64,000 bases of DNA from the NCBI GenBank assembly GCA_016871715.1, contig VHCO01000011.1, forward strand, positions 1 through 64,000, in the 5' to 3' direction. The notes beneath the pieces are model-generated. The model was not told where the DNA came from. It was given only the letters and a program-made list of their open reading frames with translations, and made no database searches. The stretch comes from Verrucomicrobiota bacterium. GTDB taxonomy: Bacteria > Verrucomicrobiota > Verrucomicrobiia > Limisphaerales > J093. A program made the translations under genes and the position numbers. This document shows positions 1-64,000 of this stretch, one piece after another (position 1 is the first letter of the stretch; every line of letters starts with the position of its first letter).

Positions 1-40
1 ACCGTGGGACGCCCCCCGCTCTGTGTTACGTAAAGGCGGC

Positions 41-69
41 TTGTGTGAATAAGTACTCGACGTTATAGT
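41..69 (+). promoter_or_regulatory. Candidate sigma-70 type promoter for the cytochrome gene
   Basis: TTGTGT and TATAGT are separated by exactly 17 bases, 33 bases upstream of the ATG at 102. The -10 box matches the consensus at five of six positions, but the -35 box at only three. The spacer contains AATAAGTACTCGAC, which resembles the recurrent A-rich/TTGACA motif seen elsewhere in the window. This is a prediction from spacing only. Confidence 0.3.
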
Positions 70-101
70 CCATCCGCATTGTTGTTTTTGCTCGAGGTCG
101 T

Positions 102-2963
102 ATGGCCAGCTCTGCAAACCCAGCCGCACTCCCTGCCGCCTCGCGCCCGACGAAGAAGTATCAACGCGCCATCGGGCCGCGCTTGAGGGTGTTGCTGCTG
201 GCGGTGTTCGGGCTGGTGGCCGTCTTAGGGGCCAACTCGGTCTACCTGCTGAGCATCACCTTCCTCGAATGGTCTCGCGGGTTGTCCTACCAGAACTATT
301 TCTATCAGCTCATGTTTCTGGGGCATCTCGGCCTCGGGGTGCTGGTGGCGGTCCCCTTCCTGGTGTTCTGCGTCCTGCACCTGCGCAACGCCTGGAACCG
401 CCCTAACCGCCGCGCCGTTCTTGCCGGGTACGCCCTCCTGATCTCGACGCTGGTCTTGCTCGGCACAGGCTTGGCGCTGCTGCGGCTCGGCCGCTTCGAG
501 CTCAAAGATCCCGATCTGCGTTCGCTCGCGTATTGGGGACACGTGCTGGCGCCGGTCGCGGTGGTTTGGCTCTACGTGCTCCACCGGTTGGCGGGGCCGC
601 GGATCCGTTGGCGGGTGGGCCTGGGCTGGGCGGGCGGCGTGGCGCTTGGGGTGGCCGCGATGGTGGGCCTCCACACCACCGATCCGCGCAAGTGGAACGT
701 GGTCGGGCCGCCGGAGGGTGAGCGCTACTTCCACCCTTCGCGGGCCCGCACCGCGACCGGGAACTTCATCCCGGCGAAGACGTTGACGATGGACAGCTAC
801 TGTCAAGAGTGCCACTCCGATGCCTATGACGGCTGGTTCCATAGCGCACACCACTTCAGCTCGTTCAACAATCAGCCCTACTTGTTCAGCATAAGGGAAA
901 CGCGCGCCGTGGCGCTTGCGCGCGATGGCGACGTCAAGGCCGCCCGTTGGTGCGCGGGGTGCCACGATCCCGTGCCCTTCTTCAGCGGCGCCTTCGACGA
1001 CCCCCAGTTCGATCTCGAACGACATCCGACCGCCCACGCGGGCATTACCTGCACGTCGTGTCACTCGATCGTGAATGTGAACAGTCCGATCGGGAACGGC
1101 GACTACACCATCGAAGAGCCCACCCATTACCCCTTCGTCTTCAGCACGAACCGCTTCCTGGCCTACCTCAACCGGCAGCTCGTCAAGGCCAAACCGGAGT
1201 TCCACAAGCAGACCTTCCTCAAACCCCTCCACCGCACCGCCGAGTTCTGCTCGGTGTGCCATAAGGTCAGCATCCCCCGGGAGTTGAACCACTACAAAGA
1301 GTGGCTGCGCGGCCAAAACAGCTACGATTCCTTCCTGCTCAGCGGCGTATCGGGGCACGGCGCCCGCAGCTTCTATTACCCAGATCAAGCAAAACCGAAC
1401 TGCGCCGACTGCCACATGCCCCTGCAGCCCTCCCAGGATTTCGGCGCGAAGTTCTTCGACCCAGCCCACCGCGTCCTCAGCATCCATGATCACCTGTTCC
1501 CGGCGGCCAATACCGGGATCGCTCACCTCCGCGGCGAACCGGACATCGTCCGGCGGCACGAGGAGTTCCTCAAGGACTCGCTGCGCGTCGACCTGTTCGG
1601 CCTCAAAGAGGGCGGTACCGTCGATAGCCCGCTCACGGCGCCTTTGCGCCCCGAGGTGCCCGCCCTCGAACCAGGGCAAACCTACCTGGTCGAGGTCGTC
1701 GTCCGCACCCTCAAGCTCGGCCACCAGTACACCCAAGGCACTGCGGACTCGAACGAAACCTGGCTTGACGTCCAAGCCCGCAGCGAGACCCGCGTCCTCG
1801 GGCGCAGCGGCGGGTTGGGGCCGCACCGCGAGGTGGATCCGTGGGCGCACTTCCTTAACGTGTACATGCTCGATAAGGACGGATACCGCATCGACCGGCG
1901 CAACCCCCAGGACATCTTCACCCCGCTCTACAATCGCCAAATCAACCCCGGCGCCGCTCAGGTCGTCCATTACCGCCTCGACGTGCCCCTCGACCAGACC
2001 GAGCCGTTGACCCTGACGATCCAGCTCCGGTACCGCAAGTTCGACACGGTCTACCTCAACTACATCCACGATGCCGGCTACCGGCGCGGCGCGCCCCTGA
2101 CGGTCACCAACGACCTGCCCATCACCACGATCGCCACGGACCAAATCACCTTCCCCATCGCCGGACATCCCGCGCTTCACCTCGCCCAAACCGACTCCCC
2201 CATCCCAACCTGGCAGCGTTGGAACGACTACGGCATCGGCCTGTTGCTCGAGGGCGACAAGGGCAGTGAGAAGGGCGAACTCATCCAAGCCGAACACGCC
2301 TTCGCCCAGGTCGAGCGGCTTGGCCGCTGGGACGGTCCCGTGAACCTGGCTCGCGTCTACCTCAAAGAAGGCCGCCTCGACGACGCCGTCCAGGCCCTCG
2401 GGCGCGCCGCCCGCGCGGCGCCTCCGGCCCCCTGGTGGCTCGTCGCTTGGTTCACAGGCCTGGTCAATAAACAGAATGGCTACTTGGATGAAGCCATCGC
2501 CCAGTTCCGCAGCATCCTCGAAGACCGTGACCCAGCGCTCGCGGCGCGCAAGTTTGACTTCAGTCGCGACTACGAGGTCCGCATCGAGCTGGGGCAAACC
2601 TTGTTCGAGCGGGCGAAGCTCGAACGCGGCGACCCTGCCCGCCAAGCCGAGTTCATCGAGGCTGCCGTGCGGGAGTTCGACCGTGTGCTAGCCGAGGACC
2701 CGGAGAATCTCGCGGCCCACTACAACCTCGCCCTGCTGCATCGGCAACTGGGCCAAGACTTCCAGGCCGCCGAACACCAGCGCCTCCATGAAAAGTACCG
2801 GCCCGACGATCATGCCCGCGACCGCGCCATCAACCTCGAGCGCCGGCGCAACCCCGCCGCCGATCACGCCGCGCAAGCCATCGTGATCTACCCCCTGCAT
2901 CGACCCGGCGCCCCAGGGTTGACGGACCAGCCCACCAAAGTGACCATGACCGAACTCCGATGA
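102..2963 (+). CDS. Cytochrome b / pentaheme cytochrome c / TPR fusion protein
   Basis: This membrane redox protein of 953 aa probably moves electrons between the quinone pool and an outside partner; that role is inferred. The N-terminal 190 residues hold about four transmembrane helices with histidines at about 75, 93, 147 and 161. The spacing (two His per helix, 14-18 apart) suits a heme-b four-helix domain. Five CxxCH heme c motifs follow: CQECH (234), CAGCH (284), CTSCH (317), CSVCH (383) and CADCH (434). A beta-rich middle and a C-terminal TPR region (about 720-930) complete it. The stop overlaps the next start by 4 bases (ATGA), so the two genes are translationally coupled. I know no common name for this architecture. 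Confidence 0.85.
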   Translation: MASSANPAALPAASRPTKKYQRAIGPRLRVLLLAVFGLVAVLGANSVYLLSITFLEWSRGLSYQNYFYQLMFLGHLGLGVLVAVPFLVFCVLHLRNAWNRPNRRAVLAGYALLISTLVLLGTGLALLRLGRFELKDPDLRSLAYWGHVLAPVAVVWLYVLHRLAGPRIRWRVGLGWAGGVALGVAAMVGLHTTDPRKWNVVGPPEGERYFHPSRARTATGNFIPAKTLTMDSYCQECHSDAYDGWFHSAHHFSSFNNQPYLFSIRETRAVALARDGDVKAARWCAGCHDPVPFFSGAFDDPQFDLERHPTAHAGITCTSCHSIVNVNSPIGNGDYTIEEPTHYPFVFSTNRFLAYLNRQLVKAKPEFHKQTFLKPLHRTAEFCSVCHKVSIPRELNHYKEWLRGQNSYDSFLLSGVSGHGARSFYYPDQAKPNCADCHMPLQPSQDFGAKFFDPAHRVLSIHDHLFPAANTGIAHLRGEPDIVRRHEEFLKDSLRVDLFGLKEGGTVDSPLTAPLRPEVPALEPGQTYLVEVVVRTLKLGHQYTQGTADSNETWLDVQARSETRVLGRSGGLGPHREVDPWAHFLNVYMLDKDGYRIDRRNPQDIFTPLYNRQINPGAAQVVHYRLDVPLDQTEPLTLTIQLRYRKFDTVYLNYIHDAGYRRGAPLTVTNDLPITTIATDQITFPIAGHPALHLAQTDSPIPTWQRWNDYGIGLLLEGDKGSEKGELIQAEHAFAQVERLGRWDGPVNLARVYLKEGRLDDAVQALGRAARAAPPAPWWLVAWFTGLVNKQNGYLDEAIAQFRSILEDRDPALAARKFDFSRDYEVRIELGQTLFERAKLERGDPARQAEFIEAAVREFDRVLAEDPENLAAHYNLALLHRQLGQDFQAAEHQRLHEKYRPDDHARDRAINLERRRNPAADHAAQAIVIYPLHRPGAPGLTDQPTKVTMTELR

Positions 2964-4864
2964 GCGATCCACAAAGACCGCCGCCACCGCTCGACCCACC
3001 CCAGGCCGAACGCACCGACGCCACGCCCGGCGACGAGGAGGTCGCCCACTACGATGATGCCGTCATCGGCACGGCCTTCCGCTGGTCACTGGTGGTGCTG
3101 GCCATCGTCGTCGCCGGTGGCGCCGGGGCGTTCTTCTGGCTCCAACGCAAGCCGCCGGCGCGCGCCCCCCAACTCACCCAACTCAGCGCGCCCCAGCCGC
3201 CGCCCTCCTTGATCCACGAGATTCCGGTGACCCGCTTCACCGACATCACCGCCTCGGCAGGCATTGCTTTCACCCACGTCAACGGTGCCTACGGCGACAA
3301 GCTGCTCCCGGAGACGATGGGCGGCGGGGTGGCCTTTTTCGATTTCGACAACGACGGCGACCCAGACCTCCTGCTGATCAACTCGACCTTCTGGCCTGGG
3401 CATGCCCCCGCAGACAAACCACTTCCCACCATGGCCCTCTACCGCAATGACGGCACCGGCCAATTCACAGACGTGACCGCCGAATCCGGTCTGGATGTCA
3501 CCCTGTACGGCCAGGGTTGTGCCGTGGGAGATTACGACAACGACTCCTGGGTGGACGTGTTCATCACGGGCGTGGGCGGTAACCGCCTCTTCCGCAACCT
3601 CGGCACCGGCCGGTTCGAAGACGTCACCCTCTCCGCTGGGGTGGGCGGGTCCGGCCAGGAATGGAGCACCAGTTGTGCCTTCTTCGATTACGATCGGGAC
3701 GGCCGGCTGGATCTGTTCGTCTGCAACTACGTGCAATGGTCCAAGGAAATCGACTACGAAGTGGGCTATAAACTCGTCGGCATCGGCCGCGCCTACGGCC
3801 AACCGCGGGATTTCCCGGGCACCTTCCCATTCCTCTACCACAACGACGGCAACGGCCGCTTCACCGACGTCTCGAAATGGGCCGGCGTCCAGATCAAAAG
3901 CCCCGTGACCGGCGTGCCCGCCGCCAAATCCCTCGGGTTGGCGCCCGCCGACCTGGACAACGACGGCTGGCTGGACGTGGTGGTCGCCAACGACACGGTC
4001 CAAAACTACGTCTTCCACAACAACCGCGACGGCACCTTCCGGGAGATCGGCGCCCTCGCGGGGATCGCGTTCGATTCGTATGGCCAGACCCGCGGAGCGA
4101 TGGGCATCGACGTCGCCCGCTTCCGCAACGACGATGCCATCGGCATCGCCATCGGTAATTTCGCCAACGAAATGACCGCCCTCTACGTCTCCCAAACCAA
4201 ACCCCTCACCTTCGCCGACGAGGCCATCACCGAAGGCATCGGCCCCGCCAGCCGCCTCCTCCTCAAGTTCGGCATCTTCTTCTTCGACTACGATCTGGAC
4301 GGCCGGCTCGATGTCCTCACCGCCAACGGACACCTCGAAACCGAGATCAGCAAAGTGCAGCAAAGTCAAACTTACGCCCAACCGGCTCAACTCTTCTGGA
4401 ACGCCGGCGGCAGCAAAGGCCCCAGCTTCATCTCTGTACCCCCCGCCAAATGCGGCCCCGACCTTTTCCAGCCCATCGTCGGCCGCGGCTCCGCCTTCGC
4501 CGACCTCGACGGCGACGGCGATCTGGATGTTATCCTCGCCCAGATTGGCGGCCCGCCCTTGCTCCTGCGCAACGACCAGAAACTCGGCCATCATTGGCTC
4601 CGCCTCAAACTCGTCGGCGCCACCGCCAATCGCGACGCCATCGGCGCTGAAGTCCGAATCCGCCTCGCTAGCCGCCTCTACTCGCGCACCGTCATGCCCA
4701 CCCGCGGTTACCTCTCCCAGTCCGAACTGCCCGTCACCTTCGGCCTCGGCAACCACACCCGCGTCGACGGCCTCGAAATCCGATGGCCCGGCGGCAAAAC
4801 CCAAGTCCTAGACCCGCGACACCTGAAAATCGACGCCCTCCACGTTATCACCCAAGAACGCTAA
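2960..4864 (+). CDS. Membrane-anchored FG-GAP/VCBS repeat protein with ASPIC/UnbV domain (CRTAC1-like)
   Basis: The protein has 634 aa: a proline-rich cytoplasmic tail, one transmembrane helix (about 41-61, LVVLAIVVAGGAGAFFW), then a beta-propeller on the outside. Calcium-loop repeats are plain: DFDNDGDPD, DYDNDSWVD, DYDRDGRLD, DLDNDGWLD, DYDLDGRLD and DLDGDGDLD. The last 80 residues form the ASPIC/UnbV module, with GAEVRIRL and EIRWPGGKTQ. The family is common in Planctomycetes and Verrucomicrobia, but its biochemical role is not settled. Four-base overlap with the upstream multiheme cytochrome gene suggests the two products work together. Confidence 0.85.
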   Translation: MSDPQRPPPPLDPPQAERTDATPGDEEVAHYDDAVIGTAFRWSLVVLAIVVAGGAGAFFWLQRKPPARAPQLTQLSAPQPPPSLIHEIPVTRFTDITASAGIAFTHVNGAYGDKLLPETMGGGVAFFDFDNDGDPDLLLINSTFWPGHAPADKPLPTMALYRNDGTGQFTDVTAESGLDVTLYGQGCAVGDYDNDSWVDVFITGVGGNRLFRNLGTGRFEDVTLSAGVGGSGQEWSTSCAFFDYDRDGRLDLFVCNYVQWSKEIDYEVGYKLVGIGRAYGQPRDFPGTFPFLYHNDGNGRFTDVSKWAGVQIKSPVTGVPAAKSLGLAPADLDNDGWLDVVVANDTVQNYVFHNNRDGTFREIGALAGIAFDSYGQTRGAMGIDVARFRNDDAIGIAIGNFANEMTALYVSQTKPLTFADEAITEGIGPASRLLLKFGIFFFDYDLDGRLDVLTANGHLETEISKVQQSQTYAQPAQLFWNAGGSKGPSFISVPPAKCGPDLFQPIVGRGSAFADLDGDGDLDVILAQIGGPPLLLRNDQKLGHHWLRLKLVGATANRDAIGAEVRIRLASRLYSRTVMPTRGYLSQSELPVTFGLGNHTRVDGLEIRWPGGKTQVLDPRHLKIDALHVITQER

Positions 4865-4911
4865 GCCAAGCGCCTCCTCGACCCATCCTCCCGCTCGTCA
4901 GGCCCGCAAGC

Positions 4912-5706
4912 TCAGACGCCCACCGCCGCAGGCCGAGGCTCCCGGCTCGTACGGCCGCTCGGCCAAGCGGCACCGGCCGGTTCCGGGAAGATGAATGTGG
5001 CGCCCAGAACGCGCTGCCCGCGCCGAATCACGCCCACCCGGCAATGCACCGGTTCTCCAGCAGGCTGGCTCTGCCATTCAGGGATGGGGACCGTCTGCGG
5101 TTCATGCGTCTGCAGCGCCACCCGCAACGCCTCGCGCAGCGAGTCCGCCGATTGCGGACAAAGTTGGAACACACTCGTCCCCACCAGCTTCCCCGCCGCA
5201 CCCCCCACCCGTGGCCGATTGGCAAACTGAATCACCCCAGTACAGTCCACGCTCACCACCAAGTCCGGTAGGTTGTCCACCAGCGATTGCCAGCGCGCCT
5301 CCGATTCCCGCAGGCCCTTCTCCGCCTGCTGAATGCGGACAATCGACTGCACCCGCGCAATGAACTCAGGCATCTGGATGGGCCGAGTGATGTAATCGTC
5401 CGCCCCAGCCTCGAGGCCTTTGGTCCGATCCTCCGACGCCGTCACCAACGCCGAAATCAAAACGACAAACGTCCCCAGTAACGCAGGGTGCGATTTCAAC
5501 TGCTTGCAGATCTCCAACCCGTCACTGTCGGGTAACACCACGTCCAGCAGGATCACGTCCGGGTGCTTCTCTAGCGCCAATGCCCAACATCGTTCCCCGC
5601 TGGTCGCCTCCCACACCTCGTAACCGTGTGACCGCAGCAGAAAGGAGAAAACCGTCAAGACCTGTGTGTTGTCGTCGACGACCAAAATGCCAGGTTGCTT
5701 AGGCAT
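4912..5706 (-). CDS. Response regulator with C-terminal PAS domain
   Basis: The 264-aa protein starts with a receiver domain: acidic pair DD (11-12), phospho-acceptor D55 in LLDVVLPDSDG, and switch Ser in VLISAL. A PAS domain follows at about 137-235 (ESEARWQSLVDNLPDLVVSVD). No histidine kinase, DNA-binding or GGDEF output domain is present, so it probably signals through protein contacts. The lysine that is nearly invariant in receivers (KP motif) is arginine here (YITRPIQ), which may alter phosphorylation-induced switching. It converges on the CRTAC1-like gene with a 47-bp gap, and no partner kinase is encoded nearby. Confidence 0.85.
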   Translation of the reverse strand: MPKQPGILVVDDNTQVLTVFSFLLRSHGYEVWEATSGERCWALALEKHPDVILLDVVLPDSDGLEICKQLKSHPALLGTFVVLISALVTASEDRTKGLEAGADDYITRPIQMPEFIARVQSIVRIQQAEKGLRESEARWQSLVDNLPDLVVSVDCTGVIQFANRPRVGGAAGKLVGTSVFQLCPQSADSLREALRVALQTHEPQTVPIPEWQSQPAGEPVHCRVGVIRRGQRVLGATFIFPEPAGAAWPSGRTSREPRPAAVGV

Positions 5707-6032
5707 GCTACGCCCTTCATTGCTTTCGAAACCGTGGCCTCTCTATGCCAGAGCCGCCCAACTTCTGCAACAAGAATCCCCGACACACGAATCCCCCGAC
5801 GCCGGACTCGGGTCCTTTCGGCCACCGCTACGGTCCGACTCGCCTCCAGTGACCTCAGCGCGATCCTCCCTGCCGACTCGGCCCTGGTTTCCGCCACCCG
5901 AAACCTCTCCGTCACCCTGATCACGGCCCGTAGCCAGACCGTCACCCCTCACCCGTAGCGGCGGAGGATGGGCGCCGCCGCCGTCATTTCCGCTCAACGG
6001 GCTCGGGGATGGGGCGGGAGGGGAGGAGGATC

Positions 6033-6056
6033 AGCGGCGAACGCCGGTTCGCCGCT
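6033..6056. repeat. Perfect 10-bp inverted repeat (hairpin)
   Basis: AGCGGCGAAC and GTTCGCCGCT are exact reverse complements separated by the tetranucleotide GCCG. There is no T-tract, so it is not a classical terminator. It has the form of a REP-like palindromic unit or a protein binding site. I found no second copy in this window. Confidence 0.6.
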
Positions 6057-6170
6057 ACGTTCGAGGTTGGTCACCTGCGACCGCAACGCCGTAGCGGACC
6101 GATCCCGGCCAACTGCTCCCGCTGCGCTGAGGACAGGGCACGCACCGGTCCCCAAGGGTCGCGCTTGATA

Positions 6171-6188
6171 TTGGCACGGTACTGGCTC
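6171..6188 (+). promoter_or_regulatory. Candidate sigma-54 (-24/-12) promoter
   Basis: TTGGCACGGTACTGGCTC has the TGGCAC half exactly and the required GG-N10-GC spacing, about 60 bp before the ATG of the beta-propeller gene. The -12 half is imperfect (TGGCT instead of TTGCA). A long 5' leader of about 50 bases would result. Confidence 0.3.
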
Positions 6189-6247
6189 GTGTAGTAGGTC
6201 GGAATGCGGTTTGACCGGAGAGGCACTGCGGGCGACTTTAAGGCCAA

Positions 6248-7828
6248 ATGAAGACCTGGCTGAGGATACCGAATGAACTTAAGTGCTTGCATGCGCGACT
6301 GTTGCGCATCGAGGTGGCCTGGTTGACCGGCTTGCTCGCCGGTTGGTCGGTCTGTTCCGCTGAGGATTGGCCACAGTTCCGCGGCCCCCGTACCGACGGC
6401 ACCAGCACTGAGCGAATCGCTACCGAATGGCCCGCGGCTGGGCCCCCAGTTCTCTGGCGCGTCTCCCTCACCGATGGTTTCGGCGGATTCGCCGTCAGCG
6501 GCGGCCGCGCCTTCACGCTGATTAAGCGTGACGTGAGCGGTCAGGCGCGTGAGGTCTGCCTTGCACTGGACGCCGACTCGGGCGCTGAACTCTGGGCGCG
6601 ACCCGTCGGCACCGCCAGTTACACCTCGGGTGCCAGTGGCCCAGGCGCAGGCAGCGACGGCCCGCGCTCGACCCCAACCGTGCGCGATGGACGAGTCTTC
6701 TTGGTGGCTTCACGCCTCGAGGTCTACAGCCTCCGCGCCGAGGACGGCGCCGTGGTTTGGACCAGAAACCTCCAAAGCCTTTACAGCGGCAGACTGCCCG
6801 ATTGGCAAAGCGCTGCCTCGCCGCTGATCGTCGGGGATTTGCTCCTGATGAACTGCGGCAGCTCGAACAACAGCATCGTCGCCCTGCGCACCGGCGACGG
6901 GAGCCTGGCCTGGCGCAGCCAGGCTGAATCGGCTACCTACGCGACCCCGGTCCTCGCCACCCTGCATGGCCGACAGCAGGTCATCTTCTCCACCACCAGA
7001 AATCTGCTGGCGCTGGCGCCCGAGGACGGCCGGCTCCTTTGGCGCTACGGTTTCGGCTCGGTGTGGAGCGCCGCCACACCGGTTGTCGCTGAGGATCTAG
7101 ACCTGGTGTTCTCGACCGTCGGCTATGGCGTGGGCGCCATGGCGGTGAAGGTGAGCGAGTCCGGAAACGCCCTGGTGGCCAGTCCCGTCTATACCAGCGC
7201 GAAACGTAGCCTGGAAAGCCACTGGATGACGCCCGTCTACCGACAAGGCCACCTCTACGGCATGTTCGGTCACGCTGACTACAACCGCGCACCTTTGCGT
7301 TGTGTCGACCCGGTCACCGGCACCGTGAAGTGGTCCGTCGACGATTTCGGCCAGGGCGCACTGCTTCTGCTGGGCGACAAGTTGTTGGTGCTCACTGAGA
7401 ACGGCGATCTTTCGACCGTCGAAGCCACCCCGGCAGCTTATCGCCCAGTGAGCCGCTTCAAAGCCCTGAGCGGCAAGTGCTGGAACGCGCCCGCCATCAG
7501 TCACGGCCGCATCTACGCCCGTAGCACCCGCCAGGCTGTCGCCTTCGATGTCGCCTTGCCGCCCCCGCCCCCGCTGCGCCTGCAAGCGCCGGTGTTGCGT
7601 CCGGACCGCGTCCTCGAGCTGGCGGTGGCCAGTGCCGACGGTCAACCGATCGCCGCCGAGCGCCTATCCGGCATCCAAGTGCGCACCAGCCCGGACTTGG
7701 CTTCGCCTTTGTCGCAATGGAGCCAACTCACTAGCCCACTGGTCTGGGACCAAGGCGTTCTGCGCCTCGATCAACCGCTTACTCAGGAGCGACCGCAAGG
7801 GTTTTATCGAGTGATCGAACAACCGTAA
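6248..7828 (+). CDS. Secreted PQQ-like (BamB-type) beta-propeller protein
   Basis: This 526-aa exported protein has an N-terminal signal region (hydrophobic stretch about 22-38, ending CSAED). The signature [14 protein letters not shown] follows, then repeated propeller blades such as GELWARP-like and [10 protein letters not shown] segments (about 40-420). A C-terminal beta module of about 100 aa ends in GFYRVIEQP, a tail style I associate with exported verrucomicrobial proteins. No catalytic residues for a PQQ dehydrogenase are evident, so a scaffold or binding role is more likely. The prepilin gene follows after 10 bp, suggesting co-transcription. Confidence 0.85.
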
Positions 7829-7838
7829 CGCGCCAGAC

Positions 7839-8612
7839 ATGAGAACACCCGCACGCAGGCCTGCCGAGAACCGTTCGACCTTAGCCTTCACCCTAATCGA
7901 GTTGCTGGTCGTCATTGCCATCATCGCGATCCTGGCGGGTCTGTTGCTGCCGGCGCTGGCGGGGGCCAAAGAGCGGGCCCGGCGGACCCACTGCCAAAGC
8001 CAGCTCCGTCAATTCGCGCTCGCCACGCATCTCTACGCTAACGACTTCGCGCAAAAACTGCCCCGCGGCGATACCGATTTCCCCACCGACCCGGAATCGC
8101 CCGCCGAGGATATCCCGGTCGTTTCCTCGAACACCCGCAACGCACTGTTGACGTACACGGGAACGCACAAGGTCTTCGAGTGCCCGAGCCTCGGCAAACC
8201 CTTTGGCCAACCCGACGGTTGGTACGAACGGGAATACGGCTATGTGCTCGGCTACAATTACTTGGGTGGACACACGGGCACGCCTTGGCCCCCGCTGCCC
8301 GGCTACACTAACCAATGGACCTCGCCCCAAAACCTCGAGGCCCCACCGACCCTCGTCCTTCTGACCGACCCTAACAACTGGTCGCCAGGCTACGGCAAGT
8401 CGTTGGCCCCGCACGGCAAGTCCGGTCCGATCATGAAGGCGGGTGACTTCGCCAACGAAGACGCTCGGGGCGCCACCTCGAAAGATCTGGGGGCCGTAGG
8501 GGGCAATGTGGCCCTGCTCGATGGCTCTGTTGCATGGAAACCGATCCAGCAGATGCTCGTCTACCGCGGCAGCATCAAGTGGGACGAGGCCGGTTGCCAG
8601 TCGGCCTGGTAA
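7839..8612 (+). CDS. Type II secretion/pseudopilin-like protein (DUF1559-like)
   Basis: The 257-aa protein begins with a short basic leader and the prepilin signature [20 protein letters not shown]. Cleavage and N-methylation are expected just before the F of FTLIE, and the Glu at +5 is present. The globular part carries LLDGSVAWK near the C terminus, similar to the H-x9-DG type motif of the many pseudopilins of Planctomycetes and Verrucomicrobia. It lies 10 bp after the propeller gene and about 1.8 kb before the secretion ATPase, so it may be a substrate or minor subunit of that machine. Confidence 0.85.
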
Positions 8613-8817
8613 ACTCCGCCGAACGCCACCGTCGCTTTCGCTTCGGTTTCCCCTGGTCCTGGTCGGGGATCGCACGTCAACGCCAAAGCCACGACGACGG
8701 CGACGCGGATCCACGGGCAACGGGCAACGGGCACGCGGGCACGGGGATCGAACCCGACGCCCGAGGCAAACCGTCTCAGCCCGAGCGTCATACAGGCCCT
8801 CAGGTTCTACGTCATCC

Positions 8818-8840
8818 TGCCAGGCAAAAAGACGTTGACA
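8818..8840 (+). repeat. 23-bp TTGACA motif, copy 1
   Basis: TGCCAGG followed by AAAAAGACGTTGACA. It shares TGnCA, AAAAG and TTGACA at fixed spacing with copies at 9124, 47771, 47910, 50057 and 50141. There is no matching -10 box 16-18 bases downstream. Confidence 0.6.
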
Positions 8841-9123
8841 CCATTCCTATCAGGCCGTTCGCCCCACCCACCTTAAACGGGAGTGTGGGAAACTGGGAAG
8901 GAAGCCGCTGGTGTCGAGTGGGGTACGGGCTAACCAGGCACGTCTGTTCTTCAGGTTCCCCTACGAACCCTCCACCAGGCTTTCCGCGTGTGAACGAAGC
9001 TGCGGTCGGACCGCCGTTCCTTCTTCGTCGCCTTCGTTCGCCTCTCATGTGGCCGCGTCAAGAGGCATTGACAACTCTGTCGTTGACAAGCCTCTCTGCA
9101 CGCACCGCGGGCGGTATTGTATT

Positions 9124-9146
9124 TGCCAGGTCAAAAGAAGTTGACA
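9124..9146 (+). repeat. 23-bp TTGACA motif, copy 2
   Basis: TGCCAGGT followed by CAAAAGAAGTTGACA, 306 bp after copy 1 in the same orientation. It is about 140 bp upstream of the reductase gene. No convincing -10 box follows. Confidence 0.6.
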
Positions 9147-9284
9147 CTGAGGGGGAGCCGACCGAAACGAGGGAGAGAGCGAGAGGAGAGGACGATTCGG
9201 CCGTTGACGCAACGGTTTTTGGGGAGACAATGGATAGCTTAATGATGTTGTTTAAATCGACTGCTGTTGCCCCAATGCTTTGCT

Positions 9285-10001
9285 ATGGCTAAACCGACCT
9301 TGGAGATGACGATCGAGCGGGTGAGGATGGATCTGCCCGACACCAAGACCCTGCGCCTGACCTGGCCTGACGGCTATGACCCGCAGTTCAAGACCGGGCA
9401 GTTCATCACGCTGCATTGGCCCGAGGCAACCGACTATAAACGGGCCTATTCGCTCTGCTCCTGCGCGTTAGACCGCGGCTACTTCGACGTGACGGTCAAG
9501 CGCGAGGGCAAGATGGGTACGCGGATAGTGGACTGGGCACGGGTGGGCGACAAGCTCTGGGTCCTGCCCCCCGCCGGCAAGTTTCTCCCGGTTTATGAAC
9601 CGGACACACACTTGGTCTGCATCGCTGGCGGGTCGGGGGTTACCCCTTTTCGCGCCTTCGCGAGGGAATCGACGCTGCGAGGTTTGACGACGCGGATCAC
9701 GATACTCTACAGCGTGCGTCACCCGGGTGAGATCATCTTCCAAGACGAGTTTCGCCAACTCGAGGCCGCCAACCCACAGTTTCGCCTGCTCGTTACCTGC
9801 ACGCGATTAGCCCAGGAGCAACCGTGGGAGGGTCGCCGGGGCCGGATCGACCCCGGCTGGATCGGAGCGCAGGTGGAGGACTTGGCCAAGACGGTCTTCT
9901 ATGCCTGCGGCTCCCAGGGGTTGGTGGATGCGGCCGAAGAGATGGTCGTTCGGCATCTTGGCGCGTCCAAAGCCCAGATGAAGACCGAGAAGTGGTGGTG
10001 A
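9285..10001 (+). CDS. Ferredoxin/flavodoxin-NADP reductase-like FAD oxidoreductase
   Basis: The 238-aa protein carries a two-domain flavin reductase fold. The FAD-binding beta barrel (about 1-95) has RAYSLCS, the RxYS flavin motif. The pyridine-nucleotide domain (about 98-238) has IAGGSGVTPFRA and FYACGSQGLV. No [2Fe-2S] domain is attached, so an external ferredoxin or other partner is expected. The track start at 9267 is TTG; I prefer the in-frame ATG at 9285, which gives MAKPTLEM. The C terminus ends in two tryptophans. A partial copy of its own 3' end lies 72 bp downstream. Confidence 0.85.
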   Translation: MAKPTLEMTIERVRMDLPDTKTLRLTWPDGYDPQFKTGQFITLHWPEATDYKRAYSLCSCALDRGYFDVTVKREGKMGTRIVDWARVGDKLWVLPPAGKFLPVYEPDTHLVCIAGGSGVTPFRAFARESTLRGLTTRITILYSVRHPGEIIFQDEFRQLEAANPQFRLLVTCTRLAQEQPWEGRRGRIDPGWIGAQVEDLAKTVFYACGSQGLVDAAEEMVVRHLGASKAQMKTEKWW

Positions 10002-10382
10002 CCGCCACGGACGTGTCGCGCCGGCATTCCAACCGACACCGTGCCGCCGATGAAGACCGAGGAGTCGTAGTGACCTGCCACGACGATCCGCAGGGCGGTG
10101 GTCCGAGGTTGCGCGAATCCAACTCCTGGTTCAGGATCGGCCTCGATTGACGCGAGGGGTCGAGGGGTAGCCCTAGCGGTTCGCCCCAGCGGTTGCGGCT
10201 CAAGCGGTTGTCTCTGCGCGACGATAGGCTAGGGTGGCGTCGGTTGTCTCGCAGTGTGCCGCTGGGTGCCGGATGGGCGCGGCGGTGACGGGGGACCGAT
10301 TTGTGGATTGGCACCGCAACTTTTCGAGTTGGCTGCTGTATAACCCGTTGGCACGTTGGCACACACGGTTAACGCATAGCGC
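10002..10382. other. Intergenic region with partial duplicate of the upstream gene end
   Basis: This 381-bp spacer contains the decayed repeat at 10049-10085 and otherwise no supported gene. The ORFs at 9824 and 10234 have no motifs and read through the reductase and the ATPase gene in other frames. Confidence 0.5.
10049..10085 (+). repeat. Decayed direct repeat of the reductase gene 3' end
   Basis: GATGAAGACCGAGGAG followed by a TAG and TGACC repeats the gene end at 9977-10013 (GATGAAGACCGAGAAG, then the stop TGACC) with a period of 72 bp. About 31 of 36 positions match. In the gene frame the copy reads MKTEES-stop, against MKTEKWW-stop in the original. Confidence 0.6.
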
Positions 10383-12344
10383 ATGGCGTATCGATCAGTT
10401 AAAGCGGTCTTGGCTCAAGCGGCTCTGCTTTCGGCGGAGCAGGTCGAGGCGTGGCATGCGCACTGCCAGCGCGCCCGGCGAGCGGCCCAAGACAGCCAGA
10501 GCCAGGGGCAAACCGAGACACCGCCGCCGCCGTCTCTGATGGGGTACTTGCAGAGCGAGACACAACTGGACGAACCGGTGCTGTTGCGGCGGCTGGCGGA
10601 GGCCCTAGGTTGGCCATACCTCGAGAGCGCGCGTCCGCCGGTGGACGTGGCGGCTGAAGACGTCGGGCGCCTGGCACTCGAGTTGCCGGCGAAGGTGGCC
10701 TTTGGCCATCTGGCGGTGCCAGTGGTGGTGCGGGAGGGTCGCCTGGTTCTGGCGGTCAATAATCCATTTGACTCCGGCATGCTCAGCGCCGTGCAATTCA
10801 GCGCCAAGCGTCCGGTCCAGTTTGCCCTGGTGCCGCGGGAGCAGATCGAGGACGCGCTCAAGGAACGGTACGGCATGGGCGCCACGGCCTTGGACCAGAT
10901 GGTGGACGAGAGCGAGCCGGACCTCGAGATCACGGGAGACAAAGAGATCGCCGGTGGCGACCAAGAGGCGAGCGTGATCAAGTTCGTCAATGACGTGATC
11001 AAGGAGGCCTACAATGGGCGCGCGACGGACATCCACTTCGAGCCCATGGAGCGGCGGTTACGGATTCGATACCGGATTGATGGCATGCTCTACGAGCAGC
11101 CTCTGCCGCCTCAATTGAGCGATCCCAAGAAGGTGAAGCATTACCAGGCGGCCATCATTTCGCGCGTCAAGGTGATGTCGGGGATGAACATTGCCGAGAA
11201 GCGGCTGCCGCAGGACGGCCGGATCAACGTCCGCATCAGCAAACAGGAGCTGGACATCCGGGTATCGACGGTACCTACGGTCTACGGCGAGAGCGTGTCG
11301 CTGCGGTTGCTCAATCGGGGCGATACGGCTTTCAACATTAGCAACTTGGGCCTGTCAGCCTCGCAGCAGGGCGTGATTGAGAACCTGATCAAGAAGCCCC
11401 ACGGCATTTTCCTCGTGACCGGCCCCACGGGGTCGGGCAAGTCCACCTCGTTGTATTGCTTTCTTAGTTTCATCAACCGGGAGACCAAGGGCACGAAGCG
11501 GATTCTCACGGTGGAAGAGCCGGTCGAGTACGAAATCCAAGGCGTGAACCAGATCGCCGTGCGCCCGGAGATTGGGCTGAGCTTTGCCGTCGGTTTGCGG
11601 CATATCCTGCGGCAAGATCCCAACGTGGTAATGGTGGGGGAGATTCGCGACCTCGAGACGGCCGAGATCGCGATTCGCGCGGCGCTGACGGGGCATTTGG
11701 TGTTCAGCACGCTGCACACGAACGATGCCGCCAGCGCCTTCACGCGGTTGATCGACATGGGGATCGAGCCGTTCCTGGTCGCCTCGTCGGTCGAGGCGGT
11801 CATGGCCCAACGCCTGGTCCGGACGGTGTGCCCGGATTGCCAGACCCAGCTCGCGGAAGGGAAGGACTACAGCCTCGAGTATCTGCTGCGGAAGAAGTTC
11901 CCCGCGGAGTGGGCTGGGGGCGCGACGTTCTACAAGGGAGCCGGCTGCGACGAGTGCCGGCAGCTTGGCTATCAAGGGCGCACGGGTATCTACGAGCTGC
12001 TGGTGATGACCGAGAAGGTCCGACCCTTGGTGATGGAACGAAGTCCCGCCTCGCGCATCGTCCAACAGGCCAAGGCCGACGGTTCGCTGACCTTGCGCGA
12101 AGATGGTTGGCTCAAGACCCAGGCGGAACGGATCCAAGTGGGCCGTGACGGCAAACCCATCCACCCGCCAACGACCATCGAGGAGGTGTTGCGGGTGACC
12201 CAGATCGAGGAACACATCGACGAACTAGCCGGCCCAAGCCACACCCCTCCGACCGCCGCGGCAGCGCCGGCGGCCAGCTCGCCCGGCCACGAGCCGGATC
12301 CCATCGCCCTCAAGCATGGCAGTGGGCTGCTGGATGAGTCCTAG
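10383..12344 (+). CDS. Type II secretion / type IV pilus assembly ATPase (GspE/PilB family)
   Basis: This cytoplasmic hexameric ATPase of 653 aa powers pseudopilus or pilus extension. The N-terminal MshEN/T2SSE-N-like domain spans about 1-175. The ATPase core has Walker A GPTGSGKST at about 347, an Asp box (PVEYEIQGVNQI region), a Walker B region around VVMVGEIRDLETAEIA, and a His box FSTLHTNDA. The zinc-binding C4 element is intact: CPDC at about 482 and CDEC at about 521. A 40-residue Ala/Pro-rich tail is unusual. It is followed by GspL/PilN-, GspM/PilO- and secretin-like genes, so it is the motor of this cluster. No GspF/PilC gene is in the window. Confidence 0.93.
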   Translation: MAYRSVKAVLAQAALLSAEQVEAWHAHCQRARRAAQDSQSQGQTETPPPPSLMGYLQSETQLDEPVLLRRLAEALGWPYLESARPPVDVAAEDVGRLALELPAKVAFGHLAVPVVVREGRLVLAVNNPFDSGMLSAVQFSAKRPVQFALVPREQIEDALKERYGMGATALDQMVDESEPDLEITGDKEIAGGDQEASVIKFVNDVIKEAYNGRATDIHFEPMERRLRIRYRIDGMLYEQPLPPQLSDPKKVKHYQAAIISRVKVMSGMNIAEKRLPQDGRINVRISKQELDIRVSTVPTVYGESVSLRLLNRGDTAFNISNLGLSASQQGVIENLIKKPHGIFLVTGPTGSGKSTSLYCFLSFINRETKGTKRILTVEEPVEYEIQGVNQIAVRPEIGLSFAVGLRHILRQDPNVVMVGEIRDLETAEIAIRAALTGHLVFSTLHTNDAASAFTRLIDMGIEPFLVASSVEAVMAQRLVRTVCPDCQTQLAEGKDYSLEYLLRKKFPAEWAGGATFYKGAGCDECRQLGYQGRTGIYELLVMTEKVRPLVMERSPASRIVQQAKADGSLTLREDGWLKTQAERIQVGRDGKPIHPPTTIEEVLRVTQIEEHIDELAGPSHTPPTAAAAPAASSPGHEPDPIALKHGSGLLDES

Positions 12345-12427
12345 CGGGGGTGCCCCGCGACTGCGGATCGCACTGTTGAAATAGGGAGAGTCGTTTTGCA
12401 GAGAGTTCACCAACCGAAAGCCAACGC

Positions 12428-14056
12428 GTGAAGCGGCCAGCTCATAAACCGACGCGGTGGCAGCACTGCAACGTCCTGCAGACCGCCGGGGAACGGCGCG
12501 TCCTGCGACAGTTCACGCGGGGCGGCGAGGGCCCCCAGCTCTTCGCGGAGCGCACCTTCGACGCCCAAGCTTCGCTGCCCAAGCCAGCCGTCACGAAGAC
12601 GGTCAGCCACCTGTGGAAGCCTCGCTTGAATCTCGCCTGGCTGCCCTCGAGCCAGGTCTTCGTCCGCATCCTCAGCGACCTTCCCGCCCCGACCGAGAGT
12701 GAGAAGCCCACCGAGTTTTCGGGGAGGGTCGAGTCGCAGTTGGAGCTGGTCTCGCCGCTGCCGATGAACCAGATGGTCTGGACGTTCCAGCCCTTGCCTG
12801 GCGCGCCCAGCGGGGCGCGCTGTGTCCTGGCCCTGATGGCCGTCCGGAGCACCGTCGAGGAGTACCTCGGCGAGCTCGAGACCTCCGGGTACCTCGCCGA
12901 TCGACTCGAGCTGCCGCAACTTCATGATGTCCTCCAGCGCCGGCCACCGGCCGGCGTCGCGCCGCCCGCCACCCCTGCCGCGCGGCCCCGCTCGGGCTCT
13001 GCCACCTCGGCCGGGCGCAGGGCCCGCGGACCCAAGTTCGGCGTGTTCCAACCGGGTGCCTCCTCGGCTCAGGCCGGCGAGTTGCCTGGGGAAGGCGAGG
13101 GCGATGGCATCTGCGTGCACTGTTGGATCGAGCGGGTGGATCCGGCCGTGCTAGCGCCCCCGTCGACGTCGGAGCAGAAGCAGAGCGAGACCAAGCCCAC
13201 CGGGCCGGTCGAGGTCGTTTCGGGCTTGGTGGCATGGTGGCGCGAGGGCCGGCTGCGGAACCTGAACCTACTGACGCTGCCCGGCGGCGGGTCGGCCGGC
13301 GAGCGATTGGTCGAATTGCTCCGCCAGCTCGCTTGGGCGGGCGAGATTGAAGGCTGGCTGGCGCCCGAACCCCACTGGCGTCTGGTGGCGGAGCCGGCGC
13401 TCGCGGCCGAGCTCGAGCCCGAGTTGCGCGCCTATGCGGGTAACACGCTCGAAGTCAGTGCGCCCTTGCCGCCGGCGAAACTGGCGGCGGTGGCGGCCGG
13501 GGCCAACACCCAGGTCAACCTGGTGCCGGCCGATTACGCGAGCCGGTATCGGCAGCAGTTTATCGACCGGCTCTGGATGCGGGGATTGGCGGCGGTGGGT
13601 TTGCTTTATCTGCTTGTGGTCCTGATTCACTTTGGCTTTTTGCGCTACGTGCACTACCAGAAGAGCGGGGTGGACCGAGAGGTCGCCGCTTTGGCCCCCG
13701 AGCATCGTCAAGCTCTCGAGCTGAAGGCGCGGCTGCAGGTCTTCCAGGAACAGGCCAACTTGCGGTTTGCCGCGCTGGACTGCTGGAAAGCGGTGGCGGA
13801 GGCTTTGCCCGAGGAAATGACGCTCACCTCGCTCGGTTTGGCGCGAGGCAAGCGCCTGAGTCTGTTTGGCACGGTCCCCGCCGACCAGCAGGGTCGCGTG
13901 AGCGATTTCAACGAGGCCCTGAGCAAGGCGCAGGCGCACGGCGGACCGTTGTTCAGCCAGGTCAACACCCGCTCGATCCAGGCGGTGGCCAACCAGCCGA
14001 ATCGGCCAGCGAACTGGAGTATCGAGTGCGAACTCAAACGCGCGGACCTCGAATGA
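12428..14056 (+). CDS. GspL/PilM-PilN-like secretion platform protein
   Basis: The 542-aa protein starts at GTG. Its large N-terminal cytoplasmic part (1-375) has no clear motif but sits where GspL or PilM would. An Ala/Pro/Arg-rich linker lies at about 175-205. One transmembrane helix follows (about 382-402, GLAAVGLLYLLVVLIHFGF). A periplasmic coiled-coil and ferredoxin-like region of PilN type ends it (about 405-540), including MTLTSLGLARGKRLSLFG. This is a position-and-architecture call; sequence similarity alone would not name it. It overlaps the next gene by 4 bases. Confidence 0.65.
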   Translation: MKRPAHKPTRWQHCNVLQTAGERRVLRQFTRGGEGPQLFAERTFDAQASLPKPAVTKTVSHLWKPRLNLAWLPSSQVFVRILSDLPAPTESEKPTEFSGRVESQLELVSPLPMNQMVWTFQPLPGAPSGARCVLALMAVRSTVEEYLGELETSGYLADRLELPQLHDVLQRRPPAGVAPPATPAARPRSGSATSAGRRARGPKFGVFQPGASSAQAGELPGEGEGDGICVHCWIERVDPAVLAPPSTSEQKQSETKPTGPVEVVSGLVAWWREGRLRNLNLLTLPGGGSAGERLVELLRQLAWAGEIEGWLAPEPHWRLVAEPALAAELEPELRAYAGNTLEVSAPLPPAKLAAVAAGANTQVNLVPADYASRYRQQFIDRLWMRGLAAVGLLYLLVVLIHFGFLRYVHYQKSGVDREVAALAPEHRQALELKARLQVFQEQANLRFAALDCWKAVAEALPEEMTLTSLGLARGKRLSLFGTVPADQQGRVSDFNEALSKAQAHGGPLFSQVNTRSIQAVANQPNRPANWSIECELKRADLE

Positions 14057-14712
14057 GCACGGAGAGCACCGGCATGAAGTTCACGCCGCAGGAACGGCGC
14101 ATCCTGGTAGTCGTGCTGACGGTTGTGGTGGTGGTGCTCAATGCCTTGTTCGTTTGGCCCCGCTTCAAAGACCGCGCCCGCCTCGAACAGCAACTGGCCA
14201 ACGCGCGCCAGACCTTGCAGGCCTACCAAGCCGAGGTGGCGCGCATCCCCGAGTACCGCCGGCGCCTGGAATCGCTCGAGCGGCAGGGCTCAGCCGTGTT
14301 GCCCGAGGCGCAGGCGCTGCAATTGATGCGCACGGTGCAGAGCCAGGCCGTCCAGTTCAGCGTGGACATCACCTCGGCGCGTACCCTGCCCGCCAACCCC
14401 CTCACCAGCACCAACACCTTCTTCGACGAGCAGGCCGTAGCCGTCGGCGTCAACACCCGCGACAAGGAACTGATCGACTTCCTCATCGCGCTCGGCTCCG
14501 GCTCCTCGCTGATCCGCGTGCGCGACCTGACGTTGCGGCCGGACCCGCCGCTTTACCGGCTGAACGGTGAAATCACCCTGGTGGCGAGCTACCAAAAGGG
14601 CGCCAAGCCCGCCGCCGCCGCGCCGCTGCCCGGTCCCACTCCCGCGGCCACCGCCTCGAATGCGCCGCGACCGGCCATCGGGGCCGTTACCACAACCAAG
14701 AAGAAGTCGTGA
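14053..14712 (+). CDS. GspM/PilO-like inner-membrane protein
   Basis: This protein of 219 aa has one transmembrane helix near the N terminus (ILVVVLTVVVVVLNALFVW), a coiled coil (RARLEQQLANARQTLQAY) and a small alpha/beta periplasmic domain. A low-complexity Ala/Pro tail ends in KKKS. The track start (14026) lies upstream; I chose ATG 14053 because it forms an ATGA overlap with the preceding stop. Helix plus coiled coil plus the place between a GspL/PilN-like gene and a secretin supports the call. The protein probably lines the inner-membrane platform. Confidence 0.65.
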   Translation: MSTESTGMKFTPQERRILVVVLTVVVVVLNALFVWPRFKDRARLEQQLANARQTLQAYQAEVARIPEYRRRLESLERQGSAVLPEAQALQLMRTVQSQAVQFSVDITSARTLPANPLTSTNTFFDEQAVAVGVNTRDKELIDFLIALGSGSSLIRVRDLTLRPDPPLYRLNGEITLVASYQKGAKPAAAAPLPGPTPAATASNAPRPAIGAVTTTKKKS

Positions 14713-16973
14713 AAACCCTCTGGACCCTCGCTGTTGTCGCCGGGGCGATCGGGCTCGCGTCACCCGACGCCTTCGCCCAGGCCGACCCAGCCGCGCCCCC
14801 GGCCGTGCCGGCTCTCCCTGCGCCCGCGCCGCGGGACATCCTGACGCCGCCTTCGGTTCCCCCCGCGCCGCCCGCCGTGGCCGCGCCGGGGAATCCTCCG
14901 GAGGAGCGCTCGATCACGGCCACGGTGCAGTCCGGCACCAACGTCGTCACGCGCCAGATTCCCGTGCGCGGCACGATCGGTGGGCCCCGCACCACGGCGG
15001 TGCCGGCGCCGCCGGTGCCCACCTTGCCTGCGCCTGCGTTGCCCGTGCCGCCTCAGCCTGCCGCCGGCCCATCCGGCCGCACGCCAGCTCTGGCTACGGC
15101 CATCGTCCCGGCGAGCACGAATCTCTCGGCGTTGGACAACAACGCGATTATCCCGGCCGGCATGATCGCGTTCCAGTCGATGCCGCTCGAGCAAGTGCTC
15201 GCGGTGTACGCGGAATTCACCGGACGCACCGTGTTGCGTCCCAACCAACTGCCGGCGGCCCAAATCACGCTCAAGACCCAGACCGATCTCACCAAGGAAG
15301 AAGCCATCCAAGCGCTGGACAGCGTGTTGACGCTGAACCAGATCACCATGATCAATGTCGGCGACAAGTTCGTGACGGCCGTGCCCAGTCAGCAGGCCCT
15401 GACCGAGGGGGCGGCCTTCTCCGAGGTCGACCCGGAGGACCTGCCGGAGGCGGCTCAGTTCGTGACCAAGATCGTCCAACTCAAGTATGCCCTGCCCTCG
15501 GAGATGCAGCAGTTGATCGCCGGTTTTGGCCGCGTCCAGAACGGCATCATCGCCATCGACAGCACGATGACGTTGGTGATCCGCGATTACGCCGCCAACA
15601 TCAAGCGGATGCTCGAGATCGTCGAGAAGGTCGACATCGAGGTCGAGCTGGACCACAAGCTCGAAGTCATTCCGATCAAGTACGGCAAGGTCGAGGACAT
15701 CTACTCGACCATGAGCACCCTCATCGGAGGGGGCGGTGGCGTGGCCGGAACGACCGGCACATCCGGCGCCCGCCGCACGTCGAGCATGCGCGGTTCGTCG
15801 AGCCGGGGCGCGACCGGCGGCCTGGGCGGCTCGCGCAGCTCGCTCAACCGCACCCCCACCGGGCAGGTGCAACCGCAGCAGAACGTCCTCGCGCAACCGG
15901 GGGGCGTCGCCAGCTTCAACCAACGGCTGCAGGGGATTGTCAGTCGCGCGGCTGGGGCGGCGGGCGAGGTGCGGTTGCTGGGGGACGCCCGCATCGTGCC
16001 GGATGAACGGTCCAACTCGCTGATTGTATACGCGGTCAAGGAAGACATGCAGATGATCACCAACATTGTGGCCAAAGTGGATCGGCTGCTGGCTCAGGTG
16101 CTCATCGAGGCGATTATAGTCGACGTCAAGATCACCGACAGCTTCGAGATGGGGGTCTCCGCCTTGCTGCGCCGTAGCAGTGGCAAACTGGACTCTGCCG
16201 TGGGCAGCAACAGCGGCCAGGGCTTCATGTCCAGCATCACCAACTTCAGCAGCGGCCTGCCGAGCGGCTTCAGCTACTTCGGCAAGTACGGCGCCGACCT
16301 CGATCTGGCCGTGCGGGCGCTGGCGGCCGATGGCAAGGGGCAGGTGCTCCAGACCCCGCGCGTCCAAACCAGCCACGCCATGACCGCGAGCTTCTTCACC
16401 GGCGAGTCGGTCCCCTACATCACCAGCACCTATTACGGCGGCGGCTTCGGCGGCTACGGCCCCAGCTCGACGTTCCAGCAGTTGGACGTAGGCATCGACC
16501 TGCAGGTCACCCCTTACATCACCCCCGACGGCCTCGTCGTCATGGAAATCGACCAGAACATCGAGGAGCTCTCTGGCTTCACCGAAATCCAAGGTGTGGG
16601 CAAGATGCCCAATACCACCCGACGCGGCGCCAGCGCCACCGTCTCGGTCCGCAACGGCGACACCATCATCCTCGGCGGCTACATTCGCACCTCGAAGAGC
16701 AAGTCGAAGTCGGGTGTGCCGATCCTCAAAGACATTCCGCTGCTGGGTAACCTCTTCCGCAGCCGGTCGCAGGACAACTCGCGCAGCGAACTCCTTGTCC
16801 TCCTCCGTCCGACGGTGCTCGAAAACCCGTCGGACGCCGCCGTCTTGGCCGGGACCGAGCGCCGCCGCTTGCCGGGCGTGCGCGAGCTCGAAAGGGCCAT
16901 TCGCGAGGAAGAACTCGAGCAGACGATCCGAGCGGAAACCGAGGCGGCCCGACAACAGGGCGGGCGCCGGTAG
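14709..16973 (+). CDS. Secretin (GspD/PilQ family)
   Basis: This 754-aa outer-membrane channel protein starts at GTG, overlapping the previous stop (GTGA). A signal peptide ends near DAFAQA. A Pro/Ala-rich linker follows, then N-domains (about 150-220 and 245-320). A Ser/Gly-rich insert with TSGARRTSSMRGSSSRG spans about 340-400. The secretin domain runs from about 420 to 715. Signature stretches are VPYITSTYYGG, LDVGIDLQVTPYI, GDTIILGGYI and VPILKDIPLLGNLFRS. It completes the secretion cluster and lies 14 bp from the oppositely oriented folK. Confidence 0.93.
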   Translation: MKTLWTLAVVAGAIGLASPDAFAQADPAAPPAVPALPAPAPRDILTPPSVPPAPPAVAAPGNPPEERSITATVQSGTNVVTRQIPVRGTIGGPRTTAVPAPPVPTLPAPALPVPPQPAAGPSGRTPALATAIVPASTNLSALDNNAIIPAGMIAFQSMPLEQVLAVYAEFTGRTVLRPNQLPAAQITLKTQTDLTKEEAIQALDSVLTLNQITMINVGDKFVTAVPSQQALTEGAAFSEVDPEDLPEAAQFVTKIVQLKYALPSEMQQLIAGFGRVQNGIIAIDSTMTLVIRDYAANIKRMLEIVEKVDIEVELDHKLEVIPIKYGKVEDIYSTMSTLIGGGGGVAGTTGTSGARRTSSMRGSSSRGATGGLGGSRSSLNRTPTGQVQPQQNVLAQPGGVASFNQRLQGIVSRAAGAAGEVRLLGDARIVPDERSNSLIVYAVKEDMQMITNIVAKVDRLLAQVLIEAIIVDVKITDSFEMGVSALLRRSSGKLDSAVGSNSGQGFMSSITNFSSGLPSGFSYFGKYGADLDLAVRALAADGKGQVLQTPRVQTSHAMTASFFTGESVPYITSTYYGGGFGGYGPSSTFQQLDVGIDLQVTPYITPDGLVVMEIDQNIEELSGFTEIQGVGKMPNTTRRGASATVSVRNGDTIILGGYIRTSKSKSKSGVPILKDIPLLGNLFRSRSQDNSRSELLVLLRPTVLENPSDAAVLAGTERRRLPGVRELERAIREEELEQTIRAETEAARQQGGRR

Positions 16974-16987
16974 ACCGCTCCGCGGCT

Positions 16988-17521
16988 TTACCTCGGGGCA
17001 ACCAACCGCACCCACTCCGCGGTGGGCGCGAGAGCCGCCAGGAGTTGCCGCACGGAGCGCGACTGCCCCGGCAAAATCAGATCGGGGGCGATCTCCGCCA
17101 GCGGCTCGAGCACAAACCGGCGCTGCGCCGCGCGCGGGTGGGGCAAGACCAGGCGCGCGGTGTTCCGTTGCTCGCCGCCCAACGCGATCAGATCCAAGTC
17201 CAGCGGGCGCGGCTCGTTGAGCATCTGCTTGGGCCGCCGGCCAAACTCGGATTCGAGCCCCTGCAAGTAGCCCAGCAGCCCTTCCGGAGTCTCCTCCGCT
17301 CCAGCCCACCACGTCACGACCGCATTGACAAACGGCGGCGAGTTTGCCGGGCAATCGACCGGGGCGCTCTGCCAGAGGGAAGACCGCTGCAGCGGGCCTC
17401 GCGCGCGCGGCTCGAGGCGGCTCATGGCCTGGCGCACCAAGGCTGCCGAGTCCCCCAAGTTAGACCCCAGCGCCACGACCGCCAACCTCGAGTTCAGAGC
17501 TTCAGGCGAGTCCCAACACAT
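16988..17521 (-). CDS. folK: 2-amino-4-hydroxy-6-hydroxymethyldihydropteridine pyrophosphokinase
   Basis: HPPK transfers pyrophosphate from ATP to 6-hydroxymethyl-dihydropterin in folate synthesis. The 177-aa form contains VVALGSNLGD, then the ATP/metal segment PRPLDLDLIALGG, and LPHPRAAQRRFVLEPLAEIAP. The track ORF starts at 17647, deep inside dapB. I use ATG 17521, giving MCWDSPEALNSRLAVVALG and a 20-bp overlap with the dapB end. Family length is normally about 160-180 aa. It is the last gene of the dap operon. Confidence 0.9.
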   Translation of the reverse strand: MCWDSPEALNSRLAVVALGSNLGDSAALVRQAMSRLEPRARGPLQRSSLWQSAPVDCPANSPPFVNAVVTWWAGAEETPEGLLGYLQGLESEFGRRPKQMLNEPRPLDLDLIALGGEQRNTARLVLPHPRAAQRRFVLEPLAEIAPDLILPGQSRSVRQLLAALAPTAEWVRLVAPR

Positions 17522-18236
17522 CCTGCATCGAGTAGATCCCGGGCGGCTTCCCGACGACCCAACGGGCGGCGCGCAACGCGCCCTGGGCGAAGGTTTCGCG
17601 GCTCGAGGCCTTATGGGTGAGCTCGAGACGTTCGCCCGTGGCCGCAAAGATCACGGTGTGATCTCCCACTACATCGCCGCCCCGGAGCGCGTGCAGACCG
17701 ATCTCGGCCCGGGTTCGTGCGCCCGTGATCCCCACCCGGCCATGACGCGCCACTTCGGAGAGGTGCTGTTGCCGCGCTCGGGCCAGGATCTCCGCGAGGG
17801 TCGTAGCCGTCCCACTCGGCGCGTCCTGCTTGTGCCGGTGATGCATCTCGACCACCTCGAGGTCGAAGTCGGGGCCGAGGATCTCGGCGGCTTTGCCGGT
17901 GAGCCAGAAGAGGGTATTCACCCCCGTCGAGTAGTTCGCCGCCCAGACGATGGGTATGGGCCAGGAGCCGTTGGCGAGTTGCGTTCGCAGTTCGGCATGG
18001 TGACCTGTGGTGCCGAGCACGAGGGGCTTACGCTGCTGCGCGCAGAGGCCCATCACCCCGAGGGTGGCCTCCGGCAGACTGAAATCGATGACCACGTCGC
18101 TGCTCCCCAGCACCGCCTCGAGGTCGTCTCCCAAGTCGATCTGCCCCACCACCTGCCAATCGCTTTGGCGGGCGGCGCAGTTCAACAGCGCCTGCCCCAT
18201 CCGCCCCTTCGCTCCCACAATGCTGATTCGAGTCAT
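17502..18236 (-). CDS. dapB: 4-hydroxy-tetrahydrodipicolinate reductase
   Basis: DapB reduces hydroxy-tetrahydrodipicolinate with NAD(P)H in diaminopimelate and lysine synthesis. The protein has 244 aa: Rossmann motif VGAKGRMGQ at the N terminus, LGTTGHH, the catalytic segment EMHHRHKQDAPSGTA with the HH pair and Lys, and the C-terminal GLHALRGGDVVGDH. It lies downstream of dapA (93-bp gap) and overlaps folK by 20 bp. Confidence 0.96.
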   Translation of the reverse strand: MTRISIVGAKGRMGQALLNCAARQSDWQVVGQIDLGDDLEAVLGSSDVVIDFSLPEATLGVMGLCAQQRKPLVLGTTGHHAELRTQLANGSWPIPIVWAANYSTGVNTLFWLTGKAAEILGPDFDLEVVEMHHRHKQDAPSGTATTLAEILARARQQHLSEVARHGRVGITGARTRAEIGLHALRGGDVVGDHTVIFAATGERLELTHKASSRETFAQGALRAARWVVGKPPGIYSMQDVLGLA

Positions 18237-18329
18237 AACGCAACCGATTCGGTTCCGACGCCCCGCGCCCGCCTCGCGCCCGGCCCAGTCGCCGCCGGTC
18301 TCGAACCGGCGAGCGGCGGCGCCTCGAGT

Positions 18330-19226
18330 CTACTTGATCAAGCACAAGGTGCGCAGGGTGCGCTCGAGTTGGGTGCGGCTGGCTGAGCTCAGGGGCACCA
18401 GCGGTAGCCGCACATCTTCCTGGATCCGGCCCAACATGGCCAAGGCCGCTTTCACCGGAACCGGGTTGGTCTCGATGAAGAGGTCCTTGAAGAGCGGGTA
18501 GCAACGGGCATGCAACCGCTGCGCGGCGGCCACCTGGCCTCCCCGGAAGGCGCTGACCATGCGCGCCACCTCGCGCGGGATGAGGTTCGAGGCCACACTC
18601 ACCACGCCATCCGCCCCCACCGCCAGGAACGGCAGCGTCAAGGCGTCATCCCCGCTTAAGACGCTGAATCGAGGTCCCAGGGCCGCGCGCAGTTGGCTCA
18701 CCCGGTCGGCGTTGCCTCCCGCTTCCTTGATGCCGACCACGGTCGCCGTGTCGCAGGCCAACCGCCGGACCGTCTCGACCCCGATCTCGATCCCGCACCG
18801 ACTGGGGATGCTGTAGAGGAGGAGGGGCAGGCTGGTCGCGCGCGCCACGGCGCGGAAGTGGGCGTAGAGCCCTTCCTGGGTTGGTTTGTTGTAGTAGGGG
18901 GCAACCTGGAGGGAGCCGTTCGCGCCCGCCGCCGCGGCGGCCTTGGTCAGGTAAATGGCTTCGCTGGTCGAGTTGCCGCCCGTGCCAGCAATGACTTGGG
19001 TCCGCCCTTGGGCCGCCTGCACCGCCAACCGGACCACCTGGATGTGCTCCTCGAAGTCGAGGGTTGGCGATTCCCCCGTCGTCCCCACCGGCACGACGCC
19101 GTCCACGCCGGCGCGGATCTGCTGGCGGATCAGCTTGGCGAGGCCCGCCTCGTCCACGCGCCCGTGGCGGAACGGGGTCACGAGGGCGGTGTAGGTGCCG
19201 GCGAATCGAGTTTGACGCTTGCTCAT
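18330..19226 (-). CDS. dapA: 4-hydroxy-tetrahydrodipicolinate synthase
   Basis: DapA condenses pyruvate with aspartate semialdehyde, the committed step to diaminopimelate. The 298-aa TIM barrel shows VPVGTTGESPTL near residue 45, the active-site Tyr region APYYNKPTQEG, and the Schiff-base lysine in VVGIKEAGG. Later GDDALTLP is also typical. It sits between dapF (59-bp gap) and dapB in the same operon. Confidence 0.96.
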   Translation of the reverse strand: MSKRQTRFAGTYTALVTPFRHGRVDEAGLAKLIRQQIRAGVDGVVPVGTTGESPTLDFEEHIQVVRLAVQAAQGRTQVIAGTGGNSTSEAIYLTKAAAAAGANGSLQVAPYYNKPTQEGLYAHFRAVARATSLPLLLYSIPSRCGIEIGVETVRRLACDTATVVGIKEAGGNADRVSQLRAALGPRFSVLSGDDALTLPFLAVGADGVVSVASNLIPREVARMVSAFRGGQVAAAQRLHARCYPLFKDLFIETNPVPVKAALAMLGRIQEDVRLPLVPLSSASRTQLERTLRTLCLIK

Positions 19227-19285
19227 AGAGAGGGGTCCGTTTCGATGGTCGAGTGCGGGAGGCGGGCGCCTCGAGGCGTCGCGCG

Positions 19286-20095
19286 TTACAGAGTGATCCG
19301 GCCGTCGAAGACAAACTCAGCGGGGCCGGTCAGGTGCACGTTATGGAACTGACCGCCGCTTTCCTCGAAGCTGACTTCGAGTTCGTCTCCGCCCTGGACG
19401 CGCACCCGCAGCGGCGACCGCCAGCGCTGCTGCCGCGCCGCCACCAGCGCGGCGGCGGTGACGCCCGTGCCGCAGGCCAGGGTTTCGCCCTCGACACCCC
19501 GCTCGTAGGTCCGCACGCGGATCGTGCCGGGGCCAAGCACTTGCACGAAATTGACGTTGGTGCCCTGCGGACCGAAATGGGGGTGATGGCGCACTTCCCG
19601 CCCGAGCGGTTGCACCTGCGCCTGGTCCGCGTCCGGCACGAACAAGACCGCATGCGGCACGCCGGTGTTGAGCGAGTGGACACTCACCAGGCCTGCGCTC
19701 AGCGCCAACGCCTCGTCGAGCCGCAGCCCCTGGGGCGGCGTGAGACTCACCGAGACCAGTTCGCCGTGGTAAACCGCGGTGATGACCCCAGCCCCCGTCT
19801 CGAAGGTGATCGCCCGTTGCACCCCGGTCAGACGCTGGATGTACCGGGCAAAACAACGCGCGCCATTGCCACACATCTCGGCGGCGCTCCCGTCGCTGTT
19901 GTAAAACTCCCAGGCCCAGTCCGCCCGGCCCGAGCGGCACGGGATCAACAGAATCACGCCGTCCGCCCCCACCCCGCGTTGGCGATGACAAAGCCGGGCC
20001 ACATGCGGCGGCGCCAACCGCAACGCGCGCGGCCGATTGTCGAGCAGGACGAAATCGTTGCCCGCCCCGTTCATCTTCGTGAACTCCAGGGTCAC
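19286..20095 (-). CDS. dapF: Diaminopimelate epimerase
   Basis: DapF converts LL- to meso-diaminopimelate for peptidoglycan and lysine. The 269-aa protein starts at GTG (MTLEFTKMNGAGNDFVLLD). The two catalytic cysteines are visible in MCGNGARCFARY and ACGTGVTAAA, and GADGVILL is present. It is the first gene of the dapF-dapA-dapB-folK operon. Its start faces the DksA-like gene across a 175-bp divergent promoter region. Confidence 0.95.
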   Translation of the reverse strand: MTLEFTKMNGAGNDFVLLDNRPRALRLAPPHVARLCHRQRGVGADGVILLIPCRSGRADWAWEFYNSDGSAAEMCGNGARCFARYIQRLTGVQRAITFETGAGVITAVYHGELVSVSLTPPQGLRLDEALALSAGLVSVHSLNTGVPHAVLFVPDADQAQVQPLGREVRHHPHFGPQGTNVNFVQVLGPGTIRVRTYERGVEGETLACGTGVTAAALVAARQQRWRSPLRVRVQGGDELEVSFEESGGQFHNVHLTGPAEFVFDGRITL

Positions 20096-20136
20096 TCCGC
20101 GCGCACCTTACTGGCCGACCCGCCAAGTGCAAGGTC

Positions 20137-20155
20137 CAAAATCGAAAGATTTTTG
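20137..20155. promoter_or_regulatory. AT-rich palindrome in the dapF/DksA-like divergent promoter region
   Basis: CAAAATC and GATTTTTG flank GAAA, an AT-rich palindrome that stands out in this GC-rich DNA. It lies 42 bp before dapF and 116 bp before the DksA-like gene. A weak -35/-10 pair (TTGTGG, TTAGAT) starts within its right arm. It could be an operator for a metal-dependent repressor or part of a hairpin. No match to a published Zur box is claimed. Confidence 0.35.
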
Positions 20156-20270
20156 TGGCGCTTTCGGTTCCCTTTGTTAGATTCACCGGCCCTCGCTCGG
20201 AAGGCTAGGCATCGCCGATGTCCCGCGAGCGGCTCTCAGAAACTGAAGAACGAGCAAGCCCGAAGAAGCT

Positions 20271-20870
20271 GTGACAACAAAGAAAAGTGTTTCGACTGGC
20301 AAGAAACCGGCGGCTAAACCCGCCGGCAAGGGAAAGTCTTTGCCCGCGGCGACCGCCGCCAGCATCCTGGGGACACCGGTCGTGCACCACCGCGCTCCCG
20401 ATGGCCGGGCCAACGTCCGGCCCGAATGGCTCAAGTTCTACCGCACCCTCCTGGACCTGCGCGAACGGCTCGTCTCCCAGATGAATGGGCTGGCCAAGGA
20501 GTCCGCGGAAGAGATGGACAGTTACAGCCTGCACATGGCGGATTCCGGCACCGACAACTTCGACCGCGACTTTGCGCTGAGTCTCCTCTCCTCGGACCAG
20601 GACGCGGTGTACGAGATTGACGAGGCCCTCAAGCGCATCCAACGCGGCACCTACGGCACCTGCGAGCTCACCGGCAAGTCCATCCCAAAGGCCCGCCTCG
20701 AGGCCATCCCCTGGACCCGCTTCACCGTCGAGGCCCAGGCGCAACTCGAGCGCGAAGGCGCCCTGCGCCAACGCCGCCTCGGCGCCCTCGGCAGCGTGGA
20801 TACCGCCGGCGCCCCGGAAATCGAGGAGGAAGCCGAAGAAGAGGAGAAACCCGCTAAGGAGAAGGAATAA
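20271..20870 (+). CDS. TraR/DksA-family protein lacking the zinc-finger cysteines
   Basis: The 199-aa protein starts at GTG, since the only nearby upstream ATG is closed by a stop. A Lys/Ala-rich N terminus is followed by a coiled coil (about 65-125). The region equivalent to the DksA zinc finger reads YGTCELTGKSIPKARLEAIP, then WTRFTVEAQ. Only one of the four zinc cysteines remains. DksA proteins bind the RNA polymerase secondary channel; zinc-free forms exist. The acidic tail (EEEAEEEEK) is distinctive. rpmG and rpsR follow at 3 and 5 bp. Confidence 0.8.
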   Translation: MTTKKSVSTGKKPAAKPAGKGKSLPAATAASILGTPVVHHRAPDGRANVRPEWLKFYRTLLDLRERLVSQMNGLAKESAEEMDSYSLHMADSGTDNFDRDFALSLLSSDQDAVYEIDEALKRIQRGTYGTCELTGKSIPKARLEAIPWTRFTVEAQAQLEREGALRQRRLGALGSVDTAGAPEIEEEAEEEEKPAKEKE

Positions 20871-20873
20871 CTT

Positions 20874-21041
20874 ATGCCGCGCGAACTGGTCACCATCGAA
20901 TGCACGGAGGCCCGCAAAGAGGGCAAGTCCCCCTCCCGGTACACCACCTCCCGCAACAAGAAAGTCCAGACCGAAAAGGTCGAGCTCAAGAAGTATAACC
21001 GCTTTCTCCGCCGCCACACCCTCCATCGCGAGATCAAGTAA
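20874..21041 (+). CDS. rpmG: 50S ribosomal protein L33, cysteine-poor form
   Basis: This 55-aa protein is not in the ORF track, being too short. Translation reads [17 protein letters not shown], then [11 protein letters not shown] and [23 protein letters not shown] and the KKYnp-like segment are L33 hallmarks. Only one cysteine is present, so the two CxxC zinc pairs of the zinc-binding form are absent. It is packed between the DksA-like gene (3-bp gap) and rpsR (5-bp gap). Confidence 0.9.
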
Positions 21042-21046
21042 CCACC

Positions 21047-21313
21047 ATGCCACGGAAAACTAACCTCGAACGCCCCACCCGCGGTCGAACCGGTCGCGGT
21101 CGCTCAGGCTCCGAGGCCCGCATGCCTCGGCCCAAACCGAAGATCGACTTCACCCTCGACGCCCTCGATTACCGGAACACGACCTTGCTCCGCCAGTTCG
21201 TCACCGACGCCGGACGGGTCCTGCCGCGCAAGTACACCGGCCTCCCCGCCCACTACCAGCGGCGGCTCACCCGTTCGATCAAACGGGCGCGTCAGATGTT
21301 GCTCATGAAGTAA
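21047..21313 (+). CDS. rpsR: 30S ribosomal protein S18
   Basis: S18 binds the 30S platform next to S6. The 88-aa protein has a basic N terminus and the conserved core IDFTLDALDYRNTTLLRQFV, GRVLPRKYTGLPAHYQRRLT and SIKRARQMLLM. It contains no cysteine. rpsF and ssb, its usual neighbours in many bacteria, are absent here. A strong terminator follows 14 bp after the stop. Confidence 0.95.
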   Translation: MPRKTNLERPTRGRTGRGRSGSEARMPRPKPKIDFTLDALDYRNTTLLRQFVTDAGRVLPRKYTGLPAHYQRRLTRSIKRARQMLLMK

Positions 21314-21327
21314 GGCGGCCGCGCGTG

Positions 21328-21356
21328 CCGCCCGGCGGTTGGGCCGGGCGGTTTTT
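21328..21356 (+). terminator. Rho-independent terminator after rpsR
   Basis: CCGCCCGGC and GCCGGGCGG form a 9-bp perfect stem with a 6-base loop (GGTTGG), followed by TTTTT. It ends the DksA-like/rpmG/rpsR transcript. Confidence 0.85.
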
Positions 21357-21430
21357 CGTGCCCCGCAACTGCAAACCATTTGCAGCTCGGCGCCCGGTGT
21401 TGCTGGACCCGCCCCGAGCCGCTCGACCTG

Positions 21431-22147
21431 ATGGAGTACCTGTTGTTGTTGTCGTCGATCGTGGCCGGGGCCTTCACGGTGCTGAAGCTGCGGCTCGAAG
21501 AGCGTGGCTACGTCCACCTGTTCAACGCGTTCACGGGTGCGTACCTGCTCTCGCTGACTTTTCTGCATCTGTTGCCGGAGCTCTACCACGAGCACGACGG
21601 GCCCGGCTTGCCCCATGTCCAAATCGGCGTGTTGGTGTTGGTGGGGTTCTTCATCCAGATCGGCCTGGACACCCTCTCGCTCGGGGTCGAGCATGGCCAT
21701 CGCCATCGACTGATCGGTCGGGTGCCGACCGGGGTGATTGTGGGCCTGTGCCTGCATGCCTTTATCGAGGCCACTTCCCTGGGCGACCGGCACACGCATC
21801 ATGACTTGGCCTCGCGCCGCATGTTGCTCTGGAGCATCGTAATCCATAATTACCCGGTGTCGATCGCCCTGCTGGGCATGCTCCTGCACGCCGGGATGAG
21901 GCGGAACCGCGCTTTAGGCTGGCTGGGGCTGTTTGGCTTGATGGGGCCGCTGGGGATGATGCTGGGCGCGTCGCCCGTATTGGCGCAGTATACCCGCCAG
22001 CTCACTGCGCTGGTGATCGGCATCTTCTTGCACCTCTCGACCACCATCCTTTTCGAGAGCAGCGACGTGCACCGCTTCGACTACCCCAAGATCGGCGCCA
22101 TCCTCCTAGGCGTGGCTTTGGGCAGCCTCACCGTCGCCCTCCACTAG
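21431..22147 (+). CDS. ZIP-family metal (zinc) transporter
   Basis: This 238-aa polytopic membrane protein has about seven to eight helices. ZIP features are a His-rich loop (LGVEHGHRHRLIG) and the metal-site helix VGLCLHAFIEATSLG. The next helix has SIVIHNYPVSIAL, matching the HNxPE-like motif with S in place of the usual Glu/Gly. The track start at 21380 adds a Cys-rich leader; I use ATG 21431 (MEYLLLLSSIVAG). It lies 20 bp upstream of a Fur-family gene, so metal-responsive control is likely. Zinc is inferred as substrate. Confidence 0.8.
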   Translation: MEYLLLLSSIVAGAFTVLKLRLEERGYVHLFNAFTGAYLLSLTFLHLLPELYHEHDGPGLPHVQIGVLVLVGFFIQIGLDTLSLGVEHGHRHRLIGRVPTGVIVGLCLHAFIEATSLGDRHTHHDLASRRMLLWSIVIHNYPVSIALLGMLLHAGMRRNRALGWLGLFGLMGPLGMMLGASPVLAQYTRQLTALVIGIFLHLSTTILFESSDVHRFDYPKIGAILLGVALGSLTVALH

Positions 22148-22167
22148 CCCTCAGCTCCGCGCCGCCT

Positions 22168-22626
22168 ATGTCCATGTCCGCACCGGCTCACGCTCCGCCC
22201 CTCGAGGAGTTGACCCACCGCCTCCGGCGACGCGAACGCCGCGTGACGGCCCCACGCCAAGCCATTCTCGAGTTCCTCCGCCGCCAAACCCACCCGGCCA
22301 GCCGCAAGGAGATCTTCTCCGCCCTACCCCGTGGCGTTGGCGACCTGGCCACCGTCTACCGGTCCGTCCAGTTGCTCGAATCGATGGGGATGGTTCAGCG
22401 GTTCGATTTCGGGGATGGCGTGGCCCGCTACCGCCTGTTGGCCGAAGGTGAAGACGGCCACCGCCATCACTTGATCTGCCGGCAATGCCGTACCGTGGTC
22501 GAGGTGCGCGAGTGCTTCGCGGCGGATCTCGAACGGCAGATCGCGCGGCGGAACGGTTACCGAGCCGTCAGCCATCGGCTCGAGTTCTTCGGCCTCTGTC
22601 CCCAGTGCCAAGGGGCAGAGCCCTGA
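22168..22626 (+). CDS. Fur-family metal-dependent repressor (possibly Zur)
   Basis: The 152-aa regulator has an N-terminal winged helix (RVTAPRQAILEFLRR, then LATVYRSVQLLESMGMV). The dimer domain has the metal ligands HRHHLICRQCRTVVEV and the C-terminal CPQC. Both CxxC pairs of the structural zinc site are present. Fur, Zur and PerR cannot be separated by eye. The upstream ZIP gene and the nearby cysteine-poor L33, S18 and DksA-like proteins favour a zinc role. Confidence 0.85.
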   Translation: MSMSAPAHAPPLEELTHRLRRRERRVTAPRQAILEFLRRQTHPASRKEIFSALPRGVGDLATVYRSVQLLESMGMVQRFDFGDGVARYRLLAEGEDGHRHHLICRQCRTVVEVRECFAADLERQIARRNGYRAVSHRLEFFGLCPQCQGAEP

Positions 22627-22680
22627 GCGCTCAGCCGACCCATACAAATTCGCGCTCCGCGGTGTCGAAGGAATAGAGAT

Positions 22681-23208
22681 GTGAGCGGCAACCCATCCAG
22701 CCACGGTTGGTGCGAGCGGCTCTATGGCGAGCAAGGCGCCGGGCTCGTGCTTTACGGCCGCGCCCTTGGTTTGAGCCACGCCGAGGCTGAGGACGTCTTG
22801 CAGGACGTCTTTGATCAGTGGTTGAGTTACTGGAAGGCGCGGCCCCCATCGCCCCGGCTCAAAGCGCGGCTGTTCCATGACACGGGCTGTGCCGCGCCTA
22901 CCGCGGGTGAAGACCCGGGCGGCCGGCTCCTGGGGTGGCTGGTGCCCTTGACAGCTTGCCTGACCGTCGCCCTTCTCGCTGGGCAGGCACGCCAGCCCTC
23001 CGGTCTGAGCAACCCGCGCCGCGGCGCCATGTCCCACCTCACCCTAGCCGCCTTTAGTAACCAGTTCTACGCCGCCTACCTGCCCCCCACCGGCCACAGC
23101 GAGATCAACGCGGCGCGGGCGGCAGAAATGGGTTGGACAAGCCCGGGGCAATCGACTTCAAGTATGGGCCTTTTGCCGTCCATGGCGACGAACCAACTCG
23201 AGTGGTAA
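22681..23208 (+). pseudogene. Truncated ECF sigma-factor-like fusion ORF
   Basis: The GTG-started ORF is 175 aa. Its first 60 residues resemble region 2 of ECF sigma factors: WCERLYGEQGAGLVLYGRAL, then SHAEAEDVLQDVFDQW. No region 4 follows. The rest has one hydrophobic helix (LLGWLVPLTACLTVALLAG) and a Ser/Ala-rich end of unknown origin. This could be a deletion fusion of a sigma gene with a downstream gene, or a compact functional protein. It ends 4 bp before the DUF2723 gene, which is a typical sigma-target arrangement but not proof. Confidence 0.5.
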
Positions 23209-23212
23209 GCCA

Positions 23213-26200
23213 ATGAGTAACACAGCCGCGAAACCGGTTAAACCCGCCCCAGCCGCCCCCCCGCAGTCGGCAGGCGCCGCCAAAGGGGCCAAGCCAACCC
23301 GACCGTTGCACGCCAAAGCGGTGGTGGTGCCCGTCTCGGCCGTGAGCGGTCTGCGCCCGCCTTTGTTCCGGCGCATCGACTGGCTGACGTTCGGGGTCAC
23401 GACCCTCCTGACGCTCATCGGGTACTTGCTCACCTTGGCGCCGGACCTCACGCTCGAGGATTCGGGCGAGTTGGCGGTCGGTTCGTACTATGCCGCCGTT
23501 CCGCACGCGCCGGGTTACCCGGTCTGGACGATTTACTCGTGGCTCTTCACGGTGTTGCTGCCGTTTTCGAACATCGCCTGGCGTGTCGCGGTGTCCTCGG
23601 CGGTGGCCGCGGCGGTGGCCAACGGCTTGCTCGGCATGGTGGTGTCGCGGGGCAGCAGCATGATCCTCGAGAGCATCGAGGAGCTCAAGCACATCGACCG
23701 CCACTGGGAAGACGAGTTGTGCATGGTGGCCGGGTTTGTGGCGGCGGTGATGATCGGGTTCAACGGGTTCATGTGGAGCCAAGCGGTGATTGTCGAGGTG
23801 TACACCCTGAGCGTGCTGTCGTTGATGGGGGTGCTGGTGTGTTTGCTGCACTGGACCTACGCTCCGGACCAGCGCAAATACCTCTACATCGCGGCCTTTC
23901 TGTTCGGCATCTGCTTCAACAACCACCAGACCCTGATCGTCGCCGCGATGGGCATCCAGGTGCTCATCGCCTTGGTCCGGCCCGACCTGGGCCGGAACGC
24001 TTTCTTCGTGAATGTGGTCTTCTACGTCTTGGGGTTGCTGCTCAAGCGGTGGGGCGTCCTCACCATGTTCGACCAGAACGTGCCCCTCTATGTCATCTAC
24101 AACGCGGTGGGCCTGGGCTCGATTGCGGGTTGTGTGTGGCTGGCCTACCACACCAAGCGGTGGAAGACCGAGTGGCTGCCGGTCCTCTGGACCATGCTCG
24201 CGTGGATGGGAGGCGCGGCGTTCTACTTCTACATGCCGATCACCTCCGCCACCAACCCGCCCATGAACTGGGGGTACCCGCGCACCTTCGACGGCTTCAT
24301 CCACGCCTTCACGCGCGGGCAATACGAAAAGACCAACCCCACCAACATCCTCGAAGATCCCTGGCGATTCCTGCTGCAGGTGCGCATGTACTTCGAGGGC
24401 GCCGTCGAGGAGTTCCATCTGATCTTCTTGCTCCTGGCCATTGTGCCCTTCTTGTTCTTGGCGCGAATGCAGAAGCGGGAGCGGGCATGGCTCATCGGCA
24501 ACGCGGCCATCTACGGCTGTCTGGCCTTCCTGCTGCTGATCCTGCTGAACCCCCAAACCGACCGCCAGAGCCGCGACCTGACCAAGGTGTTCTTCACCGC
24601 GTCCCACGTCACCATCGCCATGTTCCTCGGCTACGGGCTCACCCTCGTCGGCGCCCTCCTGCTCACGCAGTACCAGCGGATCCGGACCTGGATCCTCTAT
24701 GGGGGCGCGGTGGCTGGGGCCCTCGCCCTCTACACGCTGGCGGACCGCCTCCAAACCGTCTACACGGACCCGCGCTCCGGCCTGACGGGTTTGAGCGCCT
24801 TCTTCCATGGCCTCGGCCAGGCCCTGACCCACGCCTACTTCACCCCGCCCGTCTACTCCGTATATGCGGCGCTGTTCGTCCTGCTGTTGGTGCTGGTCTT
24901 TTTAGGGGTCGTGCTGGCCCACCGCGAGCAACTCAAGACCGGCTTCGTCCTGGCCAGCTTCGCCGTCATCCCCCTCTACACCCTGGTCTCGCACTGGGCG
25001 GAAAACGAGCAGCGCGGCCACATCTTCGGCTTCTGGTTTGGCCATGACATGTTCACCCCGCCCTTCGATCTGTACCCGGAGATGACCCGCGACGCCATTC
25101 TCTTTGGGGGGACCGATCCTGGCCGGTTTTGCCCCACCTACATGATTTTCTGCGAGAGCTTCATCAAACCGCAGCACCGCCGAGACCCCGACTTCGACCG
25201 GCGCGACGTCTACATTATCACTCAAAACGCCCTCGCCGACGGCACCTACCTGAATTACATCCGCGCCCATTACCACCGCAGCGCCCAGGAAGACCCCCCC
25301 TTCTTCCGCGATGCGATTCTCTATTTCCAGAGCCTGGCTATGGGCAAGAAGGAGGCCGAGCGGAAGCTGCGCGGCGAGTTCCACCGCACCAACACGCTCG
25401 CCCGGTTCATCGGCAGCTTCACCAACGTCGTGGCCCCGTTGGACCGGCTCATCACCAACTTTGGACTGAAAGTCGAGGAGCGCCGCCGACGCGAGGGCGT
25501 TTATCCTCCGGTCGAAGCCATCATGCCCAGCGTCGACGACTCCCAGCAGGCCTTCCAAGAGTACATCCTCGATGCCCAACGCCGGCTCCTCCACGACACC
25601 CAGTACCCGAATGAACCCAAGCAGATTCGCCCCGGCGAGATCGTCAACTTCACCCCGGACGGCCGCGTGCAAGTCGCGGGGCAGGTGGCTGTGATGGCCA
25701 TCAACGGCCTGTTGACCAAGGTCATCTTCGACAAGAACCCCACCAACGAGTTCTTCGTCGAGGAAAGCTTCCCCCTCGAGTGGATGTATCCCTACCTCAC
25801 CCCGTACGGGATCATCCTCAAACTGAACCGGCAACCGGTGCCCGAGTTCACCGAGGACATCGTCGCGCGCGACCGGCAGTTCTGGATGCGCTACGCCGAG
25901 CGTCTGTGCGGCAATTGGATCACGCCGGAGACCCCCATCCCCGACATCTGCGACTTCGTCGAACGCACCTATCGGCGCGGGAATCTCCAGGGCTACACCG
26001 GCGACCCCAAGTTCGTGCGCGACAACGACGCCCAAAAGGCCTTCAGCAAGCTCCGCAACTCGATCGCCGGCCTGTACGCCTGGCGCCTGGGCACGTCCCA
26101 AAACCCCGCCGAACGCAATCGCCTGATCCGCGAGGCCGACTTCGCCTTCAAACAAGCCTTCGCCTTCTGTCCCTATAGCATGGAGACGGTGAGCCGGTAT

Positions 26201-26818
26201 GTGACCTTGCTGGCCACGCTGGGCCGAATCGAGGATGCCCTCCTGGTGGCTCAGACCGCCCAACGGTTCGACCTCGAAAGCCCCTTCGCGCAAAGCCTCA
26301 TCGATCAACTCCGCCAAATGCAGCGCGGCCTGGCCACCCTCTCGGATGCCCGCGGCAGCCTCGGCAATTACGAGTCCCAGTTCCGCTCGAACAGCAACGA
26401 TCTCCAAGCCGCGTTCAACCTCGCCGGCGCGTACCTCGCCCTCCAACAGAGCAACGAGGCCTACCATGTCCTAGACGAGTTCGTGAACCAGACCACGGTC
26501 GACCCCTCCGCCCTGTTGTCCATCGCCAACGCTTACGTCCAACTGGGTCAATACCAACGCGTCGAGCCCGCCTTGCGCAAGCTCGTCGCCCTGATGCCCG
26601 AACGCTCCGAGCTCTGGTACGACCTCGCCGGCGCCCAGGCCGCCGCCGGCAAGACCAACGAAGCCGTCCAATCCCTGACCGTCTGCCTCGAACTGAACCA
26701 GCGACAGCGCACCACCGACCCGACCGTGTCCAACCTCCTGCCCATGGCGGCCAGCGACCCCCGCTTCCAACCGCTCCGCAGTCTGCCCGAGTTCCAGCGC
26801 CTCTTCCCCCCCAGATGA
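23213..26818 (+). CDS. DUF2723 multi-pass membrane protein with C-terminal TPR repeats
   Basis: At 1201 aa this is the largest protein here. After an Ala/Pro-rich N terminus, the DUF2723 domain starts at about residue 58. Its signature APDLTLEDSGELAVGSYYA and VPHAPGYPVWTI resembles protein O-mannosyltransferase-type GT-C enzymes, with the acidic residues in the first loop. About 12 helices run to about residue 600. A long soluble middle part and TPR-like repeats (about 960-1190) follow. DUF2723 proteins are thought to glycosylate or process exported proteins; the substrate is unknown. Confidence 0.85.
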   Translation: MSNTAAKPVKPAPAAPPQSAGAAKGAKPTRPLHAKAVVVPVSAVSGLRPPLFRRIDWLTFGVTTLLTLIGYLLTLAPDLTLEDSGELAVGSYYAAVPHAPGYPVWTIYSWLFTVLLPFSNIAWRVAVSSAVAAAVANGLLGMVVSRGSSMILESIEELKHIDRHWEDELCMVAGFVAAVMIGFNGFMWSQAVIVEVYTLSVLSLMGVLVCLLHWTYAPDQRKYLYIAAFLFGICFNNHQTLIVAAMGIQVLIALVRPDLGRNAFFVNVVFYVLGLLLKRWGVLTMFDQNVPLYVIYNAVGLGSIAGCVWLAYHTKRWKTEWLPVLWTMLAWMGGAAFYFYMPITSATNPPMNWGYPRTFDGFIHAFTRGQYEKTNPTNILEDPWRFLLQVRMYFEGAVEEFHLIFLLLAIVPFLFLARMQKRERAWLIGNAAIYGCLAFLLLILLNPQTDRQSRDLTKVFFTASHVTIAMFLGYGLTLVGALLLTQYQRIRTWILYGGAVAGALALYTLADRLQTVYTDPRSGLTGLSAFFHGLGQALTHAYFTPPVYSVYAALFVLLLVLVFLGVVLAHREQLKTGFVLASFAVIPLYTLVSHWAENEQRGHIFGFWFGHDMFTPPFDLYPEMTRDAILFGGTDPGRFCPTYMIFCESFIKPQHRRDPDFDRRDVYIITQNALADGTYLNYIRAHYHRSAQEDPPFFRDAILYFQSLAMGKKEAERKLRGEFHRTNTLARFIGSFTNVVAPLDRLITNFGLKVEERRRREGVYPPVEAIMPSVDDSQQAFQEYILDAQRRLLHDTQYPNEPKQIRPGEIVNFTPDGRVQVAGQVAVMAINGLLTKVIFDKNPTNEFFVEESFPLEWMYPYLTPYGIILKLNRQPVPEFTEDIVARDRQFWMRYAERLCGNWITPETPIPDICDFVERTYRRGNLQGYTGDPKFVRDNDAQKAFSKLRNSIAGLYAWRLGTSQNPAERNRLIREADFAFKQAFAFCPYSMETVSRYVTLLATLGRIEDALLVAQTAQRFDLESPFAQSLIDQLRQMQRGLATLSDARGSLGNYESQFRSNSNDLQAAFNLAGAYLALQQSNEAYHVLDEFVNQTTVDPSALLSIANAYVQLGQYQRVEPALRKLVALMPERSELWYDLAGAQAAAGKTNEAVQSLTVCLELNQRQRTTDPTVSNLLPMAASDPRFQPLRSLPEFQRLFPPR

Positions 26819-26877
26819 CCCCACCCAGTCCCACACCGCTCCGCCTCGGCCGGGCGGCGCTTCCCTGATCGGCTCTC

Positions 26878-27330
26878 ATGAAACCCGCGTGCGAAATGCC
26901 CCTGGCGAACGCCTCCTCCGTCGAAATCCGCCGTATCCTCGAGACCGCGAAGACCATCGCCGTGGTCGGCTTATCTGAGAAACCGGACCGGGACAGCTAC
27001 CAGGTGGCGGCCTACCTCCAGCGGCAAGGTTACCGAATCATCCCGGTCAATCCGAACGTGACGGAGGTCCTAGACCAACCTGCCTACCCCAGCGTGCGCG
27101 CGATCCCCGAAGCGGTCGACATCGTGGACATCTTCCGCAAACCGGAAGCCATCCCGGCGATCGTGGCCGAGGCTATCGAGGCGCGCGCGCGTGTCATCTG
27201 GATGCAGGAAGGCCTCGCCCATAATGCCGCCGCGGACCAGGCCCGCGCCGCGGGTCTGCAGGTGGTGATGAACAAGTGCCTCCTCAAAGAGCATCGCCGT
27301 CTCGAGACGACCCGAAAGCCTTCTGATTGA
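26878..27330 (+). CDS. CoA-binding protein (YccU-like)
   Basis: The 150-aa Rossmann protein shows KTIAVVGLSEKPDRDSYQVA, the CoA-binding loop, then GYRIIPVNPNVTEV and VDIVDIFRKPE. The later stretch ARVIWMQEGLAHNAAADQA is also typical. Family members are 130-150 aa and bind CoA; no reaction is established. The next gene starts 3 bp after its stop, so they are probably co-transcribed. Confidence 0.9.
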   Translation: MKPACEMPLANASSVEIRRILETAKTIAVVGLSEKPDRDSYQVAAYLQRQGYRIIPVNPNVTEVLDQPAYPSVRAIPEAVDIVDIFRKPEAIPAIVAEAIEARARVIWMQEGLAHNAAADQARAAGLQVVMNKCLLKEHRRLETTRKPSD

Positions 27331-27333
27331 CGC

Positions 27334-28056
27334 ATGAGGATGCCACGAAGACCGCTCCCTGAACGGCGACGCCGGGCCGTGCCGCTCCTCGGTTGCGCGC
27401 TGGTCGGCCTGGTGGCGCTCGTCGCCTGCCACCGCAACGCCCCCCAGGAGACCGACTCGCCTTCCTCGCTTACCCCCACCCCGCCGCTCGCCACCCCAAC
27501 GCCGCCGGCCGATCCGGTCGCGGCGGCCGCGCTCGCTCGAGGCCAGTCCATCGCCGCTCAAGCCTTCGCGCTGCTGAGCTCGAACCTCAGCCAGGCGATC
27601 GGCCAGTCAGGCCTCACCAACGCTCTGGCCTTTTGCTCCGACCAAGCCCTGCCCTTGACCGACCTGGTCGCCGCCACGAACCAAGCCCGCATCCGACGCG
27701 TGACCCACAAGCCGCGCAACCCGCGCAGCCTCGCCACGCCCGCGGAACGCCTGATCTTAGACGCTTACCGCGTCGAGCTCGCCCGCGGCAACACCGCCTT
27801 GGCCCCGGTGGTGGTCAGCCCCGACCCCATCACGGTGACGGTCTACGCCCCGATCGTGATCGCCAACCCCTTGTGCCTCGACTGTCACGGCACGCCCGGA
27901 GCGGAACTCCGACCCGAGGTCCTCGCCTTCATCCGCCGGTTGTACCCGCAAGACGCCGCCACCGGCTTCCGCTTAGGCGAGTTGCGCGGCGCCTGGCGCA
28001 TCGATCTCGCCGTCGGCGAGATTCGCACCCACCCCCAGCCGTCGCCCCGAGAGTGA
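27334..28056 (+). CDS. DUF3365 (Tll0287-like) heme-binding lipoprotein
   Basis: This protein has 240 aa. The N-terminal hydrophobic segment ends in VALVACHRN, a plausible lipobox with the lipid on Cys. A Pro/Thr-rich spacer leads to the DUF3365 domain (about 65-235). ALAFCSDQA, RRVTHKPRNPRS and the single heme motif CLDCHG are the family marks. The domain is a PAS-like heme sensor or cytochrome. An exported redox or sensing role is inferred, consistent with the other cytochrome in this window. Confidence 0.85.
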   Translation: MRMPRRPLPERRRRAVPLLGCALVGLVALVACHRNAPQETDSPSSLTPTPPLATPTPPADPVAAAALARGQSIAAQAFALLSSNLSQAIGQSGLTNALAFCSDQALPLTDLVAATNQARIRRVTHKPRNPRSLATPAERLILDAYRVELARGNTALAPVVVSPDPITVTVYAPIVIANPLCLDCHGTPGAELRPEVLAFIRRLYPQDAATGFRLGELRGAWRIDLAVGEIRTHPQPSPRE

Positions 28057-28233
28057 TCCTCGGGTTCCCCGACCTCTCCCGCGCCAAGAGCGGATAGTGG
28101 ATGAGGACAATGAGTCCATCGCCGTCGGTGTCGGTCCGGTCTGCCGCACCGCGGATGCTCAGCCGGGTGCGGTTGCCGTTGGCGTCGCGGTGATTCCGAT
28201 TGCGGGGGCCGCCGGGGTGGTTAGGCTAGGGCC

Positions 28234-29712
28234 ATGCAAGCCTGTTCTCGCCGCCGCCGCCAGGTGTTTGGACTGGGGTGTGGAGTCATGACTGCGCTCG
28301 TCGCCATCGCGGCACGGGACCCCAAGGCCCGCGCCGCCCCAGCCGCACCCTCAGCGCCACCCCTGGCCAAGGTGCAGGTTGCTCCCGACGGGCGCGGTTT
28401 CGTCACCGCCGAGGGCAAGGCCTTCGTGCCCTTTGGGGTGAATTACTTCCGTCCGGGAACGGGTTGGGCGCCGCAGGTCTGGAAGCAATTCGACCCCGAA
28501 GCGACCCGGAAGGACTTCGCGAAGCTGCGGGAGCTGGGCGCCAATTGCGTGCGGGTGTTCTTGACCTACGGCTCGTTTTACTCGGAAGCGGGTCGGTTGG
28601 ATCCGGCGGGCCTGGCCAAGCTCGACCAGTTCTTGGAGTTGGCGGAGGCGGCGGGTCTGTATGTGCATCCGACCGGGCCGGACCACTGGGAAGGCTTGCC
28701 AACGTGGGCGCGCGGCGACCGCATTGCCGAGGAAAGCGTGCTGGTGGCGTTGGAGGAGTTCTGGCGCCTCATGGCCGCGCGCTATCGCGGGCGCGCCGTG
28801 GTGTTCGCCTACGATTTGCTGAACGAGCCGGAGGTGCGTTGGGACACACCCGCCCTGCGGGAGCGTTGGAACCTCTGGCTGCGCAACGAGTACGGGACGG
28901 AGGCAAAAGTGGCCGCGGCCTGGGGCGTCGAGGCCGCGCCGGCGCGGGCACTGGGTACGTTCGCGCCGCCCGCCAAAGACGCGCCGCCAGGCCCGGAACT
29001 GAGCGACTACCAGCGGTTTCGCGAGGAAGTGGCCGACGCCTGGACGCGACGGCAAGTGGCGGCGATTAAGGCGGCCGACCCGCAGGCGTTGGTGACCGTC
29101 GGGCTCATTCAGTGGTCGGTGCCGGTCGTGTTGGGAGGGGCAGCCCAGTACTCCGGATTCCGGCCCGCGCGCCAAGCGCCGCTGCTGGACTTTCTCGAGA
29201 TCCATTTCTATCCGCTGGCGCGCGGCTTCTATGAATACGCCAGTCCCGAAGACGAACAACGCAATCTGGCTTATCTCGAGTGTGTGGTGCGGGAGGTCGC
29301 GAAGTGCCAGAAGCCGACCGTGATCGCCGAGTTCGGCTGGTACGGCGGCGGTCGGTTGACGATGAACCAGGGCCGCCACGCTGCCGCAACCGAAGAACAG
29401 CAAGCCCAGTGGTGCCGGCGTCTGGTCGAATCCACGGCTGGCTGGGCCTGCGGTTGGCTGAATTGGGGCTTCCATGATCATCCCGAGGCAAGGGATGTGA
29501 CCGAACGGATCGGCCTGCTGACGGCCGAGAGCCAGCTCAAAGCCTGGGGCCGCACCTTCCAGGAATTGGCCACGCGCTACACCACCCAGCCGCTGCCGGC
29601 GCCCCGGCCGGTAACGCGTCCGGCGCTCGATTGGGACCGGTTGCTCGTGGACGGACCGGCTCGCGACGAGTTCCGGGCGCGCTATTTCGAGGCGCATCGG
29701 CGCGACTCTTGA
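28234..29712 (+). CDS. Exported glycoside hydrolase, GH5-like (cellulase/mannanase fold)
   Basis: The 492-aa protein has an Arg-rich leader (CSRRRRQVFGLGCGVMTAL) that could be a Tat or Sec signal. It then forms a TIM barrel: FVPFGVNYFRPG, LGANCVRVFLTYGSFY, and the acid/base motif YDLLNEPEVRW (Glu after LN). The nucleophile is probably the Glu in TVIAEFGWYGGG. WLNWGFHDH near the end is also typical of this clan. The specific polysaccharide cannot be told. A 177-bp spacer separates it from the DUF3365 gene. Confidence 0.8.
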   Translation: MQACSRRRRQVFGLGCGVMTALVAIAARDPKARAAPAAPSAPPLAKVQVAPDGRGFVTAEGKAFVPFGVNYFRPGTGWAPQVWKQFDPEATRKDFAKLRELGANCVRVFLTYGSFYSEAGRLDPAGLAKLDQFLELAEAAGLYVHPTGPDHWEGLPTWARGDRIAEESVLVALEEFWRLMAARYRGRAVVFAYDLLNEPEVRWDTPALRERWNLWLRNEYGTEAKVAAAWGVEAAPARALGTFAPPAKDAPPGPELSDYQRFREEVADAWTRRQVAAIKAADPQALVTVGLIQWSVPVVLGGAAQYSGFRPARQAPLLDFLEIHFYPLARGFYEYASPEDEQRNLAYLECVVREVAKCQKPTVIAEFGWYGGGRLTMNQGRHAAATEEQQAQWCRRLVESTAGWACGWLNWGFHDHPEARDVTERIGLLTAESQLKAWGRTFQELATRYTTQPLPAPRPVTRPALDWDRLLVDGPARDEFRARYFEAHRRDS

Positions 29713-29737
29713 CATTGCGTTTCGAGCAGGGCCGGCT

Positions 29738-30904
29738 ATGGTGAACCGGTCATCCGGCGCTATGCAACGCAGCGGCAATCGTCCAAGCGCAGCGGCGGCT
29801 GTGCCCCGCGCCCATCGCCTGGGACGGGGATGGGGGCCGAACGCGCCCTGGTTCGCCCTGGTGGGGGCCTTGGCGCTGGTGGTCCTGGTCTATGCTGGCA
29901 CGGCCTGGCACGCCAAACGCGGGCAGGAAGCAGCCCGGCAGGACAGCCTGCGCCGCTCCGATCGACTCCTCGGGCGAGCAACCTCAGCGCTGGAAGTCAT
30001 GACCCAAGGCCTGGCCCAGCTCGAGTTGGATCTGATCCAGGCCGATGCCGCCAAACGGGCCATCGAGATCCCCATGGCCCAACTGATCGGCCGACAACGC
30101 AATCTCCAAGCCCAACAACAAGAACTCGAGCAGACCCTCGCAGAACTGACGACCGAGGCTGCGCATGGGACCGACCTGAACAGACACGGCCCGCCGGAAC
30201 ATGCCGCCGCAGAACGGGGTCGAGCGGCGTCAGCTCTGCAGGCGCAGGTCGCGCGGGTGGGTCGGCGCCTCGATGCGGCCATGATCGACGTCGCCTTAGC
30301 TCTGGACCGACGGCGCGCTCTAGCCCTGAAGGACCGCGATGCGGAACGGCGGTGGATCGTGGCCATGGCACTGCCGCCCACGGCCGAGCCCGCACCCGCT
30401 GCCGCCACGGCCGCGGTCGAGACCGCTTCACCCCCGAGTGACGTCCGCGCGGGCCCTGCCTCCCCCGCGCTGGCGCCGACCGCGGCGCTGGATTTGGCGA
30501 AGTGGGAGGCGCGCCAGGACGCGTTCACGCAGGCCGCCTTGGCAAACCTCGCCGGCGCGGTGCGCGACCTGCGGGCTGAGATCCGCAACCCGGCCAAGTC
30601 GCGCGGGGTACAGCCGCCGCCGCCGCTTCCGAGCGTGCCCGTGCTGGCGAAGGGCGGCCGATCGCCGCTGCCGTCGCGCGGGACGATCGCGGTGGGCGTG
30701 AGCCAAACCGCCCGGCCGCCGTTGCGACTGCGATCCCGACTCCGCCTCGAGTCGCCTGGTTGGGCGCAGGTCCCGATCGGCACGGTGCCGCACATCAGGC
30801 GCTCGTTGACGCCGCCTTGGCGCCATTACGGCTACTGGGTGCCGCCTTATGTGGGCCCATGGTTCTACCCGCCGCCGTATCCGCTTTATTATGCCTGCCG
30901 CTGA
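29738..30904 (+). CDS. Membrane-anchored coiled-coil protein, unknown function
   Basis: The 388-aa product was not recognised. One transmembrane helix lies at about 36-54 (WFALVGALALVVLVYAG). A long predicted coiled coil follows (about 65-200; RNLQAQQQELEQTLAEL), then Ala/Pro-rich linkers. The odd tail is rich in aromatic residues and proline (VPPYVGPWFYPPPYPLYYAC). The start may be ATG 29738 or ATG 29762. It lies 25 bp after the glycoside hydrolase gene. Confidence 0.6.
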   Translation: MVNRSSGAMQRSGNRPSAAAAVPRAHRLGRGWGPNAPWFALVGALALVVLVYAGTAWHAKRGQEAARQDSLRRSDRLLGRATSALEVMTQGLAQLELDLIQADAAKRAIEIPMAQLIGRQRNLQAQQQELEQTLAELTTEAAHGTDLNRHGPPEHAAAERGRAASALQAQVARVGRRLDAAMIDVALALDRRRALALKDRDAERRWIVAMALPPTAEPAPAAATAAVETASPPSDVRAGPASPALAPTAALDLAKWEARQDAFTQAALANLAGAVRDLRAEIRNPAKSRGVQPPPPLPSVPVLAKGGRSPLPSRGTIAVGVSQTARPPLRLRSRLRLESPGWAQVPIGTVPHIRRSLTPPWRHYGYWVPPYVGPWFYPPPYPLYYACR

Positions 30905-30938
30905 CTCATGGACTCACGAGTTAGGCGGTGGTGGCCGG

Positions 30939-31892
30939 TCAGGTCAGTAGGTTCCCCAGAATGATCAGGGCCGTCCGGCGCACACCCTCCGATTGGCGTT
31001 CGAGGTCGTGGAACTGGGCGGCCCAGCCGCTCTGGTTCTGGTTGCGGTCCAACCACAGCGCCTTGAGTACCCGCTCGGTTCGTTCGACCTGTTGGATGGC
31101 CGAAGCGAGCGATTCCCGGCCGGTGGGGAGGTCGGAGAGGTTGCCGACGGAGAACCGGCTGATATGGCGGTTGCCGAGCACCGCTTGGAGCAACAGCACC
31201 ACGGTTTGTTCGTGGGCGTACCAGCGCTGCCGCAGCGCTTCGAGTAGAAAAGGATGGCGGATGGCGAAAAACTCGGAACGCGGCCGCTCGGTGTACCCGC
31301 GGATCTCTTGGGCCTCGGCTGGGAACCAGGTGTAGAGCAGGGCGAAGGTGCCGTAGGTGTCGATCAACTGCTTCGAGTGGTTGTGGTCGGTCGCAATCTC
31401 ACCGACGCACAAATCCTGCTCGAGCTCGAGGCAGATCTCCGGCAAATCATGTAACCGGCTCAGCACCTCCCGGCCCACCGCCGTCCCATAGTTGAAATCG
31501 CCTGGGATCAACCAATACACATCCCCCGGCTGACCCCGCTCGCCCGCCAGCCCCAACCCCGTGTACCACATCTGGCACGTGTCGACACACCAGGCATCCA
31601 CAATCTCCGAGTGCCTCGCCACTACCTCCTGTCGGAACTTCCGATAGGGCGGGCTCGACTCGAGCCCGTAATGCGTCTTGCGATCGATCACCGTCAGCGG
31701 CCGCGCGTATTGGTCCGGCGCCGCCGCCAACCGCGCCACCCACGCGTAAAGCTCCTCGAGATCCGAGTAGTCGTTCGGGGCCTTGAACGGGTACACCACG
31801 ACGGGATGAATCTTCCCAGCGGGGGGTACACCTGCAGTTCGCGCGGGCGCTTTGGCCCGAGTCCCCGCGGTGACGGCGGCTGCTTTCTTCAT
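30939..31892 (-). CDS. Conserved-looking protein of unknown function
   Basis: This 317-aa protein is not recognised. The track ORF is longer; ATG 31892 gives a basic N terminus (MKKAAAVTAGTRAKAPART). The body has YPFKAPNDYSDLEELYAWV, then WCVDTCQMWYTGLGLAG, WLIPGDFNYGT and CVGEIATDHNHSKQLIDTYG. The region around these motifs resembles a nucleotide-sugar or glycosyltransferase-type fold, but that is a guess. It is transcribed against its neighbours, converging on the coiled-coil gene. Confidence 0.65.
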   Translation of the reverse strand: MKKAAAVTAGTRAKAPARTAGVPPAGKIHPVVVYPFKAPNDYSDLEELYAWVARLAAAPDQYARPLTVIDRKTHYGLESSPPYRKFRQEVVARHSEIVDAWCVDTCQMWYTGLGLAGERGQPGDVYWLIPGDFNYGTAVGREVLSRLHDLPEICLELEQDLCVGEIATDHNHSKQLIDTYGTFALLYTWFPAEAQEIRGYTERPRSEFFAIRHPFLLEALRQRWYAHEQTVVLLLQAVLGNRHISRFSVGNLSDLPTGRESLASAIQQVERTERVLKALWLDRNQNQSGWAAQFHDLERQSEGVRRTALIILGNLLT

Positions 31893-32113
31893 AGCCTGCA
31901 CGGGGCAGACCGTACACCCAAAGCGCCACAATCAACAATCGGCAATTTGCGGGTGCCGTGCGTCCCTCGAGGCGTTCGGTGTGGGGTGGGGCGCCGGGAC
32001 CGTGGGCGCAAAGCATTCTTGCGCCCGGGCCGAGCGCTGGGTAAATGAATGCCGGCCCTGACCGGCGCGTCCGTTGGTGGCGTGACCGAAGCGTGCCCGC
32101 AGACAAAACGACT

Positions 32114-33535
32114 ATGAAAAAGACCTCCTCACGAAACCGGATACGATTCCCCCGCGCTCTGCTGGCGGTGGCGCTGCTGGCTTGGCCGCTGGCGCTCAGC
32201 GGGGCCGAGCCCAAGCGGTTGTTGGTGGTCACGGCCACCAAGGGTTTCCGGCACAGCTCGATTCCGACCGCAGAGAAGATTTTGGGCGCGTTGGGGGCGC
32301 AGAGCGGAGTGTACACGGTGGATTACGTGCGGGGCGGGCCCAACGGCAAGGACGATACGGACGTGAAGGAGTTGCTTGCGCCGGAGTCGCTGCGGAAGTA
32401 CGACGGCGTGATCTTCGCGAACACGACGGGCGAGCTGGCGATCCCGGACAAGGAGTTCTTCCTGAACTGGATCAAGTCGGGCAAAGCCTTTGTGGGGATG
32501 CATTCCTGTAGCGACACCTACCATCAGTATCCTCCATTCATCGAGATGTTGGGTGGCGAGTTTCGCACCCATCACGAGCAGGTCAAGGTGAGTTGCCTCA
32601 ACCAGAGCCATCAGCACCCGGCGAACAAGCATTTGGGGCCGACCTTCGAGGTCTTCGACGAGATCTACCTGTTCAAGAACTTCGAGCGCGCCAAGGTCCA
32701 TGGCCTGCTCACCCTGGATCGGCATCCCAACCGAGGCTATCCGGGGGACTTCCCGATCTCGTGGTGCAAGGAGTACGGTCAAGGCCGCATCTTCTACACC
32801 GCGCTGGGGCATCGCGAGGATGTGTGGGACGCCGAGTGGGTGGACAATCGCGGCCGACGCGCCAATGCGCCGGAAGTCAGCCAGGCCTTTCAGCAGCACA
32901 TTCTCGGGGGCATTCGCTGGGCCTTGGGCCTCGAGGCCGGCGACGGCAAACCCCAAAGCCAGGCGTACCAGGTGAGCCCGGCGGAAGCGGCGCAGGGTTT
33001 TCGGCCGTTGTTCAATGGGGTGGATCTGAGCGGGTGGCGGTCGCGCAACGCCGGCGGTCAGCAGAGCTGGAGCGCCCAGAACGGCATGCTCGTCAACACC
33101 GTGCCGGAGGGCGGACACGGAACCGACCTGGTGACGGAAGAGAAGTTCCTGAACTTCACCGTCCGTTACGAGTACATGGTGCCGAAAGGGGCCAACAGCG
33201 GCTTCTACCTGCGAGGCCGGCACGAGATCCAAATCCTGGACGATGGCGACGCCACGCAACCTTCCCTCAGCAGCAACGGCTCGTTCTACAACCTGGCTGC
33301 GCCCAGCAAGTTGGCCTCGCGCAAGGCCGGCGAATGGCAGACGGTCGAGGCCACGATGGTCGGTAACAAAGTCACCGTGCTCCTCAACGGCGAGAAGATC
33401 CACGACGACATCACCGTCGATCGGCCCACAGGCGGGGAACTCGACCGGCGCGTCGGCGAGCCCGGCTCGTTCTTTGTCCAGGGCGATCATGGCGCAGTGG
33501 CTTTCCGCAACATGCGGCTGAAATCGCTCCCATGA
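32114..33535 (+). CDS. ThuA-like / DUF1080 fusion protein (secreted)
   Basis: The 473-aa protein begins at ATG 32114, which gives a clear signal peptide (RALLAVALLAWPLALSGAE). The first domain is ThuA-like, a class I amidotransferase-type fold (about 25-270; VGMHSCSDTYHQYP, GGEFRTHH). The second is DUF1080, a concanavalin-like fold now linked to 3-keto-glycoside hydrolysis (about 295-470; FNGVDLSGWRS, GANSGFYLRGRHEIQILDD, VQGDHGAVAFRNMRLK). A Gfo/Idh/MocA oxidoreductase lies just downstream, consistent with a 3-keto-sugar pathway. Confidence 0.88.
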   Translation: MKKTSSRNRIRFPRALLAVALLAWPLALSGAEPKRLLVVTATKGFRHSSIPTAEKILGALGAQSGVYTVDYVRGGPNGKDDTDVKELLAPESLRKYDGVIFANTTGELAIPDKEFFLNWIKSGKAFVGMHSCSDTYHQYPPFIEMLGGEFRTHHEQVKVSCLNQSHQHPANKHLGPTFEVFDEIYLFKNFERAKVHGLLTLDRHPNRGYPGDFPISWCKEYGQGRIFYTALGHREDVWDAEWVDNRGRRANAPEVSQAFQQHILGGIRWALGLEAGDGKPQSQAYQVSPAEAAQGFRPLFNGVDLSGWRSRNAGGQQSWSAQNGMLVNTVPEGGHGTDLVTEEKFLNFTVRYEYMVPKGANSGFYLRGRHEIQILDDGDATQPSLSSNGSFYNLAAPSKLASRKAGEWQTVEATMVGNKVTVLLNGEKIHDDITVDRPTGGELDRRVGEPGSFFVQGDHGAVAFRNMRLKSLP

Positions 33536-33556
33536 CCTGTGACCCGCGGGCAAGCC

Positions 33557-33573
33557 GCGGGCAAGATGCCCGC
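33557..33573. repeat. Short hairpin repeat GCGGGCA-AGA-TGCCCGC, copy 1
   Basis: Perfect 7-bp inverted repeat 21 bases after the ThuA-DUF1080 stop codon. The same unit recurs after the CRTAC1-like gene at 53315, and a variant at 53363. Confidence 0.65.
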
Positions 33574-33626
33574 GCCCCCAACTGAACCTGACTAACCGCG
33601 CCGGCCGATGAAACTTCAGGCTAGAC

Positions 33627-33734
33627 GACCGTCTGCCGGTAGGGCGCGCAGTCCTCTGCGCGCCGCAAACCGCCGTGGACCTGGAGAGCCGCGGTGCGCA
33701 ATGGACTGCGCGCCCTACCGGCGGCTTGTGGTCC
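33627..33734 (-). repeat. Palindromic dispersed element, copy A (inverted)
   Basis: The outer arms 33635-33654 (GCCGGTAGGGCGCGCAGTCC) and 33703-33722 are a perfect 20-bp inverted repeat. Inner arms containing GCGCGCCGC and GCGGTGCGC also pair imperfectly. Read on the minus strand the element aligns along its whole length with copy B at 35956-36066. It ends 27 bp before the oxidoreductase start. Confidence 0.8.
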
Positions 33735-33761
33735 ACCTTGGCGACTGACGATTAAGCTGCC

Positions 33762-35177
33762 GTGCATCCCTTCCTGAACGACTCCGACCCCGGCGCAGAG
33801 GTCAACCGCAGGCAGTTCCTGCAAAACGGCTCCTTCACCACGCTCATGGCCCTGGCTGGGGGGATCCCCGTCGGCGCCGCCGAATCGCCGGCGCCGGCCG
33901 ATGCGCCGTCGAATCCCGGCGGCTCGACCGACTATCAAGGCAAGTCGCCCACGGTCAAGGTGGGCCTGGTCGGCTGCGGGCTCTGGGGGCGGGAGATCCT
34001 GCGGACACTGTCGTTGCTGGCGAACGCACCGGTCGTAGCGCTGTGCGACACGTACGCGAACCACCTCAAGCGGGCCAGCAGTGTGGCCCCGGACGCGCGG
34101 TCGTACGGCGATTACCGCGCCTTCCTCGAGGATCCCCAGATCGAGGCGGTCATGGTCGCCACGCCGTCGCATCGGCATCGGGAGATCGTGCTGGCCGCTT
34201 TGGACGCAGGCAAACATGTCTATTGCGAGGCCCCCATCGCGACCACGATCGAGGATGCCCGCGCGATTGCGCGCGCGGCCCGCGACCGGATCCGACTGAA
34301 CTTCCAGGCTGGCCTCCAGAGCCGGGCAGACAAGCAGATCGTCAATCTGGCCAACTTCCTGCGGTTGGGGGTGCTGGGCAGACCGCTCAAGGCGCGCCAG
34401 CAATTCCATCACAAGACCAGTTGGCGGCGCACGGCGCCCGATCCCGAGGTCGCCCGGCAACTGAACTGGCGCCTCGAACGCGCCCATTCGCTGGGTCTGG
34501 TGGGCGAACTCGGCGTGCACCCGATCGATCTCGCCAACTGGTTCTTCCTGGCGCGCCCGCTCAGCGTCAGCGGTTTCGGCTCCTTGGTGCAATGGAAGGA
34601 CGGCCGCGATGTGCCGGACAATATTCAGGCCCGGATCGAGTATCCCGGGGGCGTGTTCCTCAGCTACGAAGCGACTGTAGGGAACTCGTTCGAGCCGGAG
34701 TTGGGGGTGCTTTTCGGCACGGACAGCGCCATTCTGATGCGCGATCGGCGCGCTTGGATGTTCAAAGAGGCAGACGCGCCGTTACTGGGGTGGGAAATCT
34801 ACGCGCGCCGGGACGCCTTCTACAAAGACAGCGGGATTGTCCTGGGCGCAGGGGCGAGTAAGTTGGCCGTGCAAGAGCCCAAGCCGGCCTCGCCGGACGT
34901 GCTCGTGGACGAGAAGACCGCTTTGCAGTATGCGCTCGAGGCTTTCCTCATCAACTCGCATCGCCGCACCACCGCCATCCAGGACTTCTCCGCCGCCTAC
35001 GATGCCGCGGACACGGGCGCCCTCGAGGAATACCTGGCCGACCTCGAGAAGACTCGGTTGCCGGCGGCGGGTTGGCGCGAGGGTTTCGAGTCTGCGGTGA
35101 CGGTCATCGGGGCCAACGAGGCCGTCCTGCAAGGCGCCCACCTGACGTACGATCCGGCGTGGTTCGAGCTCGGTTGA
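33762..35177 (+). CDS. Tat-exported Gfo/Idh/MocA-family oxidoreductase
   Basis: The 471-aa protein starts at GTG. The leader NRRQFLQNGSFTTLMALAGG is a twin-arginine signal. The Rossmann domain shows VKVGLVGCGLWGREIL and VVALCDTYANH. Then come MVATPSHRHREIVLAALDAG and the substrate-domain GELGVHPIDLANWF. The usual catalytic EKP reads EAP here (YCEAPIATT), so the lysine is missing. Such enzymes act on sugars at C3 or nearby carbons. The ThuA-DUF1080 gene upstream suggests linked sugar chemistry. Confidence 0.87.
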   Translation: MHPFLNDSDPGAEVNRRQFLQNGSFTTLMALAGGIPVGAAESPAPADAPSNPGGSTDYQGKSPTVKVGLVGCGLWGREILRTLSLLANAPVVALCDTYANHLKRASSVAPDARSYGDYRAFLEDPQIEAVMVATPSHRHREIVLAALDAGKHVYCEAPIATTIEDARAIARAARDRIRLNFQAGLQSRADKQIVNLANFLRLGVLGRPLKARQQFHHKTSWRRTAPDPEVARQLNWRLERAHSLGLVGELGVHPIDLANWFFLARPLSVSGFGSLVQWKDGRDVPDNIQARIEYPGGVFLSYEATVGNSFEPELGVLFGTDSAILMRDRRAWMFKEADAPLLGWEIYARRDAFYKDSGIVLGAGASKLAVQEPKPASPDVLVDEKTALQYALEAFLINSHRRTTAIQDFSAAYDAADTGALEEYLADLEKTRLPAAGWREGFESAVTVIGANEAVLQGAHLTYDPAWFELG

Positions 35178-35195
35178 CATCGTCTAACGCTCACG

Positions 35196-35861
35196 ATGAC
35201 GACGTGTTCGAAACCGATCCGCGCATTCTTGAGCTGGGCCGGAGCGTTGCTCCTGGCGGGCACCCTCCACTCAGCCGACGCGTGGCTTCGTTACACCTCC
35301 TTTCCGGGCTCGAAGGTTACCATCGAAGGCACCTCGACCATCCACGACTGGACGGTCGAGGGCAAAGTGATCGGCGGGTACTTCGAGGTCGAGCCGTCCT
35401 TCCTGACCGATCTGAGCCTGCAGTCCGTCAAGAGCCTGACGACCAAAGAGCTCAATCCTAGAGTCGAGTCCGTCATCTTTGTCACCTCGCTCAAGAGCGG
35501 CAAGGAGACGATGGACCAGATCATGCTCGAAGCCATGAAGGCCGACCAGCACCGGTTCATTCGTTACAAGCTCACCGAGATGGTCTTGAAGGGGGACGTG
35601 CCCGCTTCGGGTTCGCCCGCCAAGTTCGACACCCGAGGCGAGCTAGCGGTTGCGGGGGTCACCCAGCGGATCGACCTCGAGGTGACGCTGGAACGGGTCG
35701 AGACTGACCGGCTCAGAATCTCCGGCGTCAAAGCCCTCAAGATGACCGATTTCAAGATCGCCCCGCCGGCCCCCAGCCTGGCGTTGGGCCTGATCAAAAC
35801 CGGCGACGAGGTCACGGTCAGATTCGAGTGGATCCTGCGCCTCAAGGCGCCGTCGGACTAA
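35196..35861 (+). CDS. YceI-like lipocalin-fold protein (periplasmic)
   Basis: The 221-aa protein has a signal peptide (FLSWAGALLLAGTLHSADA). YceI features follow: TIEGTSTIHDWTVEGKVIGG, SLKSGKETMDQIMLEAMKADQHRFI (used here in parts), RGELAVAGVTQRIDLEVTL and ALKMTDFKIAPP. YceI proteins bind polyisoprenoid-type lipids in a beta barrel. It follows the oxidoreductase gene by 18 bp and is probably co-transcribed. Confidence 0.85.
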   Translation: MTTCSKPIRAFLSWAGALLLAGTLHSADAWLRYTSFPGSKVTIEGTSTIHDWTVEGKVIGGYFEVEPSFLTDLSLQSVKSLTTKELNPRVESVIFVTSLKSGKETMDQIMLEAMKADQHRFIRYKLTEMVLKGDVPASGSPAKFDTRGELAVAGVTQRIDLEVTLERVETDRLRISGVKALKMTDFKIAPPAPSLALGLIKTGDEVTVRFEWILRLKAPSD

Positions 35862-35955
35862 CGGGAGACGAAGCCTCCGAGCTGCGTCCCCGGCGCCCCC
35901 CATGTGGCGGTTGCGCCTGCTGGGGCGAGGCGCCTTACTTATGAGTCGCTGAAAT

Positions 35956-36066
35956 GGACTACAAACCGGCGGTAGAGCGCGCAGTCCTCTGTGCGCCGCG
36001 GCTGCCTGTGCCCACACCGGTCTGCGGCGCGCAGAGAGGATTGCGCGCTCTACCAGCAGTCTGTCC
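35956..36066 (+). repeat. Palindromic dispersed element, copy B
   Basis: Arms around GGTAGAGCGCGCAGTCC and GGATTGCGCGCTCTACC are near-perfect inverted repeats. Inner arms GTGCGCCGC and GCGGCGCGC also pair. The full 110 bp matches the reverse complement of copy A, with the same flanking GGACnACAAnCCG. It is a small non-autonomous repeat with no coding capacity. Confidence 0.8.
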
Positions 36067-36313
36067 TCTATCCCGAGCTCTCATCAGTAACCCTACCCCG
36101 GCATCGTCGCGCGAGGCGCGGTGCGGTTGGGGAGGGTCTGGACGGATGGTGCGCTCGATCGCCCTTCGGGTGGGCTAAGAGAACAGGCTGGTTCTTGCTC
36201 TGACGTCAGCAAGTGACGAGCGCCCTCTGGGAGCAGGCTGTGGGCAGCAGGCGTGCCGAGGACCGAGCCGAGAGGGAAGGATGCGTATCCGTGGAGGAAA
36301 ACAGAAAAATCAC

Positions 36314-36341
36314 TTGCATGCGACCCTGCATACGCCACAAT
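36314..36341 (+). promoter_or_regulatory. Candidate promoter of the nuo operon
   Basis: TTGCAT and CACAAT are 16 bases apart, 30 bases before the nuoA ATG. The -35 is immediately preceded by an A-tract (AGAAAAATCAC), like the UP-type sequence seen before the CHRD gene. Box matches are only moderate. Confidence 0.35.
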
Positions 36342-36371
36342 TTGCTTTTGCTTGAGCAACGGAAGCAAAGT

Positions 36372-36803
36372 ATGCAGGCGGCTTATTTTGATGATTTGAT
36401 CTACATCGCTGCGTTTGGGCTGGGTGGGCTGGTGTTTGCCCTCGGGCCATTCGTGGTGGTGCACCTGCTGTCGGCGCGTCGGACGCGCAACTACGCCAAC
36501 AAGACCGGGCAGTTCATCGAGTGCGGCATGGACCCGATTGGGGATGCGTGGATCCGGTACAGCGCGGTTTATTATCTGTATGCGCTGGTGTTCGTTGCGT
36601 TTGCGGTGGATGTGCTTTTCCTGATACCGGTAGCGTTGGTCTACGACCGGCAGTTTGCGGTGCGGGACTTGGTCGAGCTGGTGATGTTTGTGGGGATTCT
36701 CTCCCTGGTGATCGTGTACGCTTGGAAGAAAGGGGTTTTCGAATGGAAACAAAAGCGGCCTGCTCCCAAGACTGCTCAGAAATCGTCAAGTTCGCCGTCC
36801 TAG
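36372..36803 (+). CDS. nuoA: NADH-quinone oxidoreductase subunit A
   Basis: NuoA is a small three-helix subunit at the junction of the membrane and peripheral arms of complex I. The 143-aa protein begins at ATG 36372 ([16 protein letters not shown]). It shows the conserved loop [20 protein letters not shown] with the cysteine of the active/deactive loop, and [13 protein letters not shown]. The track ORF adds 53 unrelated residues. Its last 61 bp overlap nuoB in another frame, much longer than the 4-base overlaps elsewhere in this operon. Confidence 0.93.
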
Positions 36804-37252
36804 ACGACCTCTTGGCCCTGGGACGAGCCAACTCGTTGTGGCCGCTGACCTTCGGCTTGGCGTGTTGCGCGATCGAGATGATGGCGGCTGGCGCCTCGCG
36901 CTTCGACCTCTCGCGCTTTGGCGCCGAGGTGTTCCGACCCTCGCCGCGGCAAGCGGACGTGATGATTGTGGCGGGGACGATCAACAAGAAGATGGCGCCG
37001 GCGGTGAAGACGCTCTACGACCAGATGCTCGAACCCAAGTGGGTGATTGCCATGGGCAACTGCGCGATCTCTGGCGGGCCCTTTGTCTATCCAGGCCAGT
37101 ACGCGGTGGTCGAGGGGGTGGACAAGCTGTTTCCAGTAGACGTGTACATTCCGGGCTGCCCGCCGCGCCCGGAGGCGCTGATCGAGGGGATTTTGGCGTT
37201 GGAGGAGAAACTGACCGGGAAGCGGCGCTGGCCCCGGGTGAAGCCGGAATGA
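36743..37252 (+). CDS. nuoB: NADH-quinone oxidoreductase subunit B (cluster N2)
   Basis: NuoB holds the terminal [4Fe-4S] cluster N2 that passes electrons to quinone. The 169-aa protein starts at ATG 36743 after AAGGGG. Cluster ligands are visible: [12 protein letters not shown] (adjacent Cys pair), [11 protein letters not shown] and [14 protein letters not shown]. Its stop overlaps the nuoC start (ATGA). The start lies inside nuoA by 61 bp. Confidence 0.95.
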
Positions 37253-37806
37253 GCCTTACCCTGCAGCAACTGCAAGCGCACCTCGGCGGGCTGGTTTTCG
37301 CACCACCCGAGCCGGCGGCGGCGGCTGCTGGGCCGCCCACTTCGCCGGAGCGGTCCTCGCCGCCGGAGTCCGAAGCCGTGCCGTCCTCTGCCGCGACGGC
37401 GCCAGAGCCCGACGGGGTGCGGCTGGTCGATTATGCGTCCCGAGGCGTGCACCTGGAGGTTCGCACGCCGGCCAGCCAAGTGGTCGCGGCGGCCGAGCTG
37501 CTGGACCGTGAGGGATTCGCCTTGGATGCCGTCACGGGTGTGGATTGGATTGCCCAGGGGGAGATGGAGGTGATCTACGATTATTTCCATCCGACGGCTC
37601 CCTGGCGAGTGGCGGTCCGCTCGCGCATCCCCCGAGACCACCCGCAGGTCCCCACCATCTCGGCCGTGTTTCCCGGCGCAAACTGGCACGAGCGCGAGAC
37701 GCATGATTTCTTCGGCATCCGGTTTCTTGGGCACCCAGACCTGACGCCGTTGTTGTTGCCCGAGGACGCGGACTTTCACCCTTTGAAGAAGGACTTTGCG
37801 GTGTGA
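37249..37806 (+). CDS. nuoC: NADH-quinone oxidoreductase subunit C
   Basis: NuoC is a 30-kDa-type peripheral arm subunit. The 185-aa form starts at ATG 37249, overlapping the nuoB stop. An unusual Ala/Pro/Ser-rich insert lies at about 19-55, before the folded domain. The C-terminal signature is intact: [24 protein letters not shown], then [16 protein letters not shown]. It is not fused to NuoD, unlike in E. coli. Confidence 0.93.
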
Positions 37807-38939
37807 CGACCGAAGAGATCATGGCGGTCGCGCAGGGCAAGGCGCCGAACGAGACGTTCGTCTTGAACCTCGGGCCGCAGCATCCGGCCACCCACGGCGT
37901 GCTCCGGGTCAAGCTGACCATGGACGGCGAGTACATCACCCGCGCCGAACCGGTGCCTGGCTACATCCACCGGATGCAGGAGAAGATGGGAGAAAACCGG
38001 ACCTGGGCGCAGTACCTGCCGAACACGAGTCGGATCGATTACCTTTCGGCGATGGCGTACACGCACGGCTACGTGGGCGCGGTCGAGCGGGCGGCTGGGA
38101 TTCAGGTCCCGCCCCGAGCGGAGTACGTGCGGGTGATCACCTCCGAGTTGAATCGGATCTCGAGTCATCTGGTCTGGTTCGGCGCCTTTCTGTTGGATCT
38201 GGGTGGGTTCACCCCGTTGTTGTACGCCTTTGACGATCGGGAGAAGATTCTGGATCTGCTCGAGGGGATTACCGGCTCGCGGTTGACGTACTCCTACTAT
38301 CGGTTTGGCGGGCTCTACAACGATGTCGATGAGGACTTCCTCGGGGGGACCCGAGAGTTTGTGGCGCAGATGCGGCCGCGGCTGGGGATGTACCGGACGT
38401 TGGTGACGGAGAACATCATCCTGCGCAAACGCCTCGAGGGCATCGGGGTGATCACGCCCGAGCAGTGCCGCAAGTACGGCGCGACCGGCCCGGTCATCCG
38501 CGGCTCGGGCATCGCCTATGACGTTCGCAAGGTCGAACCCTACTCGGTCTATGCGGATTTCGAGTTCGACATCCCGGTGTTTCCCGAGGGCGACTCGATG
38601 GCGCGGTACCTGGTGCGCATGGAGGAGATGGGTCAGAGCCTGCGGATCATCGAGCAAGCGCTCGCCAAGCTGCCGGATGGGCCGGTGATGGCGGAGAAGG
38701 TGCCGCGCGTGCTCAAACCACCCGCCGGCGATTACTGCTACGCGGTCGAGGCGGCGCGGGGCCGGTTTGCCGTGCTCGTCGTCAGCGACAACAAGGAGAT
38801 GGCCTATCGCATCAAGCTGCGGACGCCGTCGTTCTCGAATCTCAGCCTGTTCGAGGAGGTTAGCCAGGGGATGATGCTGCCCGACGCGCTGGCTTTGATG
38901 GGCAGTCTGGACTTGGTCATCCCGGACATCGACCGTTGA
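37803..38939 (+). CDS. nuoD: NADH-quinone oxidoreductase subunit D
   Basis: NuoD forms the quinone pocket with NuoB. The protein is 378 aa with a GTG start overlapping nuoC (GTGA). NLGPQHPATHGVLRVKL near the N terminus carries the conserved quinone-pocket His. LTYSYYRFGGLYNDV and GPVIRGSGIAYDVRK follow, and IKLRTPSFSNLS stands near the end. It is slightly shorter than typical (about 400 aa). nuoE, nuoF and nuoG would come next in standard operons but are absent. Confidence 0.95.
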   Translation: MTTEEIMAVAQGKAPNETFVLNLGPQHPATHGVLRVKLTMDGEYITRAEPVPGYIHRMQEKMGENRTWAQYLPNTSRIDYLSAMAYTHGYVGAVERAAGIQVPPRAEYVRVITSELNRISSHLVWFGAFLLDLGGFTPLLYAFDDREKILDLLEGITGSRLTYSYYRFGGLYNDVDEDFLGGTREFVAQMRPRLGMYRTLVTENIILRKRLEGIGVITPEQCRKYGATGPVIRGSGIAYDVRKVEPYSVYADFEFDIPVFPEGDSMARYLVRMEEMGQSLRIIEQALAKLPDGPVMAEKVPRVLKPPAGDYCYAVEAARGRFAVLVVSDNKEMAYRIKLRTPSFSNLSLFEEVSQGMMLPDALALMGSLDLVIPDIDR

Positions 38940-38945
38940 GTTGCC

Positions 38946-39935
38946 ATGAGCCTTCCGGAACCGTTCAGATTGCTCGCTTACCTGCTGGGGATCATGGCCT
39001 TTGTGGGGCTCAACGCCGCCTACTTGGTCTGGGTCGAACGCAAAGGGGCAGGGCGTTTTCAGCGGCGGCCGGGTCCGACCGAGGTGGGTTACGCCGGGCT
39101 GCTGCAGCCGATCGCCGACGCGGTCAAGCTGCTGACCAAGCAAGTCATCGTCCCGCCGGGGGCGGACGCCACGCTGTTTCGGCTGGCGCCGGTGGTGGTG
39201 TTGGCGCCGGCGTTGATGTGCCTGGCGATCATTCCGTTCGGGCCACATCTGGTCGCCCGCGAGATCAACGTCGGTCTGCTGCTGTTGTTCGCCTTCGGGT
39301 CGATCAACGTGATGGCGATTATGATTGGCGGGTGGGCCTCGCGCAATAAGTACGCCATCATCTCGGCCGCGCGCGTGGTGTCGCAGGATGTCGCGTACGA
39401 AATCCCGATGCTGTTGGTGGTCATTACGATGCTCATGGTGACCGGCACGATGGATCTGAACCAGATCGTGCGCCAACAGGCCGGCGCCTTTTGGAATTGG
39501 AACCTGTTCAAGCTGGCGGCCAATCCGCTCATGCCGGTCACTTTCGTCATCTTCTACATCTGCATGCTGGCGGAGACCAACCGCGCCCCGTTCGATATGG
39601 CGGAGGCGGAGAGCGAGTTGGTCGCCGGCGCGTTCACCGAGTACGCCGGCATGGGGTTCGGCGTGTTCTTCATGGCCGAATACGCCAACATCGTGGTGGG
39701 CTGCGCGGTGGCGACGGTGCTGTTCCTGGGCGGTTGGCAGAGCCCGATCGGGATTCTGCCGGGCGCGTTTTGGTTCCTGCTCAAGCTGTACGCCCTGGTG
39801 TTTTCAGTGGTTTGGGTGCGGTGGACGTTTCCGCGCACCCAGTTCTACGGACTGTTGAATCTCTCGTGGAAGATCTTGATCCCGATCGCTTTGTTCACCC
39901 TCATCCTGTCCAGCGTGATGCTGAAGCTCTTTTAG
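38946..39935 (+). CDS. nuoH: NADH-quinone oxidoreductase subunit H
   Basis: NuoH is the heel subunit that links the quinone cavity to the proton channel. The 329-aa protein has about eight helices. Family stretches are YLVWVERKGAGRFQRRPGP, NKYAIISAARVVSQDVAYE, ICMLAETNRAPFDMAEAESE and VAGAFTEYAGMGFGVFFMAEY. It follows nuoD after a 6-bp gap. Confidence 0.95.
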   Translation: MSLPEPFRLLAYLLGIMAFVGLNAAYLVWVERKGAGRFQRRPGPTEVGYAGLLQPIADAVKLLTKQVIVPPGADATLFRLAPVVVLAPALMCLAIIPFGPHLVAREINVGLLLLFAFGSINVMAIMIGGWASRNKYAIISAARVVSQDVAYEIPMLLVVITMLMVTGTMDLNQIVRQQAGAFWNWNLFKLAANPLMPVTFVIFYICMLAETNRAPFDMAEAESELVAGAFTEYAGMGFGVFFMAEYANIVVGCAVATVLFLGGWQSPIGILPGAFWFLLKLYALVFSVVWVRWTFPRTQFYGLLNLSWKILIPIALFTLILSSVMLKLF

Positions 39936-39936
39936 C

Positions 39937-40380
39937 ATGAAACAGCCCCTCCGTGATATCGTCGGCGGCTTCTACAGCCTGCTCTCCGGGATGCGCGTGA
40001 CGATCGCGCAGTTCTTCAAGCCGTCGGTGACCGTGCATTACCCGCACGAGTCGCTCCAGATGCCGGCGCGCTTCCGCGGCCACATCGAGTTGGTGCGCGA
40101 CCCGGCGACCGGCAAGGCCGTTTGCTTCGCCTGCAAGGTGTGCGAGAAATCCTGCCCGAGCGACTGCATCACGGTCGAGGGGGCCAAGCTCGAGGGGGCC
40201 AAGCGCAAGTCGGTCACGCAGTTCCGGCTCGACTTCACCAAGTGCAGCTTGTGCGGTTCGTGTGTCGAGGCGTGCAAGAGCAACGCGATCCGGTTCAGTC
40301 GCCAGTACAACCTGGCCAGCACCAACAAGGATGAGTTCGTGATGGACCTGTTCAAGCGCCTGGAGGCGGAGGGCCAATGA
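39937..40380 (+). CDS. nuoI: NADH-quinone oxidoreductase subunit I (2x[4Fe-4S])
   Basis: NuoI holds clusters N6a and N6b between the peripheral arm and N2. The 147-aa protein has two ferredoxin motifs: CFACKVCEKSCPSDCI and CSLCGSCVEACKSNAI. The residue after the fourth cysteine of the second motif is Lys instead of the usual Pro. It begins right after the nuoH stop and overlaps nuoJ by 4 bases. Confidence 0.94.
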   Translation: MKQPLRDIVGGFYSLLSGMRVTIAQFFKPSVTVHYPHESLQMPARFRGHIELVRDPATGKAVCFACKVCEKSCPSDCITVEGAKLEGAKRKSVTQFRLDFTKCSLCGSCVEACKSNAIRFSRQYNLASTNKDEFVMDLFKRLEAEGQ

Positions 40381-40910
40381 CGGGATTCCCCGGCTCCGAG
40401 GCGATTGTCGCCGGTATTTTCCTGGTGGCCGTGGCGACCACGGTGGCCGGCGCGTTGATCGCCGCGCTCACCACACGCATCATCCGCAGCGTCTGCGGCC
40501 TGGCCCTGTGCTGTGTCGGCTTGGCCGGCCTCTACTACTTCCTCCATAGCCCGTTCCTGGCGCTGATGGAGATCCTGATCTACGTCGGAGCGGTGTGTGT
40601 GACGATTGTCTTTGCGATCATGCTGGCCGAACCTGAGGAAAGCGCGGCCCAGGAAAAGCGGGGCACGGTTTGGCTCGGGTCGGCCGTCGGCCTGGTCTTG
40701 GGCGGGGCCATCTTCTGGGGCTTGGCCCGCTTGGGCCTAGCGGGGCCGTGGTCGGTGCCCGCGACACGGGTGACGGACGGTTCGGTGCCGGCGCTGGGCG
40801 TGGCACTGCTGACCACCTACAGCATGGCCTTCGAGCTGATCTCGCTGGTGCTCCTAGTCGCGATTCTGGGGGCCCTGGTCATCGCGCGGACGGGGAGAAC
40901 CCAACCATGA
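40377..40910 (+). CDS. nuoJ: NADH-quinone oxidoreductase subunit J
   Basis: NuoJ is a five-helix subunit next to NuoH and NuoK. The 177-aa protein contains LMEILIYVGAVCVTIVFAIML, the pi-bulge helix region typical of NuoJ. The long hydrophilic/Ala-rich loop follows. It has 4-base overlaps on both sides (ATGA). Confidence 0.93.
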   Translation: MTGFPGSEAIVAGIFLVAVATTVAGALIAALTTRIIRSVCGLALCCVGLAGLYYFLHSPFLALMEILIYVGAVCVTIVFAIMLAEPEESAAQEKRGTVWLGSAVGLVLGGAIFWGLARLGLAGPWSVPATRVTDGSVPALGVALLTTYSMAFELISLVLLVAILGALVIARTGRTQP

Positions 40911-41233
40911 CGCTGACCAACCTCCACGAACAACTGGGTGTCTACCTGGTGTTGGCGGCCTTTCTGTTCGCCACGGGCGTGTACGGGTTGGTCCGACGCC
41001 GGACCTTGATTGGGATGCTGATAGCCGGCGAGCTGATCTTCGCGGCCGCCTCCCTGAATCTGATGGCGCTGAACCGGTTCGTGGCGCCCGACCCGGCGGT
41101 GGGCCAGATCTTTGTGTTGTTCATCATGGGCTTGGCGGCGGCGGAAGTGGCCATTGCCTTGAGCATCGTGATCGCGGTCTACCGCAATTACCGGTCCGTC
41201 AACGCTAAGGACTTGTCCGACCTCAACGGGTAG
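40907..41233 (+). CDS. nuoK: NADH-quinone oxidoreductase subunit K
   Basis: The 108-aa subunit starts at ATG 40907 within the nuoJ stop. Three helices carry GMLIAGELIFAAASLNLMAL with the conserved membrane Glu, and GLAAAEVAIALSIVIAVYRN with the second Glu. These two carboxylates form the half-channel leading to the antiporter-like subunits. The ORF track lists only a longer read-through frame (40670-41233). Confidence 0.94.
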   Translation: MTLTNLHEQLGVYLVLAAFLFATGVYGLVRRRTLIGMLIAGELIFAAASLNLMALNRFVAPDPAVGQIFVLFIMGLAAAEVAIALSIVIAVYRNYRSVNAKDLSDLNG

Positions 41234-41237
41234 CCGC

Positions 41238-42713
41238 ATGGAAACGCCCCACGATCTCCGCTTGCTCTTCGCCATCCTCGCGCCCCTCGTCGGGACCGGG
41301 TTGGTGATGGCGGCCGGCCGGCGACCGAATCTGAGGGAGGGCTGCTCGTTCCTGGCGGCGGCGACTCTGTTTGGCCTGACGATCTCCCTGGTCCCGGACA
41401 TTCGGGCGGGCAAGACGCTGCACTATACCCTCTTCGAGCTGCTGCCCGGCCTGAGCTTCGCGTTGCGCGCGGACGCTATGTCCATGATCTTCGCGGTGTC
41501 GGCCTCCTCTCTCTGGATCATCACGGTCTTCTACTCGGCCGGTTACATGCGCGGCTTGCAGGAACACGCGCAGACCCGGTTTGGCGCCTGCTTCGCCCTG
41601 GCCTTGTTTGGGGCCATCGGGTGCGCCTTTGCCGACAACCTGCTGACGCTCTATCTGTTCTACGAGATTGTCAGTGTCTGTACTTACCCGTTGGTGGCTC
41701 ATCACCAAGACGAGGAAGGGTACGCCGGCGGCAAGAAATACCTCGTCTACCTGACCGGCACGGCCAAAGGTCTGATCCTGCCCGCCATGGTGCTGATCTA
41801 TGTCTTGTCCGGCACCCTCGATTTCGCCGACAACATTCAGACGGGCATTCTCCCGCCCGAACTGCACCGGGGCCTGGTGACCGGCCTGTACATCGCTTGC
41901 CTGCTGGGCTTCGCCAAGAACGGCATCATGCCGCTCCATCATTGGCTGCCCGGCGCCATGGTCGCCCCCACGCCCGTGAGCGCCCTCCTCCACGCGGTGG
42001 CGGTGGTCAAGGTCGGCGTGTTCTCGACCGCCCGCGTCATGCTCTACGTCTTCGGTGTCGATTGCATGGACGCCCTCAACCTCGGGATACCGACCGCGTA
42101 CTTTGTCTCGTTCACCATCCTGGGCGCGTCGGTGGTCGCCCTGAGCACAGACGACCTCAAGGCGCGGTTGGCGTACTCGACGGTCAGTCAGCTCTCGTAC
42201 ATCATCCTTGGGGTGGCGTTGCTCAAACCGGCGGCGCTCCAGGGCGGCCTGTTGCATATCGCCCATCACGCCTTTGCCAAGATCACCCTCTTCTTCTGCG
42301 CGGGGGCGATCTACGTGGCGACCCATAAGAAGAAGATCTCCGAGATGAGCGGTTTGGGCCGAGCGATGCCCTTCACCTTCGGCGCGTTCGCCATCGCCTC
42401 GCTGAGCATGATTGGCGCCCCGCCCGTCGCGGGCTTCGTCACCAAATGGTATCTGCTGCTCGGCGCCCTCGATGCCGGGTCGATCGGGATCCTGGTGGTC
42501 TTGATCGCCAGCACCTTGCTCAATGCGGCGTACTTCGCCCCGGTGGTCTACCAGGCCTTCTTCGGCAAGGCCGCTGACTCGGGCGGTGGCCACGGCCACC
42601 GCGAAGCGCACCCAGCCATGGTGATCCCGCTGAGCATCAGCGCGGTCATCTCGGTGTTGCTGGGCATCTACCCCGATTTCTTCGCCCGTTTTGTCCAAGC
42701 CATGTTGCCATGA
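41238..42713 (+). CDS. MrpD-like proton-pumping antiporter subunit (extra complex I subunit)
   Basis: This 491-aa protein of about 14 helices lies directly after nuoK, where nuoL is expected. It resembles MrpD-type cation/H+ antiporter subunits more than NuoL. Key residues are kept: Glu in YLFYEIVSVCTYP, Lys in GFAKNGIMPLHHWLPGAM, Lys in VAVVKVGVFSTAR and the late Lys in GFVTKWYLL. It lacks the long C-terminal lateral helix of NuoL. It overlaps the small two-helix gene by 4 bases, so it belongs to the operon. Confidence 0.85.
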   Translation: METPHDLRLLFAILAPLVGTGLVMAAGRRPNLREGCSFLAAATLFGLTISLVPDIRAGKTLHYTLFELLPGLSFALRADAMSMIFAVSASSLWIITVFYSAGYMRGLQEHAQTRFGACFALALFGAIGCAFADNLLTLYLFYEIVSVCTYPLVAHHQDEEGYAGGKKYLVYLTGTAKGLILPAMVLIYVLSGTLDFADNIQTGILPPELHRGLVTGLYIACLLGFAKNGIMPLHHWLPGAMVAPTPVSALLHAVAVVKVGVFSTARVMLYVFGVDCMDALNLGIPTAYFVSFTILGASVVALSTDDLKARLAYSTVSQLSYIILGVALLKPAALQGGLLHIAHHAFAKITLFFCAGAIYVATHKKKISEMSGLGRAMPFTFGAFAIASLSMIGAPPVAGFVTKWYLLLGALDAGSIGILVVLIASTLLNAAYFAPVVYQAFFGKAADSGGGHGHREAHPAMVIPLSISAVISVLLGIYPDFFARFVQAMLP

Positions 42714-42973
42714 GATTGCTGCGTTGGATCGAGTTCCTGCGAAACCGCCTGCGGACGGTGGTTTGGGTCTGCCTGGTGGTGCTGGGCCTCCTTGTGGTGG
42801 TGGACGCCCTGCCGGGGCTGGTGGACAAAGAGCATCATGCCCATACCGCCCCCGAGCGATGGCCGGCCTTTTGGGCCGTGTTCGGATTCGTCGGGTGCGT
42901 CGCCTTGATCGTCTTGTCGAAGTGGTTCGGGCACGCCGGCATCATGCAGCGCGAGGATTACTACGATGAGTGA
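42710..42973 (+). CDS. Small two-helix membrane protein within the nuo operon
   Basis: The 87-aa protein has two hydrophobic segments (WVCLVVLGLLVVVDALPG and FWAVFGFVGCVALIVLS) around a His-rich loop (DKEHHAHTAPERW). It ends in acidic/Tyr residues (EDYYDE). It overlaps both neighbours (4 and 8 bp). Its place between two MrpD-like subunits suggests a structural part of this complex. No known complex I subunit matches it. Confidence 0.75.
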   Translation: MRLLRWIEFLRNRLRTVVWVCLVVLGLLVVVDALPGLVDKEHHAHTAPERWPAFWAVFGFVGCVALIVLSKWFGHAGIMQREDYYDE

Positions 42974-44759
42974 TTGGTGGGTCCATCCGGCGTCGATCTT
43001 GATCCTCGGCGGCCTGCTGCTGCGGTGGGTGCCCGCGCGGTTCAAACGCGCTTATCTCCTGCTCGTCCCTCTTCTCGTCTTCGGGCGCATCCTCGGCCTG
43101 ACCCACGGCACCTTCGGCCAGGTCCAGTTCCTCGAGTGGACGTTGGTCTTCGGGCGCGTCGATGCCTTGAGCACCGTCTTCGGGTACATCATGAGTCTGA
43201 TGTGCCTCCTGGGCACGCTGTACGGACTCCATGTCCGGGACGATGGCCAACATCTGGCCGCCTGGACCTATGTGGGCGGTTCGCTGGGGGCCATTTACGC
43301 AGGCGATTTGCTGACCTTGTTCTTGTTCTGGGAACTCATGGCGCTCTCGTCCGTGTTCCTCATCTGGTGCCGGCGCCGCCCCGAATCTCTGGGGGCAGGC
43401 TTCCGCTACCTGCTGGTACACACCGCGGGCGGTGTGGCGCTGCTGGCAGGCATCGTCCTGCACGGCCAGGCGACGGGCGGCGACCTGACCTTCGGCGCGT
43501 TCGATGTCAAGGCGCCGACGCTGGCGACCTATCTGATCATGACCGGCTTCATCCTCAACGCGGCGGTGCCCCCGCTCCATGCCTGGCTGCCGGACGCGTA
43601 CGGGGAGGCCACGTTCAACGGTTCAGTGTTCTTGTGCGCCTTCACCACCAAGACCGCGGTCTACGCGTTGTGCCGCGGGTTTGCCGGCATGGAGATCCTG
43701 GTGCCCTTGGGGGTGATCATGGCGCTCTATGGCGTCGTCTATGCCGTGCTCGAGAACGACTGCCGCCGCCTGCTCGCCTATCACATCATCAGTCAGGTGG
43801 GTTACATGGTCGCCGGCGTCGGGCTGGGGACCGAGTTGGCCATCAACGGCGCCTGCGCGCACGCCTTCGCGCACATCCTCTACAAGGGCCTTCTGTTCAT
43901 GGGTTGCGGCGCCGTCCTGCACATGACCGGCCAGAGCAAGTTCACCGAATTGGGCGGGCTCTACCAGAAGATGCCCTGGACCTTCCTCTTCACCCTGCTG
44001 GGAGGGCTCTCGATCTCGGCGTTCCCCCTCTTCAGCGGTTTTGTCAGCAAATCGATGATCGTGGCGGCGGGTTTCGAGGAGCATAAGCTCTGGGCGGGCT
44101 TTCTGCTGATGCTGGCGTCGGTGGGCACCTTCTTGCACACGGGCCTCAAGGTCCCTTACTTCATTTGGTTCGGCAAAAACCACTGCCGACCGGAGACGTG
44201 GGCGCGGGCGGCGGAGCCGCCCTGGAACATGAACGCCGCCATGGCCGTGGCGTCGATCTTGTGCGTGTTCATCGGCTGCTATACTCCGTACCTCTACCAG
44301 ATGCTGCCTTACCCAGTCGACTACCACCCCTACACGGCCTATCACGTCTCGGAGACCCTGCAGGTGTTGTTGTTCACCGCCGTGGGCTTCTTTCTCCTGA
44401 TCTGCAAGCTCGAGCCCGAGCCCACCATCAGCTTGGACATGGACTGGTTCTATCGCATGGGCGGGCGCGCCTTTCGATGGCTGGCGCGCCAACCGGTTCA
44501 GCTCCTCGACACCTGCGTGGGTGAACTCTACCGGGTGGCGGGTATGGTACCCCTGATGCGCTCGGCTCGCCTGGCCGGTCGGTTCGATCAAAGCGTCATC
44601 GACGGGCTGGTGGACGGGTTGGCCCACAGCATCCGGGGTCTGGGCCAACGCCTGCGCGCCGTCCAGCGCGGCCACGTGCAGCAGAGCTTGGCGGTCGCCT
44701 TGGGTGTGGCGGCCCTGTTCATCCTGCTTTTCCTCCTGTTCTCAAGCGACCCGCGATGA
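42966..44759 (+). CDS. MrpD/NuoL-hybrid antiporter subunit
   Basis: This 597-aa protein has an MrpD-like core (about 1-420) plus a C-terminal extension with NuoL character. The extension reads FDQSVIDGLVDGLAHSIRGL, QRGHVQQSLAVALGV and a final helix. It is likely the functional NuoL, with a lateral helix. Glu in FLFWELMALSSV, Lys in AFTTKTAVYAL and Lys in GFVSKSMIV are present. The TM7 lysine of NuoL/M/N is Asn here (GFILNAAVPPLHAWLPDAY). From memory, other MrpD-like family members share this change. Confidence 0.85.
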   Translation: MSDWWVHPASILILGGLLLRWVPARFKRAYLLLVPLLVFGRILGLTHGTFGQVQFLEWTLVFGRVDALSTVFGYIMSLMCLLGTLYGLHVRDDGQHLAAWTYVGGSLGAIYAGDLLTLFLFWELMALSSVFLIWCRRRPESLGAGFRYLLVHTAGGVALLAGIVLHGQATGGDLTFGAFDVKAPTLATYLIMTGFILNAAVPPLHAWLPDAYGEATFNGSVFLCAFTTKTAVYALCRGFAGMEILVPLGVIMALYGVVYAVLENDCRRLLAYHIISQVGYMVAGVGLGTELAINGACAHAFAHILYKGLLFMGCGAVLHMTGQSKFTELGGLYQKMPWTFLFTLLGGLSISAFPLFSGFVSKSMIVAAGFEEHKLWAGFLLMLASVGTFLHTGLKVPYFIWFGKNHCRPETWARAAEPPWNMNAAMAVASILCVFIGCYTPYLYQMLPYPVDYHPYTAYHVSETLQVLLFTAVGFFLLICKLEPEPTISLDMDWFYRMGGRAFRWLARQPVQLLDTCVGELYRVAGMVPLMRSARLAGRFDQSVIDGLVDGLAHSIRGLGQRLRAVQRGHVQQSLAVALGVAALFILLFLLFSSDPR

Positions 44760-46261
44760 CCTCCCCAGGCCCAACTGCCGACCTGCCCGTGCTCAGCTTG
44801 CTGATCTTCGCGCCGTTGCTGGGCGCAGGCGTTGCCTCCGTGCTCAGGAACGAGCGCGCGCTGCGCTGGTGGAGCCTCGCCTGCACGCTGGTTGTGGCGG
44901 CCTCTTCGCTGCCTTTGTACGGGTGGTTCGACATCGGCACGGCCCAGTTCCAGTTTGTCGAGCATGCGGCCTGGATTCCTTGGCTCAACATCCATTACAC
45001 CCTGGGGTTGGACGGCATCAGCCTGCTGCTGGTGCTGCTGACCACGTTGATCATGCCGTTGTGTGTGCTCGCCTCGTGGCGCTACATCGCCACGCGCGTC
45101 AAGGAGTTCATGGTCTGCCTGCTGATCATGGAAGCGGCCATGATCGGCGTCTTTTGCGCCTTGGACTTCGTTCTCTTCTTCGTGTTCTGGGAAGCGATGT
45201 TGATTCCGATGGCTTTGCTGATCGGCATCTGGGGCGGGCCGCGCAAGGTTTATGCTGCGCTCAAGTTCTTCATCTACACCATGGCCGGCTCGGTGTTCTT
45301 GCTGGTGGCCATCATCGCCCTCTATCTCGAGGCGGGCACTTTTCACATCCCGGACCTCATGGGGCGCCCGTATGCCACGGGATTTCAGTGCTGGGTGTTC
45401 CTGGCCTTCTTCCTGTCCTTCGCCATCAAGGTGCCGATGTTCCCGTTCCACACCTGGCTGCCGGCGGCCCACGTCGAGGCGCCTACCGCCGGCAGCGTGG
45501 TCCTCGCCAGCATCCTGTTGAAGATGGGCACGTACGGTTTCCTGCGTTTTTCGCTGCCAATCGCCCCAGCGGCAACGCACTTGTTCACCCCGTACGTCCT
45601 CGGCTTATCCGTCGTGGCCATTCTCTACGGCGGCTTCACGGCGCTGGCGCAGAGCGACCTCAAGAAATTGGTCGCCTACTCGAGCGTCGGCCACATGGGT
45701 TTCGCTACGCTCGGCATCTTTACCTTGAACGCCAGCGGCATCGAGGGCGCCGCCCTGGTGATGGTCAATCACGGGGTGACCACCGGCGCCCTGTTCATCG
45801 CTGTGGGCATTATTTTCGAACGCTTGCACACGCGCGACCTGTCGCAGACCGCCGGTCTGGGCAAGTTCATGCCGATCTTCGCCGGGTTCCTGGGGGTGTT
45901 CTGTTTGTCGTCCTTGGCCTTCCCAGGCACCAATAGTTTCATTGGCGAGTTCCTCGTGTTGAGCGGCGGCTTCGCGTACTCGAAAGCGCTGGCCATTAGC
46001 GTTGTGCCCGGCGTGATCCTGGCCGCGGCTTACATGCTGCGCATGTTGCAGACGGTGGCTTACGGCGGCGTGCGCAACCCGAGCCATGCGGGCTTGGCCG
46101 ACCTCGAGGGGCGCGAGATCCTCACCCTGGCCCCGCTGCTGGTCTTCGTGTTTTGGATTGGGCTCAATCCGGAACCGTTCACTCGCGTCCTCGACGCCAC
46201 GGTCCAACATCTCCTCGCCCAGGTGCATCGCGCCGGTCCGCTGACTTCGTCGTTGCCATGA
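44756..46261 (+). CDS. nuoM: NADH-quinone oxidoreductase subunit M
   Basis: NuoM is an antiporter-like proton pump. The 501-aa protein has LGLDGISLLLVLLTTLIMPLC, then FVFWEAMLIPMALLIGIWGG (TM5 Glu), SFAIKVPMFPFHTWLPAAHVEAPTAGSVV (TM7 Lys; cited in parts) and LLKMGTYGFLRF. The late lysine of other antiporter subunits is Glu in FIGEFLVL, as is normal for NuoM. It has 4-base overlaps on both sides. Confidence 0.95.
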   Translation: MTSPGPTADLPVLSLLIFAPLLGAGVASVLRNERALRWWSLACTLVVAASSLPLYGWFDIGTAQFQFVEHAAWIPWLNIHYTLGLDGISLLLVLLTTLIMPLCVLASWRYIATRVKEFMVCLLIMEAAMIGVFCALDFVLFFVFWEAMLIPMALLIGIWGGPRKVYAALKFFIYTMAGSVFLLVAIIALYLEAGTFHIPDLMGRPYATGFQCWVFLAFFLSFAIKVPMFPFHTWLPAAHVEAPTAGSVVLASILLKMGTYGFLRFSLPIAPAATHLFTPYVLGLSVVAILYGGFTALAQSDLKKLVAYSSVGHMGFATLGIFTLNASGIEGAALVMVNHGVTTGALFIAVGIIFERLHTRDLSQTAGLGKFMPIFAGFLGVFCLSSLAFPGTNSFIGEFLVLSGGFAYSKALAISVVPGVILAAAYMLRMLQTVAYGGVRNPSHAGLADLEGREILTLAPLLVFVFWIGLNPEPFTRVLDATVQHLLAQVHRAGPLTSSLP

Positions 46262-47688
46262 CGTTCTCCTCCTTTCTGCTGGCCTTCTTGCCTGAATTGG
46301 CGCTGCTCGTGGGTGCGCTGGTCCTGTTCGTCATTTCCTTGGGCGAGGAGCGCGTGGACCGCGCGCGATCAGCCGCTCTTCTCGTCGCCGCCGCCGCCGC
46401 GGTCGCAAGCGCGCTGGGGTTGGGCCAACAGGCGCTCTTGTTCGATGGCGCCTACCGCATCGATGCCTTCTCGCAGTGGCTCAAGCTGGCGTTGACGGTC
46501 GGCTTTCTGTTGATCTTGTTGGCTAGCCGGGAGCTGCCCGACATCCGGCGCGACGTGAAGCCGGAGTATTACTTCTTCCTGGCGCTGAGCGTGTGCGGGT
46601 TGGTGATGTTAGTCAGTTGCGTCGAGGTCATCACCTTGGTGGTGGCCCTGGAGTTGTCCGCCTTCCCCCTGTATTTCCTGGTGGCGATGCGGCGGGAACG
46701 CGCCGGGCAGCGCAGTCAGATGGAGGCTGCCATCAAGTACATCATGTTCGGCATCGCCGCCAATGGGATCATGCTCTTCGGCCTGAGTTACCTGTTCGGC
46801 CTGACCGGAACGACATCGTTGCAGGGCATGGCCGCCCAGCTCGGGCCGGTCCTCCAGTCGCCCTTGGCCATGGTGGGTCTGGGGCTGACCTGTGTCGGGC
46901 TGTTCTACAAACTCGCCGTGTTCCCGTTCCATTTCTGGACCCCGGACGTTTACCAAGGCGCCTCGAACGAGACTGCTAGCCTCGTCGCTTCGCTCCCAAA
47001 GGTCGGGGCTGTGGCGGTCTTGGTCCGCTTCACCTCGCTGGCTGCGCCTGACGATCGGACCCTGCCCGGGCTGATCGCGCTGCTAGCCGGCGCCTCGATG
47101 TTCTACGGTAACCTCATTGCGCTGCAGCAGAAGGACCTCAAACGTCTGCTCGGGTTTTCGGGAATTGCCCATGCTGGCTATGCCTTGGTGGGGTTTGTGG
47201 CCCTGGACACCGCCGGCTACACAGCCGCCCTGTATTACATCGTCGGCTACTTGTTCATGGTTCTGGCCGGCTTCGTCGTCATCTCCCATGTCTCCCGAGA
47301 TGGCGCCAACGTCGCCCTCGAGGAACTCGCCGGCCTGCACCGGCGAGCGCCCCTCCTGGCGCTGACCCTGGTCGTGGGCATGTTCGCCTTGGCTGGCCTT
47401 CCCCCTTTCGTCGGGTTTTTCGGCAAGCTAGCGTTGTTGAAGGCGGCTCTGGCCAAGGGCTATTTGGCCCTAGTGATTGTCACCGTGATTAACGCCGCGA
47501 TTGCCGTCTACTATTACCTGGCCGTCGTCCGCGAAGCCTGCTTCCGGGATCCGGGCGACCAGCGCGCGATTCCCCTCTGTTGGTCCGCGCGCACGCTGTG
47601 CGGCTTGTTGATCGCCGGGATCCTGCTCTTGGGCGTCGGCCCCGCCCGAGTTCTCGAAACCATCGCCGGTTCGCTCTCCCCCCCGTGA
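46258..47688 (+). CDS. nuoN: NADH-quinone oxidoreductase subunit N
   Basis: NuoN is the last antiporter-like subunit of the membrane arm. The 476-aa protein begins at ATG 46258 overlapping nuoM; the track extension to 46153 lies inside nuoM. Features are VVALELSAFPLYFLVAMRR (TM5 Glu), LFYKLAVFPFHFWTPDVYQGA (TM7 Lys), LPKVGAVAVLVRF and FFGKLALLKAAL. It ends the operon. A decayed copy of its last 86 bp lies about 340 bp downstream. Confidence 0.94.
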   Translation: MTFSSFLLAFLPELALLVGALVLFVISLGEERVDRARSAALLVAAAAAVASALGLGQQALLFDGAYRIDAFSQWLKLALTVGFLLILLASRELPDIRRDVKPEYYFFLALSVCGLVMLVSCVEVITLVVALELSAFPLYFLVAMRRERAGQRSQMEAAIKYIMFGIAANGIMLFGLSYLFGLTGTTSLQGMAAQLGPVLQSPLAMVGLGLTCVGLFYKLAVFPFHFWTPDVYQGASNETASLVASLPKVGAVAVLVRFTSLAAPDDRTLPGLIALLAGASMFYGNLIALQQKDLKRLLGFSGIAHAGYALVGFVALDTAGYTAALYYIVGYLFMVLAGFVVISHVSRDGANVALEELAGLHRRAPLLALTLVVGMFALAGLPPFVGFFGKLALLKAALAKGYLALVIVTVINAAIAVYYYLAVVREACFRDPGDQRAIPLCWSARTLCGLLIAGILLLGVGPARVLETIAGSLSPP

Positions 47689-47770
47689 CCACTCCATACT
47701 CCATAACCACGGTGCCGTGGCGGGTAGACGTCATCGCCTCGGACGCCTTGGCACTCTGGCACTTACAACA

Positions 47771-47793
47771 TGCCAGATAAAAAGACGTTGACA
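47771..47793 (+). repeat. 23-bp TTGACA motif, copy 3
   Basis: TGCCAGAT followed by AAAAAGACGTTGACA. Its last 15 bases are identical to those of copy 1 at 8818, almost 39 kb away. Confidence 0.65.
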
Positions 47794-47909
47794 ACCCGCA
47801 TCTGCTCATCTGCTTGGCTGACCGAGCATGTCGGTTGTCAAAAGACCCATCTCCAGTGCGTTGGCACGGCGGCTTTGGCCTCTGGCACTGTCCTGTCAGA
47901 CTGACGGTA

Positions 47910-47932
47910 TGGCGGGTATAAAGTTATTGACA
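47910..47932 (+). repeat. 23-bp TTGACA motif, copy 4 (diverged)
   Basis: TGGCGGGT followed by ATAAAGTTATTGACA, 139 bp after copy 3 and in the same orientation. Confidence 0.5.
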
Positions 47933-48024
47933 GCGACAGAGGAGAGATCCGGGGGTTGGCGTGCGAGTCTTCTCGGTGCTTCTTGGTCTCCCCCTCGCTT
48001 GGTCGTTGGCCCGCACCTTGTGCG

Positions 48025-48115
48025 GTGCGGCTTGTCGATCTGCCAGGATCCTGCCGTTGGGCGTTGCCCAAGCCCGAGTTCGCTAAGCCATCGCCATCGC
48101 CGCTTCGCTTTCCCC
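48025..48115 (+). pseudogene. Degraded duplicate of the nuoN 3' end
   Basis: GTGCGGCTTGTCGATC, then GGATCCTG, GCCCGAGTT, GCCATCGCC and TTCGCTTTCCCC align in order with 47598-47683 at the end of nuoN. By eye about 70 of 84 aligned bases match, with a 1-base and a 6-base insertion. The insertions destroy the reading frame. It cannot encode a functional product. Confidence 0.75.
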
Positions 48116-48226
48116 GAACCGCCCTGCCCCGCTGCTGCAGCAAGCGGCAAAGTTGCGATCGTGAGTGTGACGGCGCGGCGGTGCTCGACTGGGCGTGCCG
48201 CCGCAGCCGCCCATCGACCGGCCGCA

Positions 48227-49846
48227 TCACGGCGCCAGCGGCAGGCGGTAGCACGCCGCCTCACGGTCGTTGCGCACCAGGAGCAGGTCGCCGGCCAGCG
48301 CCGGTGGATTCCAGGTCTTACCGGTTAGGGCGGCGAATCTGGATAGCTCCCTTCGCCCTATCGGGACCGGGTCGAGCAGGATCACTTCGCCGTTCTCTGC
48401 CGTGATTAACAGGAGGTCGCGCACCAGAAGAAACTGCCCGTGGCCGTACCGCCCCTCCTTCCACATGAGCTCCCCGGTGGCGGCATCCAGACAGGCTAGG
48501 ATGCCGTCGTCCAACCCATAAACGAAGCCGTTTCGAGTCACCAAGTTGTTGAACTTGGACTTGAGCCGAATGGTCTTAAAGAGGAGGTTGACGAGGAATC
48601 CGCCACCGTTCTCCTGGCGGACCTGGAGCAGTTGACTGCCCACGCCATACCCGGCGCTCAGCAGCACTCGATCGCCATCGAGCGCGAGGGGTAGCGCCGC
48701 GTGCGGATGGCTGGACGGCCAGGGATGTTGCCAGAGCACTCGCCCCGTGGCCGGGTCGTGGCCTAGGATCGCGCGCTGGTTGAAGATGAGCACCTGCGGC
48801 ACCCCGCCAAGATCGGTCGCGAAAGGGGAGCTGTAACTGGCGCGGCCGTCGCCGTCGCCCCAGACAAACCCGCCATCGTCGAGGCGATAGGCGACCAGCG
48901 ATCGGCCGTTGTCACCGCCCGGGTTGACCATCACCAACTCGTTCAGTACCAAGGGCGAACCTGCCATGCCCCACTCGTTGAGCCGCGCTTCGTTGTCTGC
49001 GACGATGTCCTTCGTCCAGTGTCGTCGCCCCGTGGCGAGCGCGAAACAATTGAGAATCCCTGTGGCCCCCAGTGTCACGACTCGATCGCCGGCGATGGTC
49101 GGTGTGGCGCGCGGGCCCACACCGCCCAGCGTGGTGTCGTACCGGGCTTCGTCACTATGAGCCCAGAGCACCCTGCCCGTGAGCAGTTCATAGCAAACCA
49201 CCCGCTCGGCGTCGCCGTCTTGTTCTTGCGTCACCGCACGACCGTCAGCCACCGCGAAGGCGGACCAGGCAGCCCCGATGGGCTGGCGCCAGAGCCGTGT
49301 GGGCGGATGCGTTGTCCAATCGCGCTCCAGGCTTGGCCCGGAAGGGAGCATGGCGTTTCGGTCCGGTCCTAGGAATTGAGGGAAGGATCGAGGCCACCCC
49401 GACGCGGCGCTGAGCGACGCCGCCGCCAGTGGCGCCGGGGACGATGCATTCGGCGGTGGTGCTTGGGCGGGCAAAGGCGCTGGCCGCTGCCAGCGAAAGC
49501 GGAGAATGGGGAGAAGATCGCCCGTGACCCCTCGGATTTCGAACAGGACCGCCGCCACGGCCGTCGCGCCAAGCGCCCCGCCCACGATCGACCACCGTAC
49601 CGTCCAGCGAAGCCGGGAGAACAGCAGGATCCACAACAGTAGGGCCACCGCGGCAGCCAGGCCGACCAGCATTGTGTGCAGGTTGTGCTGCTGGTGGGAG
49701 TATTCCGGCACGGACCGGAAGTAGGCGACGGCCAGGCCGGCTAGGGCCAGCACCAGGACGGCGGGCCACCAACGCACGCGTCGGGTTCTGGGTCTGGCGC
49801 CACTCGAATCCGATGAAGGGGCAAGGGTCGTCCAAGGCTCGTTCAT
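48227..49846 (-). CDS. Membrane-anchored PQQ-like beta-propeller protein
   Basis: With ATG 49846 the protein has 539 aa; the GTG at 49870 would add eight residues. Three N-terminal hydrophobic helices (about residues 25-120; WPAVLVLALAGLAVAYF, LVGLAAAVALLLWILLF, ALGATAVAAVLF) anchor it. A propeller follows (about 170-535) with WPRSFPQFLGPDRNAML, GRVLWAHSDE, GRVLWQHPWP and GELMWKEGRYG blades. It resembles the 6248 protein but has a membrane domain instead of a signal peptide and lacks the FYRV tail. No catalytic residues are evident. Confidence 0.85.
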   Translation of the reverse strand: MNEPWTTLAPSSDSSGARPRTRRVRWWPAVLVLALAGLAVAYFRSVPEYSHQQHNLHTMLVGLAAAVALLLWILLFSRLRWTVRWSIVGGALGATAVAAVLFEIRGVTGDLLPILRFRWQRPAPLPAQAPPPNASSPAPLAAASLSAASGWPRSFPQFLGPDRNAMLPSGPSLERDWTTHPPTRLWRQPIGAAWSAFAVADGRAVTQEQDGDAERVVCYELLTGRVLWAHSDEARYDTTLGGVGPRATPTIAGDRVVTLGATGILNCFALATGRRHWTKDIVADNEARLNEWGMAGSPLVLNELVMVNPGGDNGRSLVAYRLDDGGFVWGDGDGRASYSSPFATDLGGVPQVLIFNQRAILGHDPATGRVLWQHPWPSSHPHAALPLALDGDRVLLSAGYGVGSQLLQVRQENGGGFLVNLLFKTIRLKSKFNNLVTRNGFVYGLDDGILACLDAATGELMWKEGRYGHGQFLLVRDLLLITAENGEVILLDPVPIGRRELSRFAALTGKTWNPPALAGDLLLVRNDREAACYRLPLAP

Positions 49847-50000
49847 GTTCTCTAACGCAAAAAGCGCCACCGACTCCAGGGTCTATCGCCAGGATCCGCA
49901 ACTCGCGTCTGAAGGTCCTGCGGTTCAGCCGCAAGCACAAGCGCTAGGACTCCGGCCGCGAGCGCGAGAACCACGCCAAGTTGCGCCCTTCTTCCACACC

Positions 50001-50026
50001 TGGCAATCAACATTGGCAATCAACAT
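50001..50026 (+). repeat. Tandem 13-bp repeat, two copies
   Basis: TGGCAATCAACAT occurs twice in perfect tandem, starting at 50001 and 50014. Confidence 0.85.
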
Positions 50027-50056
50027 CCAGCGGGCTCGCCGTCGGCGTGCGCAATT

Positions 50057-50079
50057 TGACATAGAAAAAGTAGTTGACA
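50057..50079 (+). repeat. 23-bp TTGACA motif, copy 5
   Basis: TGACATAG followed by AAAAAGTAGTTGACA; preceded by TGCGCAAT. Confidence 0.65.
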
Positions 50080-50140
50080 GAGTAGCCTAATACCGTGTGA
50101 GGGCACAGAGAGTTCCATCTGCTCCTGGGCCTGCACAATA

Positions 50141-50163
50141 TGACACATAAGAAGTAATTGACA
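50141..50163 (+). repeat. 23-bp TTGACA motif, copy 6
   Basis: TGACACAT followed by AAGAAGTAATTGACA; preceded by TGCACAAT. It is 71 bp from the 3' end of the oppositely transcribed tRNA-Pro gene. Confidence 0.65.
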
Positions 50164-50233
50164 CCACAAGACCTTCGACACGGCGGGGGGCACTGAAGGG
50201 AAATCACCAGATGGCGCAGTGAGGATGGGGGGA

Positions 50234-50311
<78 letters not shown>

Positions 50312-50677
50312 AAGCCAAACCGGACAGGACAGGATCTTCCACAGGTTCCCCTAGGCCTGCAACCTCAATCGACACCTCAATCGACACCCCACGTGGCACC
50401 CATGGCACCTCGGCACCCGGGTCCTGCCTCGCTTCCTCGCTCCGCGCCCTCCGTTTCGTTACGGGCGCGCGATGGGGGGAGCGGGTGGGCTGGGCCCATG
50501 GCTCGCCTGCGGCTTGGGGCGCTCCGACGACCTACGACGTGCGGCGTGTCAGAACGTTCTCTAAACTTGACTAGAAGGCACTTGCGCTTATGCTGCCCGG
50601 TAGCGGTCGCGGCAGGACTCGGGCTGGGCGGACGTGGCGTGGGCCGGGTGGCCCGGCGGCGAATATGGAGGCAGAAG
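50312..50677. other. Intergenic region between tRNA-Pro and the CRTAC1-like gene
   Basis: The track ORF 50219-53305 runs through here and through the tRNA, but the first 153 codons show no protein features. The region contains a tandem 12-mer at 50362-50385. A promoter for the tRNA (minus strand) should lie here; I see no clear boxes. Confidence 0.5.
50362..50385 (+). repeat. Tandem 12-bp repeat, two copies
   Basis: ACCTCAATCGAC occurs twice in perfect tandem, then ACC begins a third unit. It lies 51 bp upstream of the tRNA-Pro 5' end. Confidence 0.85.
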
Positions 50678-53305
50678 ATGGAGGCGGAGTGGTGGATGAC
50701 TGAGACACGGCATATGCGTGCTAGGAGTTTAGGACTGATCGGGCGCATTCTCGATGGGCGGTTGTTTGCGCGAGTCAGTTGCGTCCTCGTGTTGGGTTTT
50801 CTCACGGCCGGTGCGGCTTTGCCGCCGTCGGCGTTGTCGCCGTCGAGCGGGCGCGGTGTGGGTGTGGGGGCTGGCTTTGTGGACGTGGCTCGGGAGGCGG
50901 GCATAGGGCATCGGCATCGGAAGCCGGTGTTGGATCGGCAACTCGACAACATCATGTCGTGGGTGTGCAGTGTGGGGGCGGCGGCGGCGGCGGCTGACTT
51001 CAACCGGGACGGCTGGCTCGACTTGTATGTGACGAGTTCGTGCAAGGGTTACCCCAATTACTTGTACCGGAACAACGGGGACGGGACCTTCATGGAGGTG
51101 GGGCGGGCGGTTGGGGTGGCGGACATCAACCACGAGGCGGGGGCGAGCATGGACTGTGTCTGGGGCGATTTCGACAACGACGGTTGGCCGGATCTGTACG
51201 TGGTGCGGTGGGGGTACGATGTGCTCTTTCGGAACGAGGGGGACGGGACGTTCACGGACGTGACAGCGGAGCGGTTTCGGCGGCGGGACGGCACGCCTGG
51301 TACCGATTGGGCCAACGGCAATGCGGCGGTTTTTTTGGATTACAACCTGGACGGTCGCCTGGATTTATATGTGGGCAACTACTTTGCGCCGTTTAACTTG
51401 TGGCATCTTGACACGACCTGCATCATGCACGATGACTTCGAGAAGTCTCGCAACGCCGGCCGCAATTTCCTGTATCGCCAGAACCCGGACGGGACCTTCA
51501 GCGAAGTCGGCGCGGCGTTGGGTGTGGATGATCCGGGTTGGACGCTGGCGGTCGGCGCGGCTGACCTGAACAACGACGGCTGGCCGGATTTGTATGTGGC
51601 GGACGACTTCGGGCCCGACCAGTTATTTGTGAACGATCAGGCCGGTGGGTTCAAGAACCAGACGGACACGGCGATTGGGTACGACACGAAGAAGGGGATG
51701 AACGTCGATTTCGGGGACGTGGACGGCGATGGTTGGCTGGAGATCTATGTGGCCAACATCACGACGGCTGAGTACCTCCAGGAAGGCAACATGCTTTGGC
51801 ACAACAACGGTCTCGACGCCGCGGGACAGCTCACCTTTACGGACATCTCCCTGGAGACGGGCACCTACGATGGCGGCTGGGGTTGGGGCGCGAAGTTCTT
51901 CGATGCCGACCACGACGGGGACCTGGACCTTTTAGCGGTCAACGGATTCATCAGCGCCGGCCTAGGCAACTACTGGTACGACCTCGCTTCCTGGACCGTC
52001 AAAGGCCAAGACGTCACCGACGCCCGCAATTGGCCCACGATTGGGGATCGGTCTTTTTCCGGCTACGAGAGGAGTCGGTTTTGGCGCAACGAGGGCGGTT
52101 ACGCCTTTAGCGAGCGGGCCCGCGACTACGGTTTGGACAGCGACCGGGACGGGCGTGGCCTGGTGTGTTTCGACTACGACAATGACGGGGATCTGGACGT
52201 GTTTGTGGCCAACCAAGATCAACCGCCGCACCTGTATCGTAACGACCTCGAGGGCCCGAGCCACTGGCTCATGGTCCGGCTCGAGGCCAGTCCGGGCGGG
52301 GCCATCAACCGCGACGCCCTCGGCGCGCGCGTCACGGCGGTGACTGCTCGCGGTCGGCAGATTCGCGAACATAATGGCGGCAAGTGCTATGCTGGCCAGA
52401 GCGATCCGCGCCTGCACTTTGGCTTGGGCCCGGAGCGCCAGGTCCAACTGCTCGAAGTCCGCTGGCCCGATGGTGGGCTACAGTATCTCGAGAATGTTCC
52501 TGCCAATCGAGTCCTGACCGTCCGGCAGAACCCCGATCAATACGCTAGCCAAGTGGCCTTATCAACTGGTCCGGCGAAAGCCTGGGTGCCTCGCCCGAGC
52601 GCGCCCCAGCGGGCGGTTCCGGCCATGTCTGCGGCCGAGCTCGACCGGTTGCTGACCGAGATGGAGGGCGAGTTGAGGGGCTCGCTGGCGGGGTACAAGA
52701 TCGCCAGCAGTTACCGTGCTCGCTGCGCGGACTACGGCCAGCAGGATCGGGCGATCAAGTTCTTCGAGAGTCTGATCGTTCATCCGGCTACCCAGCAGCG
52801 GGCGCGCCTCGAGTTAGCCTGCGCGTTGGTGGATAAGATCCCCACTTGCGGCGGCATGGCGGCGATCGTGAGCAAAGGCACGCTCGCCCGCAAATCCCTC
52901 GATCAACTCGACGCCTATCTCGAACGCGAGCCCGAGTCTTGGGTCGGGTACTACACCCGGGGCATGAATCATCTGCATTGGCCGCGCGCCCTGCGCCACT
53001 CGGACGATGCCGCGGCGGACTTGCGGCGTTGTCTCGAGCTCCAGGCGCGCGAGGGCGGGGGGGCTGCCAAGCCGTATTATCTGCGGCCACACGTCGCTTT
53101 GGGCGATGCCCTGACCAAGGCCAAGGCGTACGCAGAGGCGCGCGCCGCTTGGCGGGTTGGCCAGCAACACTTCCCCGACGCCCGCGCGTTGGCGGAGCGC
53201 TTGGCCATTGAGGATGACGTTGAACTGCTCAAGTACGTCGAGGAACAACGGAGTCTCGAGCGGCCGATCGATACGGATCTGTCTTTCCTGGACCGAGAGC
53301 GGTAG
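50678..53305 (+). CDS. Exported FG-GAP/ASPIC (CRTAC1-like) protein with C-terminal helical repeats
   Basis: I place the start at ATG 50678, six bases after GGAGG, giving 875 aa. In-frame ATGs at 50696 and 50714 are alternatives. A signal peptide follows (FARVSCVLVLGFLTAGAALP). The propeller has calcium-type loops DFNRDGWLD, DFDNDGWPD, DYNLDGRLD, DLNNDGWPD, DVDGDGWLE, DADHDGDLD and DYDNDGDLD. The ASPIC/UnbV module spans about 555-625 (EVRWPDGGLQYLENVP). The last 230 residues are helical and TPR-like (LRPHVALGDALTKAKAYAEA). It is longer than the first CRTAC1-like protein at 2960 and has a signal peptide rather than an anchor. Confidence 0.87.
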   Translation: MEAEWWMTETRHMRARSLGLIGRILDGRLFARVSCVLVLGFLTAGAALPPSALSPSSGRGVGVGAGFVDVAREAGIGHRHRKPVLDRQLDNIMSWVCSVGAAAAAADFNRDGWLDLYVTSSCKGYPNYLYRNNGDGTFMEVGRAVGVADINHEAGASMDCVWGDFDNDGWPDLYVVRWGYDVLFRNEGDGTFTDVTAERFRRRDGTPGTDWANGNAAVFLDYNLDGRLDLYVGNYFAPFNLWHLDTTCIMHDDFEKSRNAGRNFLYRQNPDGTFSEVGAALGVDDPGWTLAVGAADLNNDGWPDLYVADDFGPDQLFVNDQAGGFKNQTDTAIGYDTKKGMNVDFGDVDGDGWLEIYVANITTAEYLQEGNMLWHNNGLDAAGQLTFTDISLETGTYDGGWGWGAKFFDADHDGDLDLLAVNGFISAGLGNYWYDLASWTVKGQDVTDARNWPTIGDRSFSGYERSRFWRNEGGYAFSERARDYGLDSDRDGRGLVCFDYDNDGDLDVFVANQDQPPHLYRNDLEGPSHWLMVRLEASPGGAINRDALGARVTAVTARGRQIREHNGGKCYAGQSDPRLHFGLGPERQVQLLEVRWPDGGLQYLENVPANRVLTVRQNPDQYASQVALSTGPAKAWVPRPSAPQRAVPAMSAAELDRLLTEMEGELRGSLAGYKIASSYRARCADYGQQDRAIKFFESLIVHPATQQRARLELACALVDKIPTCGGMAAIVSKGTLARKSLDQLDAYLEREPESWVGYYTRGMNHLHWPRALRHSDDAAADLRRCLELQAREGGGAAKPYYLRPHVALGDALTKAKAYAEARAAWRVGQQHFPDARALAERLAIEDDVELLKYVEEQRSLERPIDTDLSFLDRER

Positions 53306-53314
53306 TGCCGAGCG

Positions 53315-53331
53315 CGCGGGCAAGATGCCCG
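53315..53331. repeat. Short hairpin repeat GCGGGCA-AGA-TGCCCGC, copy 2
   Basis: Identical 17-bp inverted repeat to 33557-33573, nine bases after the CRTAC1-like stop codon. Confidence 0.7.
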
Positions 53332-53362
53332 CGCTCCACTTGGGCCCCGTCCCTATGAATCA

Positions 53363-53382
53363 ACGGGCAAGACGCCCGCGCT
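53363..53382. repeat. Short hairpin repeat, variant copy 3
   Basis: ACGGGCAAGACGCCCGCGCT differs from copy 2 at a few positions and is followed by the same CGCTCC context. It lies in the short convergent gap before the polymerase-like gene. Confidence 0.6.
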
Positions 53383-53409
53383 CCGAACTGGCCTGGCGTC
53401 TATGAGGTT

Positions 53410-55299
53410 CTATCGGTCAGGCGCGGGAGGGGTGGATGGCGGGCTGGTATCTCTGTGCGCGAGCCGCTCAAGGACGATGGTTAGGTAGGTGTTGGCTACT
53501 TGGTTATCGTAGGCTTTGAGTTCGCGCGAGTGCTCGAGCCACTGGCGAGCGGCGGCCAGGTCCCCGGCTTGCAGGTAATGCCAGCCGCGCAGAGCGGAGA
53601 CGTAATAATTCTTGGGGTCTAGCCGCCAGGCCCAAGTGAAGAAGACATCGGCTTGGGCGTGCCGTTTGAGCCAATCCAGGCACATACCGTAGCGGAGGGG
53701 ATTGTAGGGGTCATAGGGGTTAAGCCGCATGCCAAGGTCGAACCAGCGCATGGCGGCCGCGGCCAGTGCCTCCCAATCGTCGTTGCCTTCCCAACTCTGG
53801 AGCCGATAGGCCTCACCCAGGCTGTAGGTGGTGTCCGGGTTTTGGGGCTCGACGGCGTGGGCGGCTTCGAGTCGGGCAACCCATTCCCGCCAGGTTTCTG
53901 CGCGGCTCGATGTGAGGCTGAGGGAGAGTTCTCGGTGGCGTTGGCTTGTTTGGGCGGCCAGGTAGTAGCAGGCGAGGCCGCCGAGCAGGGTGGCCAGGAG
54001 CCGACCCATCGAGTGGGGCCTGACCCAGTATCGGTTGGTGGCGAAGCGCAAGTGACTGCTAAGGCTGGCCATGAGCGTGACGGTCAGCATGGCGTTGGCG
54101 GGCACTTGCATGTTGAAATCGACGACCGAATGGACCAGCAGCGCCAATAGGCTGGCACACGCGCCCAGGACGTGGGCCGAGCGGTCGCTGCCTTTGGGGT
54201 TAAGGTCGTTGGTGCCGCGCTGGACATATTTCCACGTCCGGCCGGCGCCCCAGGCCAGGGCGACCAAGAAAGCGCCGATGATGGCTCCCCCGGCCACGCC
54301 CCAGTCGACGAGGGCGTTTAGGTAATCGTTATGCACCCAGAGCGGCCGGCTCTGGACATGTTGGGTGCGGTAGGCGGGGTAGCGGACGTCGAAATGGGCG
54401 GGACCAACGCCCCACCAAAGGTGGTCGCGCCACATGCGTCCCGCCGCCTTCCACAACTCCGGGCGCACCAAGCCCGAGTCCAGTTGCCCCTCGGCGAGCG
54501 TGTCTTGGAGCCGTTTCATGGGGCGGTCGCTCTTCTTGAGGAACAGGCCCAACCCGACCAGAATCGCCACGAGCACGCCAAGGGCGGTGCGCCGGTGTTG
54601 GCGGTACTGGATCAGGACGGCGAACAGGGCGGCTAGCGCAACGGCGGTGGCCAGCCAACCGCCGCGGGAGATGCTGACGCCGATACCCGCGAGCATCACC
54701 AAGGCGACGTAGGCGTATAGGATGCGGGCTAAGGCCCGGGCGCGGCTTAGGAACAGGGCGGCCAGCGCGAGGGGCACGAGGAGTTCGAGGAAGCCCGCGA
54801 GGTGATTGGGGCAGATGAACGTGCCGGAACCGCGACCGGCGTACTGGGGCGGCTTGACGAAGTGCCAGACGTGGTTCGAGCGGGTGAGGAATTGAGCGAC
54901 GGCATAGACGGCGATGAGCATGCCAACGCCGAGCAGAACGGCGACCAAGACCTGCGTGGTTTGCTGGCGGTGCAGGTTGTTCAAGACGATGAAGAACAGC
55001 CAGGCGTAGACGAGGATCCGAATCGACTCTTGGCGGGCCACGTACTCGACATCGGCCTGGTGGTAACGGACGAGGGCATAACCGACGAAGGCGATCACCG
55101 CCCAGCACGGCGGTGTCCATTGGATGCGGTGGCTAGGGTTCACCCAGAAGCGGACGATCCACAAGCCCGTGGCCACAACCAAAAGCCCCTGAACCACCAC
55201 GAAGTCCTGGGGCCGCACCGCGCCGGTGGCCAAAGCCGCAAAGACGAGCATCACCAGTACGGTCCCCAGGATGCTTCGCTCCAACCACCGATCGGCCAT
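53410..55299 (-). CDS. O-antigen ligase/polymerase-like membrane protein with TPR tail
   Basis: This polytopic protein has about 12 helices and 629 aa from ATG 55299 (GGAG six bases upstream). The Wzy/WaaL-type region has PNHLAGFLELLVPLALA, SRGGWLATAVALAALF and, in the large outside loop, WWGVGPAHFD and LWVHNDYLNALVDWG. Such enzymes join or polymerise surface glycans. The C-terminal 170 residues are TPR-like (PDTTYSLGEAYRLQSWEGND). No other polysaccharide gene is adjacent, so the substrate could be glycoprotein or exopolysaccharide. Confidence 0.82.
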   Translation of the reverse strand: MADRWLERSILGTVLVMLVFAALATGAVRPQDFVVVQGLLVVATGLWIVRFWVNPSHRIQWTPPCWAVIAFVGYALVRYHQADVEYVARQESIRILVYAWLFFIVLNNLHRQQTTQVLVAVLLGVGMLIAVYAVAQFLTRSNHVWHFVKPPQYAGRGSGTFICPNHLAGFLELLVPLALAALFLSRARALARILYAYVALVMLAGIGVSISRGGWLATAVALAALFAVLIQYRQHRRTALGVLVAILVGLGLFLKKSDRPMKRLQDTLAEGQLDSGLVRPELWKAAGRMWRDHLWWGVGPAHFDVRYPAYRTQHVQSRPLWVHNDYLNALVDWGVAGGAIIGAFLVALAWGAGRTWKYVQRGTNDLNPKGSDRSAHVLGACASLLALLVHSVVDFNMQVPANAMLTVTLMASLSSHLRFATNRYWVRPHSMGRLLATLLGGLACYYLAAQTSQRHRELSLSLTSSRAETWREWVARLEAAHAVEPQNPDTTYSLGEAYRLQSWEGNDDWEALAAAAMRWFDLGMRLNPYDPYNPLRYGMCLDWLKRHAQADVFFTWAWRLDPKNYYVSALRGWHYLQAGDLAAARQWLEHSRELKAYDNQVANTYLTIVLERLAHRDTSPPSTPPAPDR

Positions 55300-55454
55300 C
55301 TCGCGCTCCATCTTCCACGGGCAGGCTACGCCACCCGCCACGCTGGGGTCACGCGAATTTGTGTCCCCCCACTCGGCGCGCCAAGAGGGGCGAGTCCGAC
55401 AGCCCCGAGTGTCGATTGCAGAAGAAGCGCGCCCGGATGGGTGGGGGCGATCCG

Positions 55455-56888
55455 TTACGGGGCGACCTGGGGCGAGCCGGGTGTGAATCCTGGATTTGGG
55501 GTGGGCAAGGGGGCCTGGATGGCCCTGCGCCAGGCCGAGAGCCGGGCGTGCAGCTCCTTCGACTTGGCCGGGTGCGAGCCGGCGAGGTTGGAGCGTTCAC
55601 CGATGTCTTCCCGCAAGTTGTACAACTCCAACTGGCCGTCCTCGAAAAACTCCAGAAGCTTCCAGTCGCCGTCTCGGATCGCGCTGGCGGGCGTGGTGCG
55701 CCAAGTGCCACCGCCGGCGCCGAGGTAGCCTGGGAAATGCCAGAACAAGGGTCGGCGGGGCACCGGGTTCGAGCCGGTCAGCCAGTCGAGGTAGCTGGCG
55801 CCGTCGAGCGGGTAATCCGTGGGCGGTTGGGCGCCGGCGACGGCGAGCAGGGTGGGGTAGAGGTCCACGCTGTCGATCGGCTGATCGCAGATCGTGCCTG
55901 GGGCGATGCGTCCCGCCCAACGGAACAGGTACGGGACGCGGATGCCGCCTTCATAGAGCATGCCTTTGCCGCCTTGCAGGGGGGCGTTGTCGGTGATGCT
56001 GCCGCCCCGGATGCCCTCGCGTTCGTAGCCGCCGACGCCGCCATTGTCGCTCGAGAACACGACCAAGGTCTGGCGGCTGAGCTTGAGTTCGTCCAGCAGG
56101 TTCAAGACCCGGCCGACGCTCTCGTCCACACTGGCGATCATGCCGGCGTAACGCGGATCGTCATGGCCGCCGGCGGTCGGCTTGGGTTTGAAATGCTGGA
56201 TCCAGTTCGGTTTGGCGTGGTGCGGCGAGTGCACGGCGAAGTGCGAGAGATAAAGGAAAAACGGCCCGGCCTGCCGCCGGCGGATGAAGTCCACGGCCTG
56301 GTCCGTGAGGAAATCCGCCAGGTAAACGCCGTCCGGGCAAGCCACTTTGGGGTTGGTGGAGAAGGCGAAGTGGGCGCCCATGGACACGACGGCCTCGTCG
56401 AAACCCTGTGCGAGCGGATGATGGGCGGGGTCTTCGCCCAGGTGCCACTTGCCGAACATGCCGGTGGCGTAACCGGCTGCCTTGAGCGCCTCCGCCACGG
56501 TAATCTTCGCCGGGGCGAGCTTGACCACATTGTCCACCGGCCGGAGGGGTCGGCTGGCCCAGTTGAACCGGTCGATGTGACCGACGGTATAGACGCCGGT
56601 GCGGGGACTGTACTGCCCGCTCATGAGGGCGGCACGGGTGGGCTGGCAGTTGGGGCCGCTGGTGTAACCGCTGGTGAACTTCATGCCCTGGGCTGCCATG
56701 CGGTCCAGGTTGGGCGTCTCGTAGTACCGACTCCCAAAACAACCCAGGTCGGTGTACCCGAGATCGTCGGCGAGGATGAACACGATGTTGGGGCGTGTGG
56801 CGGCGGCGGCCTGAGCGGGGTGGGGAAGGGCGAGGCTCACCAGGAGGCAAGCCAGTGTGACAAGGGGGAGGGAAGGGTAGGGGTTCAT
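55455..56888 (-). CDS. Secreted sulfatase (arylsulfatase A family)
   Basis: The 477-aa protein has a signal peptide (LACLLVSLALPHPAQAAAA). It then shows RPNIVFILADDLGYTDLGCFG with the metal-binding DD, the formylglycine motif CQPTR in SGPNCQPTRAALMSG, and MFGKWHLG. VFSSDNGGVGG gives the second DN metal pair. It should hydrolyse sulfate esters of polysaccharides. The Cys must be converted to formylglycine by a separate enzyme that is not in this window. It overlaps the phosphoesterase gene by 4 bases. Confidence 0.93.
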   Translation of the reverse strand: MNPYPSLPLVTLACLLVSLALPHPAQAAAATRPNIVFILADDLGYTDLGCFGSRYYETPNLDRMAAQGMKFTSGYTSGPNCQPTRAALMSGQYSPRTGVYTVGHIDRFNWASRPLRPVDNVVKLAPAKITVAEALKAAGYATGMFGKWHLGEDPAHHPLAQGFDEAVVSMGAHFAFSTNPKVACPDGVYLADFLTDQAVDFIRRRQAGPFFLYLSHFAVHSPHHAKPNWIQHFKPKPTAGGHDDPRYAGMIASVDESVGRVLNLLDELKLSRQTLVVFSSDNGGVGGYEREGIRGGSITDNAPLQGGKGMLYEGGIRVPYLFRWAGRIAPGTICDQPIDSVDLYPTLLAVAGAQPPTDYPLDGASYLDWLTGSNPVPRRPLFWHFPGYLGAGGGTWRTTPASAIRDGDWKLLEFFEDGQLELYNLREDIGERSNLAGSHPAKSKELHARLSAWRRAIQAPLPTPNPGFTPGSPQVAP

Positions 56889-57367
56889 GCGGGTCGGGGA
56901 TCGCGCAGTTCGTGGAACTCGACGCGGAGGTTGTCTGGTTCAATATGTAGTACCGCGGCGGTGCGGGGTTGGCCGAAGCGGGGCTTGCCTGCCGAGCCCG
57001 GGTTCAGGAACCAGACCCCGTCGATGCGTTCCGCGAAGGGTTGATGCGTGTGTCCGAAGACCACCACGGCGGGCGCCTCGCGGCGGATCCGGCGCCGCAC
57101 AGCCTCGGTGAGCCGGTGGGGATCGACGATGTGTTGGACCAAGAACTTCTTGCCGCACAACTCGACGACTTCGGTGTCGCGGCAGGGCAAACCCACGTCG
57201 GTGTTCCCGTTGACGGCGGTCACGGGCGCGATGCGCTCCAGTTCCCGAAGCACGGCAGGCAGGCCAACGTCGCCAGCATGCACGATATGTTCCACCCCGG
57301 CGAAGAGAGCTGGGGCTTGCGGGTCGAGGTAGTTGTGGGTGTCCGAGATGAGTCCGATCTTGGGCAT
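56885..57367 (-). CDS. YfcE/MJ0936-type metallophosphoesterase
   Basis: The 160-aa calcineurin-like enzyme has IGLISDTHN, HAGDVG, NGNTD and the C-terminal VFGHTHQP and NPGSAGKPRFGQPRTAAVL. All metal-ligand motifs (D-x-H, GD, GN-D, GHTH) are present. Family members hydrolyse small phosphodiesters; the substrate is not known. Its stop overlaps the sulfatase start, and the next upstream gene ends 10 bp away, so three genes form an operon. Confidence 0.9.
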   Translation of the reverse strand: MPKIGLISDTHNYLDPQAPALFAGVEHIVHAGDVGLPAVLRELERIAPVTAVNGNTDVGLPCRDTEVVELCGKKFLVQHIVDPHRLTEAVRRRIRREAPAVVVFGHTHQPFAERIDGVWFLNPGSAGKPRFGQPRTAAVLHIEPDNLRVEFHELRDPRPA

Positions 57368-57377
57368 GGCCCCTTGC

Positions 57378-57983
57378 CTAAGCCTTGGCCTCGTCCGGTT
57401 CGCCGGCCTCGTCCGGTTCTTCGGCAGATTCAGCTTCCTCGTCGGACTGGGGATCGAGCGCCTCGCTGAGTTTCATGGCCCCGGCGAAGAGCCCGGTAAA
57501 GAGCCCGCCGCTCAGCAGCGTGTTACGGAAGAACTGCCAGGTGTGCGGAAAACCCGGTGTGCCCACCGTGAGGGCCTGGATCCACCCGGCCAATGTCTTG
57601 GCATAGGCCGGGTCGTGGAGCCAGGACATGGTGTTGGTGACGAGATAGAACAAGACGGCGCCGAGCACGCCACCGCCGAGCAAGGCCAGGAAACCGCTCT
57701 TGCGGTTGAAGCACCGACCCAGGCCAATCAAGCCGAGATAGGCGAGGTAGTTGCCGAGCATCTCGATCCGGAGCAACTGGGCGCCATAGTGCCAATTGAG
57801 GAGCAAGTCGGTCACCAGGAGTGTGCCGAGGGGCAGCCACCACGCCAGGCGTCCGGCGAAATAGACGCCCGCACAAAAGAGCAACGCGTACACCGCGCTG
57901 AAGTTCTGCGGCATGAGGCCGGGCACACGGGTCAGCGCGAAGATCACCATCAACAGGATGGGCAACCCCAGCTTAACTTTCAC
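57378..57983 (-). CDS. DUF6580-like integral membrane protein
   Basis: The 201-aa protein has about six helices. The track start (58124) adds a hydrophilic leader overlapping the divergent gene. I prefer GTG 57983, giving VKVKLGLPILLMVIFALTRVPG. Features are MPQNFSAVYALLFCAGVYF, LPLGTLLVTDLLLNW, LLGGGVLGAVLFYLVTNTMSW and FFRNTLLSGGLFTGLFAG. This pattern resembles ECF transporter S components, so a vitamin or cofactor uptake role is possible. The acidic tail (EAESAEEPDEAGEPDEA) is striking. Confidence 0.75.
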   Translation of the reverse strand: MKVKLGLPILLMVIFALTRVPGLMPQNFSAVYALLFCAGVYFAGRLAWWLPLGTLLVTDLLLNWHYGAQLLRIEMLGNYLAYLGLIGLGRCFNRKSGFLALLGGGVLGAVLFYLVTNTMSWLHDPAYAKTLAGWIQALTVGTPGFPHTWQFFRNTLLSGGLFTGLFAGAMKLSEALDPQSDEEAESAEEPDEAGEPDEAKA

Positions 57984-58080
57984 GGTCTCGCATGATACCT
58001 CCGGGACGCCAGATGACAAGCCCGATGACCGGCTGGGGCGGGCGGGAGGTTCGGCCTTCCGTTCCGGGTCTCGTTGCGCT

Positions 58081-59169
58081 ATGACGTGGCCGGTGACGGC
58101 GACGGGAGCGGTGCCCAAGACCATGCAGGCGGTGGTTTACCGCGGCGCAAACGATCTCAGGGTCGAGACGCTGCCGGTGCCGCGCATTGGTCCGGCGGAC
58201 CTGTTGGTGCGGGTGGCGGCGTGTGGGGTTTGCCCCACCGACATCAAGAAGATCCAGCACGGGACCGTGTCGCCACCGCGGGTGTTTGGGCACGAAACGG
58301 CCGGGGTGATTGTTAGGGTGGGGGCGCGGGTCCGTGGTTTCGGGCTGGGCGACCGCGTGGCGTTGCATCATCATGTACCCTGCCGCCAGTGCCACGCCTG
58401 TCGGCACCGTGCCTACGCGCAGTGCGCCACGTACAAGCGCACCGGCATCACCGCCGGCTACGAACCGGCCGGGGGCGGCTACGCTCAGTATGTGCGGGTC
58501 AGGTCGTTCGTGTTGCCTGGGGTGGTGAAGATCCCGCTGCGCAACACGTTGCTCGAGGGGGCGATGCTCGAACCGGTGAACACGGCGCTCAAGGCCGTGC
58601 GCCGGCTGACCGTGCAGCGGGGGGACTGCGTGTTGGTGGCGGGCCAAGGGCCCATTGGATTGATGTTCACGGGGTTGCTGGCACTGGCCGGCGTCCGCGT
58701 CCTGGCGACCGACCTCATGAACGCGCGGCTCGAATGCGCTCGCCACTGGGGCGCCACGCAGGTCGTCCGGGCGGACGATCCGCGCGGGGCCGAGCGGATC
58801 GAGCGTTGGACGCGGGGTCGCGGCCTGGACGCCGCGGTTCTCGCAGTGCCGTCGGATGAGCTGGTGCAGCAGGCGTTGGCTTGGGTGCGCGGCGCCGGTC
58901 AGGTGCTCCTGTTCGCGCACACTCGGCGCGGCAGTTGCGCCCAGGTGGACCTGGCCCAGGTATGCGTGGATGAGAAGGACCTTATCGGTAGCTACTCGTC
59001 CGACGTGACGCTCCAGGAGGAGGTGGCCCGGTTGGTGTTCCAGCGCCGCTTGGATGTGCGGTCCCTCATCACGCACCGCTTCCCCCTCGAACAGACGGCG
59101 GAGGCGGTACGGTTGGCCGCGCACCCCACGCCCAGCTCCCTCAAAGTGGTCGTCGAGCAATTCCCATAG
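58081..59169 (+). CDS. Zinc-dependent medium-chain alcohol/polyol dehydrogenase
   Basis: The 362-aa enzyme starts at ATG 58081 (MTWPVTATG) or possibly ATG 58123 (MQAVVYRG). The catalytic zinc site is CGVCPTD, GHETAG and the later Glu. The structural zinc loop is CRQCHACRHRAYAQC. The NAD-binding region is VLVAGQGPIGLMFTGLLALAG. It most resembles sorbitol/threonine-dehydrogenase-type members; the substrate is unclear. It diverges from the DUF6580 gene. Confidence 0.9.
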   Translation: MTWPVTATGAVPKTMQAVVYRGANDLRVETLPVPRIGPADLLVRVAACGVCPTDIKKIQHGTVSPPRVFGHETAGVIVRVGARVRGFGLGDRVALHHHVPCRQCHACRHRAYAQCATYKRTGITAGYEPAGGGYAQYVRVRSFVLPGVVKIPLRNTLLEGAMLEPVNTALKAVRRLTVQRGDCVLVAGQGPIGLMFTGLLALAGVRVLATDLMNARLECARHWGATQVVRADDPRGAERIERWTRGRGLDAAVLAVPSDELVQQALAWVRGAGQVLLFAHTRRGSCAQVDLAQVCVDEKDLIGSYSSDVTLQEEVARLVFQRRLDVRSLITHRFPLEQTAEAVRLAAHPTPSSLKVVVEQFP

Positions 59170-59178
59170 CCCGGGAGG

Positions 59179-59883
59179 TCAGTCCTGGGTGATCGCGCGC
59201 AGGCGATCCTCGAGCAGGCGGCGCAGGCTCTCGCGTTCAGCGTCCCCGGTCTCGCGCGGGACGCGGACAACCTCGCCGAAGCTGACGCGGCAGCGCCCGA
59301 AGGGGAGGGGAACTTGGAAACGATCCCAACTACGAAGTAGGTGTTTCCAGGGCAGATGCACACTGACGGGGAGGATCGGCAGCCCGGTAGTTTGCGCCAC
59401 GGCCACGACACCGTTTTGCACGACGTAGCGCGGGCCGCGCGGCCCGTCGGGGGTGATGGCGAGGTCGTAGCCGCGCTCAGCCCAAGACGTCAGCTCGAGG
59501 AGTGCTTGGGGACCGCGCCGGCTACTCGAGCCGCGCACGGGCTGCACCTCGAAGAGTTCCAACACGTGCGCCAGCATGCCGCCGTCGCGGCTGGCGCTAA
59601 CCAGGGCCGCCATGCGCCGGTTTGGGAGTTGGCGAACGACGTAGCGGCGGTAGAGCAACAGCGACAAGGCGAGGCGATTATGCCAGATGGCAAAAATGAC
59701 GGGACCGGCCATCAAAGCGGCTTTCGCCGCGGCCGGTGGCGCCCAAGCATATCGCAACGTGCCGCCCACCGCGCGCACCAAGGTCTGGATCAGCCGCGCC
59801 GCCAGCCGCCCTGCCGGGGTCGGGGCTTGGGGCGTGACGATTCCGGAGCTGCGCCGGGCCGGCTGAGGGGCGGTTTCAGGCAT
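59179..59883 (-). CDS. Lysophospholipid acyltransferase-like protein (DUF374)
   Basis: This 234-aa protein runs from ATG 59883, which shares one base with the ruvA stop (TGATG). It has FAIWHNRLALSLLLYRR, the His-containing acyltransferase motif, then SRRGPQALLEL and the substrate motif ITPDGPRGPRYVVQNG. LPVSVHLPWKHLLRSWDRFQ and PLPFGRCRVSFGEVV follow. DUF374 members take part in lipid A or phospholipid acylation. The track start (60075) lies inside ruvA. Confidence 0.88.
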   Translation of the reverse strand: MPETAPQPARRSSGIVTPQAPTPAGRLAARLIQTLVRAVGGTLRYAWAPPAAAKAALMAGPVIFAIWHNRLALSLLLYRRYVVRQLPNRRMAALVSASRDGGMLAHVLELFEVQPVRGSSSRRGPQALLELTSWAERGYDLAITPDGPRGPRYVVQNGVVAVAQTTGLPILPVSVHLPWKHLLRSWDRFQVPLPFGRCRVSFGEVVRVPRETGDAERESLRRLLEDRLRAITQD

Positions 59884-60488
59884 CAAGTGCCCTGCTTGAG
59901 GGCGGCCCGGACCAGTTCTTCGACGGTGGCTTGTTTGCCGAGCAGGGTCTGAGCGGCACGCACGGCGGTATGGGCTTCGGCGGGCTTGAAGCCAAGGGCG
60001 ACCAAGGCCAGCGCGGCATCGTTGATGCGTTGGTCTTCGGCCGAGAGGGCGTGCTGGGCGCTGCTCGCCTCCCAAGCCGCGGCGGGGCCGAGTTTGTCTC
60101 GCAGCTCGACGACGATTCGCTCGGCGGTTTTCTTGCCCACGCCGCTGATACGGGAGAGGGCTTTGACGTCGTTGTTGGCCACGGCGCCGCGGAAGCTCGT
60201 GGGGTTCATCCCGCTGAGGACGTTGAGAGCGATCTTGGGCCCGATGCCGGTCACATGCGCGATCATCAGGCGAAAGAGATCGCGCTCGGCGGCGGTCATG
60301 AATCCGTACAAGACGTGGGCATCCTCGCGGATCGAGAGGTGGGTGAGCAGCCGCACTTCGCCTCCGATCGCCGGCAGCTTGTCGAAGGATGACAAGGGGA
60401 TCAGGACTTCGTAGCCGAGGCCGTGCACTTCGACGGTCACCTGCGTCGGCAGGGCCTCGACTAACCGGCCTTGGAGGAACGTGATCAT
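59883..60488 (-). CDS. ruvA: Holliday junction branch migration protein RuvA
   Basis: RuvA binds four-way junctions and loads the RuvB motor. The 201-aa protein starts at ATG 60488 (MITFLQGRLVEA); the track extension overlaps ruvC. Helix-hairpin-helix motifs are VTGIGPKIALNVLSG and ISGVGKKTAERIVVELRDKL. The C-terminal domain III ends in VEELVRAALKQGT. ruvC lies 4 bp upstream; ruvB is not in this window. Confidence 0.96.
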   Translation of the reverse strand: MITFLQGRLVEALPTQVTVEVHGLGYEVLIPLSSFDKLPAIGGEVRLLTHLSIREDAHVLYGFMTAAERDLFRLMIAHVTGIGPKIALNVLSGMNPTSFRGAVANNDVKALSRISGVGKKTAERIVVELRDKLGPAAAWEASSAQHALSAEDQRINDAALALVALGFKPAEAHTAVRAAQTLLGKQATVEELVRAALKQGT

Positions 60489-60492
60489 AGGA

Positions 60493-61119
60493 TCAGAGTT
60501 GCGGCGGCGCCGTGAGTCCAGCCCCACGCGTCTCCTGCGCGAACGCCCAGGCCAACGCCAAGGCGTCTGCGGCATCGGGTTCGGGCGGCTCTTTCAAACC
60601 CAAGAGGCGTTGCACCATCTTGGCCACCGCGCTCTTCTGGGCGGCGCCGTAGCCCACGACGGCCTGTTTCACCTTGCGCGGCGCCAACTCGTAGATGTCG
60701 ACACCGGCTTCCGCGAGCGCCGCCAGAATCGCCCCGCGCGCCTCGCCCAAGATCAGGGCGGTCCGCAGGTTCTGGGCGTAGAAGAGTCCCTCGACCACGC
60801 AGTGCGTGGGCTGGTGCGCACGGACCAAGTCGCGTGTCTCGGTGGTGAGCCGCGCCAGACAACGGGAGCGCAACCAATTTGCGGGACACTTGATCACGCC
60901 GTAGGCCAAGGCCCGCGCGCCACCGCCAGAGAACTGAATGACGCCATGCCCCGTCCCGCGCAGCGACGGGTCCACGCCCAGGATCACGCGCGCGATTGGA
61001 ACGGGTCTGCGGCTGGGGTTGGAGCCCACCGGCGCTTCCACTGCTGAACCGCGGTCGCGAGCACGCGGACTTTCGAGTCGCGCTCGCATCCGGGCGTATT
61101 GGGCGGTGGAAATCGCCAT
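60493..61119 (-). CDS. ruvC: Crossover junction endodeoxyribonuclease RuvC
   Basis: RuvC cuts Holliday junctions. Catalytic residues are Asp in ILGVDPSLRGTG, Glu in CVVEGLFYAQN and the C-terminal acidic pair in PEPDAADALALAWAF. APRKVKQAVVGYGAAQKSAV is also typical. Starting at ATG 61119 gives 208 aa, longer than the usual 165-180. ATG 61089 would give 198 aa, so the true start is uncertain. It heads the ruvC-ruvA-DUF374 operon. Confidence 0.92.
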   Translation of the reverse strand: MAISTAQYARMRARLESPRARDRGSAVEAPVGSNPSRRPVPIARVILGVDPSLRGTGHGVIQFSGGGARALAYGVIKCPANWLRSRCLARLTTETRDLVRAHQPTHCVVEGLFYAQNLRTALILGEARGAILAALAEAGVDIYELAPRKVKQAVVGYGAAQKSAVAKMVQRLLGLKEPPEPDAADALALAWAFAQETRGAGLTAPPQL

Positions 61120-61317
61120 GACGGTGAGTGTGGCCGACGCAGTGTGGATCTGTCGAGTGTGTAGCCTGAGGTCGGGGCCTTCAAGAAGCCGCTTCGGTTG
61201 TAATCGGTTGCTATCCAATGGCTTGATGTGCAAGGACTCCTCGGCTGGTCGGGCATTAGCGCTCGGGGCAGGTCCGATCGTTGCGGCGTGGGGGATTCAG
61301 GCTGGGCTGGGCGCAAA

Positions 61318-61363
61318 AAAAAATCAAAAAGTACTTGACCTGCAAGTCTCTCTCCGACATAAC
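61318..61363 (+). promoter_or_regulatory. Candidate promoter with A-rich UP-like element for the CHRD gene
   Basis: An A-tract (AAAAAATCAAAAAG) directly precedes TACTTGACC. CATAAC follows 17 bases after TTGACC. The layout of A-tract, TTGAC and -10 fits a sigma-70 promoter with an UP element. The A-tract plus TTGAC part matches the recurrent 23-bp motif (copy 7). The ATG at 61411 is 47 bases further on. Confidence 0.5.
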
Positions 61364-61410
61364 TGGCGCCGACAATAAACGAAATTGTAGAACGAAATCG
61401 ACAACACACT

Positions 61411-61907
61411 ATGAAAAAACTTGCCGTACTTACAGCGTTAATGTCGCCGCTGCTATTTCGCATGCTGCCACCGTAACGTACACAATCACCATCAGCGGCC
61501 CTCAAGTCGTTCCTGGTCCTGGCCATCCCACGGCGACCGGCGCTGGATTCTTCACTTTTGACCCGGCTACCGGCATAGGCTCGCTCCTGAGCGGTGGGTT
61601 CGGTGGGTTGTCAACGCCTGTTACGGGCATGCATATTCACGAAGGTTATCCCGGGTTGACAGGTCCCATCGTCCACACACTCACCCCTGCGTTGGACGGC
61701 TCAGGCACCGCTGGCACGTTCTCCTGGAGTGGCACGCTGAGCGACCTGGTTCGCCTGAATTCCGGTGGGTACTATGTTCAGGTCCACACCAGTGGTCTTC
61801 CTGACGGTGCGATCCGTGGCCAACTCATTCCTGAGCCGCACGAATACGCGATGCTGGCGGGCCTGGGTCTGCTCGGGTTCGTGGCCTATCGCCGCCTTCG
61901 CGGATAG
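61411..61907 (+). pseudogene. CHRD-domain protein with PEP-CTERM sorting signal, frameshifted
   Basis: ATG 61411 opens a good signal peptide, MKKLAVLTAL, but that frame stops at 61477. In the next frame the signal continues as NVAAAISHAATVTYT. A CHRD-like domain follows (VPGPGHPTATGAGFFTFDP, TGMHIHEGYPGLTGPIV, QVHTSGLPDGAIRGQLIPE). The protein ends with the PEP-CTERM tail PEPHEYAMLAGLGLLGFVAY and RRLRG. One base appears to be missing near 61440-61450. It could be a recent mutation, a read error or frameshifting. A perfect terminator follows. Confidence 0.75.
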
Positions 61908-61976
61908 CAGTAGTATTTGGGGCAGCCGCCGAGCTTCGGACCAGTCGAATTCGTAGCCGGCGCTTCGCTTATCGTC

Positions 61977-62013
61977 AATCCAGTGCTGGGGCCAAACCAG
62001 CACTGGATTTTTT
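61977..62013 (+). terminator. Strong Rho-independent terminator after the CHRD gene
   Basis: AATCCAGTGCTGG and CCAGCACTGGATT are a perfect 13-bp inverted repeat with a 7-base loop (GGCCAAA), followed by TTTT. Confidence 0.9.
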
Positions 62014-62074
62014 ATGTTGCAGGCCAGCAAGGGGCTGGCGTTTTGGCGGTGGTTCCGCATGATGGCGTCGCTGC

Positions 62075-64000
62075 ATGAACTCGAAACGGATTCGTTTTCT
62101 CCTCAGTGAACTGCGGGAGGGGCTGACTAAGCGCAGCCTCACTCGGCGTTTCCAAGGCTGGCCGCTGGTGCAACTACTGATTGCCAGCGTCTGGCTACGG
62201 TTGGCCGTTGTCTTGCTCTGTGCGAGCGCTCTGGGCGGCCTGGCGCTGTTCCCGAGGCTGTGGCGGTCTACGCCTCCCGGGTTCACGCCGGAGATTCGGA
62301 CCAGCCTGTTGGACAAGATCCAAGCCTGGTCACTCGAGCGGAGCGCGCAGCGGGCTGCGGCTGCCGGGCGATACGAGGACGCGCATCTGGCGTGGAAGAG
62401 CGCTTGTGGCAACCGGCCGGCCGACCCGGACCTATTACGGAGCCTGTTACAGAGCGTGTCGGCACTGCCCGATCCGTCCGAAACGGCCGGCGCCTCGCTC
62501 GAAGCGGGTTGGTGGCTGCTGCGTTTGACTCAAACCAATGCAAGCGATCTGGCCGTCGTGGCGCAGGCCTGGCTGGACTGTGGAGAAGGATTCCGCGCCG
62601 CCAGTCTGCTGGATGCGCACCGGTCGGAACTGACCGAGCCGCTCGAGCGATTGTATTTGATGTCGCTGTTCAACGCAGGTCGAGCGGGGGAGTTCGTCGA
62701 GCGCATCCGGACCAACGAGACGCTGCGCACCACGATCGAGCAGACGGCGGCCTCGAGCCGCGCGCCGACTCTCCGCCCGGGCAGCGTCGAGGTATTCCAT
62801 TACTACGGCTTGGCGTATTTGGCCGGCTGGGGCCCCGATGAAAAGCAGCGGTCAGCTTGGGAGCAGTTGCAGGCGGCACGCGCCGCGGCGGCGACCGAGG
62901 GATTGGCTACCGATCTTGCGTTCGGCGTCCACATCGCCACGCGCGACATCGAAGCCGCCCGTACAATTCTGGACGGACTGGTGGATTTGGGTCGGGCGAA
63001 GGTGCGTCATCATGCCGCCTTTTGGTTATTGCTTGCCTCAGAAGGGAAGGCGGCTGAGGCGCAAGAGTTGGCGGCGAAGGCGAACCTGGTGCCCGACGGC
63101 GCCCTGGACATCTACCTGTTGGCCACGGTGCAATCGCGGCTCGGCCTTTGGGAGGAAGCCGAGCGCCTTCTGAAACGGTATACGCCGAACGTGGTTTGGA
63201 GCGCCGATTTGCTGATGCTCCACGCTGAGTTGCTGGCCCGGGCCGGCCGCTGGGACGAACTCAGGTCCTTGGCACTCGAGATGCGGCTCGATCCGCAAAA
63301 GATGGAACCGCTCGGGGCGTTCAGCTACTTCCTCGAGGGCCTGGCTGATCACCGGCAAGGGCGTTCGGAACTGGCTCAGGAGGCGCTCCAGAAGGCGGTG
63401 GCCTACGGTGGACTGGACGCGCGGCTTGCGCTGCACGTGGGTGAGGGTTTTCTGAGTCTGGGTCGAGTCGACTTGGCGAAGTCCGTCTTGCTGCCGAGAC
63501 GTGAGGAACTGGGCGAGGACCCCGGCTATCTGAGGCTCCTGGTCCAATGCGCCGTGCAACTCAAGGAAGACGATTATCTATGGGACGCGGCCGTGAAGTT
63601 GTATCAACTCCGGCCGGAGGATCCGAACAACGTCAACAATTACGCGGCCATGCTGCTGCTTTACCGGCGCAACCCGGAGGAGGCCCTTCGTTACACGGCG
63701 GACTTGGTGCAGAAGCACGCGGACAACGCCTCCGTAGTCATGAACCACGCCGAGGCGCTCCTCATGAACCGCCGCTATGCCGAGGCGGAACAGTTCCTCC
63801 TCAAGGTCGATCCCGCCCAGTTGGCCCCTGCCGACGCCACGCAGTTCCACTTGACCCAGTTCGAGGTCCTCTGGCGGCTCGGCCGGCTCGAGGAAGCCGC
63901 CCTCAGCCGGCAGAAAGTCGAGGAGACCCATCTGTTCCCGGTCCAAGCCCGGTGGCTCGAACAGCTCACGCGCGACTTCGCAGAGGAGCGCGCCGGCCGT
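62075..64000 (+). CDS. Large TPR-repeat membrane protein, partial (runs off the window)
   Basis: ATG 62075 opens a frame with no stop to the window end, at least 642 codons. It is missing from the ORF track because it is incomplete. After a basic N terminus (MNSKRIRFLLSELREGLTK) a transmembrane helix follows (LAVVLLCASALGGLALFP). The rest is helical TPR-like repeats, for example AQRAAAAGRYEDAHLAW, YLLATVQSRLGLWEEAERLL, NNYAAMLLLYRRNPEEALRY and AEALLMNRRYAEAEQFLL. It is probably a periplasm-facing scaffold. The PEP-CTERM gene just upstream raises a possible link to surface sorting, but nothing shows it directly. Confidence 0.8.
   Translation, partial: MNSKRIRFLLSELREGLTKRSLTRRFQGWPLVQLLIASVWLRLAVVLLCASALGGLALFPRLWRSTPPGFTPEIRTSLLDKIQAWSLERSAQRAAAAGRYEDAHLAWKSACGNRPADPDLLRSLLQSVSALPDPSETAGASLEAGWWLLRLTQTNASDLAVVAQAWLDCGEGFRAASLLDAHRSELTEPLERLYLMSLFNAGRAGEFVERIRTNETLRTTIEQTAASSRAPTLRPGSVEVFHYYGLAYLAGWGPDEKQRSAWEQLQAARAAAATEGLATDLAFGVHIATRDIEAARTILDGLVDLGRAKVRHHAAFWLLLASEGKAAEAQELAAKANLVPDGALDIYLLATVQSRLGLWEEAERLLKRYTPNVVWSADLLMLHAELLARAGRWDELRSLALEMRLDPQKMEPLGAFSYFLEGLADHRQGRSELAQEALQKAVAYGGLDARLALHVGEGFLSLGRVDLAKSVLLPRREELGEDPGYLRLLVQCAVQLKEDDYLWDAAVKLYQLRPEDPNNVNNYAAMLLLYRRNPEEALRYTADLVQKHADNASVVMNHAEALLMNRRYAEAEQFLLKVDPAQLAPADATQFHLTQFEVLWRLGRLEEAALSRQKVEETHLFPVQARWLEQLTRDFAEERAGR

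Follow-up and report, generated by a model that had tools for sequence, protein, structure and literature searches.

Short local and tandem duplications arise by replication slippage or template switching, and integrations into the 3' ends of genes are known as well. Short duplications with microhomology junctions have been described in bacteria, and spontaneous ones have been detected in Salmonella (PMC3411829). The repeat studied here, found at the 3' end of a flavin reductase gene, resembles slippage duplications: it is a short same-strand direct repeat, the copies lie close together and they end regardless of gene borders. However, it is old and diverged, its junctions are unreadable and 45 bp of unrelated sequence separates the copies. 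It also recalls the attachment-site (att) repeats of integrative elements, in that a conserved gene end is repeated directly but imperfectly; however, there is no element between or near the copies and their spacing is 72 bp. Finally, diversity-generating retroelements likewise place one copy at a gene 3' end and one downstream on the same strand. Unlike in those systems, the mismatches here (A/G, G/C and G/A) are not confined to template adenines, and the target is a housekeeping-type oxidoreductase.

The window analyzed was a 64,000-nucleotide stretch of a Verrucomicrobiota genome (contig VHCO01000011.1, positions 1 to 64,000); its features are collected in Table 1. According to the original prediction, the last codons of the flavin reductase gene recur 72 bp downstream. 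The 3' tail indeed has a diverged copy at this distance, with 24 of 27 bases identical (89%), and chance is excluded as its origin; it was the single such repeat found. The predicted agreement of 31 bases in 36 was slightly generous: at a fixed offset of 72 from position 9977, 28 of 36 bases match, and a 1-bp gap raises the count. The three mismatches in the core are A-to-G, G-to-C and G-to-A. A gapped alignment carries the repeat beyond the stop codon (GTGACC-GCCACGGACG / GTGACCTGCCACG-ACG). Past the 27-nt core, similarity continues for about 10 bp with two 1-bp indels, and more weakly to about 28 bases. From 9977 on, successive 12-mers match their counterparts at offset 72 at 12/12, 9/12 and 7/12 positions, while each of the three preceding 12-mers matches at 4/12. 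With so sharp a 5' edge, the repeat is not a tandem unit that is evenly similar along its 72 bp. The edges of the repeat have been blurred by divergence, and junction microhomology is no longer readable.

Table 1. Features of the repeat locus and related elements. Positions refer to the window unless a contig piece (C) is named.
Feature	Position	Strand	Remarks
FAD/NAD(P)-binding oxidoreductase gene (flavin/ferredoxin reductase-like)	9285..10001 (ORF 9267-10001)	+	PF00970 and PF00175; C-terminus MKTEKWW
Copy 1	9977..10003	+	3' tail of the gene itself, with the stop codon and 2 following bases; weak similarity to ~10013-10029
Stretch between copies, 45 bp	10004..10048	+	unlike the sequence upstream of copy 1 (4/12 per 12-mer)
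Copy 2, diverged, non-coding (24/27)	10049..10075	+	weak similarity to ~10085-10100
Spacer, 381 bp, before PilB/GspE-family ATPase gene (10383-12344)	10002..10382	.	G003 has purU here, minus strand
nuoN 3' tail, source of second case	47579..47681	+	NuoN by TIGR01770
Decayed nuoN tail copy in spacer	47991..48115	+	spacing ~428
37-bp motif, six window sites	8808-8844, 9114-9150, 47761-47797, 47900-47936, 50047-50083, 50131-50167	+	
GGTAGGGCGCGCAGTCCTCTGCGCGCCG repeat, example G000 spacers	C6:14040-14250, C65:6840-7110		

With base composition kept, the chance of at least 24 matches in 27 is about 6e-12 per position, about 3e-9 per 500-bp search and about 6e-4 genome-wide (6000 genes x 34 tail windows). 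Against a null of mispaired real tails and spacers from the same genome, a score of 28, that of the repeat, would be reached 0.05-0.15 times per set. No other convincing copy of the tail region was detected in this genome (best other E 0.012).

The direction of the duplication was read from homologues of the oxidoreductase, which are 60-70% identical across the order. Thirty loci were read, namely the gene itself (L009) and 29 non-self homologues (L010-L038). All 29 stop at the matching C-terminus, as EKWG or EKWW and in one case EIWG; most end in MKTEKWG and the nearest relative, G003 (L010), in MKTEKWW, with CILEKWG, LRTEIWG, IRLEKWG and MKVEKWG as variants. Copy 1 is therefore the ancestral gene end, and this conserved end is the source of the repeat. 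Copy 2 reads MKTEES-stop in frame, lacks a start context and is non-coding debris behind the gene's intact TGA. Recurrent stop-codon shifting, the interpretation first offered for such tails, did not hold up: neither gene end has been displaced, as both flavin reductase and nuoN stop where their homologues stop (for nuoN, matches to the closest relatives reach residues 484-489 of 491). No second tail copy was seen by eye in the 110 bases downstream of each of the 29 homologues, the closest of which encodes a protein only 69% identical. Across 58 genomes, exact matches to the tail pattern numbered at most one per genome, with no displaced second tail; matches with one mismatch do exist, several of them in relatives and one in G000 (C33:17439).

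The best explanation, to which we give a probability of roughly 80%, is an ordinary short local duplication that spanned the border between gene and spacer, after which the downstream copy decayed neutrally. This event, of a kind frequent in the long spacers of the genome, would have copied the final ~25 coding bases, the stop codon and ~10-28 spacer bases to a site 72 bp downstream, presumably by slippage or template switching while the DNA was being replicated or repaired. Copy 1 would have stayed the gene end under selection, while copy 2 would have drifted as spacer DNA, acquiring 3 substitutions in 27 bases and then indels. Copy 2 is probably without function, and the protein would have been left unchanged. 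Tail duplications of this sort do no harm, since the gene remains complete in its upstream copy; on this reading they are simply local duplications whose position chanced to straddle a gene end. Short duplication had also been named as the source of the tail copies in the original prediction, and this part of it is likely correct. The flavin reductase and nuoN tail copies are both diverged duplicates.

A remnant of a whole-gene duplication or replacement, in which a second, downstream copy of the gene was deleted except for its tail, would account for the copies being gene tails. It could also be reconciled with an interval that differs from that of G003, where the order is oxidoreductase gene, purU on the minus strand (window 10002-10382 versus L010:2218-3220) and PilB/GspE-like gene. 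However, only ~37-58 bp are common to the copies, similarity begins sharply at 9977, the repeat takes in bases after the stop codon and the genome contains no second copy of the oxidoreductase gene (the next match is 30% identical). We thus consider a gene remnant unlikely. No purU remnant was detectable in spacer 10002-10382, and purU at high identity is absent from the genome, with a 38% partial match only; nothing ties the purU difference from G003 to the repeat.

Had an element integrated at the gene 3' end and later disappeared, its scar would also be a same-strand direct repeat in which one copy sits at the conserved end of the gene. Yet the copies lie just 45 bp apart with neither element nor integrase between them, the 58 genomes hold no exact tail copy elsewhere (G000 has a one-mismatch match on C33) and the downstream stretches of relatives carry no element at the tail. 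An attachment-site scar is therefore highly improbable.

The second tail copy predicted in the same window, that of nuoN, was also real (47614-47667 versus 48042-48095, 81% over 54 nt), and gapped similarity covers ~110 bp of the 3' end of this gene. The scan of gene ends that had been suggested, with 5' ends as control, covered 2.86 Mb of this genome (95 contig pieces, 1584 genes called by a codon-usage model). Repeated 12-mers were masked and spacers of at least 200 bp were retained, leaving 486 usable 3' sides and 561 usable 5' sides. Two further tail copies were detected. The third (C75:14548-15747) is clear, with ~80% identity over 89 positions and a spacing of ~217; it extends 30 bp beyond the stop codon, which fits duplications that ignore gene borders. 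One inverted GTTGAC motif lies between the two copies of this tail. The fourth, at a redoxin gene (C55:3672-4346), is weak, with a score expected ~0.45 times by chance. All four tail copies are same-strand.

Several other top-scoring matches were rejected. Those in C6:12440-14146 and C17 were GGCGCGCAG...CTGCGCGCC palindromic repeat arrays, that in C7 was a short interspersed repeat, rich in GC and lying beyond the stop codon, and that in C45 was an N-terminal motif of pilin-like type, which was attributed to a paralogue. At 5' ends, the C65 match was a repeat array and the C70 and C33 matches were GTTGACA motifs. No genuine 5'-end copy was found among the 561 sides, where the matches consisted of repeat arrays, one pair of motifs and one repeat in coding sequence. 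The literature searched contained no earlier description of copied gene tails like these, nor of the GTTGACA motif.

Tail copies are rare, at 0.8% of genes (4/486, one of them weak). The difference from 5' ends was borderline: Fisher's test, on a comparison picked after the data were seen, gave p=0.046 for 4/486 versus 0/561 and p=0.10 for 3/486 versus 0. The 3'-over-5' excess is suggestive at most. Counted against short local duplication is the fact that the two tail cases clearest to the eye, flavin reductase and nuoN, share one 64-kb window.

To place these numbers, ungapped diverged duplications 30-500 bp apart were counted inside spacers of 200-1200 bp (n=396, 204 kb). Fifty were present in 29 of the 396 spacers and none in mispaired spacers; their spacings of 46-444 bracket both 72 and ~428. 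Tail copies did not exceed the frequency of duplications inside spacers: they occurred at 0.137/kb (4 in 29 kb) versus 0.142/kb for spacers, two rates that are only roughly comparable, as genes were counted in one case and spacers with a duplication in the other, by slightly different scans. The GTTGACA motif occurs in about half of the spacer duplications (26/50), and these may be repeats of a separate kind. When they are set aside, 12 spacers are left and 1.7 tail cases are expected versus 4 seen, about twofold (P=0.10). For 5' ends, no case was seen versus 2.0-4.8 expected (P=0.14-0.008), the lower value (2.0, P=0.14) being that without motif-bearing duplications. Both departures count against short local duplication. 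Whether tails and spacers are taken to have equal rates or, with motif-bearing duplications excluded, rates that differ about twofold, a gene-end mechanism is not needed.

A process specific to 3' ends, copying tails downstream by stop-codon shifting or to provide a functional second tail, would explain four same-strand tail cases against none at 5' ends (p=0.046). We judge it very improbable: the stops sit where those of homologues sit, the rate is not above the spacer background, only 0.8% of genes are affected and selection against 5' duplications would yield an identical bias. It is also quite improbable that this lineage copies tails more than neutral spacer duplication and the 5' ends allow, through transcript ends or the intergenic GTTGACA element, which is found close to three of the four tail copies. 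Taken as a single case, the flavin reductase repeat is ordinary; it shows that, in this Verrucomicrobiota genome, long spacers undergo turnover through short local duplications. Tail copies spotted by eye need this spacer-internal background before any gene-end mechanism is proposed.

A more interesting lead than the tail repeat is the GTTGACA motif itself. This 37-bp intergenic motif, close to YAATNNGMCAGGTTTWTARTNGTTGACA and with GTTGACA at its end, is strong, restricted to the lineage and located in long spacers. In the 2.86 Mb sample, 152-155 sites were counted in 415 kb of spacer, versus 2-3 in 500 genes and none or one in shuffled spacers. Each such spacer contains 1-4 sites, mostly spaced 36-306 bp apart. 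The motif core has 164 matches genome-wide; a variant is present in G001 and G009, which belong to one genus, and there is almost none in other relatives. The motif is not simply a promoter, because it is also present in convergent spacers.

An abundant palindromic interspersed repeat, GGTAGGGCGCGCAGTCCTCTGCGCGCCG, was also observed in G000; 380 kb of spacer contained ~60-75 copies, which in places form arrays. Searching the 64-kb window against Rfam returned a tRNA as the sole match. This tRNA (50237-50311, minus strand) lies antisense inside a long ORF (50219-53305), and the true start of the ORF is therefore probably further downstream.

Follow-up and report, generated by a model that had tools for sequence, protein, structure and literature searches.

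The window, that is, the 64,000-nucleotide stretch of DNA that was analysed, contains a 13-gene operon on its plus strand at positions 36372–47688. Frame reading and family scans yield the order nuoABCDHIJK, D1, p, D2, nuoM and nuoN, in which D1 and D2 are antiporter-like subunits and p is a small protein encoded between them. Nine of the 12 junctions between neighbouring genes overlap, mostly by 4 bp and by 8 bp at p/D2, and gaps of 6, 1 and 4 bp separate the genes at the remaining three. Gene order, lengths and coupled overlaps agree with the original prediction, and all genes lie where it had placed them. NuoE, NuoF, NuoG and NuoL were not read at the locus, in line with the predicted absence of an NADH module. 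The flanking genes, assigned by eye, are unrelated to the operon (YceI-like upstream, PQQ-repeat-like downstream).

NuoA (36372–36803, 143 residues) matches PF00507 with 88.5 bits. The nuoB gene (36743–37252, start approximate) overlaps nuoA by ~61 bp, and its product scores 236 bits against PRK06411, above the cut-off of 116. NuoC (37249–37806, 185 residues; PF00329, 108 bits) has an A/P-rich N-terminal extension, and NuoD (37803–38939, 378 residues, GTG start) reaches 441.7 bits against PRK06075 (cut-off 360). NuoH (38946–39935, 329 residues) exceeds the cut-off of NF004741 with 320 versus 305 bits. NuoI (39937–40380, 147 residues; TIGR01971, 117.7 bits, cut-off 113) contains both four-cysteine Fe-S motifs. 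NuoJ (40377–40910, 177 residues) stays below the cut-off of NF005168 (98.5 versus 154 bits), but every family that it matches is a NuoJ family, and NuoK (40907–41233, 108 residues) matches PF00420 with 66.4 bits. At the distal end of the operon, NuoM (44756–46261, 501 residues; PF00361, 248 bits, and PF01059) and NuoN (46258–47688 with the ATG at 46258, 476 residues; PF00361, 205 bits) fall into the NuoM and NuoN clades of the tree described below. Judged by sequence, the Q-module (NuoB, NuoC, NuoD and NuoI), with NuoB and NuoD of the usual type, and the proximal membrane module (NuoA, NuoH, NuoJ, NuoK, NuoN and NuoM) are standard.

D1 (41238–42713, 491 residues) and D2 (42966–44759, 597 residues) score 825 bits against NF006236 (cut-off 663) and 752 bits against NF009310 (cut-off 564), respectively; both curated families are named cation/H+ antiporter subunit D. 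These matches, together with NuoM, NuoN and the missing NuoL, bear out the earlier reading of four antiporter-type subunits in which an Mrp-like pair takes the position of NuoL. A tree built from 59 antiporter subunits places D1 as the sister of NuoL plus MrpA (SH-aLRT 96) and D2 in a clade of its own (support 100) that is separate from NuoM, NuoN and the MrpD-like D0. The original prediction had regarded the 597-residue protein as the NuoL-related member of the pair, but it is the 491-residue D1 that groups with NuoL and MrpA. D2 is not a plain NuoL, as it lies outside the NuoL clade and scores 153.8 bits against TIGR01974, below the cut-off of 407.5. D1 displays TM5 Glu143, TM7 Lys227, TM8 His252 and Lys258, and TM12 Lys403, which constitute a NuoL/MrpA-type core with His252 as the NuoL-type histidine. 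The NuoL-type lateral helix is absent from D1 and present in D2. The small protein p (42710–42973, 87 residues) has two transmembrane helices, modelled at residues 14–33 and 54–75, and homologues in 93 loci. It scores above the cut-off of no Pfam family, and its homologues share the conserved C-terminus SKW.GH.GIM.REDYYD.

The AlphaFold2 model of D2 (pLDDT 82 overall, about 44–69 along the lateral helix) contains a single helix of the NuoL lateral type at residues 494–564, followed by a final transmembrane helix at residues 571–593. A fold search with D2 returned MrpA and NuoL/NdhF chains as the top matches. D2, described in the original prediction as an MrpD/NuoL hybrid, belongs to its own clade and has a NuoL-like C-terminal helix. 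On sequence grounds, the D1-p-D2 cassette replaces NuoL, with D1 as the NuoL/MrpA-type core and D2 contributing the lateral helix and the anchoring last transmembrane segment.

The segment from D493 to Q567 of D2 measures 74 residues in 79 of the 81 full copies from nuo operons and 75 in the other two (three further copies are partial), and the C-terminus of copies from Mrp operons has diverged from the lateral-helix sequence. Between the D-x-x-Y and Q-x-G anchors, D2 has 74 residues, as has NuoL of 2M complexes, compared with 45–50 in canonical NuoL (54 in one regex outlier). In a profile-profile alignment, the NuoL motif corresponds to GELYR, a later motif of D2, which leaves 47 residues to the Gln, as in the canonical subunit; in the same test, 2M NuoL shows a clear 26-residue insertion in the lateral helix. 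The spacing between TM15 and TM16 of D2 exceeds the canonical one by ~10–15 residues where TM15 is correctly located. The 74-residue anchor distance (+25) was dropped as proof that the D2 helix spans an extra subunit, as the other measures give only about +10 to +15. Because the evidence on helix length is mixed, a span over D1 is not claimed, and more than one position of D1 in the arm is conceivable: it could lie at the tip, or between NuoM and D2 together with p.

D2 retains the TM5 Glu, the TM8 Lys and the TM12 Lys, and carries Asn198 in place of the TM7 Lys. The Asn is found in all 98 homologues that cover the site, which makes extra proton pumping an unsafe conclusion. The loss of the Lys is by itself no proof of an inactive D2, since Leu occupies this position both in the canonical NuoM and in a second NuoM encoded by the same genome (contigs C15 and C56). 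The original prediction put forward that the ion stoichiometry could be higher than in the canonical enzyme if all four antiporter-like subunits belong to one complex; given the missing TM7 Lys, this is less safe than stated there. Alternatively, D2 alone might replace NuoL in a three-antiporter arm with D1 at the periphery, or four subunits might be present of which only three pump. The invariant loss of the TM7 Lys and the short excess of the D2 helix (~+10 to +15 residues against 26 in 2M NuoL) speak for such an arrangement, which we nevertheless regard as rather unlikely because D1 possesses all the functional residues and accompanies D2 in every locus read.

D2 was searched for in 84,980 species genomes, and neighbourhoods were counted at the best 80 D2 loci, which belong mainly to Verrucomicrobiota and Desulfobacterota. 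The trio follows nuoK in 64 of these 80 loci; the set from nuoA to nuoN is complete in 44, and nuoM has moved in front of D1 in three. None of the loci with the K..D1-p-D2 order among the best 80, including all 44 complete ones, has nuoEFG within the operon. As the same order is kept in dozens of genomes, the arrangement in the window is not due to chance. Among 388 genomes from 199 genera sampled within the phylum of the window, 19 genomes in 13 genera have a close D2, and nine of the 15 D2 neighbourhoods fetched are nuo operons with the same gene order. The other six have no nuo genes and contain a second D1-like antiporter gene; in both of those read further, Mrp-like small genes lie upstream. 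In Desulfobacterota the operon has, by eye, housekeeping-like neighbours (mpl-like upstream, rimP/nusA/infB-like downstream), which fits an old, vertically kept locus. A conserved electron-donor gene was sought in the neighbourhoods, and only housekeeping-like genes were found beside the operon.

The genome to which the window belongs (8.58 Mb, 94.5% complete) encodes 15 antiporter-type proteins. Both nuoL and nuoEFG, for which the remainder of the genome was searched, were found on contig C15 in a canonical 14-subunit complex I. Contig C56 carries a 2M-type operon of the order A-B-C-D-I-H-J-K-L-M-M-N without EFG, contig C32 an Mrp operon whose MrpA has MbhD/E domains, and contig C69 a group-4-hydrogenase-like set. 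A Hox-like set lies on C75 and a NuoE-F fusion on C135, and three genes encode POR_N-type 2-oxoacid oxidoreductases. Three different complexes I thus seem to be encoded in this genome, and two of these contain four antiporter-like subunits each. The co-occurrence of the window's type, termed green below, with the 2M type is not a binning artefact, as both operons lie within a few kb on one contig of a relative (G010).

Some D2 copies from Mrp contexts are nested within the clade of nuo-context copies. This suggests that the D1-p-D2 cassette moved between operon types and that copies outside complex I lost the lateral-helix sequence. The Mrp-type operon L109 combines the trio with MbhD/E, MnhB and a further MrpD-like protein, and another full NuoL is available in the window's genome, as might be expected if D1, p and D2 formed a cation/proton antiporter module that is merely co-transcribed with the nuo genes. 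We consider this highly improbable: the trio adjoins nuoK in most of the best D2 loci, the NuoL-type lateral-helix sequence of D2 is retained in nuo operons only, and of 22 operon-holding genomes tested, 17 lack a NuoL above the TIGR01974 cut-off. A complete nuo operon with EFG and NuoL does exist on C15, but nothing suggests that the trio works as a separate antiporter.

A NuoG match of at least 300 bits is missing in 14 of 36 operon-holding genomes, ten of them Desulfobacterota; many genomes in the NuoL and NuoG counts are metagenome-assembled, which makes single absences weak, and the pattern repeats across Desulfobacterota. Neither NuoL nor NuoG was detected at these thresholds in 12 genomes (G277, G139, G396–G401, G405, G406, G408 and G409). 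In these genomes no other nuo set offers a candidate for NuoL, so that D1 and D2 must take over its role, and it is unlikely that an N-module is borrowed from elsewhere. These absences, and the identical EFG-less order in two phyla, argue against an NADH-oxidising complex that is encoded by a merely split locus and is completed by NuoEFG from C15 or by subunits of the HoxEFU type. Such a completion is nonetheless suggested by the full NuoEFG in the window's genome, by the rhizobial operon, which retains EFG, and by a HoxEF-like pair ~5 kb downstream of nuoN at locus L049; we hold it to be unlikely.

The product of the operon is probably a green-type complex I that lacks the N-module, reduces quinone and pumps ions. 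All four antiporter-like subunits would be part of one membrane arm. Electrons would enter at NuoI from a donor of low potential in the cytoplasm, most likely ferredoxin in its reduced form, and reach the quinone by way of NuoI/NuoB; the energy set free would drive H+ or Na+ outward through NuoN, NuoM and D1. D2 is presumed to bear the strap, and without the TM7 Lys it is doubtful whether D2 itself pumps. Points in favour of the assignment are the conserved order from nuoK through the cassette, the 12 genomes devoid of other NuoL and NuoG, the fixed length of the D2 C-terminus and the rhizobial match, together with the POR_N-type genes and the known EFG-less enzymes for which ferredoxin has been proposed. 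On the other side, no donor gene adjoins the operon, the NuoEFG of C15, the Hox-like proteins of C75 and the NuoE-F fusion of C135 could in principle dock, and the D2 helix does not show the clear-cut lengthening by 25 residues that is seen in 2M complexes. More tentatively, and with some doubt, the operon may represent an old N-module-free complex I with four antiporter-like subunits, in which the jobs of NuoL are split between D1 as the channel and D2 as a strap with little or no pumping, and which is the sole, ferredoxin-fed complex I of many Desulfobacterota.

Far from being a rhizobial oddity, the green-type membrane arm belongs to a conserved form of complex I in Verrucomicrobiota and Desulfobacterota. 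In these two unrelated phyla the operon lacks the NADH module, and many genomes encode no other complex I. The Lys-to-Asn exchange in D2 and the separation of the NuoL core from the lateral helix in two proteins constitute a natural experiment on the role of NuoL, which could address whether one of the two, strap or channel, suffices or both are required, and whether an arm with four antiporter subunits moves more ions per electron pair.

A comparison with known systems reveals both shared and divergent features. In contrast to the canonical 14-subunit complex I, the window locus lacks NuoL as well as NuoEFG. The 11-subunit complex I-like enzymes of Desulfitobacterium are likewise encoded without NuoEFG, and ferredoxin has been proposed as their donor, with no proven partner (PMC11238625); they possess one NuoL and three antiporter subunits, whereas the window has D1-p-D2 in place of NuoL. 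The 2M complex I (Chadwick et al. 2018, as cited in PMC9040806) shares the fourth antiporter-like subunit, and the copy on C56 is also devoid of EFG, but this type keeps NuoL, extends its lateral helix by 26 residues and doubles NuoM, in contrast to the single NuoM and missing NuoL of the window. Mrp-type operons (L109, L121, L138 and L143) share the cassette and differ in having no Q-module, in their MnhB, MbhD/E and further Mrp-like genes, and in the diverged C-terminus of D2; no MrpB, C, E, F or G gene was found at the window locus, and further Mrp genes are present at L109.

The arrangement itself is not new, as relatives are known from rhizobia and Manganitrophaceae. No mention of it was found in a cable-bacteria genome paper, and the trio is not described in the passages found in a 2025 complex I survey. 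The literature covered, to which the original green and 2M papers do not belong, yielded no description of the EFG-less green form, its spread or its role as sole complex I, nor of the NuoL-like D1 and the invariant Asn of D2. Complex_I_3 of Ca. Manganitrophaceae has five antiporter subunits and a 26-residue insertion in the lateral helix of D2 (PMC9040806). Its MrpD-like pair is related to that of green complex I, but it has a second NuoM besides the insertion, whereas the window has one NuoM and a D2 of rhizobial length. The closest counterpart is the rhizobial green complex I, where NuoL gives way to two MrpD-like subunits (PMC9040806), so that complex I variants with an extra antiporter-like subunit, mentioned in the original prediction, are indeed described and include this arrangement. 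A tblastn search with D2 against plasmids retrieved Sinorhizobium and Rhizobium symbiotic plasmids with 53–54% identity (54% for S. meliloti). In the rhizobial loci the order is J-K-D1-84aa-D2-M-N-A-B-C-D-E-F-G, and the opposite strand encodes I and H. Both forms share the MrpD-like pair with a small protein in place of NuoL, the block J-K-D1-p-D2-M-N, the anchor length of the lateral helix and the Asn at the TM7 Lys position of D2. The rhizobial operon contains nuoEFG, whereas that of the window opens with A-B-C-D-H-I and has no EFG, and the locus is therefore classified as a variant of green complex I rather than as a plain member.

Besides the green operon (nuoABCDHIJK-D1-p-D2-nuoM-nuoN), the genome harbors another unusual complex I, which is of the 2M type (NuoL plus two NuoM) and lacks EFG. 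Its operon, located on contig C56 (fetched locus L021:2567-16412), follows the order A-B-C-D-I-H-J-K-L-M-M-N and contains a gene for an AAA+ ATPase of 451 aa between nuoK and nuoL (L021:9446-10801). Further 2M operons devoid of EFG were found at loci L185 and L186. Of the two NuoM subunits encoded by the 2M operon, the second (L021:4125-5726) carries Leu in place of the TM7 lysine, as does the NuoM of the canonical operon (L020:3814-5406).

Contig C135 of the same genome (L025:5123-9108) encodes a NuoE-NuoF fusion (805 aa) and an adjoining protein of 523 aa that resembles 2Fe-2S/flavin NAD(P) oxidoreductases, which together possibly constitute an electron-bifurcating or ferredoxin:NAD(P) enzyme. 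In one Verrucomicrobiota genome, the green operon is followed at a distance of approximately 5 kb by a HoxEF-like pair (L049:20041-21763), with unrelated genes filling the interval.

Upstream of the green operon, an imperfect palindrome of 108 bp was located at window positions 33628-33735 (DNA fold of -44.7 kcal/mol, z -7.9). It is present in at least 40 copies genome-wide with 82-90% identity, a lower bound given that 40 of 326 candidates were scored. An element resembling this palindrome is placed directly 5' of nuoA (window ~35966-36056).

The D1-p-D2 cassette, comprising two antiporter-like subunits and the intervening 87-aa two-TM protein, also occurs in Mrp-type operons (L109:3915-11803, L121:6616-11506, L143:9431-17300 and L138:631-11192), where an additional MrpD-like subunit is encoded alongside, resulting in three MrpD-like proteins per Mrp locus.
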